Translations under genes and position numbers: made by a program | Origin: an uncultured Saprospiraceae bacterium | Lineage (GTDB): Bacteria; Bacteroidota; Bacteroidia; Chitinophagales; Saprospiraceae | Assembly: GCA_937944095.1 (NCBI GenBank) | Contig: CALEAC010000067.1 | Span: 1 to 32,936 of the forward strand | Length of the DNA stretch: 32,936 nucleotides | Direction: 5' to 3' | In this document: positions 1-32,936 of the stretch, piece after piece | Layout: each line of letters begins with the position of its first letter | Numbering within the stretch: position 1 is the stretch's first letter | The notes under the pieces: generated by a model | What the model was told of the DNA's origin: nothing | The model's input: only the letters and a program-made list of their open reading frames with translations | Database searches by the model: none

Positions 1-1298
1 GGTTGCTGCCCGAATCCTAGATTAAAGTCAATGCCTACAGCATTAAGGTGGCAATAGCTCATTATAGTACCACCCTCACTTGGTATAATAGGATTAGCTG
101 CATCGTAGCAGCTAGAAGGCGTGCCACCCCCATTTGCAATAAATTGGTTACCACAATCATCTATTTGCGTATTATTACCATTCCATGAGCAACTGTGTGT
201 ATGTGGCGAGCCTAAGTTATGACCTATCTCATGTGTGAGTACACTAACAGTCCATGAGTATGATGGTACATCATTGTAACTTGTGTTTATCCCACTATAT
301 CCTGCTCTTCTAGAACTATTACATAAAACACCCAGATATGCAATGCCACCACCACCTTTGATTCCTACAAGGTGAGCTAGGTCACCATTGAAATCTACAC
401 CAACTCTTGAGTGGAATTGCGATAAAAAGTCACCTGTACTTGGACCAGTATATGGATCTTCTGTATCCCATACCAGCACTTGATTTAGTGTGAAGTTAAT
501 TGATTCATTGGCATATAATATTGCTACCTGACTGAAGGCACCAGCTACATAATTATAAGTAGCCGTCACACTTCCAAAATGAGCAAATAGATCGTAGTCT
601 ACTTCAATATACATTCTGAGACAGTTCTCTGGATTAGGAACAACCCGTTGTGTATTAGAATGAGTTTGGAACTTATTTTCTAATTCTCCAGAGAAACAAG
701 ATAGCGTCGGATGTACTTCTAGGTCTTTCTCTTCGTAAAGTATGTATTTGCTAGAGTTGTGTACTTTGCCTATTGTGTAAGTCGTTTCCCCTAGATCTAT
801 AGATCCACTGAGTTCATCATTGAAAATATTGATTGCAACAATGGAGTTGGGATTGTCTTCTGCTACACCCCAATAGAATACCCCGCCAGCGCCACTAGCC
901 TTAGAGCTGGTGTTGGTAGCAGAGTTCATGAAGAAGTCAGCAGAAAGTACATCTACTTTTTGTAATAGTAGTTTGATGGGTTTAGAACCACTGATAGGGA
1001 TTGTCATCTTGAGAAGTTCATCCTTATCTTGATTGATTTTCTGTAAGAAACCTGGTGATAAGATTAACCATTCTTTATTTCCTCTTACGGCTTCATTAGC
1101 TCCAGAGACGCCCACATTTGATTTGGAAAAAGGACTTTGAGAATTAATAGATTTGAAATTTCCTTTTTGCTTTTCAATTAGATCCTGCACAGGTGATTGT
1201 GCATAAGACGATGGGACCGAAGCCAATGTGGCTATCGAAAAGGTCAATGCGAAAACGAAAAAATTTAGAGCTAGCGCTCTACTGACTTTTAACATCAT
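1..1298 (-). CDS. Secreted zinc metalloprotease, reprolysin-like (partial, C-terminus outside window)
   Basis: The reading frame is open from an ATG at 1298 to the window edge, giving about 432 residues. Residues 1-33 form a signal peptide ending SYA|Q. A long propeptide-like region follows. The catalytic motif HEIGHNLGSPH starts at residue 356 with zinc ligands H356, H360 and H366 and catalytic E357. Downstream, TIMSYCH provides the Met-turn. This is the metzincin signature. The segment after the zinc site (THSCSWNG, then IDDCG) resembles M12B-like secreted peptidases common in Bacteroidota. Such enzymes often carry a C-terminal type IX sorting domain, but that end lies outside the window, so the export route is inference. 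Two ATG codons are adjacent (1298 and 1295) and I chose the first. It is preceded by an AT-rich leader rather than a strong Shine-Dalgarno. The 5' neighbour is the DoxX-like gene, 310 bases away. Confidence 0.88.
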   Translation of the reverse strand, partial: MMLKVSRALALNFFVFALTFSIATLASVPSSYAQSPVQDLIEKQKGNFKSINSQSPFSKSNVGVSGANEAVRGNKEWLILSPGFLQKINQDKDELLKMTIPISGSKPIKLLLQKVDVLSADFFMNSATNTSSKASGAGGVFYWGVAEDNPNSIVAINIFNDELSGSIDLGETTYTIGKVHNSSKYILYEEKDLEVHPTLSCFSGELENKFQTHSNTQRVVPNPENCLRMYIEVDYDLFAHFGSVTATYNYVAGAFSQVAILYANESINFTLNQVLVWDTEDPYTGPSTGDFLSQFHSRVGVDFNGDLAHLVGIKGGGGIAYLGVLCNSSRRAGYSGINTSYNDVPSYSWTVSVLTHEIGHNLGSPHTHSCSWNGNNTQIDDCGNQFIANGGGTPSSCYDAANPIIPSEGGTIMSYCHLNAVGIDFNLGFGQQ

Positions 1299-1608
1299 TA
1301 TGTTCTTTGTTTTTTAAATAACTAATTACCCAAAATGAGATAGATAATGACCGGAGTCATTACGAGTGATTCAAAAATGAATCTGAGTAATATTAAGGAC
1401 AGTAGAGGCTCCTATAGTTGTATTCTTGGCACTCAGGCCTGAATACTTCATAATGAGATTAATGATTATTAAAAGCCATTAGCAGGCATTAATACATTAT
1501 CTACAAGGGTACTTTAACGGTGTAAAGATAGATGAGTCTATCCTTCGATGGTGGAGAAACCAACAAACTGTAACCTTTCTTACCAATAGTATAATACTAG
1601 GAACTTAT
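1299..1608. other. Intergenic region with a small hairpin
   Basis: No credible gene lies in these 310 bases. They separate the stop of the DoxX-like gene from the start of the metalloprotease, both on the minus strand. At 1368-1383 a perfect 6-bp stem (GATTCA/TGAATC) closes an AAAA loop. Flanking ATTAC and GTAAT could extend it across an internal loop. A 10-bp palindrome TCAGGCCTGA lies at 1433-1442. Neither has a good poly-T tract on the minus strand, so I do not call a terminator. The region presumably holds the metalloprotease promoter, but no full TAnnTTTG match was found. Confidence 0.5.
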
Positions 1609-3093
1609 TTATTTTATATATTCTGCAGCGACTGATTGGAAGTTAGGTAGTTTATTGATATGCCATTTTTCTAGGACCTTACCATCTTTTAGCAGTACGA
1701 CACCTGGATTGGACCTTACAATTGTTTTGAGCAGTATGTCATCTGCTTGACCATATCTAAGACCGAGACCGGTATCCTGATCGAAGTCTCTTATCTGCTG
1801 CTCGTCTGCACCACCTATAGCCATAATGATTGGTAGACCCTTGCTTTTGGCAGCATCTGTGAAGGTTTTGAGCTTAGTATGCTTAGAAAGATACCCAGCG
1901 TCCCATATGTAATCTGTATATGACTCTTCTTTTTCTTGCAGCGCTTGGAAGGTTTTGACAATAGTGGCTTCTGAGGACCCTGAAGTTAGTACAGTATCGA
2001 TTTGGAAGATCGAGTCTTTGACCATTCTGTTTTTCTCTACTGCTTCTCCACCTTTAAGCTTGTAATTTACGATAAGAAGATTAAGACCAGCTTCCGAAAG
2101 TATTTCATCTGTCAGATCATTTCCATTAGGGTCCTCGATTAGGAAGTCGCTGATCTTAGTCATTTTCATTGTTGGCTCAGACTTGATTTGTTCAGTTACT
2201 TTGTAGGTGCCTTTGTACTTTTTATAATTGCTGAGATACTCATTATTTTCTAGCACGACTTCCTCTCCTGACTCTACGTTTTCGAGTCTCCAGTGCGTGA
2301 TTTTAACTTGTCCTGCAGCTTCTTTTTCCTTTGCCATTTGGCTTCTAATATCTGCGCCTTCGTAGAATGGACGAAAATCAGCATGCGGTAAGTTCCATGC
2401 GAAATTATTAATACAATATACAAGTAAGCCTAAGGTGCTCAGAACAACTAAGCCCCATCTAACAGGCTTATTAAAGACCTGGTGCATGGTTTTGTGTCTA
2501 AGCAAAAAGAAGATAGCAGGTAATAACAAGAAGACATCCTTCAGGAAAGATGTGTATGGTTCTAGCTTGATGAAGTCGCCAAAACAACCACAATCAGTTA
2601 CTTTCATATTATTCTTATCATAAGCTGCCCAACTGCCGAAGTCAAAGAAATTGCCATTGTTCGGTACATAGCCAGTGAGGTACGTAAAGCCAGTCAGAAA
2701 GGTGAAAAACAGGACAAGTAAGAAGAATATCCAGCTGGTCATTTTTCTTTTCAAACCGATTATCAACATGAGACCTAGAACAATCTCTAAGACGATCATG
2801 AATACCGAGAAAGAAACAGCATGCTCAGAAAGCATGGGAAATAAGGGCGCAAGGAATTTCATCCAAGTCGCTGCAAAAGTACTTTCGAATTCGGCAAAGT
2901 ATTGCTCCATCTTATAGGCTGTCCCTAAGGGGTCGACGGCCTTGACCCAACCAGAGAATAGAAATAGGACACCACAATAGTTTTGCAAGAAACTCATCCA
3001 GATAGACTTAGTGTTTTTCATCGCAAAGACCATCACTAGGGTTAGTATAATTGCAGCGATGCCGATATTGGTTAATAGAGTTGTAAGTGTCAT
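1609..3093 (-). CDS. DoxX/MauE-like membrane protein with thioredoxin-like C-terminus (BT_3928 family)
   Basis: This 494-residue protein is membrane-bound at the N-terminus. About six hydrophobic segments lie between residues 5 and 230. A conserved CGCFGD motif (C168, C170) sits before the segment at about 186-200, as in MauE/DoxX-type redox membrane proteins. The C-terminal part (about 335-494) is soluble. It looks thioredoxin-fold-like, including the NPGVVLLKDGKVLEKWH stretch, but it has no CxxC pair, so a classical thiol exchange there is unlikely. The gene follows the DUF1599 gene by 10 bases on the same strand. I recall this pair as recurrent in Bacteroidota, often next to triosephosphate isomerase, which is absent here. 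ATG start at 3093. The function is not known; a periplasmic redox or electron-transfer role is inference. Confidence 0.82.
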   Translation of the reverse strand: MTLTTLLTNIGIAAIILTLVMVFAMKNTKSIWMSFLQNYCGVLFLFSGWVKAVDPLGTAYKMEQYFAEFESTFAATWMKFLAPLFPMLSEHAVSFSVFMIVLEIVLGLMLIIGLKRKMTSWIFFLLVLFFTFLTGFTYLTGYVPNNGNFFDFGSWAAYDKNNMKVTDCGCFGDFIKLEPYTSFLKDVFLLLPAIFFLLRHKTMHQVFNKPVRWGLVVLSTLGLLVYCINNFAWNLPHADFRPFYEGADIRSQMAKEKEAAGQVKITHWRLENVESGEEVVLENNEYLSNYKKYKGTYKVTEQIKSEPTMKMTKISDFLIEDPNGNDLTDEILSEAGLNLLIVNYKLKGGEAVEKNRMVKDSIFQIDTVLTSGSSEATIVKTFQALQEKEESYTDYIWDAGYLSKHTKLKTFTDAAKSKGLPIIMAIGGADEQQIRDFDQDTGLGLRYGQADDILLKTIVRSNPGVVLLKDGKVLEKWHINKLPNFQSVAAEYIK

Positions 3094-3103
3094 TTCCTAA
3101 GTA

Positions 3104-3655
3104 TTATAATTTTTGTTTTTTAGAATTTAGAATCAAGGCAAACACAGCATAGTTAAGCATGTCTTGATAATTGGCTTTCAGACCTTCGGAGATTTGAGTC
3201 TGACCATCGTTTTCTTCTATTTGTTTTATTCTGAGCAGTTTCATCAGGATCAAATCTGTGATGCTACTGACTCTCATATCACGCCAGGCTTCTCCATAAT
3301 CATGATTCTTACGCAGCATCAGATTTTTGGTTTCAGCGACGAGCTCATTGTATTTGTGCTTGGCTAGGTCCGCAGCCATTTCATAACCTGAATCAGTGAC
3401 TGGTACATTAAGTTGTATCATCGCCATTATACAATAGTTGATGATACCTATAAATTCTACATCTTCACCTTCTTCGACTTGTTTAGTTTGTTTTTCTTGT
3501 ATACTTCTAATCCTCGAAGCTTTGATAAATATCTGATCAGTTAGAGAAGATGGTCTGAGTATGCGCCATGCGGTACCATAATCAGAGGTTTTGAGCTCGA
3601 ATATCTTTCTAGCTTCAGCTATGACTGCGTCATATTCTCTGTCAGTGTTATCCAA
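3104..3655 (-). CDS. DUF1599 protein (nucleotide modification associated domain 1), two tandem copies
   Basis: This is a 183-residue soluble protein made of two homologous units, about residues 8-81 and 102-176. Each has a DYG motif (D25-Y26-G27 and D119-Y120-G121) followed by AWR, then an S-S-[LI]-T-D segment, a basic R-I-[RK] helix and a hydrophobic NYxxxAxI end. The pattern matches DUF1599, a family linked by comparative genomics to nucleotide modification; no biochemical role is established that I can name. The start is TTG (3653-3655), since no ATG lies near the N-terminus and domain 1 begins at once. It is the first gene of the operon with the DoxX-like gene. A TATATTTG element lies just upstream at 3672-3679. 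Confidence 0.85.
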   Translation of the reverse strand: MDNTDREYDAVIAEARKIFELKTSDYGTAWRILRPSSLTDQIFIKASRIRSIQEKQTKQVEEGEDVEFIGIINYCIMAMIQLNVPVTDSGYEMAADLAKHKYNELVAETKNLMLRKNHDYGEAWRDMRVSSITDLILMKLLRIKQIEENDGQTQISEGLKANYQDMLNYAVFALILNSKKQKL

Positions 3656-3671
3656 TTCGACTAATTTGTAG

Positions 3672-3679
3672 CAAATATA
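3672..3679 (-). promoter_or_regulatory. Putative Bacteroidota -7 element (TATATTTG) for the DUF1599 operon
   Basis: On the minus strand this reads TATATTTG, an exact match to the Bacteroidota -7 consensus TAnnTTTG. It lies 16 bases upstream of the TTG start, so the leader would be very short. No convincing TTTG -33 element is visible at the expected distance. A GC-rich 10-bp palindrome (3681-3690) occupies the adjacent spacer. Confidence 0.45.
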
Positions 3680-3680
3680 A

Positions 3681-3690
3681 GGCCTAGGCC
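3681..3690. promoter_or_regulatory. Palindrome GGCCTAGGCC next to the -7 element (candidate operator)
   Basis: A perfect 10-bp palindrome, GC-rich in an otherwise AT-rich gap, lies one base upstream of the putative -7 element of the DUF1599 operon. Its position in the -7/-33 spacer would suit a repressor site, but this is inference from placement only. Confidence 0.25.
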
Positions 3691-3889
3691 ACTAAATACT
3701 AATTTTTATATAATTTATAAATAACTGATAATTAGTATGTTATATCTATTATTGTTGTTAAGTATCGATATTTGATGCTTAGAACAAAGTTCTTATTATT
3801 ATGACAATTGGTTATTAATAGCTATTGACTAAAAACTGAATGATCTGTTAATCTTTATCCTCATAATTACCAATGTATTACTAGCCATA

Positions 3890-4696
3890 TTGTTTAGGTT
3901 ATTACCTAAGTATAAGGTCAGTAATTTGCATGCCATCATCGTTAATTATTTTACCTGTTTTATTGTAGGCTCATTGGTTGCTGGTGAAAGTCCACTTTCG
4001 CTGGATATGGTTTCTAGTAGTTGGTTTCCCTATGCTCTCTTCTTAAGTCTATGTTTCATTTTTTTCTTTAATGTAACCGCATATACTGTTCAGAAAGTCG
4101 GCATCGTTGTCACCGGAATATTCCAGAAGTTATCACTCGTTGTCCCTGTGATTCTTGGATTACTCGTATTCCAGGAAACCTCATCAACTACCAAGATTAT
4201 TGGAATTCTACTGACGCTCATCGCTATTGTCTTAATTAATATTAGACTGGAAACTGAAGCAGATGAGAATTTCAAAAGGTATTGGTATTGGCCCTTGTTG
4301 GTTTTTTTTGGCAGTGGTCTTATTGAAGCGATATTGTTTTATACACAAGAAACAGGTAAGGTTGTCGATACTGGCGTTCAGTTTGTCACCACTCTGTTTT
4401 TAATGGCGGGCTGTTGGGGCTTGATATATAGTTTGGTTACTAATCAGTTTCGGTTTAGTAAGAGAGAGGTCATATTTGGAATTTTGATCGGTGTACCTAA
4501 CTTCTTTACTATTTATTTAATCATACGTGGCTTAGAACTTGGTTGGGATGGGTCTGTATTATTTCCGCTCAATAATGTCGGTGTAATCCTCGTCACAGCA
4601 CTTATTGGCATTTTCTATTTTAGAGAACGAATGAATCTTATTAATTACATAGGTCTGGCTGTCTCCCTAGTCGCTATACTCCTTATATCAATGTAG
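3890..4696 (+). CDS. EamA/DMT-family transporter
   Basis: At least 268 residues, almost entirely hydrophobic, with about nine to ten transmembrane helices arranged as two EamA halves. The PVILGLLVFQE segment in the first half and the IGIFYFRERMNLINYIGLAVSL segment at the end are the usual EamA helix signatures. It is an inner-membrane drug/metabolite exporter-type protein; the substrate cannot be read from sequence. The only standard start is TTG at 3890, yet the frame stays open back to 3833. The upstream codons (LIFILIITNVLLAI) complete the expected first helix before FRLLPKYKV. The true start is probably upstream at a non-standard codon, for example CTG at 3845 or 3836. Its stop overlaps the GTG of the next gene by one base. 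Confidence 0.85.
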   Translation: MFRLLPKYKVSNLHAIIVNYFTCFIVGSLVAGESPLSLDMVSSSWFPYALFLSLCFIFFFNVTAYTVQKVGIVVTGIFQKLSLVVPVILGLLVFQETSSTTKIIGILLTLIAIVLINIRLETEADENFKRYWYWPLLVFFGSGLIEAILFYTQETGKVVDTGVQFVTTLFLMAGCWGLIYSLVTNQFRFSKREVIFGILIGVPNFFTIYLIIRGLELGWDGSVLFPLNNVGVILVTALIGIFYFRERMNLINYIGLAVSLVAILLISM

Positions 4697-5340
4697 TGAA
4701 GATGTCAGATTATTACAATAGTATTAACGATGAGGCTTATGCGGATTATAGTGACAGGGGCTCTAAGTTTCATGCTTATTTGTTTCCTATTACAGTTAGA
4801 GCAGACCTCGAAGCAAGAATAGCTCAACTCAAGTCAGCTCATCTCAAAGCGAGGCACCATTGTTATGCTTACAGGTTGCTTGGTGGTGTAGATTTTAGTA
4901 GTGATGATGGGGAACCTTCAGGCAGCGCAGGTAAGCCTATTTTGAATCAACTTCTTAGTAACGACCTAGTCGATGTGGCTTGTGTTGTAGTTAGATACTT
5001 TGGAGGCACTAAGCTTGGTGTATCAGGTCTAATTAATGCCTACAAGAGTAGTGCAAAGTATGCTATCGAGGAAGCTAAGATTATAGAAAAATCCATTACC
5101 AAGGAGTTGGTCTGTTCTTTTGATTATGCTATTATGGGTACTGTAATGGATAGTGTGAAACAGCTAGGTATCTACATAAAGGCTAAGCGCTTAGACCAAA
5201 ATCCTCAAATAATATTGGAGGTGCCAGCTTCTGAAGCAGAGAGTACAAAAAATAGGTTACTAGCTAAACTACTTAATAGATCTGTCGAAGATATCGAATC
5301 GGATACGATCTATCCTGGTCTAAAGATCACTTTCGACTAA
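4696..5340 (+). CDS. yigZ: IMPACT/YigZ-family protein
   Basis: A 214-residue protein of the IMPACT (UPF0029) family. The N-terminal domain carries the family hallmarks: RHHCYAYRL, DDGEPSGSAGKPIL and VVVRYFGGTKLGVSGLI (about residues 53-115). The C-terminal part (about 140-210) fits the ferredoxin-like DUF1949 domain. Eukaryotic IMPACT regulates GCN2; the bacterial role is unclear. I place the start at the GTG at 4696, which overlaps the TAG of the EamA gene by one base and suggests translational coupling. ATG at 4702 is an equally good alternative and would remove only two residues. The 3' end overlaps the convergent permease gene by 14 bases. Confidence 0.9.
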   Translation: MKMSDYYNSINDEAYADYSDRGSKFHAYLFPITVRADLEARIAQLKSAHLKARHHCYAYRLLGGVDFSSDDGEPSGSAGKPILNQLLSNDLVDVACVVVRYFGGTKLGVSGLINAYKSSAKYAIEEAKIIEKSITKELVCSFDYAIMGTVMDSVKQLGIYIKAKRLDQNPQIILEVPASEAESTKNRLLAKLLNRSVEDIESDTIYPGLKITFD

Positions 5341-6868
5341 GAGTCTTTTTTAGCCTCAGCCAAAAGGTCTTAACGAAATTGAAATCTGAATCCTTGAGTG
5401 CCAAATAGGTGATGATGATGGCAAAAGGAATTAACACCAGATTGGGTAACCAAGCGGCCAGTATAGGTGAGAAATCACCAGTTTTAGTCAGTTTTTCTCC
5501 CATAATCTTCATGATCATGAAGAGCATGAAGAATACGATAGCAATGAGTAAGGGATAGCCATATCCGCCTTTTTTCACTATAGACCCAAGCGGCGCTCCA
5601 ATAAATAGAAATACGATACAGACAAAAGCCCAACTGAATTGTTGGTGTAACTTTAGTAGATATCTGGTCTTGTTGATATTGATACCTCTTTCTTCACGCA
5701 GCACATAGTTGACTCGGTCTCGACTTTTTTCAGATAGAGCCTTTGCTCTTTTGAGCAAAGTCCGTTCGGTCTTTTTCGAAAATGTTGTAGCAAGTGAGCG
5801 TTGTTCAGCCAAGTCCAAATTGGCTAATTGTTGATAATGGTCGACCTCTCTCTTCAGCGTATTCTCTTTGACCATTCTATCTTTTTTCTTTATGGCCATT
5901 GAGATTTTGGAGGGTAAGGTTGCCTTTCGTTTATCTTTTATATTTTTTGTGTTTTTGTCTTCCTTTTTTTCTTCTTCGATATTTAGTAGGTTACCAAAGT
6001 TGAAATAGTTAGAAGTAATATTCTTTTGGAACTTTACATCCATAGAGTCGATACCGTCCTGAAGTTGCCTTGCATTGAGATGATCATATCGATTCCGTGA
6101 TTGGTTAATATCCTGAGCCTCGAAGTCAAAATCGGACATATCAAAGTTCTTAGTCCATTTCTCAAATCTTGTTCTGACGAAGGGTCTAGAATCCTTGTCA
6201 GAATTCGTCGTAAGTTCTCTATACTGTTCACCATCGATGAGGTCCATCACTAGTCTATTCTCACCTTCTGGACTATACATCTTGCCTGACTTAGCGACTA
6301 ACATACTGAGACGCTTCTTGTCAGGATCAGACGTATCATATATCAAGATGTCTTCTATTTGTTCTCCATCTTGATGTTTCTTACCTACTCTGATTGTATA
6401 GTTCTTGAAGTCATCAGCAAATATGCCCTCTTCTATATTTAGAGTTGGGTCTTGTTTTTTGACAGCAACAAATCTCTTATAGAATTTGAAGTTAGCTCTC
6501 GGCTTAAGATAATTAGAAGAGAATAATGAGAATAGGGCTGTAAAGACGGCAATAGCGGAACCCGCCATCATAATTCGAATTAGAGAGATGCCTGCAGACT
6601 TCATACTCGATAATTCATACTTCTCTGCTAGGTTACCAAAAACCATAACTGATGAGATCAGAATAGTCACAGGTACAGCCTCAGGTATCATCCTCACAGC
6701 GAAGTAAAAGATTAACTCCAGCAAGACGCCTAATGATATGCCTTTGCCAACGAGATTATCTATGTACTTCCATAGAAATTGCATGACTATGGCGAATTCA
6801 GCCACAAAGAATGACATGAAAAAAGGGGGAATAAAATCCCGTAATATGAGTTTATCTATTTTTTTCAA
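5327..6868 (-). CDS. LptF/LptG-family lipopolysaccharide export permease
   Basis: A 513-residue inner-membrane protein of the YjgP/YjgQ (LptF/LptG) family. The N-terminus starts MKKIDKLILRDFIPPF, typical of this family in Bacteroidota. Three helices lie within about residues 13-125, a large periplasmic domain follows, and three helices close the protein (about 408-495). Family members work with LptB and LptC to pull LPS from the inner membrane to the outer membrane. The central region has a very charged, lysine-rich insert (about 285-345), which I would expect to be flexible. The start is TTG at 6868, chosen because the family N-terminus begins exactly there. I cannot tell LptF from LptG. It is divergent from the sigma factor gene. 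Confidence 0.9.
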   Translation of the reverse strand: MKKIDKLILRDFIPPFFMSFFVAEFAIVMQFLWKYIDNLVGKGISLGVLLELIFYFAVRMIPEAVPVTILISSVMVFGNLAEKYELSSMKSAGISLIRIMMAGSAIAVFTALFSLFSSNYLKPRANFKFYKRFVAVKKQDPTLNIEEGIFADDFKNYTIRVGKKHQDGEQIEDILIYDTSDPDKKRLSMLVAKSGKMYSPEGENRLVMDLIDGEQYRELTTNSDKDSRPFVRTRFEKWTKNFDMSDFDFEAQDINQSRNRYDHLNARQLQDGIDSMDVKFQKNITSNYFNFGNLLNIEEEKKEDKNTKNIKDKRKATLPSKISMAIKKKDRMVKENTLKREVDHYQQLANLDLAEQRSLATTFSKKTERTLLKRAKALSEKSRDRVNYVLREERGININKTRYLLKLHQQFSWAFVCIVFLFIGAPLGSIVKKGGYGYPLLIAIVFFMLFMIMKIMGEKLTKTGDFSPILAAWLPNLVLIPFAIIITYLALKDSDFNFVKTFWLRLKKTLSRK

Positions 6869-6979
6869 CTTACTATAGCAAGGTTCATACAGATGGTAGG
6901 GCTATATTAGTCCTCAAGATTATAAAATTATTGGCTTTTGTGTAACAAAAGCAGCTATACCACCGTCAAGAAGGAGTTA

Positions 6980-7480
6980 ATGCAGATCAAAGACTTTAAC
7001 GTTTTAGTTGATAAAATGAAGGATAAGATGTACCGTCTTGCCCTACGAGTAGTCAGAAACGAAGAAGATGCCCACGAAGTTGTGCAAGAATCTTTTATCA
7101 AAGTGTGGAAGAAACGAGAAAAAATCGCCGAAGTCGATAATAAAGAGGCTTACTGTATGACAATAGCTAGAAATATGGCAATTGACCTACTACGCGCTAA
7201 GAAAATGAGCATCTCTGATATAGATGAGCACTATGATATAGAGACTAAAACGGCCAATCCTGAAAATGCCTTAGTTGCTAAGGATCAGTATGTCGATTTA
7301 TTAAAGATTATCGATACACTCCCAGAAAGTCATAAGCTGGTCATTCATCTTAGGGATATAGAAGGATACACCTATAAGGAGATAGCTGAGTTGACCGATT
7401 TTTCAGTAGAAAAGGTAAAAGTCTATCTCCATAGAGCTAGAACACGTTTAAGACAAATTATTAAAAATAGACCATCGTGA
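6980..7480 (+). CDS. ECF-type RNA polymerase sigma factor
   Basis: The protein is 166 residues from the ATG at 6980. The sigma-2 region contains YRLALRVVRNEEDAHEVVQ and FIKVWKKREKI. The sigma-4 region near the C-terminus reads LPESHKLVIHLRDIEG, then YTYKEIAELTDFSVEKVKVYL, a helix-turn-helix, and ends RARTRLRQII. There is no sigma-3 domain, as expected for the ECF group. A TTG at 6938 would add 14 residues. I prefer ATG 6980 because AAGGAG precedes it and the homologous region begins there, though the spacing of three bases is short. The next gene starts within the stop codon (GTGA overlap) and encodes a likely anti-sigma protein, so the pair is probably co-translated and mutually regulating. 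Confidence 0.93.
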   Translation: MQIKDFNVLVDKMKDKMYRLALRVVRNEEDAHEVVQESFIKVWKKREKIAEVDNKEAYCMTIARNMAIDLLRAKKMSISDIDEHYDIETKTANPENALVAKDQYVDLLKIIDTLPESHKLVIHLRDIEGYTYKEIAELTDFSVEKVKVYLHRARTRLRQIIKNRPS

Positions 7481-7953
7481 ATTATAACCATAATGCTCTG
7501 ATAGAGAAATACTGGGCTGGAGAATCCAGCTTAGAGGAAGAGCAGATTATACGCGATTACCTTGCCTCAGACAAGGTCAGTTCTGAACATCAGGATCTCA
7601 TACAACTGTTCAGTCTATTCCAGCAGCAAAGTCATGTGACTCTAACTAAGGATATCGATCGCCGTCTTTTCATAAATGAAGAGAACGACCACCAAGAAAC
7701 CAAAGTACGTCGTCTATGGCCAAGAATGGCAGCTGTTGCTGCAAGCGTCGCGATACTTATGCTTGTTACTTTTAGTTACATCCAAAAGACCGAGACTGCA
7801 ACTGTGCAATATGCAGAAGTCGAAAATGCCGAAGAAGCATTAGAAATAACGATGGAAGCCCTAGCCTACCTAGGTCACAATTATGATAAGGGTACTAGCT
7901 CGATTAAGCATCTAAAGCAGCTAGAGAAAACCAACGTATTCAGTTTCAATTAA
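7477..7953 (+). CDS. Putative anti-sigma factor, single-pass membrane protein
   Basis: 158 residues with a soluble N-terminal part (1-80), one transmembrane helix (about 84-102) and a short outer tail rich in Glu and Ala. The N-terminal IEKYWAGESSLEEEQIIRDYL resembles the short anti-sigma N-termini that accompany ECF factors in Bacteroidota. No zinc-binding HxxxCxxC motif is present, so it would be a non-ZAS type. The GTG start at 7477 overlaps the sigma factor TGA. The anti-sigma assignment rests on context and topology more than on a recognised domain. The DUF4252 gene follows 26 bases later. Confidence 0.72.
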   Translation: MNYNHNALIEKYWAGESSLEEEQIIRDYLASDKVSSEHQDLIQLFSLFQQQSHVTLTKDIDRRLFINEENDHQETKVRRLWPRMAAVAASVAILMLVTFSYIQKTETATVQYAEVENAEEALEITMEALAYLGHNYDKGTSSIKHLKQLEKTNVFSFN

Positions 7954-7979
7954 ACACTAACAAGAGATAAAATTTAAAA

Positions 7980-8498
7980 ATGAAAAATGTCTTTTTATTG
8001 ATCTTCATGACCTGTGTTGTACTATCTAGTGCAATAGGCCAACAAGAAGCAATCAACAAGTTCTTCGAACAGTACAGAGACAACCAAGATTTCACTCAAG
8101 TGAATATCAGCCCTAAAATGTTCGAACTGTTCTCTCAAATGGATGACAGTGTCGAAATGGACGCAGAGACTAAAGAAATGATCAAATCTCTGAAGGGCCT
8201 CAAAATATTGTCGACCGATAAGGAGCCGACTAAATACTATAATGAATTCACCACAATGGTCAGTACCTCAGGCTATGAAGAACTGATGACAATCCGTGAT
8301 GATGATGCCAATGTGAAGTTTCTCATCAAAGATTCTGATGGCGGGAACATAGTGGATGAATTGCTGCTACTAGTAGGTGGTACAGACAGCTTTGTACTAA
8401 TGAGCTTTGCCGGTAAGATACCACTAGATAAAGTTGGTAAACTGGCCAAGAACATCAATATATCTGGTGCTGAGCATCTAGATAAGTTAAAGAAATAA
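7980..8498 (+). CDS. DUF4252 secreted protein
   Basis: 172 residues with a signal peptide (residues 1-20, ending SSAIG|QQ) and no lipobox cysteine at the cleavage site. The mature part matches what I know of DUF4252: a conserved FFEQY start, the KSLKGLKILSTD segment, YEELMTIRDDDANVKFLIKD, and the LLLVGGTDSFVLMSFAGKI block. The family is Bacteroidota-specific, of unknown function, and frequently encoded beside ECF sigma/anti-sigma genes, as here. It is likely a periplasmic or outer-membrane-associated output or sensor of that regulatory pair, which is inference. A strong intrinsic terminator follows at 8523-8551 and ends the three-gene operon. Confidence 0.85.
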   Translation: MKNVFLLIFMTCVVLSSAIGQQEAINKFFEQYRDNQDFTQVNISPKMFELFSQMDDSVEMDAETKEMIKSLKGLKILSTDKEPTKYYNEFTTMVSTSGYEELMTIRDDDANVKFLIKDSDGGNIVDELLLLVGGTDSFVLMSFAGKIPLDKVGKLAKNINISGAEHLDKLKK

Positions 8499-8522
8499 TA
8501 GAAACTAACTAAGCGCTGCACT

Positions 8523-8551
8523 AGCCTCTGATGTCAATCAGGGGCTTTTTT
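8523..8551 (+). terminator. Rho-independent terminator after the sigma/anti-sigma/DUF4252 operon
   Basis: A 10-bp stem (AGCCTCTGAT pairing with ATCAGGGGCT, one T-G wobble) closes a GTCA loop and runs into six T residues. It lies 24 bases after the DUF4252 stop. Confidence 0.85.
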
Positions 8552-8604
8552 AATTATTGGTGTGTTATGTTTCTCAAATAGCTAGGCGACATTGTAGCTA
8601 AGCT

Positions 8605-8612
8605 TATATTTG
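8605..8612 (+). promoter_or_regulatory. Putative Bacteroidota -7 element (TATATTTG) for dnaG
   Basis: An exact match to TAnnTTTG, 31 bases upstream of the dnaG TTG start and after the preceding terminator. No clear -33 TTTG was found at the usual spacing, so confidence is limited. Confidence 0.42.
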
Positions 8613-8643
8613 CTCTACACTAGATGGTAGATTTACATAGCAG

Positions 8644-10647
8644 TTGATATCACAAAGAAGCATACAAGAAGTCCTATCTATAGCTCAGGTTACTGAGATT
8701 GTAGATGAATACGTAACGCTTAAGCGACGTGGATCTAACTTTATTGGTCTATGTCCCTTTCATGATGAAAAGACGCCTTCTTTCAGTGTATCCCCTAGTA
8801 AGAATATATATAAGTGTTTCGGTTGTGGTAAAGGTGGCGGACCGGTGCAGTTTATCATGGAACAGGATTCATTGTCTTTTCCAGAGGCGATTAGACGACT
8901 TGCAGCTAGATATAATATAGAGATAGAGCAAGATTCGCAAGAAGACCAAGAGAAGTATCAAGAGCAGAAAAAATTAGAGGACAGTTACTATATCATCAAC
9001 GATTTTGCTGTCGAGTACTTTATGGATTCCTTACAGAATAGTCTGGAAGGAAAAACCATAGGCTTGAGTTATTTCAAGGAACGTGGCTTTCTAGATTCTA
9101 CGATAGAAAAATTCCAATTGGGCTATGCGCCCAAAGGGTCCAAGTCTTTTCTGACAGCAGCGACCAATAAGCAGTTCAAAGAAGATTACTTGAAGGATAT
9201 AGGACTTATTAGTTCTCGAGGCTATGACTTCTTTAGTGACAGAGTGATCTTTCCGATACATGGCGTCTCTGGCAAGGCCATCGCGTTTGCTGGTCGGACG
9301 CTTAGTAAGGACAAGAAAACCCCTAAGTATATCAACTCACCAGAGACACCGATATATAATAAGAGTAAGGTCTTATATGGTATAAATCTCGCCAAGAGCG
9401 CGATTCGTAAAGAAGATAGTTGTCTGATAGCGGAAGGATATACGGATGTCATTAGTTTACATCAGAGTGGTATAGAAAATGTTGTTGCATCTTCTGGTAC
9501 CTCACTTACCGCTGAGCAAGTCCGAGTGGTTAAGCGCTATACTGATAATATTGTCTTTTTGTATGATGGTGATCCAGCTGGTGTCAAAGCCGCCTTACGT
9601 GGATTAGATATCGTTCTAGAAAATGATATGAATGTCAAATTGGTCTTGTTGCCAGAAGGCGAAGACCCAGACTCATTAGTCAAAAATCTAGGCTATAAAG
9701 AAACTATGGCATTCATAGCTGAGTCTGCTAAGGATTTTATCTTCTTCAAGCTGGATCTGTTACGTGAAGAAGCTGGCGAAGATCCTGTCAAAATCTCCGA
9801 GCTTGTCCAGAACATGATCTCCAGTATTGCGAGGGTTAGAGATCCGATCAAACGGTCTCTCTATTCACGACAGTGCAGTCAGACGATGAATGTCCAGGAA
9901 GGTATTCTTATCAAAGAGGTCAATAAACAGATAAGAAAAGAAATAAAGCAAAAGGACATAGAGCGAAATAGAAAAAAGCTAAGAGAAGCGCATGCTTCCA
10001 GTGATGCGCCTTTTCCTACAGAAATACCGCCGGGGTATCATGAGCTAGATGAGTACCCAGAAGAACAGGTCAGTCATACACAACCAACAATAACAGTTAA
10101 TGCCCATGAGTATCAGGAAAAAGACTTAGCTCGAATTATCATACTGTCAGGGGATCGAATTATCAAAACAGATGAAGAGGGAGAGATATCGGTTGCTGAA
10201 TTAATCTATTCCAATATCAATGATGTGATCGATTATTTTAAGAACCCTTTATACAAAGAACTCATCGAATTAGGCTTCCGCCAGACTGAAAGTGGAGACG
10301 ATAGCTTGAGCTTTCATGATTTTTTTGTTAACCATGAACGGGCTGAGATACGTGCTATTGCAATAGAAATGCTGAGCTCTCCCTATCAGTTTGCTAAGTG
10401 GAATGATATCGGTGTTTTCTTAAATCAGATGATGCCAGAGGATAACTTCTATCACGATAGCAAGCAAGCAATCATGCACTTTAAGCTGCGCAAAGTCGCT
10501 TTTGTACTTAATGAACTGAAAGTTAAAATCTTAGATAAGTCCTTAGATGATGACAAAAAGTCAATGTGGCTCAAAGCTTTTCATAAACTACAGCAGCAGA
10601 AAAAAGAACTGTCCGAAGAATTAGGCGTCGTTATTCCACCCTCATAG
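8644..10647 (+). CDS. dnaG: DNA primase
   Basis: A 667-residue primase that makes RNA primers for replication. The N-terminal CHC2 zinc finger has ligands C37, H40, C58 and C61 in LCPFHDEKTPSF and KCFGCGKGG. The catalytic core ends in a TOPRIM domain with the conserved acid E264 in IAEGYTD and the D308-G-D310 pair in YDGDPAG. These positions are almost the same as in the E. coli enzyme. The C-terminal part (about 430-667), expected to bind the DnaB helicase, is weakly conserved and highly charged. The start is TTG at 8644, where the family N-terminus (ISQRSIQEVLSIAQ) begins; no ATG fits. It is monocistronic and converges on fba with only 8 bases between stops. Confidence 0.97.
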   Translation: MISQRSIQEVLSIAQVTEIVDEYVTLKRRGSNFIGLCPFHDEKTPSFSVSPSKNIYKCFGCGKGGGPVQFIMEQDSLSFPEAIRRLAARYNIEIEQDSQEDQEKYQEQKKLEDSYYIINDFAVEYFMDSLQNSLEGKTIGLSYFKERGFLDSTIEKFQLGYAPKGSKSFLTAATNKQFKEDYLKDIGLISSRGYDFFSDRVIFPIHGVSGKAIAFAGRTLSKDKKTPKYINSPETPIYNKSKVLYGINLAKSAIRKEDSCLIAEGYTDVISLHQSGIENVVASSGTSLTAEQVRVVKRYTDNIVFLYDGDPAGVKAALRGLDIVLENDMNVKLVLLPEGEDPDSLVKNLGYKETMAFIAESAKDFIFFKLDLLREEAGEDPVKISELVQNMISSIARVRDPIKRSLYSRQCSQTMNVQEGILIKEVNKQIRKEIKQKDIERNRKKLREAHASSDAPFPTEIPPGYHELDEYPEEQVSHTQPTITVNAHEYQEKDLARIIILSGDRIIKTDEEGEISVAELIYSNINDVIDYFKNPLYKELIELGFRQTESGDDSLSFHDFFVNHERAEIRAIAIEMLSSPYQFAKWNDIGVFLNQMMPEDNFYHDSKQAIMHFKLRKVAFVLNELKVKILDKSLDDDKKSMWLKAFHKLQQQKKELSEELGVVIPPS

Positions 10648-10655
10648 TTAGTTAC

Positions 10656-11726
10656 TCATACTGCCCGATTCATGCAGTTCAAATCATCGTACGCTTTAAT
10701 TAATCTTTTCTTAAATGATAACTCACCCTCTCTTAACCATTTCCGTGGATCATAAGATTTTTTGTTTGGTTTGTCATCACCATCTGGATTACCGATCTGT
10801 GTTTGCATGAACCCAACGCGTGGTTCGTAATAATCTCTGACGCCACTCCAGAAAGCCCATTGCAAGTCGGTATCTATATTCATTTTGACTGCGCCATACT
10901 CGATCGCTTCTCTGATTTCAGCTTGGCTAGAGCCTGAGCCGCCATGGAAGACAAACTTTATTGGATTGTCCTCGCTGAGATTGAATTTTTTCTTTAGGTA
11001 TTCTTGCGAATTCTTAAGGATTATAGGCCTGAGTTCTACATTGCCTGGCTTATAGACACCGTGCACATTTCCGAAAGCGGCAGCAACTGTGAATCTGTTG
11101 CTGACTGCATTAAGTTGCTCATAAGCATATGCGACTTCCTCTGGTTGCGTGTACAGTCTAGCACTATCTACTTCAGTGTTGTCTACCCCATCCTCTTCTC
11201 CTCCAGTTACACCTAATTCCATCTCAATAGTTATCCCTATCTCATGCATCCTCTTGAGATATGCTACACAAATCTCTAAGTTCTCTTCTATAGGCTCTTC
11301 TGATAGATCGAGCATATGTGATGAGTACAATGGATGTCCGTGCTTTTCATAATGTATTTCACTTGCATCGATTAATCCAGAGATCCAAGGTAAAAGCTTC
11401 TTAGCACAATGATCAGTATGAAGAACAACTGATACACCATAGGCCTCTGCCATATTGTGTATGTGTAAGGCACCCGAGATGCCACCTAGTATTGCAGCTT
11501 GTTCATTATCATTACTGAGACCCTTACCTGCAAAGAACTGAGCACCTCCATTCGAGAATTGAATGATAATGGGAGAGTTAACTTCACGTGCTGCTTCTAA
11601 GCAGGCATTAACCGTATTAGTTCCTACACAATTGACGGCAGGGATGGCATAGTTATGCTGGTTAGCGTGATCGAGTAATTCTGTGACTTCGTCTCCGAAT
11701 AAAACACCTTTTCTGAATGTAGACAT
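10656..11726 (-). CDS. fba: Class II fructose-bisphosphate aldolase
   Basis: A 356-residue cytosolic glycolytic/gluconeogenic enzyme that cleaves fructose-1,6-bisphosphate to dihydroxyacetone phosphate and glyceraldehyde-3-phosphate using zinc. The catalytic D105 and zinc ligand H106 sit in LHTDHC. The other histidines lie in FGNVHGVY and FVFHGGSGSS. The length and the EELGVTGGEEDGV-like segment (here MELGVTGGEEDGVDNTEV) place it in class IIA, like E. coli FbaA (359 residues). ATG start at 11726. It lies 23 bases after trxB on the same strand, so it is probably read from the trxB promoter as well. Confidence 0.97.
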   Translation of the reverse strand: MSTFRKGVLFGDEVTELLDHANQHNYAIPAVNCVGTNTVNACLEAAREVNSPIIIQFSNGGAQFFAGKGLSNDNEQAAILGGISGALHIHNMAEAYGVSVVLHTDHCAKKLLPWISGLIDASEIHYEKHGHPLYSSHMLDLSEEPIEENLEICVAYLKRMHEIGITIEMELGVTGGEEDGVDNTEVDSARLYTQPEEVAYAYEQLNAVSNRFTVAAAFGNVHGVYKPGNVELRPIILKNSQEYLKKKFNLSEDNPIKFVFHGGSGSSQAEIREAIEYGAVKMNIDTDLQWAFWSGVRDYYEPRVGFMQTQIGNPDGDDKPNKKSYDPRKWLREGELSFKKRLIKAYDDLNCMNRAV

Positions 11727-11749
11727 CTATAGAATAGTTTTTATTATAA

Positions 11750-12688
11750 TCAGATAATTTCTCTAGCCGCAAGATAGCGTTCAGCGTCTAAGGCTGCCAT
11801 GCAACCGGTACCAGCGGCTGTAACAGCTTGTCGATATACATTGTCCTGGGCATCTCCACTAGCAAATACGCCATCGACTCTAGTCTTAGTCGAACCAGGT
11901 TGGGTAATTAGGTATCCTGCAGCATCTTTCTCGAGGTAATCACCAAAAATAGCAGTGTTAGGTTTATGACCTATTGCTACAAAAAAGCCAGTAACATCGA
12001 TTACAGATTCTGTATTCGTCTTATTGTTTTTGACTTTGACACCAGTGACGCCATCTTTTCCTAGAACTTCTACGGTTTCGGTATTCCAATGAACTTCTAT
12101 GTTCTGAGTATTAAGCACTCGTTTTTGCATAATTTTAGAGGCTCTCATCTCATCCCTTCTGACCAGCATATGTACCTTAGGACACAACTTAGCGAGGTAG
12201 GTCGCTTCCTCAGCAGCGGTATCGCCTGCGCCTACGACTGCAACTTCTTGACCTTTGAAGAAGAAACCATCACAAACAGCACAAGCAGAGACACCAAGGT
12301 TCATTAATCTTTTTTCGGATTCGAGACCTAACCATTTGGCACTAGCACCCGTTGAGATGATAACTGTATGTGTTTTGACTTCGACGCCAGACTCCGTTTT
12401 TAGAATATGAACAGGCCCTGTGAAGTCCACTTCACTAATCAATTCATATCGAATATCAGTGTCAAATCTAGCTGCCTGTTTCTGGAAGTCTTCCATCATT
12501 TTAGGCCCCATAATACCTTCTGGGTAGCCAGGATAGTTCTCGACGTCAGTTGTGATCATAAGTTGCCCTCCAGGCTCTTTGCCTGTATATAGAACCGGCT
12601 TCAGTCCCGCTCTTGCTGCGTATATTGCTGCTGAATACCCTGCTGGACCCGATCCTATGATTGTACAATGGTTAATATCTCCTGCCAT
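11750..12688 (-). CDS. trxB: Thioredoxin-disulfide reductase
   Basis: A 312-residue FAD/NADPH flavoprotein that reduces thioredoxin. The FAD-binding GSGPAGY lies at about residue 12. The redox-active pair is C136-A-V-C139 followed by DGFFF. The NADPH-binding motif is VVGAGDTAAEEA, and the C-terminal FAD contact is GVFASGDAQDNVYRQ. Length and order are those of the low-molecular-weight TrxR family. ATG start at 12688. It is the first gene of a pair with fba. A TATTTTTG element on the minus strand lies 17 bases upstream. Confidence 0.97.
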   Translation of the reverse strand: MAGDINHCTIIGSGPAGYSAAIYAARAGLKPVLYTGKEPGGQLMITTDVENYPGYPEGIMGPKMMEDFQKQAARFDTDIRYELISEVDFTGPVHILKTESGVEVKTHTVIISTGASAKWLGLESEKRLMNLGVSACAVCDGFFFKGQEVAVVGAGDTAAEEATYLAKLCPKVHMLVRRDEMRASKIMQKRVLNTQNIEVHWNTETVEVLGKDGVTGVKVKNNKTNTESVIDVTGFFVAIGHKPNTAIFGDYLEKDAAGYLITQPGSTKTRVDGVFASGDAQDNVYRQAVTAAGTGCMAALDAERYLAAREII

Positions 12689-12705
12689 TACTTTTTTTTA
12701 ATGCA

Positions 12706-12713
12706 CAAAAATA
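12706..12713 (-). promoter_or_regulatory. Putative Bacteroidota -7 element (TATTTTTG) for trxB-fba
   Basis: Reads TATTTTTG on the minus strand, matching TAnnTTTG, and is placed 17 bases upstream of the trxB ATG. No -33 element is obvious. The gap is shared with the divergent subtilase gene. Confidence 0.38.
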
Positions 12714-12793
12714 AGCTACTTTACGATAGTTGCTTATATATATCTTATTTCAGACTATGAAACTTTAAAAGCTTAAGAACGGTTCACACTAAT

Positions 12794-14302
12794 ATGGAGT
12801 TTCTCTTCAACTTCGATACACATCTTTTTACGCTTCTCCTGGTGATATTCATGTTTATGGGGTCGTTTGCCCTTGAATCCATACTTCTTAGATATACAGC
12901 GTATACCATACTAGCTTACGAAATCTTCCATAATTTAAACTATAGTGACCCAGGCACCTTACTTCATTGTAGCCTTGATTTGATTGTTGTTAGTTTGATC
13001 CTGCTTGTCTTTCTGGTGATTAAGAAGTCAGATCTAAAATTTTTAATAGTAACCTCGTTTATGATCATGTTCTACCTAGTCCATCCTAACTATGAAAGCG
13101 GGTTGCGTCCACTAGAATATACTAATATGCAAAAGATCGATCACGATATTGAGATCTTGGTACAATTGGAAGAAAATACACCTTTTAACAAATGGAAAGA
13201 AGGGTATCAGAGCCTTGACTTAACTTATCCATTATTCCATGTTGCTGATAAGTCGTTTCTTCTGGACGAATATCTAGGAATCAATATCTCAGACACGAAG
13301 CAAATAACAGACTTGGCGTCAAGATTAGACTCAGATCCTGATGTAGCCTATTGGGAATATAATGAAACGATCAATCTAGAACTACCGCAAGAAAGCAAAT
13401 TAGAATACAGTCTTATAGCCGCTCAAACTAACGATCCATTAACCGACAAACAATGGATGACTAAGCGGTATGACTTAAGCAAGATCGATCAATTGGTCAA
13501 TGGGAAAGCTAAATCTAGTAATCAGACGCTCAGTGTGATAGCGATACTCGACACAGGCATCGATGCACAGCATGAGGATCTCAAGGATAACTATATATCT
13601 ACTTCTACGGTCTATGATAGCGATAGAAAAGGCCACGGCACCCATTGTGCTGGGATAGCTGCTGCCGTTACAGGTAACAATATTGGCATCGCTTCGCTAT
13701 TACCTAGAGATAGTAAAGTCAAAGTCACTAGTATCAAGGTGTTGAACTCTCTAGGTGTCGGTAGCCAAAAGTCAATTATAGATGGCATTATAACAGCTGC
13801 TGACAAGGGCTATGACGTGATATCTCTAAGCTTAGGTGGAATGAGTTCTGATTCTAAAAAGAAGGCTTATAACGAAGCAGTAAAGTACGCTCAGGCGAAA
13901 GGGGCGATTGTTGTCGTAGCAGCAGGCAACTCTGGTAGAGATGCTCAGGAATATAGCCCCGCGAATGCTGAAGGTGTTATTGTTGTTACAGCAGTCGATA
14001 CACTGATGAAGAAAGCCCACTTCGCTAACGATGTTTCTAATATAGAGCTAGGCCTAGCAGCCCCAGGTACTGAGATATACGCGACCTTTCCAGATAATGA
14101 TTACAAGGCCTTCAGCGGTACATCTATGTCTGCACCCTTTGTTAGTGGTCTAATCGGACTAATGAAGGCTTATGATAGCACCATTACAACAAAACAAGCA
14201 TACAAGATTCTAAATGATTCTGCGACTAAGGAATCAGGGTTAAATATTATAGAACCAGTAAAAGCCTTGGAACTATTCTTTAGACAGAGGAAAGTATCTT
14301 AG
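12794..14302 (+). CDS. S8 subtilisin-like serine protease with multi-span membrane N-terminus
   Basis: 502 residues. The C-terminal two thirds is a subtilase with an intact triad: D253 in ILDTGID, H281 in GHGTHCAG and S444 in GTSMSAP. The oxyanion Asn lies in VVVAAGNSG. Residues 175-205 (LASRLDSDPDVAYWEYN) look like an I9-type inhibitor propeptide, followed by the NDPLTDKQW segment usual before the catalytic domain. The N-terminus is not a signal peptide but about three to four hydrophobic helices (roughly 9-31, 33-48, 58-77, 82-99). The protease is therefore probably anchored in the inner membrane; which side the catalytic domain faces cannot be settled by eye. ATG start at 12794. The 3' end overlaps convergent aroK by 23 bases. 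Confidence 0.92.
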   Translation: MEFLFNFDTHLFTLLLVIFMFMGSFALESILLRYTAYTILAYEIFHNLNYSDPGTLLHCSLDLIVVSLILLVFLVIKKSDLKFLIVTSFMIMFYLVHPNYESGLRPLEYTNMQKIDHDIEILVQLEENTPFNKWKEGYQSLDLTYPLFHVADKSFLLDEYLGINISDTKQITDLASRLDSDPDVAYWEYNETINLELPQESKLEYSLIAAQTNDPLTDKQWMTKRYDLSKIDQLVNGKAKSSNQTLSVIAILDTGIDAQHEDLKDNYISTSTVYDSDRKGHGTHCAGIAAAVTGNNIGIASLLPRDSKVKVTSIKVLNSLGVGSQKSIIDGIITAADKGYDVISLSLGGMSSDSKKKAYNEAVKYAQAKGAIVVVAAGNSGRDAQEYSPANAEGVIVVTAVDTLMKKAHFANDVSNIELGLAAPGTEIYATFPDNDYKAFSGTSMSAPFVSGLIGLMKAYDSTITTKQAYKILNDSATKESGLNIIEPVKALELFFRQRKVS

Positions 14303-14810
14303 CGACTAGGTTATGAGTGACTTCAGGGACGCTAAGATTTGTAGTTATACTTATGTGAGCTTGTTGATATATAGGTACTCTTTCTGCAAGGTGATTTCTA
14401 ATGAAGTCTTTTCTATCTTCAGTAGACTGATATAACAGCGGACGTGTATTAGGGTTATTCTCTAACCTTACTAGTATGTCCTGTAGTTTGGTATCTAGAA
14501 AAATAGTCAGTCCCGAAGATAGCAGCTGGGGCATGAGCATGTTATGAATCGGGAATCCGCCGCCGGTGCTTACAACCACCTTATCTATTTCATTGATAAA
14601 CTTGAATAAGTTGTGTTCTCTTTCTCTGAAATAGGCTTCACCTCTTGATTCGAAGATTTCGTTGATTGTAGCTCCTTCGAGCTCAGATATAGAGATATCA
14701 GTATCTAAATGTAGAAAATCGAGCTGTTTTGCAAGTGCGGCACCGACAGAACTCTTACCAGATCCCATATATCCGACGAGAAATATCCGATGCTTAGAAA
14801 ATCTTATCAT
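14280..14810 (-). CDS. aroK: Shikimate kinase
   Basis: A 176-residue P-loop kinase that phosphorylates shikimate at the 3-hydroxyl in the chorismate (aromatic amino acid) pathway. The Walker A motif is GYMGSGKSS (residues 13-21). Shikimate-binding D36 and D38 lie in HLDTDIS, the conserved VVSTGGGF follows, and the lid arginine is in NNPNTRPLL. The length is usual for the family. ATG start at 14810. It is divergent from yajC, with a gap of 50 bases, and no other aro gene lies nearby. Confidence 0.95.
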   Translation of the reverse strand: MIRFSKHRIFLVGYMGSGKSSVGAALAKQLDFLHLDTDISISELEGATINEIFESRGEAYFREREHNLFKFINEIDKVVVSTGGGFPIHNMLMPQLLSSGLTIFLDTKLQDILVRLENNPNTRPLLYQSTEDRKDFIRNHLAERVPIYQQAHISITTNLSVPEVTHNLVAKILSSV

Positions 14811-14860
14811 TTATGTCTGTGTAAACATTATTTTTAGGCAGATAACCAAGTAAATAAAAT

Positions 14861-15169
14861 ATGATATTTCTACAATCTCAAGCTCCAGCTGCTGGAATGG
14901 TCAATATGCTGTTTTTCCTGTCCATTTTTGCCATTATGTATTTCTTTTTTATTCGACCTTCAGTTAAGAAGCAGAAGGCTCAGGATACTTTTACAACAGA
15001 CCTTGCTAAGGGAGAGGAAGTTGTTACAACCAGTGGGATTATTGGCAGGATTAATAAGATAGAAGATGATATTGTTCATCTCCAATTGGATCAGAAGACT
15101 TTTATACGAGTATTGCGCGGTGCAATATCTAAAGATATGACAGAGCAATTGAATAAGAAATCAGAATAG
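14861..15169 (+). CDS. yajC: Preprotein translocase subunit YajC
   Basis: A 102-residue accessory protein of the SecDF-YajC complex. There is one transmembrane helix (about residues 14-32, ending FFFIRPSVKKQKAQ, a hallmark of the family). A small soluble domain follows, with KGEEVVTTSGIIGRI and the positively charged FIRVLRGAISKDM region. ATG start at 14861. It is a single gene here, followed by a hairpin shared with the convergent adhesin gene. Confidence 0.95.
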   Translation: MIFLQSQAPAAGMVNMLFFLSIFAIMYFFFIRPSVKKQKAQDTFTTDLAKGEEVVTTSGIIGRINKIEDDIVHLQLDQKTFIRVLRGAISKDMTEQLNKKSE

Positions 15170-15213
15170 ACGTTGCTCAGATTTTATAAAAAAAGCAGAA
15201 TTCAAGTAATATA

Positions 15214-15249
15214 AAAGAGGCTGTCTCATTAAATTGAAGCAGCCTCTTT
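15214..15249. terminator. Bidirectional terminator between yajC and the giant secreted protein gene
   Basis: A perfect 10-bp stem (AAAGAGGCTG / CAGCCTCTTT) with a 16-base loop lies between the two convergent stops. The A/T flanks give T-rich tails on both strands, so it can serve yajC and the minus-strand cluster. Confidence 0.75.
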
Positions 15250-15272
15250 AGGTTTTTATATTTCTAGCTCTA

Positions 15273-18200
15273 TTATTTCAAAATAGAGACATTGCCACTG
15301 TGTCTATATTCTTGATCATTGACACAAGTTGCTATGACACAGTACGCATATACATCTGGTGCGAGTTGTTCCCCATTAAAAGTTCCATCCCAACCTTGAC
15401 TCTGGTCGTTAGTTCGGAATACCTCTGAACCCCATCTGTCGACGACGAAGAATTCTATTTCTCTAATGAATTTACTTCGGACAAACAAACGATCATTCAC
15501 ATTATCACCATTTGGAGAGAAGGCACTTGGAATAAAGATATCTTCAGAACTGCAGGTTGGTGGTATCACTTCTATATCTGTCGAAGCAGAATTTTCACAT
15601 CCTTCTGAATTGACGCAAGTCACAGAATAGCTTGCATTTTCATTTGGACTTACAGTTATACTAGAACCTGTTTCTCCTGTACTCCATGTATAAGTACAGT
15701 CAGGGTCATCTGGATCAGCACTTAGTTCTATATCACTTCCTTGGCATACTTGTGGAAGACCTTCTTGGTCAGGTATGCCATTATCAGCTACAATCGATAT
15801 CTCCGGAACAGCTACCAGAACATCAAAGGTGACTGTTGTGTCTTCACCTGAAGCCATATCTGTTATGAGAACAGAAAAAGTTTTTGAACTTGTTGCCTTA
15901 ACTAAAGCAGTAGGGGTATCTCCACCTGAAATCACGCACTCTTCAGGTTCCCAGAAGTAAGTATAATCCTCTGGGTCGCCATCAAAGTCAAGTGATAAGG
16001 TAAACTCTTCTTCTGGACATACAATATCGTCACCTGAGATACTAGGATCAGAAGGTAAATTACTAACTCTAATCAGCACAATTGTATCTGAATCGCTACA
16101 ACCAAACTCATCTGTAATCTTAGCAACAACTGTTACTGTATCTTGTTCTGGGCTATATTCTAACGGATGACCAACAAATATGTCTGACGCTTCAGTACCA
16201 TCTATCAGACACCATCTTATACTATCTGGATCACCACTCGTCTCTGCCGTAACGGTTACCGGAGTCGCTTCATAAGTCAGAGTATCTAACGCGATATCTA
16301 TTGTAGAACCGAATGGGACCATTATATCTTCTGAATAGGGTTCTCCCATGCAGAAAACACTGTTATTTGATAGTGTGACTGTGTAGACACCCTCTTCGCT
16401 ATAGGTATAAGTCGGATTCTGCTCATTAGATGTGCCTATATCATCACCGAAATCCCATAAAACCCCATCTGGAAAATCTGCGTCTGATTCAAAGTGAATT
16501 GTGAATGAGCCGCAAGAATCAGGCTCAAAAGTGAATGCTGGGACATCCATCGCTAAACCAATCGTGAAATTAATAGTGTCCACTCTGGTGCACCCAAATT
16601 GGTTAGAAGTACATAAGACTAAGAAAAAATCTTCAGTCTGATTATCAGGAATACCGACAACTGGCGTTGCTGTCGTCTCGCCCGAGATCAGCTCATCACC
16701 ACCTTTCCATAGATATTCTATCTCTTGGTCAGGATTCACATTCGTGACCATGATTGCTGCGGTATCACCTGGACAAATGATATATGGGTTATTAAATTCA
16801 AGTTCTATAGGTTGTATATCTAGAGTGAACTGTCCTGAACCATAGAAACAATCATCTGTAATCTCAGTTTCTACATAAATCGTCCCTATAAAGTTTTCTG
16901 GTAATCCTGACATGTAAGTTGTCCCAGTAGCCACTAACTCGGTGAATCCAGGATCTGTGTACCAGTTGTATATAACCCCAGTAACAGGATCGACAATGAA
17001 CAAATTAAGACTGTCATTACATGGGTCAGAACTATTATTGTCTATGATGACAGGGAGGTCTATTAGGAAATCACCAGTGTCTATTGTTGTAAGTGGTGAT
17101 TGTGATATATCTAGAACAAGTCCATTGGTATAGGTCACTACTAGACCGACTTGTATTTCTTCATTGAGAGGTAGTTCTACTTCGACTGTCGGCCCAGTGT
17201 AGGTCACCCCATCTATAGTCCATACGATTGATTCTATGTCCATGCATTCAGGCACGAAACCATCGAAGGTAAATAAGAAAATGCCTGTAGAATCCATACA
17301 ACTTAGCAAATCGACATCATAATCTAAGGTAGGGGTAAAGTCTTCTGGTGAGAAAGTATTGCTATAAGTACTTGTACATCCATTTTCATATAGAACTTGG
17401 AGAGATACATTAACAACTTGGTCTCTGACGATGAATTCGACGCTTGGGCCAGATGAGATAGTTCCATTTACATTCCAGTTATATGATGATACCTCCGTAC
17501 CCGTAATATTAGTTACATCAGTTAGTGTAACGACGGTCTGATCTGGATCATCACAATTTATATCTTCGATTATATCTAAAGTGCCGACACTTGAATTAGC
17601 CGTAAAGACTTCCCTAGTAGAAACGACACAGCCATTCTGAAAACTGGTTTCTAAAGTGATATCGACAACATCACCTGAGTTCAGAAGTATGCTAATGGAA
17701 CCAGCATTAGAAGTTGCTACTGGTCCTGAGTTAACCGTGTAGCTCCACGAATAAGCTGGTGTGCCTAGCGAGTTGTTCGTGATGCTTGGTGTAAAAGTGA
17801 CTTCTTGTCCAGCTGGATCAAGACATAAGGGACTGTTGTTCGTGATCTGAACTTGCGGTAATAAGTCGCTCAAAGTATAATTACCACTAAAGTCATCGAT
17901 GCAAGCATTATCGACAATCATATCAATTGTAAATGACTCGGTACTAACGTTTACTGAAACTGGGTTTCCGATAACAGTCGTCGTCATATTATTGGCATCA
18001 GTGACCGTCCATGTTGTAGAGCTACTAGATCCATTAGACAGGATAATGACAGCACCATTGTCTGTACACTCTTCTATTGCGACTTCAGGGCTAATAGAAC
18101 CAAAAGTATCATTGTCTAGTGTAACTGTCAGAGGGTCAGAACAACCATTGTTGAGGTCCATCGTTACCGTATAACTATCTGTATCTATAGTCGCTGTAAC

Positions 18201-21200
18201 TGTATGTCCTGTTGCTGTCACTGTAGAATTGCCATCAGTAATGGTCCAAATAGCAACAGTACCTGAGCTATTCTCGAAGTTATATATAGTTCCGGTCGCT
18301 GTACAATTCACGACTATAACATCAAAGTCAGGTGCTAAGAAATCTTCCGAGTTATAAGTGTCTGTAATCAGATCATAACAATCATTATCTAGGGACATGG
18401 ATACAGTGAACTCACCACTTGGGATTAATAAGGATACATTATTCCCTGATAAGTTGAATGTCCCATTGTCTGTAAATATCGTCCAACTTGCATTTGCAGT
18501 TGTTGGATTAGTGAAGCTGAAGAAGTTGCCAGATGAAGTACAGCCTAGCAATCTAACGTCAATTTCAGGATTCAGAAATTCATCAGTTGAGAAGGTTGCT
18601 TCTATAGGACCGCTGAAGCAATTATTATCAGTATCCATGATCACAGTAAAATCTCCAAGTATAATCTCAAAGGTGATGTCAGGCCCGCTTAATTGCTGGG
18701 TGTTATTATTAGAGTCTATGATGCTCCAAAGTGTCGTTCCGCCTGCTGGATTAGACGCCATATAGGTATGCACTCCAGACTCACATGAAACGAGTACGAC
18801 ATCAAAGTTATAATCAGTTACAAGATCAGAAAGGTCAATAGATCGGGTTAGATTACTCCTATTGCATAAGTCATCAGAACTAACACTTAGACTCACCTCT
18901 ACGATACCATTAGCGGGTAGTTCTACAGTGAGGCTTTCTCCTGTAAAAGTATTACCATTGATGACCCAATTGCGTTCAAATCCATCAGCACCTACAGTGA
19001 TATCTTCGAAAAGTACTGTTATTCTATTACCGTCACATATGGTTGGTATCGCTCTGAAATCAGCTCTGATATCAGAAGGATTGACGTAGTCAAATACTTC
19101 GAATTCCATCGTGATTGGATCTGAACATCCATTATCTGGATCCATCGTTACAGAGAAGCTGTCAGTATCAATCGTTGCGGTAACAGTATGGCCAGATTCA
19201 GAGACAGAGCTATTGCCATCCACGATAGTCCAATCTACGACTGTCCCGCTATTATTTATAAAATTGAAAATATACCCTTCCTCTGTGCAGGCAACGAATT
19301 CTGCTTCGAATGATGCGTCTCTATAGTCGTCTGTATTGAAATCACTATTGATTGGGTCATAACATTGGTTCTCAGGAACCATTCTGACTGAGAAGGGCCC
19401 ATTAGGTATAGTCACCGTAACTAGGTTGCCTGAAAACGATTGAGCGCCTGAGCTAGACTCTACTGACCAATTTGCTGTATCGCCTGTCACATTAGTTAAG
19501 ACAAAAGTGCTGGTATTGGCATCGCAACTAATTAATCTTATATCGAATTCTTGTCGCGCAAGATCTGAGAAGCTAAAAGTTTTCGTTGCTGCATCCTCAT
19601 AACAAGTATTATCAGTATCCATGGTAATAGAGAAATTGGCATCTCCATTACTATTATAGAAAATTCGAAACTGAGCAACTGTGCCTGTAGCTGATTCTGG
19701 CACAACAGTCGAGCCTGACTCAATAGACCATTCCGTATCTCCACCAGCAGGATTCGTGACGATGATATCAAAATGCGTAGCTGTACAATCAACTAATTCC
19801 ACATCAAAATCAGGTGGATTTGCGAGGAGGTCAGACAAATTAATAGTGCGCGTTAGTTTACTTTCACATCCTTCATCATCTACTTTAGAGAAGCTTACTT
19901 CTACTAGGTCATTTTGATTAAATGTAAATTCCACATTTTCACCAGATGCTGATTGACCATTTATTATCCAATCTGCAGAATAGCCCTCTGCACCAACCGT
20001 TATGTCTTGGAAACGGATTGTTACATTGTCGCCATCACAGGCAATTGGAATAGCTCTGAAGTCAGCTTTGATTAATGCTTGGCTACCAACGGTAACAGTG
20101 AGGTCTCTTGTCACTATACAGCCATCTGAAGCTCTGATTGCTTCTAAGCGTACAGTGTAAGTGCCTGGCCCTGGATAGGTGAACGTTGGACTTGTTGCAG
20201 ATGACATCGTTGCTGGATCCGCACTCGGAAAATCAAAAAACCATCTATAAGTATCTGCACCAGTTGTATTATTGATAAAGGAAACTGTATTGTCTCCATC
20301 ACAACCACCACCACGTATTTCTACATCTACAGTTACAGGAGAAGTGCAGGCCACGACGTTATATTCGAAGTCTCTCATGACTGTTGACAATAATTCCCCG
20401 TTTCTGTATTCGTCTACACATACTCCAACGAGGTAAGTGCCTAAGATTTCTGGCGTGCCCATAAGAACACCATCGCTGTTAATCGTAAGTTCGTCACTAC
20501 TGCCAAACACGTCGTCTGTACCGAACCCATTATTCCATAGTATGGGGTCATAAGGTGGGCTAGATGGCGCTACAGGATATGGATTATCAATACTTGCACC
20601 AGACGAAGGTGCACAGAGTCGATATACAAGTACATCGCCATCTGGATCTGTCGCAGAATGATTAAAGTCTAGCGTCTGCCCAGAACATATATTGATAGCT
20701 GGCCAATCATTAAATACGGGTTGACTATTACATTCTTCTAATGCAGTGGTTGATAAAAATGCAAAATAAGTTGCCCCCGTTTCTAGAGGATTCTGGATGT
20801 TAGACAAAATGCCATTTCGACAACATCGTTGATACGCAACATAATAGCCTAACTTGTTATAAGGTAAACAGACGATGTCTTTATAGATTGCTTCTTCTAC
20901 GCAAATACCTTCTGCAGCACCTAGGCTGCAATCATCTAATGAGGTATTAAGTATTCTATAAGACGAAATAGGAGCAAATAGCTTTCCTGAGATTCCTAAA
21001 CCTACCTGTAACGCACCGAATCTATCATAAATCCCAATTGTTGCTGGATCATCTAACTCGGCATCACTAGCACCATTGATGCAATCTCTTTGGACAGTTA
21101 GAGTAATCTCATATTTATCATTACCCAGACATTTATACGTCAGGTCCCCACCAACAATATGAGTTGCTGACGATATACTTGGAAGCATAAATGCGACAAG

Positions 21201-21242
21201 TAGCCCTAAAAAAGTGATTTTGATATTTTTTAGAATAAGCAT
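15273..21242 (-). CDS. Giant secreted repeat protein with type IX (type B) sorting domain
   Basis: 1989 residues with a signal peptide (1-26, ending SSA|T). The mature start ATHIVGGDLTYKCLG is common among large Bacteroidota adhesins. A PKD-like domain lies at about 300-390. Residues 393-1130 contain nine ~80-residue modules, described separately. Further beta-sandwich/PKD-like domains follow, for example VLWDFGDD with NPTYTYSEEGVYTVTLSN at about 1570-1640. Residues 1897-1989 are a CHU_C domain (IFIPSAFSPNGDNVNDRL, FVVDRWGSEVFRT, GWDGTFNGEQLAPDVYAY), the gliding-motility/type IX sorting signal. The product is therefore expected to cross the outer membrane and attach at the surface. It is last in an apparent operon with PorP/SprF-like and OmpA-like genes, 22 bases after the latter. 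The ligand is unknown. Confidence 0.93.
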   Translation of the reverse strand: MLILKNIKITFLGLLVAFMLPSISSATHIVGGDLTYKCLGNDKYEITLTVQRDCINGASDAELDDPATIGIYDRFGALQVGLGISGKLFAPISSYRILNTSLDDCSLGAAEGICVEEAIYKDIVCLPYNKLGYYVAYQRCCRNGILSNIQNPLETGATYFAFLSTTALEECNSQPVFNDWPAINICSGQTLDFNHSATDPDGDVLVYRLCAPSSGASIDNPYPVAPSSPPYDPILWNNGFGTDDVFGSSDELTINSDGVLMGTPEILGTYLVGVCVDEYRNGELLSTVMRDFEYNVVACTSPVTVDVEIRGGGCDGDNTVSFINNTTGADTYRWFFDFPSADPATMSSATSPTFTYPGPGTYTVRLEAIRASDGCIVTRDLTVTVGSQALIKADFRAIPIACDGDNVTIRFQDITVGAEGYSADWIINGQSASGENVEFTFNQNDLVEVSFSKVDDEGCESKLTRTINLSDLLANPPDFDVELVDCTATHFDIIVTNPAGGDTEWSIESGSTVVPESATGTVAQFRIFYNSNGDANFSITMDTDNTCYEDAATKTFSFSDLARQEFDIRLISCDANTSTFVLTNVTGDTANWSVESSSGAQSFSGNLVTVTIPNGPFSVRMVPENQCYDPINSDFNTDDYRDASFEAEFVACTEEGYIFNFINNSGTVVDWTIVDGNSSVSESGHTVTATIDTDSFSVTMDPDNGCSDPITMEFEVFDYVNPSDIRADFRAIPTICDGNRITVLFEDITVGADGFERNWVINGNTFTGESLTVELPANGIVEVSLSVSSDDLCNRSNLTRSIDLSDLVTDYNFDVVLVSCESGVHTYMASNPAGGTTLWSIIDSNNNTQQLSGPDITFEIILGDFTVIMDTDNNCFSGPIEATFSTDEFLNPEIDVRLLGCTSSGNFFSFTNPTTANASWTIFTDNGTFNLSGNNVSLLIPSGEFTVSMSLDNDCYDLITDTYNSEDFLAPDFDVIVVNCTATGTIYNFENSSGTVAIWTITDGNSTVTATGHTVTATIDTDSYTVTMDLNNGCSDPLTVTLDNDTFGSISPEVAIEECTDNGAVIILSNGSSSSTTWTVTDANNMTTTVIGNPVSVNVSTESFTIDMIVDNACIDDFSGNYTLSDLLPQVQITNNSPLCLDPAGQEVTFTPSITNNSLGTPAYSWSYTVNSGPVATSNAGSISILLNSGDVVDITLETSFQNGCVVSTREVFTANSSVGTLDIIEDINCDDPDQTVVTLTDVTNITGTEVSSYNWNVNGTISSGPSVEFIVRDQVVNVSLQVLYENGCTSTYSNTFSPEDFTPTLDYDVDLLSCMDSTGIFLFTFDGFVPECMDIESIVWTIDGVTYTGPTVEVELPLNEEIQVGLVVTYTNGLVLDISQSPLTTIDTGDFLIDLPVIIDNNSSDPCNDSLNLFIVDPVTGVIYNWYTDPGFTELVATGTTYMSGLPENFIGTIYVETEITDDCFYGSGQFTLDIQPIELEFNNPYIICPGDTAAIMVTNVNPDQEIEYLWKGGDELISGETTATPVVGIPDNQTEDFFLVLCTSNQFGCTRVDTINFTIGLAMDVPAFTFEPDSCGSFTIHFESDADFPDGVLWDFGDDIGTSNEQNPTYTYSEEGVYTVTLSNNSVFCMGEPYSEDIMVPFGSTIDIALDTLTYEATPVTVTAETSGDPDSIRWCLIDGTEASDIFVGHPLEYSPEQDTVTVVAKITDEFGCSDSDTIVLIRVSNLPSDPSISGDDIVCPEEEFTLSLDFDGDPEDYTYFWEPEECVISGGDTPTALVKATSSKTFSVLITDMASGEDTTVTFDVLVAVPEISIVADNGIPDQEGLPQVCQGSDIELSADPDDPDCTYTWSTGETGSSITVSPNENASYSVTCVNSEGCENSASTDIEVIPPTCSSEDIFIPSAFSPNGDNVNDRLFVRSKFIREIEFFVVDRWGSEVFRTNDQSQGWDGTFNGEQLAPDVYAYCVIATCVNDQEYRHSGNVSILK
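17853..19064 (-). repeat. Second copy of the block with an extra module (A2-B1'-B2'-B3'-B4)
   Basis: 1212 bases encode residues 727-1130. A2 starts ADFRAIPTICDGN at 19064, B1' at 18806 (FDVVLVSC), B2' at 18563 (IDVRLLGC), B3' at 18326 (FDVIVVNC) and B4 at 18089 (PEVAIEEC). Each primed module is most like its partner in the first block. For example B1/B1' share NPAGG and WSI, and B3/B3' share GHTVTATIDTDS. Confidence 0.85.
19065..20066 (-). repeat. First copy of a four-module block (A1-B1-B2-B3) in the giant protein
   Basis: 1002 bases encode residues 393-726. Module A1 starts ADFRAIPIACDGD, B1 at 19808 (FDVELVDC), B2 at 19547 (FDIRLISC) and B3 at 19310 (FEAEFVAC). The same order returns in the next 968 bases. 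Confidence 0.85.
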
Positions 21243-21264
21243 ATTGACGATTCTGAGGAGTCTG

Positions 21265-23694
21265 TTAATTAATTACCTTGACACGGAATACTTCAGCTTT
21301 TCTTTGTCTAGAAGCATCTACGCTATAGATGGAAAGTCTCTTATTATTGTAGGAGTCAGAGATGCTTTTCGGAGCAATTTCTTCACCGAATGAAACCTCG
21401 ATAACTTTAAGTTGACCAGAGTTGATATAAGACATCAGAACACCTCCATTATATGATTTGAATTCATTCTTAACTGACCATATCCTTCTCTGCCCTAACG
21501 CTAGGTTGTACTTATTTGCTGCTCTCGGACTAGCATATCCTTTGAGTGCGACTTCTATTTCATCGCCATCTTGCAATTTGAGATGCAACTTATCTAGAAA
21601 AAGATTAAGCTTGTTATACCCAGTTTTTACTTCGGTTTCGAAGAAATACTCTAAATCATTTTCAGCACTATATTTCGTGTCGCCAATCATCTTTCGGGTG
21701 AATTCCATTTGAAATTCACTCTTTTTAGAAAGATAAGGGAAATAGGTATCTGTATATGTTTTGTTGGTGTTGAGACTTCTTGTTCTAGGGTTAGGCCTAT
21801 CATTGTCAAAGTAGACGATGACTGGTAAGTACATATTGAGATCGAATAAATCTTTCTTAAGGTAAATCTCCTTTTTGATTTTACCACCTTCGACATCTAA
21901 AGCCTTGAAAGTCATTGATTCCGAGATATAGCCTGGTCTAGCGACAACAAGCTGGTATTCCCGGCCTGCTGTAACTTCGAAATGAAAATCATTCGCAGCT
22001 AGATTCTTAATGACGACTGGATCAAGGTCGGGATCTGTTAAGTCGTATAGTGTGACTGTAGCGCCTTCTAATGCTTTTTTCGTATCGTCAGCAAAGGTTG
22101 TGACATCGAGTTTTAATTCGTTAGGCGTTAGGAATATTTTCTTGACGATTTCTGTTTTGTCTTCGCAATCTTTTAATGAGATGCTTGTTGTGTCACTTTG
22201 GTATCCAGCTCGATCAGTGATGATTGTGTATTCTCTGGCGCATTTTAGTTTTAGAATATGCTCATTACTGAGTTCATCGAGATTGTCATACAGTACTTCA
22301 CCAGTCAAAACATCAATAATCCTAACTCTACTGCCTGGCAGCATCTCTTCCGTCTGACCATCAAAGACGAGTGTTTTGAGGTCAACGAATAGCTCTTCTA
22401 TATCTACTTGATAGATGTCATAGCAGCATGCTTCGAAACTATCTTCTAGATGTAATGAGCCTGTCCTGTTAGACGATAGATAAGCCTTAGTGCCCTCATC
22501 ATTAACTGTATAGTAGAGGTCATTGAAACTTGTATTCGTAGGTGTTAACAAGTTCTCTGGTTCTGCGTAATTTTTGTCAATGAGCTTCGATTTATAGACG
22601 TCGTAACCACCAAGACCCATATAGCCATTAGAACTGAAGTATAGGTAACCCGAAGGTCCATGGAAGTATGGCGTCGCTTCATCGTAGTTTGTATTAAGAG
22701 ACTCTAGGTTCTGCGGTATAGAATAGGTCCCATCGTTTATCTCAGTGAACCATATATCTAAACCACCTTTTCCGCCTTGTCTGTCAGAAATAAAATATAA
22801 AATCTGGTCTCCAGTTAATGGATCAATATAAATATTGGGATGCGTGCTTGTACTTTCCAGTGCATTTATATGAGCTGGGAGTTTTGTGCCTTTGCCACTA
22901 TCGTCAATGTTTTTGACATAGATCTCGCAAGTGATATCCATTGAGTTTTCATAATTACAAATCGTGTAATACATCACATTGTCTTCTACAGAGTAGGAAG
23001 AATTAGCTTCATGTTGGATAACATTGTTTTTTTTCTTTTTTGCTTTCTTGTCTGAAGTAGCAGGTGTTAGATCAGTACTTGAATCTATGATCTTACTGTA
23101 TAGTCGATTCGGATTATTGTCATCATTATCCTCGAATCTAAGTGATGAGTATATCAATTCATCATCTATTTCTGAAGCTGCGAATTCGGAGTAAGGTGTA
23201 TTAACCTCAGCGCCCAGATGCGTAATAGTAACGCCTTCTTGTGGTGTATCTATTTGTCGAATAGCCCAATCTATTGCTTCTATGTTATTGTATGCTCTAG
23301 ACAGGAATCGTTCCTGACCTTCGCTGTTCTCTGCGATGAACAACTCATAATTCCGACGGGCTGCTTCATAATTTCCTTGTTGCTGTTGCATTTCTGCAAG
23401 GTGAAAAGGAGCTAATGGATAAGCGTTTATAGTATCGTTATCTGTTACAAACTGGAATTCCTTTTCAGCCAACCGATAGGAGTTAAAGGTTTTGGCTGAT
23501 TCAGCAAACTTATATTTCAGATCGATATCTGTAGAATCAAATTCTAATGCAGTTGCATAATAATACATGGCATTGTAGTAATCTTTATCAAGTGTCGCTT
23601 CATCCGCCGCTTTCAAAAAAGCCTTCAGTGTCTGAGCATCAGCATGATTGATAACTATGCTAGTCAATAATATTATGAGTAGATTACGAATCAT
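21265..23694 (-). CDS. TPR / PD40 beta-propeller / OmpA-like envelope protein
   Basis: 809 residues with a signal peptide (1-20, ending ADA|Q). TPR-type helices cover about 25-130 (YYNAMYYYATALEFDSTDIDLKY). PD40-type propeller blades follow at about 155-420, including ATPYFHGPSGYLYFSSNGY and GGYDVYKSKL. Two carboxypeptidase-regulatory-like or Cna-B-like domains occupy about 430-620. The C-terminal OmpA-like region begins VIVYFDNDRPNPRT and holds KGYASPRAANKYNLALGQRR. The usual GHTD of peptidoglycan-binding OmpA domains is replaced by GYASP. Genes of this type accompany PorP/SprF and CHU_C proteins and are thought to link the outer-membrane apparatus to the cell wall; the exact role here is inference. 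It lies 22 bases after the PorP/SprF-like gene and 22 before the giant gene. Confidence 0.88.
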   Translation of the reverse strand: MIRNLLIILLTSIVINHADAQTLKAFLKAADEATLDKDYYNAMYYYATALEFDSTDIDLKYKFAESAKTFNSYRLAEKEFQFVTDNDTINAYPLAPFHLAEMQQQQGNYEAARRNYELFIAENSEGQERFLSRAYNNIEAIDWAIRQIDTPQEGVTITHLGAEVNTPYSEFAASEIDDELIYSSLRFEDNDDNNPNRLYSKIIDSSTDLTPATSDKKAKKKKNNVIQHEANSSYSVEDNVMYYTICNYENSMDITCEIYVKNIDDSGKGTKLPAHINALESTSTHPNIYIDPLTGDQILYFISDRQGGKGGLDIWFTEINDGTYSIPQNLESLNTNYDEATPYFHGPSGYLYFSSNGYMGLGGYDVYKSKLIDKNYAEPENLLTPTNTSFNDLYYTVNDEGTKAYLSSNRTGSLHLEDSFEACCYDIYQVDIEELFVDLKTLVFDGQTEEMLPGSRVRIIDVLTGEVLYDNLDELSNEHILKLKCAREYTIITDRAGYQSDTTSISLKDCEDKTEIVKKIFLTPNELKLDVTTFADDTKKALEGATVTLYDLTDPDLDPVVIKNLAANDFHFEVTAGREYQLVVARPGYISESMTFKALDVEGGKIKKEIYLKKDLFDLNMYLPVIVYFDNDRPNPRTRSLNTNKTYTDTYFPYLSKKSEFQMEFTRKMIGDTKYSAENDLEYFFETEVKTGYNKLNLFLDKLHLKLQDGDEIEVALKGYASPRAANKYNLALGQRRIWSVKNEFKSYNGGVLMSYINSGQLKVIEVSFGEEIAPKSISDSYNNKRLSIYSVDASRQRKAEVFRVKVIN

Positions 23695-23716
23695 TTCTTT
23701 AATTCCACTTTATCGG

Positions 23717-24757
23717 TTAAAATATGGGACACACTTTGAATTTGCCAAGTGGCTTGACATGTCTTATCAAATATCTGACATGAATTTCTGGACCGCCACC
23801 ACCATGCTCTTGTGAGAAATCATCAAAGTATATGTCATAGCTGGCAGCTATGAATAAGTTTTTGAATTCAATACCTAATTTGGGATAGATAGCCTGTCTG
23901 GTCCTATAGCCTACACCTACACGGAACTCAAACTCTTTTCCTCTATTCTGGTTAAGGTAGAAATTAAGATAACCCCCCACTAACCATTCATTGTATGCAT
24001 TTTGTTTTTGATATAGACCATCTAACTGGAGGTCTAGTTTGTCAGTCAGTTTCCTAGAATAGATACCATATAATGATAATCTTACAGGTAGTTGCTGACT
24101 TTCATTCTCATAGAAACGGGCTTTAGGTGTGATTAGATGGAAACCACCTATGCCTAAGTCTAATTTAGTTCTCGAAGATTTTTGCCATCTGTAATTAAGA
24201 CCTAGCGATGATTCTAGAAATCCGAAACGCTCATAATTAAAGCTCTCACCTGAACCGGAACTTGGGTCTACCGTAAAGGTGTTAGGATCCCAATAACGAT
24301 CCCAAGTCAGGTCATCTGGATTAAATCCTCTAGAAGCATAACCTAGTAACGCACCTATAGTTAGTAGATTCCTGTGGTTCAGAACCCTAGTATATGAACC
24401 AGCTAGATTAATATTAGCTAACTGAAGCTTGGAATCTCCTGCTACGTCATAGTTGAAAAACGCACCGGCACCGAAAAAACCTTTTTTGCTTTTTTTAGGG
24501 TATATCTTTCTATCATAACTAAGAGAAAAATTGAACCAAGGAATTGGCACAGGACGCCATTGGTCACGGAGAGATCCCATGATCCTTTCGTCACCATTGA
24601 ATATACCTGTGAGAGCTGGATTCACGGTCACAGGTGCATTATAGAACTGAGAATAATGGAAATCCTGTCCTGAGAGCTCTCCAAATGTTAAGATTGAAGA
24701 AATCACAAGAATAAATACGGATATCCTATCCCTAAGGCTGTTAGGTATAACGTACAT
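23717..24757 (-). CDS. PorP/SprF-family type IX secretion membrane protein
   Basis: 346 residues. A signal sequence (about 1-30, ending GELSGQ) is followed by DFHYSQFYNAPVTVNPALTG, the diagnostic N-terminus of the PorP/SprF family. Alternating amphipathic strands through to the C-terminus fit an outer-membrane beta-barrel (for example FGFLESSLGLNYRW, KLDLGIGGFHLITPKARF). In Flavobacterium johnsoniae SprF is needed for secretion of the adhesin SprB, so this protein probably serves the giant CHU_C protein encoded two genes downstream. It is the first gene of the apparent operon. ATG start at 24757. Confidence 0.92.
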   Translation of the reverse strand: MYVIPNSLRDRISVFILVISSILTFGELSGQDFHYSQFYNAPVTVNPALTGIFNGDERIMGSLRDQWRPVPIPWFNFSLSYDRKIYPKKSKKGFFGAGAFFNYDVAGDSKLQLANINLAGSYTRVLNHRNLLTIGALLGYASRGFNPDDLTWDRYWDPNTFTVDPSSGSGESFNYERFGFLESSLGLNYRWQKSSRTKLDLGIGGFHLITPKARFYENESQQLPVRLSLYGIYSRKLTDKLDLQLDGLYQKQNAYNEWLVGGYLNFYLNQNRGKEFEFRVGVGYRTRQAIYPKLGIEFKNLFIAASYDIYFDDFSQEHGGGGPEIHVRYLIRHVKPLGKFKVCPIF

Positions 24758-25064
24758 AAACTATAATTGTATCCATAATCAATTGAAAATCAATGTAATA
24801 CACATTAATAATGCTTTTGAAAAGAATCATTTAGGAAAAATAAGCATTTTTGGCGTCATCATCACGTATGCATTACGACTGTCTTCAAGAAATCTAGTCT
24901 ACTTTCACCTATATAATTCAATAAATTTAAGCCATGTTTTGGCTCCTAATCATCAGTATTTACCCTTAAAATTGAGCATTAACCGTGCCTAGTAGTACCT
25001 TGTAATTACAGGACATCGTAATTAGCCCAAAGTTCGCAGTTGATAGACTAAACACATCAAGAGT
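24758..25064. other. Divergent intergenic region, no gene seen
   Basis: 307 AT-rich bases lie between the PorP/SprF-like operon (-) and the phosphodiesterase gene (+). A 69-codon frame at 24783-24992 has no convincing protein features and I do not call it. Both promoters must lie here. On the minus strand a TATTTTTC near 24835-24842 is a seven-of-eight match to TAnnTTTG, about 80 bases from the start codon, which is too weak to list separately. Confidence 0.5.
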
Positions 25065-25916
25065 ATGGATCTAACAGAATTTGACATCCAAGGCCATCGT
25101 GGTTGTAGAGGTATACTGCCTGAAAACTCAATACCAGCTTTCCTTCATGCAATAGAGCTAGGCGTAACGACCCTGGAAATGGATGCAGTGATCTCAAAGG
25201 ACGAATTGGTTATCATATCACACGAACCATTTATGTCAGCCGAAATATGTAATGCCCCTTTTGGCGAAGAAATATTGAAAGATAATGAGGCGTTGCACAA
25301 CCTCTATCAATTAGACTATAATGAGATTAAGGCCTATGATTGCGGAACAAAGTATCACGAGCGCTTTCCAAACCAAGAAAGTCTAGCAACCTATAAACCA
25401 AGCCTTCTCGAGCTCATCGAAACAATAAATACTCGATTGTCTAATGAAATCAGCTCCACACTACGATACAATATTGAGATTAAACGCAAAAAAAAATGGG
25501 ATAATAGCCATCACCCAAGCTTTAAGCGATTTGCAGACTTGGTCATCGACCAGATCAGAGCTGCTCAGATTTTACCTCAATCAACTGTCCAATGTTTTGA
25601 CATTGAGACGCTGCAATACTTGCATAAGCAATATCCAGAGGTCGATCTAGTCTATCTGATAGAAGATAAGCTAGATTATAGACAAAACATAGAAGAATTG
25701 GGATTCGTACCACAAATTTACAGCCCTAATTATAAATTGGTGTCAGCAGAGCTCGTTCGATATTGCAAGACACAACAGATGATTCTAATCCCCTGGACTG
25801 TCAATGAGATGACGGATATGGAAATATTAATTAACATGGGTGTACATGGTATTATTAGTGATTATCCTGATCGTCTAATCTCTGTGGTGAGTCGACTCAA
25901 CACTGCCAAGAATTAA
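25065..25916 (+). CDS. Glycerophosphodiester phosphodiesterase
   Basis: 283 residues of the GDPD family, which hydrolyse glycerophosphodiesters to glycerol-3-phosphate and an alcohol. The catalytic H11-R12 pair lies in GHRGCRGILPENS, metal ligands E38 and D40 in LEMDAVISKD, and the second catalytic histidine H53 in IISHEP. The C-terminal barrel strands (ILIPWTVNEMTDMEILINMG, then GIISDYPDRL) complete the TIM barrel. There is no signal peptide, so it is probably cytoplasmic and UgpQ-like rather than GlpQ-like. ATG start at 25065. It is probably the first gene of an operon with the small lipoprotein-like gene and leuS. Confidence 0.94.
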   Translation: MDLTEFDIQGHRGCRGILPENSIPAFLHAIELGVTTLEMDAVISKDELVIISHEPFMSAEICNAPFGEEILKDNEALHNLYQLDYNEIKAYDCGTKYHERFPNQESLATYKPSLLELIETINTRLSNEISSTLRYNIEIKRKKKWDNSHHPSFKRFADLVIDQIRAAQILPQSTVQCFDIETLQYLHKQYPEVDLVYLIEDKLDYRQNIEELGFVPQIYSPNYKLVSAELVRYCKTQQMILIPWTVNEMTDMEILINMGVHGIISDYPDRLISVVSRLNTAKN

Positions 25917-25952
25917 GCATCTTTGTGAGACAGAATTAATACACATATATCT

Positions 25953-26600
25953 ATGAAACTATACACATTAATATTTTTCATGTGCAGTTTGTTTTCTTGC
26001 GCAGAAGGACAAAAAGAGTTGAGCACAGAAACCTTAGAAATATATGACGTCACAGGAACTGAAAATGATAAGAAACCGACAATTCTTAACTACAAAGAAA
26101 TTAAGTTCTATGATGGTGATGGGTACTTGTGTCAGCAAGATTTCTACCAAGTGGATAACACGCTGAAAGGTTACGAAATTATACAAAGAGACGGCAATAA
26201 GGCTACTTCAAATTATTTTTCGACTGATGATAAATTATTAGCGATATATAATATTGAGTTTGATGGTACTGAGATGACGAGAAGAGTCGGTTATGATGGT
26301 GTGACAAAAGAGCAACTGAGATCAGAAAGCTACTCTTATAGTCCAAAGGGTGAGTTATTGAAAAAAGCAATATATAATAGCCAAGGTTCTCTGGTCCGAA
26401 CGTTCGATTTGTCATATGATGAGAATTTGAATGAAGTTGGATTTGTAAGCTATGCTGCTGATGCCAGCAGTACAATCTCAGAAAGTTATCTTATATCTAA
26501 AGTAGATGAATCTGGAAGATGGTTAGAAAAGTGGGGTTACACTGATTCTACGCCTGTATCTTTTCATCGTAGAACATTTGGAAAACACTTAGGAAGATGA
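25953..26600 (+). CDS. Small secreted, probable lipoprotein of unknown function
   Basis: 215 residues I do not recognise. The N-terminus is a signal peptide with a possible lipobox LFSC (C16), although Phe at -2 is less usual. The body has repeating short beta-hairpin-like units rich in Tyr and Gly (for example YDGDGYLCQQD, SYSYSPKGELLKKAIYNSQG, LVRTFDLSYDENLNEVGF) that resemble YD/RHS-like or MORN-like strands. An outer-membrane or periplasmic location is likely. It follows the phosphodiesterase by 36 bases, and its stop overlaps the leuS start (ATGA), so translation of the two is probably coupled. The biological reason for that pairing is not evident. Confidence 0.65.
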   Translation: MKLYTLIFFMCSLFSCAEGQKELSTETLEIYDVTGTENDKKPTILNYKEIKFYDGDGYLCQQDFYQVDNTLKGYEIIQRDGNKATSNYFSTDDKLLAIYNIEFDGTEMTRRVGYDGVTKEQLRSESYSYSPKGELLKKAIYNSQGSLVRTFDLSYDENLNEVGFVSYAADASSTISESYLISKVDESGRWLEKWGYTDSTPVSFHRRTFGKHLGR

Positions 26601-29452
26601 AGTATGATTACTCAGGATTAGAGGTAAAGTGGCGACAGAAATGGAAAGATGATAAGTTGTACAAAGTCGATGTAGATACAGCTAAGCCAAAATATTATAT
26701 ACTGGATATGTTTCCCTATCCATCAGGTGCTGGATTACATGTCGGACATCCCTTAGGCTATATCGCCTCGGATATATTTTCCAGATACAAGAGGCAGAAG
26801 GGCTTCAATGTACTCCACCCGATGGGCTTTGATGCTTTTGGCTTACCAGCGGAAGAGTATGCATTAGCCACAGGTATACATCCAGCTGATTCTACAGCAC
26901 AGAATATAGAAAGATATAAAGAGCAGTTAGATAACATTGGTTTCAGCTTTGATTGGGATCGTGAGATCAGAACCTGCGAACCTGAGTATTATAAATGGAC
27001 TCAATGGATATTCACCCTGTTGTATGAGCATTATTATGACCTTTCAGCTGATAAGGCTGAATCCATTTCAGAACTAAGAAAGCGCTTCAGTTCTTCTGGC
27101 ACTGAGAACATAAGCGCCTTCAGTTCAGAGGATCATCATTTTGATGCGAAAGAGTGGAAAGCATATAGTGAATCAGAACAGGAAGACGTCTTGTCCTCAT
27201 ACAGATTGGCCTTCCGTAAGAGAGGTTATGTCAATTGGTGTGCAGCTCTAGGGACGGTACTTGCTAATGATCAGATTAAGGATGGCCTATCCGAGAGAGG
27301 TGGTCACCCTGTCGCAAGAAAAGCGATGGATCAGTGGTGTCTAAGAACCACCGCCTATGCAGAGCGGTTACTCAGTGGACTAGAGAAGATAGATTGGTCA
27401 TCATCGCTGAAAACTATTCAAAGAAACTGGATTGGAAAGTCTAGTGGCGCACGCATCTTTTTTCAGATAGATGGTCATGATGACAAACTAGAAATATTTA
27501 CAACCAGAGCAGATACAGTCTTCGGTGCAACGTATATGGTTGTCGCCCCTGAGCATCCACTCATAGATCGTATCGTTACAACTGAGCAGAAAGCAGCAGT
27601 TAAAGATTATCGATCATATGTGAGCCTTCGCTCTGAACGTGATCGGATGACTGACGTCAAAGAAGTTACTGGTGTCTTTACTGGTGCCTACGCTAAGCAC
27701 CCTTTTACACAGAAGAATATTCCGATATGGATAGGTGAATATGTCCTAATGGAATACGGTACAGGCGCTATTATGGCTGTGCCATCTGATGATGATCGAG
27801 ACCATGCTTTTGCAACTAAGTTCGAACTGGAAATCATAGAAGTTGTAGATAAGACGGGTTTCCCAGATGCGTCACGGACTGATAAAGTTGGCGTCTTGCA
27901 AAACTCTGATTTCTTGAATGGCATGAGTGTCAAAGATGCAATCAAGAAAATGGGAGAAGAAATCACACGTCAAGGCTTCGGTGAGGTTAAGATTAATTAT
28001 AAGATGCGGGATGCGGGCTTCAGTAGACAGCGCTATTGGGGAGAGCCCTTTCCTATTGTATATAAGAATGGTATTGCTCAGACTGTTGATTCTGATTCGC
28101 TGCCAGTTACTCTGCCAGTTACCGATGATTTTAAGCCAACCACTGATGGTCGCTCACCCTTGTCACGTTTAACGGACTGGGTAAAACTGGATGACGAGTT
28201 CACTAGAGAAACAGATACTATGCCTGCCGTTGCCGGATCATCATGGTACTTTTTGCGATTCATGGATCCTAATAATCCAGCTGCTTTTGCTTCGGCTGAA
28301 GCACTAGATTACTGGCAAGATGTCGATCTATATGTAGGTGGTGCAGAGCATGCTGTTGCTCATTTATTATATGCACGATTCTGGCATAAATTCCTCTATG
28401 ACTTGGATTACTTGCCTACTGATGAGCCATTCAAAAGGCTGATTAATCAAGGCATGATCCAAGGTGTCATAGAGTTTCTACCTATGATAAAAGATGCAAA
28501 TGACCATATCACTTTTGTCAGCTATGACTTGCTCACTGATGAAATGAGCGGTCATGGTAAATTGGCCTTCATACCTGTCTTTATTGATTATGTGTCTGAC
28601 TACGGCTCTAAGAATTCATTTCTAAGTGCAGAGGGACTACGATCGTTTTTGGAATGGCGACCTAGTTATAAATCAGCCACGTTCAAGACGAATAACGGAC
28701 ACTACGAGAATAGTCAATTTCTGAGTAATGAGGAAGACTTCAGATTTGTGACCAAGTCTGAAGTTGGTAAAATGTCTAAACGTTATTTTAATGTTGTTAA
28801 TCCTGATAAGGTCGTATCCGAATATGGTGCAGATACCTTTAGGATATATGAGATGTTCTTAGGTCCTATCGAACAATCAAAGCCATGGGATACTCAGGGA
28901 ATAGAAGGGGTGTCTAAATTCGTACGTAAGCTTTGGAACTTGTTTTTCACTGACGAAAAACTTGATATAAATGATGACGAACCTACAGAAGCAGAATTTA
29001 AGGTCTTACACACAGCTATAAAAAAGGTGAGTGAGGATATCGAAAAGTTCTCGTTTAATACAGCAATCAGTGCTATGATGATTTGTGTCAATGAATTGCG
29101 CCGAATTAAGTGCAATAAAAGAGAGGTCTTAGAACCATTACTTAAGCTCTTTGCGCCATTTGGACCCTTCACGGCAGAAGAGCTGTGGCAGCTTTTAGGC
29201 CACAAAGATTCAATACACAAGTCCGACTACCCTATTCATGATGACAAGTACTTACAGCAAAATAGCTTCGACTACCCTATTTGTATCAATGGCAAAAAAC
29301 GTGTCATGAAAAGCTTTGCAGTCGATACACCGAAAGGTGAAATCGAGAAATCCGCCTTAGCTATGGAAGAAGTTCAAAAATGGATAGCAGATAAAAATGT
29401 CGTTAAAGTTATTGTAGTCCCTCAACGAATGGTGAATATCGTCGTTAAGTAA
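26597..29452 (+). CDS. leuS: Leucyl-tRNA synthetase
   Basis: A 951-residue class I synthetase that charges tRNA-Leu. The HIGH-type motif is HVGH at residues 48-51 in PYPSGAGLHVGHPLGY. The CP1 editing domain carries FTTRADTVFGATY and YGTGAIMAVPSDDDRDHAF, with the conserved Asp before RD retained. The KMSKS loop is K725-M-S-K-R. Insertions before the KMSKS loop and in the CP1 entry region (about 150-200) are those seen in Bacteroidota LeuRS. ATG start at 26597 overlaps the preceding stop by four bases. The next gene begins 20 bases after the stop. Confidence 0.97.
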   Translation: MKYDYSGLEVKWRQKWKDDKLYKVDVDTAKPKYYILDMFPYPSGAGLHVGHPLGYIASDIFSRYKRQKGFNVLHPMGFDAFGLPAEEYALATGIHPADSTAQNIERYKEQLDNIGFSFDWDREIRTCEPEYYKWTQWIFTLLYEHYYDLSADKAESISELRKRFSSSGTENISAFSSEDHHFDAKEWKAYSESEQEDVLSSYRLAFRKRGYVNWCAALGTVLANDQIKDGLSERGGHPVARKAMDQWCLRTTAYAERLLSGLEKIDWSSSLKTIQRNWIGKSSGARIFFQIDGHDDKLEIFTTRADTVFGATYMVVAPEHPLIDRIVTTEQKAAVKDYRSYVSLRSERDRMTDVKEVTGVFTGAYAKHPFTQKNIPIWIGEYVLMEYGTGAIMAVPSDDDRDHAFATKFELEIIEVVDKTGFPDASRTDKVGVLQNSDFLNGMSVKDAIKKMGEEITRQGFGEVKINYKMRDAGFSRQRYWGEPFPIVYKNGIAQTVDSDSLPVTLPVTDDFKPTTDGRSPLSRLTDWVKLDDEFTRETDTMPAVAGSSWYFLRFMDPNNPAAFASAEALDYWQDVDLYVGGAEHAVAHLLYARFWHKFLYDLDYLPTDEPFKRLINQGMIQGVIEFLPMIKDANDHITFVSYDLLTDEMSGHGKLAFIPVFIDYVSDYGSKNSFLSAEGLRSFLEWRPSYKSATFKTNNGHYENSQFLSNEEDFRFVTKSEVGKMSKRYFNVVNPDKVVSEYGADTFRIYEMFLGPIEQSKPWDTQGIEGVSKFVRKLWNLFFTDEKLDINDDEPTEAEFKVLHTAIKKVSEDIEKFSFNTAISAMMICVNELRRIKCNKREVLEPLLKLFAPFGPFTAEELWQLLGHKDSIHKSDYPIHDDKYLQQNSFDYPICINGKKRVMKSFAVDTPKGEIEKSALAMEEVQKWIADKNVVKVIVVPQRMVNIVVK

Positions 29453-29472
29453 ATAGTATTAACTTACAATGG

Positions 29473-32400
29473 ATGTTCCAAGCGCGCAATCTTCGTTGGT
29501 TTATGTTGTTGGTCTCGGTATCGACCTTACAATTAGCAGCACAGGACTGTAAGCTACCTATATTATCATCAGCGACGGACTTTTCTGATTCAGGATTTAG
29601 GATTAGTTGGAATGATTTCAATGAGGACGTTCTATTTTGGGAGATAGAGCATGGTGTCAAAGGTTTTTCGAGAACTGAAATTCCGACTTTCAGTAATATA
29701 AACACCAAGTTTTTTGATCTCAGCGAATTGGAGTCTGGTAAGACTTATGAGATATATCTCAGGACAGTCTGTGGCATTTCTGATTTTAGTGATTGGAACG
29801 GGCCTTATTTTTTTAACACAGCCATAGATAATTCTAATTCTTGCTTGCTTGACCTTGCGATTAGTGACAATAATTGTCCTATCCCTAATACCTATTATGT
29901 ATCAATAGATGGCTTAGCTGGCAGCGACTTAGGAGATGATATTATATTAGAAAGTGTCGAGTTGATTATAGAGCACCCTTGGCCACCCGACTTAGATATA
30001 AGTCTGAGTTCGCCATCTGGCCAATCCATTTCACTGAGTGCTTATAATGGAAATGGTAAGGATAATTATGGAAATCCAAACATGGATGACTGTTCGTCGA
30101 CAATCCATTTTACTGATTTTGCTTGCGAAGATATCCAGGACCTTGTACCGCCACTAATCGGGCAGGTCCGACCAGAAATGCCCTTGGCCACACTGTATGA
30201 TGGGACGAGTGCTGATGGTCTCTGGTCTATTAATATTTGCGATCGAGCGACTGGAGACTTAGGCATATTAAAGTATGCTAAGCTGAACCTAGCCACCCAG
30301 GCTTGCGTTCTGCCACCCTTATTTCGTATCTCTGATATAGAAGGAGATCAAGTCACGATAGAATGGCAAGATGAATTTGCTTGTACCGCTATAGAATTGA
30401 TCTATCGCCGAGCTGTCGATCCAGGACAACTATCTAATGCTGAATATGTCATCTGCGCACAAGAAGAATTCACTATTTTAGATTTAGAGCCTGGAACAGA
30501 ATATATATTAACAGCACGGGTAGACTGTGGCGGAGGACTATCTGCTCCGATTAGTTGTCCTATAAGTTTTGTAACTGCTTGCGCGAACAGTAATCTCGTT
30601 ACGAACTTTGATCATGGGACTGTTTGTATACCTAATTGTGACGTCAGTTGCAAACTGGAGGGTATCTGGACAAATTCGGAATCAGCTAACTCTGATTGGA
30701 TATTGTACTCTGGTGAGACGTCCTCCTTAGGCACAGGTCCAAGTACAGATGTTTCTGGTACTGGTAATTATCTCTATATGGAGAACCAAGACCTTTGTGA
30801 TACACCTATTACTGTTTCGTTAATTTCAGATTGTTTGACTAAGCGACTCGATGAGAGCTGTGCTCTTACTTTTGACTATCACATGTATGGGGATGATATT
30901 GGAGATCTAGCAGTCCAATTTTCATCTGATTCGACTAATTGGCAACAGCTCTTTTTACAAACGGGATCTCAAGGCGATGAGTGGCATCGAGCAGAGGTGT
31001 CTTTAACACCGACTTTCGATAGAGGCTTGATCAGAATTACTGCGACCAGCAAAGTAACTGGTATACAAAGTGATATAGCCATCGATAATATTAAGCTAAT
31101 CGGCATAGATACAGTCTCTCCTATCAGCGTTTTTCTTGATGGAGATGGAGATGGATTTGGTGATCCGGCTGCCGTTGTACTAGTTTGCAATAATACCATA
31201 GGTTCTCAGTATGTCCTTAATGCGACTGATTGTGATGATACTGATCCGAGCGTATTTCCAGGAGCCCAAGAAATTAGATGTAATCAAATCGATGAAAATT
31301 GTAACGGGATGGCAGATGACCTTAGTGATGATGATTTGGATTATGAGGTCGTTAGAATATTGTCGGAGTCTTGTTCTGGTAGTCGAAATGGTGCGATTGT
31401 ATTACAAGCTTTTTCCGGCCAACCGCCTTATACTTATACCTGGAGCAATGATGATATGGGCGCAGGTGTAACAGATCTAGAATCTGGCGTTTACTTCTGT
31501 ACAATAACAGATGTAGGTGGTTGCCAAATTGTCACCGAGCCTATCTTTGTGGATTATGAGGATATACTTGTTTACAGTGTAAGAGAACTCAATGATCCTT
31601 CTTGTTTTGGAGAAAACGACGGTGGTATCGAGTTGCGTATTGATGGAGGCGTCCCGCCATACCAGGTAGAATGGAACAATAACCGCTCTGGTAGTCAGAT
31701 AGCTCAATTAGATGACGGCACTTATAATGCGACAATTTCAGATGCTTTTAATTGCGAAATAGTTATAGATAGTATAACCTTAGTTGGACCCCAGGTTCTG
31801 ACAGCAGGCGTCATTCTTAAGCGTGATAATCAGTGCAAGGATGGCAAGGTTGGCCTGATCCAAATTGCAATAGTTGGAGGTACTGGACCCTATGATGTCA
31901 ACTGGAGTAATGGTTCAGAACTAACCATCGTCAATAATTTGGAGTCAGGCAGTTATACGGTAACGATAACAGACGCTAACGGTTGTCTTAATATATTGCG
32001 TGATATCGAAATAACTGAACCCGACTCGATAAGTATCGATCTATTGAACATAGAACCAATTTCGTGCTATGAAGAATCTGATGGCTTCGTCGATATCAAC
32101 GTCTCGGGTGGCACTATTCCTTATTCCTACTTCTGGTCTAATGGGTCTTCGACTCAGGACCTTATCGGCATACCTGCGGGCAACTATGAGCTGACCGTCA
32201 CGGATGTCAATTCATGTTCAGCGATATTTACAGAGGTGTTTTTGGCACAGCCAGAAGAGTTACATATAGAGGTCGTCGATTTAGAGAACCTGAGATGCCC
32301 AGGTAGCAAGGATGGTCAGATAGGTGTTGCTGTTTCTGGTGGTAATCAACCCTATAACTATAATTGGGGTATAACAGATGGTGAGTTTTCGACGAGTCGA

Positions 32401-32936
32401 TTAGAATCGCTTTCGCCAGGAAGATATAGTTTGACCGTCGTAGATGGCGTCGGTTGTAAGTCAGATCCACTATCAGTAGAATTGTCAGCAATAGATGCCC
32501 CTCTTGAGATCGAACTGGATATAATTGAATCAGTACTTTGCCATGGGGACAGTACAGGAAAACTAGTGGCTTGTAATCGCAACGGCTTATTACCACTAGA
32601 CTATAATTGGAGTGCTGGAATTAAAAGCATAAAGAATACCCGAAAAGATACGCTTACTGATTTGCTTAGTGGTGCTTATAATCTGACCATTACAGACAAT
32701 GAAGGTTGTGTCGGCGTTTCTGATAGTGTAATAATTAACTCTTCTGATGCTATTTTGGTTTCTGAGATTGAGCTTATAGATAATCTCTGCTGGACAGAGC
32801 AGCTGGGAAGTATAAGCTTAGAAGTAGAAGGCGGTAGACCACCGTATGCTATTGCCTGGAGTCAAGGGTCTAACGGATTCGCCCTTGATGGATTAGAGAA
32901 TGGTCGTTACACAGCGACTATTACTGATGCCAATGA
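29473..32936 (+). CDS. Giant surface adhesin with SprB repeats (partial, C-terminus outside window)
   Basis: The frame is open from ATG 29473 to the window end, 1154 codons without a stop. Residues 1-24 are a signal peptide (ending LAAQ). An Fn3-like domain (about 30-118) is followed by a proprotein-convertase P-domain (about 124-272: LDISLSSPSGQ, GLWSINICDRATGDLGIL). A second Fn3-like domain lies at about 280-370 and a MAM-like jelly roll at about 377-545 (LTFDYHMYGDDIGDLAVQF, IAIDNIKLIG). Then comes a MopE-type metal-binding motif (about 556-615: DGDGDGFGDP, DCDDTDPSVFPGA, DENCNG) and seven SprB repeats to the edge. Secretion by type IX is expected but the sorting domain is not in view. It starts 20 bases after leuS. 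Confidence 0.88.
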   Translation, partial: MFQARNLRWFMLLVSVSTLQLAAQDCKLPILSSATDFSDSGFRISWNDFNEDVLFWEIEHGVKGFSRTEIPTFSNINTKFFDLSELESGKTYEIYLRTVCGISDFSDWNGPYFFNTAIDNSNSCLLDLAISDNNCPIPNTYYVSIDGLAGSDLGDDIILESVELIIEHPWPPDLDISLSSPSGQSISLSAYNGNGKDNYGNPNMDDCSSTIHFTDFACEDIQDLVPPLIGQVRPEMPLATLYDGTSADGLWSINICDRATGDLGILKYAKLNLATQACVLPPLFRISDIEGDQVTIEWQDEFACTAIELIYRRAVDPGQLSNAEYVICAQEEFTILDLEPGTEYILTARVDCGGGLSAPISCPISFVTACANSNLVTNFDHGTVCIPNCDVSCKLEGIWTNSESANSDWILYSGETSSLGTGPSTDVSGTGNYLYMENQDLCDTPITVSLISDCLTKRLDESCALTFDYHMYGDDIGDLAVQFSSDSTNWQQLFLQTGSQGDEWHRAEVSLTPTFDRGLIRITATSKVTGIQSDIAIDNIKLIGIDTVSPISVFLDGDGDGFGDPAAVVLVCNNTIGSQYVLNATDCDDTDPSVFPGAQEIRCNQIDENCNGMADDLSDDDLDYEVVRILSESCSGSRNGAIVLQAFSGQPPYTYTWSNDDMGAGVTDLESGVYFCTITDVGGCQIVTEPIFVDYEDILVYSVRELNDPSCFGENDGGIELRIDGGVPPYQVEWNNNRSGSQIAQLDDGTYNATISDAFNCEIVIDSITLVGPQVLTAGVILKRDNQCKDGKVGLIQIAIVGGTGPYDVNWSNGSELTIVNNLESGSYTVTITDANGCLNILRDIEITEPDSISIDLLNIEPISCYEESDGFVDINVSGGTIPYSYFWSNGSSTQDLIGIPAGNYELTVTDVNSCSAIFTEVFLAQPEELHIEVVDLENLRCPGSKDGQIGVAVSGGNQPYNYNWGITDGEFSTSRLESLSPGRYSLTVVDGVGCKSDPLSVELSAIDAPLEIELDIIESVLCHGDSTGKLVACNRNGLLPLDYNWSAGIKSIKNTRKDTLTDLLSGAYNLTITDNEGCVGVSDSVIINSSDAILVSEIELIDNLCWTEQLGSISLEVEGGRPPYAIAWSQGSNGFALDGLENGRYTATITDAN
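31351..32936 (+). repeat. Seven tandem SprB repeats (last one cut by window edge)
   Basis: Units of about 70-80 residues, each with a cysteine near the start (for example SCFGENDGGIEL, SCYEESDGFVDI), a GG..PY..xW core (SGGTIPYSYFWSNG) and an L.xGxYxxTITDxxGC end. Starts are near 31351, 31570, 31795, 32035, 32265, 32505 and 32755. The units are clearly related but not identical. Confidence 0.87.

Follow-up and report, generated by a model that had tools for sequence, protein, structure and literature searches.

The stretch of DNA analysed here (the window) comprises 32,936 nucleotides of a contig from an uncultured Saprospiraceae bacterium. An open reading frame at 15273..21242 on the minus strand, where all features described below also lie, encodes a long surface protein of 1989 residues with matches to TIGR04131, CHU_C (PF13585), PKD and Ig_7. 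The protein begins with a signal-peptide-like start, its N-terminus being hydrophobic as judged by eye, and a domain (residues 1-302; 20337..21242) recognized by its conservation among orthologues and devoid of any Pfam or NCBIfam match; the N-terminal 388 residues are 47-60% identical to those of 11 orthologues. A PKD domain (residues 303-388; 20079..20336; PF18911 at 322-385) precedes the module array. The C-terminal end is formed by a type B sorting domain (residues 1903-1985; 15288..15536), identified by PF13585 at 1903-1985 (51.4 bits, cut-off 27) and TIGR04131 at 1904-1972 (49.3 bits, cut-off 35). The adjoining gene (21265..23694) encodes a PorE-like/OmpA-like protein of 809 residues, likely a cell-wall anchor, whose NCBIfam matches all lie below the cut-offs: NF053607 with 143.3 bits (cut-off 620), NF052230 PorE with 140.5 bits (curated cut-off 600) and TIGR02802 with 26.4 bits at 695-773 (cut-off 125.35). 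Pfam gave no match to it at E 0.001. Next to it lies the gene of a PorP/SprF-like outer-membrane carrier of 346 residues with the tail KVCPIF (23717..24757; TIGR03519, 148.4 bits, cut-off 90.55; PF11751, 108.2 bits, cut-off 22.3).

The array contains two successive four-module blocks. In the first, module A (residues 389-477; 19812..20078) was delimited by dot-plot, pairwise module scores and a module profile, and pairwise module comparison separated B1 (478-564; 19551..19811), B2 (565-643; 19314..19550) and B3 (644-723; 19074..19313). The same comparison yielded the modules of the second block: A' (724-811; 18810..19073), B1' (812-892; 18567..18809), B2' (893-971; 18330..18566) and B3' (972-1051; 18090..18329). 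A single module, B4 (1052-1130; 17853..18089), distinguished by pairwise comparison and by the arrays of relatives, comes next, and modules C1-C3 (1131-1390; 17073..17852) are assigned to the same family by the profile. The limits of the duplicated region given in the initial annotation agree with the reading frame, residue 393 starting at base 20066 and residue 1130 ending at base 17853; its count of nine modules falls short of the 12 in the array, which continues past B4 with the three C modules that it had left unnamed.

Self-comparison was performed with masked-window searches in place of a whole-protein self-BLAST, which when unmasked gave no off-diagonal match. The top masked self-match aligns residues 391-715 with residues 725-1043 in one continuous match (282 bits, 44% identity, E 1.5e-89), as proposed from the identical A-B1-B2-B3 order of the two blocks. 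At lags below 110 residues the best masked self-match reaches 66 bits, and the best internal similarity is thus found at a lag of several domains (334), the pattern of a multi-domain duplication. The dot-plot of the protein against itself showed the same, its two strongest off-diagonals being 391/725 (offset 334) and 683/1011 (offset 328). The distance of 334 residues originally assigned to all counterparts therefore holds for the first part of the block and drops to 328 thereafter because B1 has about six residues more than B1'. Counterparts are 49% (A/A'), 37% (B1/B1'), 37% (B2/B2') and 58% (B3/B3') identical. The claim that every module resembles its counterpart most is true reciprocally for A, B2 and B3 and in one direction for B1: the top score of B1 is with B1' (114), whereas B1' scores higher with B2 (137), B2' (124) and B3 (116).

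The two copies are old. In DNA they are 51% identical, which rules out recent slippage or an assembly duplicate and explains why Tandem Repeats Finder reported no row at the block repeat, its sole row lying at 7205-7242. The sequence GHTVTATIDTDS occurs at residues 684-695 in B3 and at 1012-1023 in B3', and 9 of its 12 codons differ between the copies, every change being synonymous. For independent codons 7.6 differences are expected, and 9 or more occur in 30% of draws; among all identical residues, 84 of 135 codons differ (0.62, compared with an expected 0.60). The codon count had been taken as a sign of selection on the protein rather than recent slippage. It does attest to old age, with a pS of 0.82 and saturated synonymous sites, but shows saturation and nothing further. 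Owing to this saturation, dS of the pair is not finite in any of the four modules and dN/dS has no estimate. The pN of the block pair (0.39) is below its pS, which fits purifying selection on the fold.

A tree in which B1, B2 and B3 group by block, which would contradict a block duplication, was rejected (AU p 0.0124 and 0.00078). Together with the continuous self-match, this supports a single event that copied a block of about 1 kb. When the modules of relatives were added, the A copies, the B2 copies and the B3 copies each formed a clade; the seven B1 copies formed none in the best tree, although forcing them together was not rejected (p 0.162). The four-module unit might instead have arisen by repeated single-module duplications, the apparent block then reflecting chance and convergence at equivalent positions. 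Modules B1-B4 are mutually related, so that earlier single-module duplications must have occurred, and the relative G001 contains one single-module copy (lag 85, 62%). Such a route would, however, require A to have been inserted twice in the same phase, and it accounts neither for a block-long match of E 1.5e-89, when nothing above 66 bits is found at short lags, nor for the rejection of grouping by block. As the origin of the block it is very improbable, and duplication of the block as a whole is the reading retained here.

A first scan of genome contigs with the block protein found no relative; relatives were recovered by scanning the contigs with an N-terminal alignment. A plasmid search returned a single record, with 29.5% identity. 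A single module profile covers the central array of each of 12 full orthologues, the window protein included, with 116 modules in total and 5-16 in each, and the N- and C-terminal parts are conserved around these variable arrays. G003 and G005 share with the window the identical order and phase, A-B1-B2-B3. The suggested look for one- or three-block versions among relatives turned up G003, which has three blocks; G005 has two, and no one-block version was found. In both arrays B3 is directly followed by C1-like modules, without B4. No A-B1-B2-B3 block was seen in the nine other full relatives, of which G002 and G009 carry tandem four-module copies of other modules.

The two blocks of the window group together, apart from those of the relatives, which indicates that the window's duplication was separate from theirs or that its copies were homogenized long ago. 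According to the second scenario, a two-block array predated the split between the window and G003/G005, and old gene conversion then homogenized the blocks within each lineage. The order and phase common to the three species point in this direction, as do the failure to reject grouping of first with first and last with last blocks on B2 alone (AU 0.181) or B3 alone (AU 0.321) and, within G003/G005, a best B3 tree of exactly this form. Without homogenization, the trees reject a shared array for the whole block (dlnL 44.9, AU 3.3e-5), for A (AU 0.006) and for B1 (AU 0.011), and recent homogenization of the window's copies is excluded because their codons are saturated. We regard the old shared array as possible but the less probable history. 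It overlaps with the preferred explanation, an ancient block duplication, which accommodates either course of events. The species tree places the window nearer G001/G011 or nearer G003/G005 with supports of 47/60 and 48/56, too low to choose.

How copy number changes is suggested by the middle block of G003. Its A module agrees with block 3 at 17 of 18 informative residues and its B3 module with block 1 at 26 of 31, the best break falling in B1; none of 5000 shuffles reaches this pattern. At third codon positions alone, which are saturated, the mosaic lacks significance, being equalled in 373 of 2000 shuffles, and the best tree of the G003 B1 modules pairs blocks 1 and 3, which counts against our explanation. 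A mosaic of its neighbours is what unequal recombination would leave behind; gene conversion could produce the same pattern. Copies would be gained, and lost again, when similar modules or blocks undergo unequal homologous recombination, each added block lengthening the stalk by four domains, and stalk length might, as a guess, be a target of selection. Since relatives have no, two or three blocks, the stalk seems to change its length by recombination between blocks.

Block repeats with a lag of 323-326 in the proteins L084, L117 and L122 were considered as the same repeat and rejected; they represent a separate case. Including L097, these repeats are 53-59% identical to each other, 32-44% to the window's PKD domain (around residues 303-409) and 21-27% to the window protein over scattered stretches, two of which overlap the duplicated region (23% and 25%). 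Copying of four modules at a time is cited for the array shared by the window, G003 and G005, for two further members of the genus (G002 and G009) and, with other modules, for L084, L117 and L122. Four Ig-like modules could form one structural super-repeat of the stalk, and lineages whose modules differ would then arrive at this step by convergence. Other surveyed proteins, with lags of about two, three, five, six or more modules, argue against a favoured four-module step, and we consider such convergence improbable.

From homology and published work, the protein would be exported by the type IX system, and its C-terminal domain would remain bound to the adjoining PorP/SprF-like barrel, which the PorE-like protein would tie to the cell wall; the Ig-like array would then keep the conserved N-terminal domain at a distance from the cell surface. 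Judged by sequence, the protein is most likely such a statically anchored, type IX-secreted adhesin on an Ig-like stalk. A PorP-PorE-type B complex and a division into static and mobile substrates are described in PMC9143113 and PMC12618676, and the trio serves here as a working model in which "PorE-like" does not claim membership. An adjacent PorP/SprF-family carrier is usual, not universal, for type B substrates of the type IX system. The PorE-like gene is present at 13 of 13 loci and the PorP-like gene at 12, the thirteenth (G011) being cut by the contig end.

The PorP/SprF-like partner might instead carry the protein along a gliding track, as SprF does with SprB. Such a partner next to a type B sorting domain agrees with a gliding adhesin, and SprA and GldK, the latter as two pieces on two contigs, were found in the window's genome. 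In SprF, cysteines of the tail mediate binding to GldK (PMC12635249); the single cysteine in the last 45 residues of the carrier is invariant in 12 of 12 orthologues and could connect it by a disulfide to a track that moves, which would speak against a static role. The same source describes a C-x-C tail as invariant in close SprF homologues, and the carrier tail has no C-x-C motif. With a PorE-like gene adjoining and SprB repeats (PF13573) missing from the protein's Pfam matches (six families at E 1), gliding appears unlikely, and static anchorage is the preferred function.

The closest known systems are PG1035-PorP-PorE of Porphyromonas gingivalis and Fjoh_3952-3951-3950 of Flavobacterium johnsoniae, which, as described in papers, share the type B sorting domain and the adjoining PorP/SprF-like carrier and PorE-like genes. 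The window differs from these trios in its PorE-like protein, which scores far under the PorE cut-off, its array with a variable number of blocks and its N-terminal domain without a Pfam or NCBIfam match. With SprB/SprF the window shares a type B substrate that is long and repetitive, together with a carrier of the PorP/SprF family; it differs in that its protein matches no SprB repeat, its carrier lacks the C-x-C tail and a PorE-like gene is present. The structure model of the block consists of beta-strand domains (pLDDT 87.9, pTM 0.81), with Fn3-, PKD- and Ig-like folds nearest. The grappling hook protein GhpA of Aureispira (PDB 9flu and others) is a bacterial protein among the best Foldseek matches; the likeness is one of fold (13-16% identity, TM about 0.2), similar to that of fibronectin and receptor matches, and GhpA has no entry among the matches listed in PDB sequence searches. 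There, the module profile retrieved one weak relative (9wt0, E 7e-4) and two others above E 0.3, and the PorE-like, PorP-like and N-terminal proteins had no match at E 0.01.

Expansion of repeat proteins by several domains at once has been described (Bjorklund, Ekman and Elofsson 2006; PMC1553488), and a limited literature search found nothing on repeat number in this protein. The mode of growth is known from domain-repeat proteins, and the present case is of this ordinary kind, well resolved; compared with that study it concerns a bacterial surface protein and adds a relative's mosaic block that points to recombination between blocks. Taken together, an ancient block duplication, recombination-driven change in length and a static, type IX-exported adhesin on an Ig-like stalk form a joint explanation that we consider fairly probable. 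With zero, two or three blocks flanked by conserved ends, the relatives provide a clean natural series in which the change in length of a bacterial surface stalk can be followed, and the mosaic block preserves a trace of one way in which a third copy could come about. From the neighbouring genes the adhesin is predicted to be static and not gliding, a prediction that can be tested.

The surface protein of 1989 residues is encoded on the minus strand (15273-21242). The initial annotation had claimed that a single event duplicated a four-module block within residues 393-1130 (20066-17853, minus strand). A self dot-plot revealed two dominant off-diagonals with offsets of 334 and 328 residues, the change arising because B1, the second module of the first block, has about six extra residues. 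The top match of a masked self-search paired residues 391-715 with 725-1043 (282 bits, 44% identity, E 1.5e-89), and at lags below 110 residues self-matches reached at most 66 bits. Off-diagonals and self-match bear out the duplication; the block repeat is genuine and far above chance, and its origin in one copying event holds in outline. By pairwise score, A/A' (218), B2/B2' (160) and B3/B3' (236) are reciprocal best partners, whereas B1 scores highest with B1' (114) yet B1' favours B2 (137). The statement that every module is nearest to its counterpart thus stands for three of the four pairs and is one-way for B1. In a tree of 34 modules, relatives included, the seven copies of A (99/98), of B2 (93/87, a support that is not starred) and of B3 (98/95) form clades; the seven B1 copies are split in the best tree, and their constraint to one clade was not rejected (p 0.162). 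A tree grouping B1, B2 and B3 of one block, which had been named as refuting the duplication, was rejected for each of the two blocks, at p 0.0124 and 0.00078.

A module profile, seeded with the window's modules and refined by iteration, finds 116 modules in total, which tile the central region in 12 full orthologues. Orthologues were identified through the N-terminal part, which has a match in all 14 genomes of the genus; G004 (best match 36% identical, taken as a paralogue) and G010 (gene interrupted by the contig end) were left out. Relatives are 48-60% identical to the window's protein in the N-terminal part and 43-52% in the C-terminal part. The array of the window's genome, G000, consists of 12 modules (A, B1-B3, A', B1'-B3', B4, C1-C3); the others have 10 (G001), 15 (G002), 16 (G003), 12 (G005), 6 (G006), 5 (G007), 9 (G008), 11 (G009), 9 (G011), 5 (G012) and 6 (G013). 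When the whole frame was scanned, six of the nine orthologues recurring as complete genes among the species-genome loci gained one match, outside the central region or split.

A search for other block numbers in relatives had been proposed; in the module tree, the A-B1-B2-B3 block is present three times in G003 and twice in G005, and none was found in the other nine full relatives. Block identity is 58-65% within G003, 60% within G005 and 57-62% between the two, against 36-42% between the window and either of them and 44% for the window's own pair. All 945 topologies for the seven blocks were compared; whether a single module or the complete block is analysed, the top one places the window's two copies together. 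A grouping across species that pairs the first blocks with each other and likewise the last blocks was rejected for the complete block (dlnL 44.9, AU 3.3e-5), for A (0.006) and for B1 (0.011) and not rejected for B2 (0.181) or B3 (0.321). Therefore, the window duplication either is independent of the G003/G005 event or was homogenised long ago. A duplication common to G003 and G005 is favoured by B3; the whole block favours neither way. The species tree is compatible with the window being nearer to G001/G011 or nearer to G003/G005.

The middle block of G003 is a mosaic. Its informative residues resemble block 3 in A (17/18) and B1 (14/21) and block 1 in B2 (20/28) and B3 (26/31), with the best break within B1, which was matched by none of 5000 shuffles of residues and none of 2000 of all nucleotides. 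Third codon positions alone gave no signal (373/2000 shuffles), as their saturation would lead one to expect. Tree tests support the mosaic at the block ends: blocks 2 and 3 pair in A (alternative 1+2, p 0.046) and blocks 1 and 2 in B2 and B3 (alternative 2+3, p 0.116 and <1e-20, respectively); the best B1 tree joins blocks 1 and 3. Unequal crossover in a two-block gene would yield a middle block of this kind, and gene conversion could also be the source of the mosaic.

The age claimed for the window's copies is confirmed by the saturation of synonymous sites (pS 0.82, pN 0.39), as a result of which dS, and hence dN/dS, has no finite estimate. In GHTVTATIDTDS, 9 of 12 codons differ between the copies, every change being synonymous; if the codons were independent, the gene's own codon usage would predict 7.6, and 30% of draws gave at least nine. 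Across the block as a whole, the copies use different codons at 84 of the 135 positions that share a residue (0.62 vs 0.60 expected). The codon count can neither date the copies nor gauge selection, such that the argument for selection drawn from it is weaker than stated, although pN below pS is compatible with selection for the fold.

Four-module tandem copies of other modules occur in G002 (lag 333, 71-75%) and G009 (lag 342, 57%); module-tree supports are 98, 97, 100 and 95 for the four G009 pairs and 99, 87 and 86 for those of G002, whose fourth pair has no resolved grouping. The survey comprised 82 proteins that carry this N-terminal domain: 12 came from the genus and the rest from 70 of 80 species-genome loci, the other ten loci being excluded as repeats of genus genomes; 12 proteins without a sorting domain were excluded, leaving 70. 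For 31 of these, five of which belong to the genus, the top self-match is a copy of several modules (at least 100 bits plus a length criterion) at a lag of 154-613 residues, not 31 independent events since some of the 70 are paralogues within one genome. Lags are variable; four-module steps are frequent without being the rule. Growth of domain repeats by several domains at once, in mid-array, is described (PMC1553488), and the window case illustrates well a known type of change in a known type of protein. Another duplicated block lies at residues ~398-1046 of the survey proteins L084, L117 and L122; its roughly four modules look PKD- and Ig_7-like by eye, and it is 53-59% identical across species vs 46-49% between copies, so that this duplication predates the species split. 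In L074, the region of residues ~542-1420 holds copies at a lag of 253 residues that are 93% identical in protein and copies at a lag of 506 that are 89% identical in protein and 86% in DNA; they are young cases of the same type of expansion.

AlphaFold2, given the seven-block alignment, predicted four domains made of beta-strands, with a short helix after each (pLDDT 87.9, pTM 0.81); a single B3 module modelled from a 49-module alignment reached pLDDT 95.1. The modelled single-module fold is a common one, with a Bacteroides surface glycan-binding protein as the best structural neighbour (Z 8.8), followed by Fn3 and PKD domains. Foldseek with the block model listed fragments of fibronectin, of receptors and of the grappling-hook protein GhpA, whose TM over several domains is low in every case. 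Cysteines at B3 positions 9 and 63, invariant in the 49 modules chosen from the 116, probably form an intra-module disulfide; the window's C3, outside the 49, lacks the second.

The array gene is preceded by a PorE/OmpA-like gene (21265-23694, minus strand; 140.5 bits with the PorE model, under the cut-off of 600) and a PorP/SprF-like carrier gene (23717-24757, minus strand; 148.4 bits, cut-off 90.55), neighbours that recur at 13/13 and 12/13 loci, respectively. A type B protein of P. gingivalis forms a complex with PorP and PorE, and PorP-PorE-like complexes are proposed to hold non-mobile type B proteins (PMC9143113). Of the type B proteins of F. johnsoniae, SprB and others are mobile, whereas one that has a PorE-like neighbour is static (PMC12618676); SprF of this species forms a disulfide to GldK via its tail, a C-x-C tail being used for binding (PMC12635249). 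Unlike SprF, the window's carrier has no C-x-C tail; it ends in KVCPIF, with one cysteine, fourth from the end, conserved in 12/12 orthologues. Among 27 other PorP/SprF-family tails from three genomes, eight have a C-P-x-F/Y/L ending, and the three that adjoin gldK lack a tail cysteine. A literature search yielded no other paper on such carrier tails among the 10 listed of 1,433 matches. Cysteines 246 (12/12 aligned), 256, 423 and 424 (13/13) of the PorE-like protein are invariant and are possible disulfide partners of the carrier tail. A second large surface protein (29473-32934, plus strand), with SprB repeat, MAM, P-domain and Fn3 matches, continues past the window end.

The conserved N-terminal ~300 residues (THIVGG...YQRCCRN; 20337-21242, minus strand) have no match among Pfam or NCBIfam models. 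Relatives of this part are encoded in at least 554 of 595 candidate stretches from species genomes, and each genus genome has 2-12 matches, some to the PKD part only. From the PorP/PorE-like neighbours, the static type B precedents and the missing C-x-C tail, we infer that the protein is a statically anchored adhesin, in which the duplicated blocks would serve as a stalk with the N-terminal domain at its tip.
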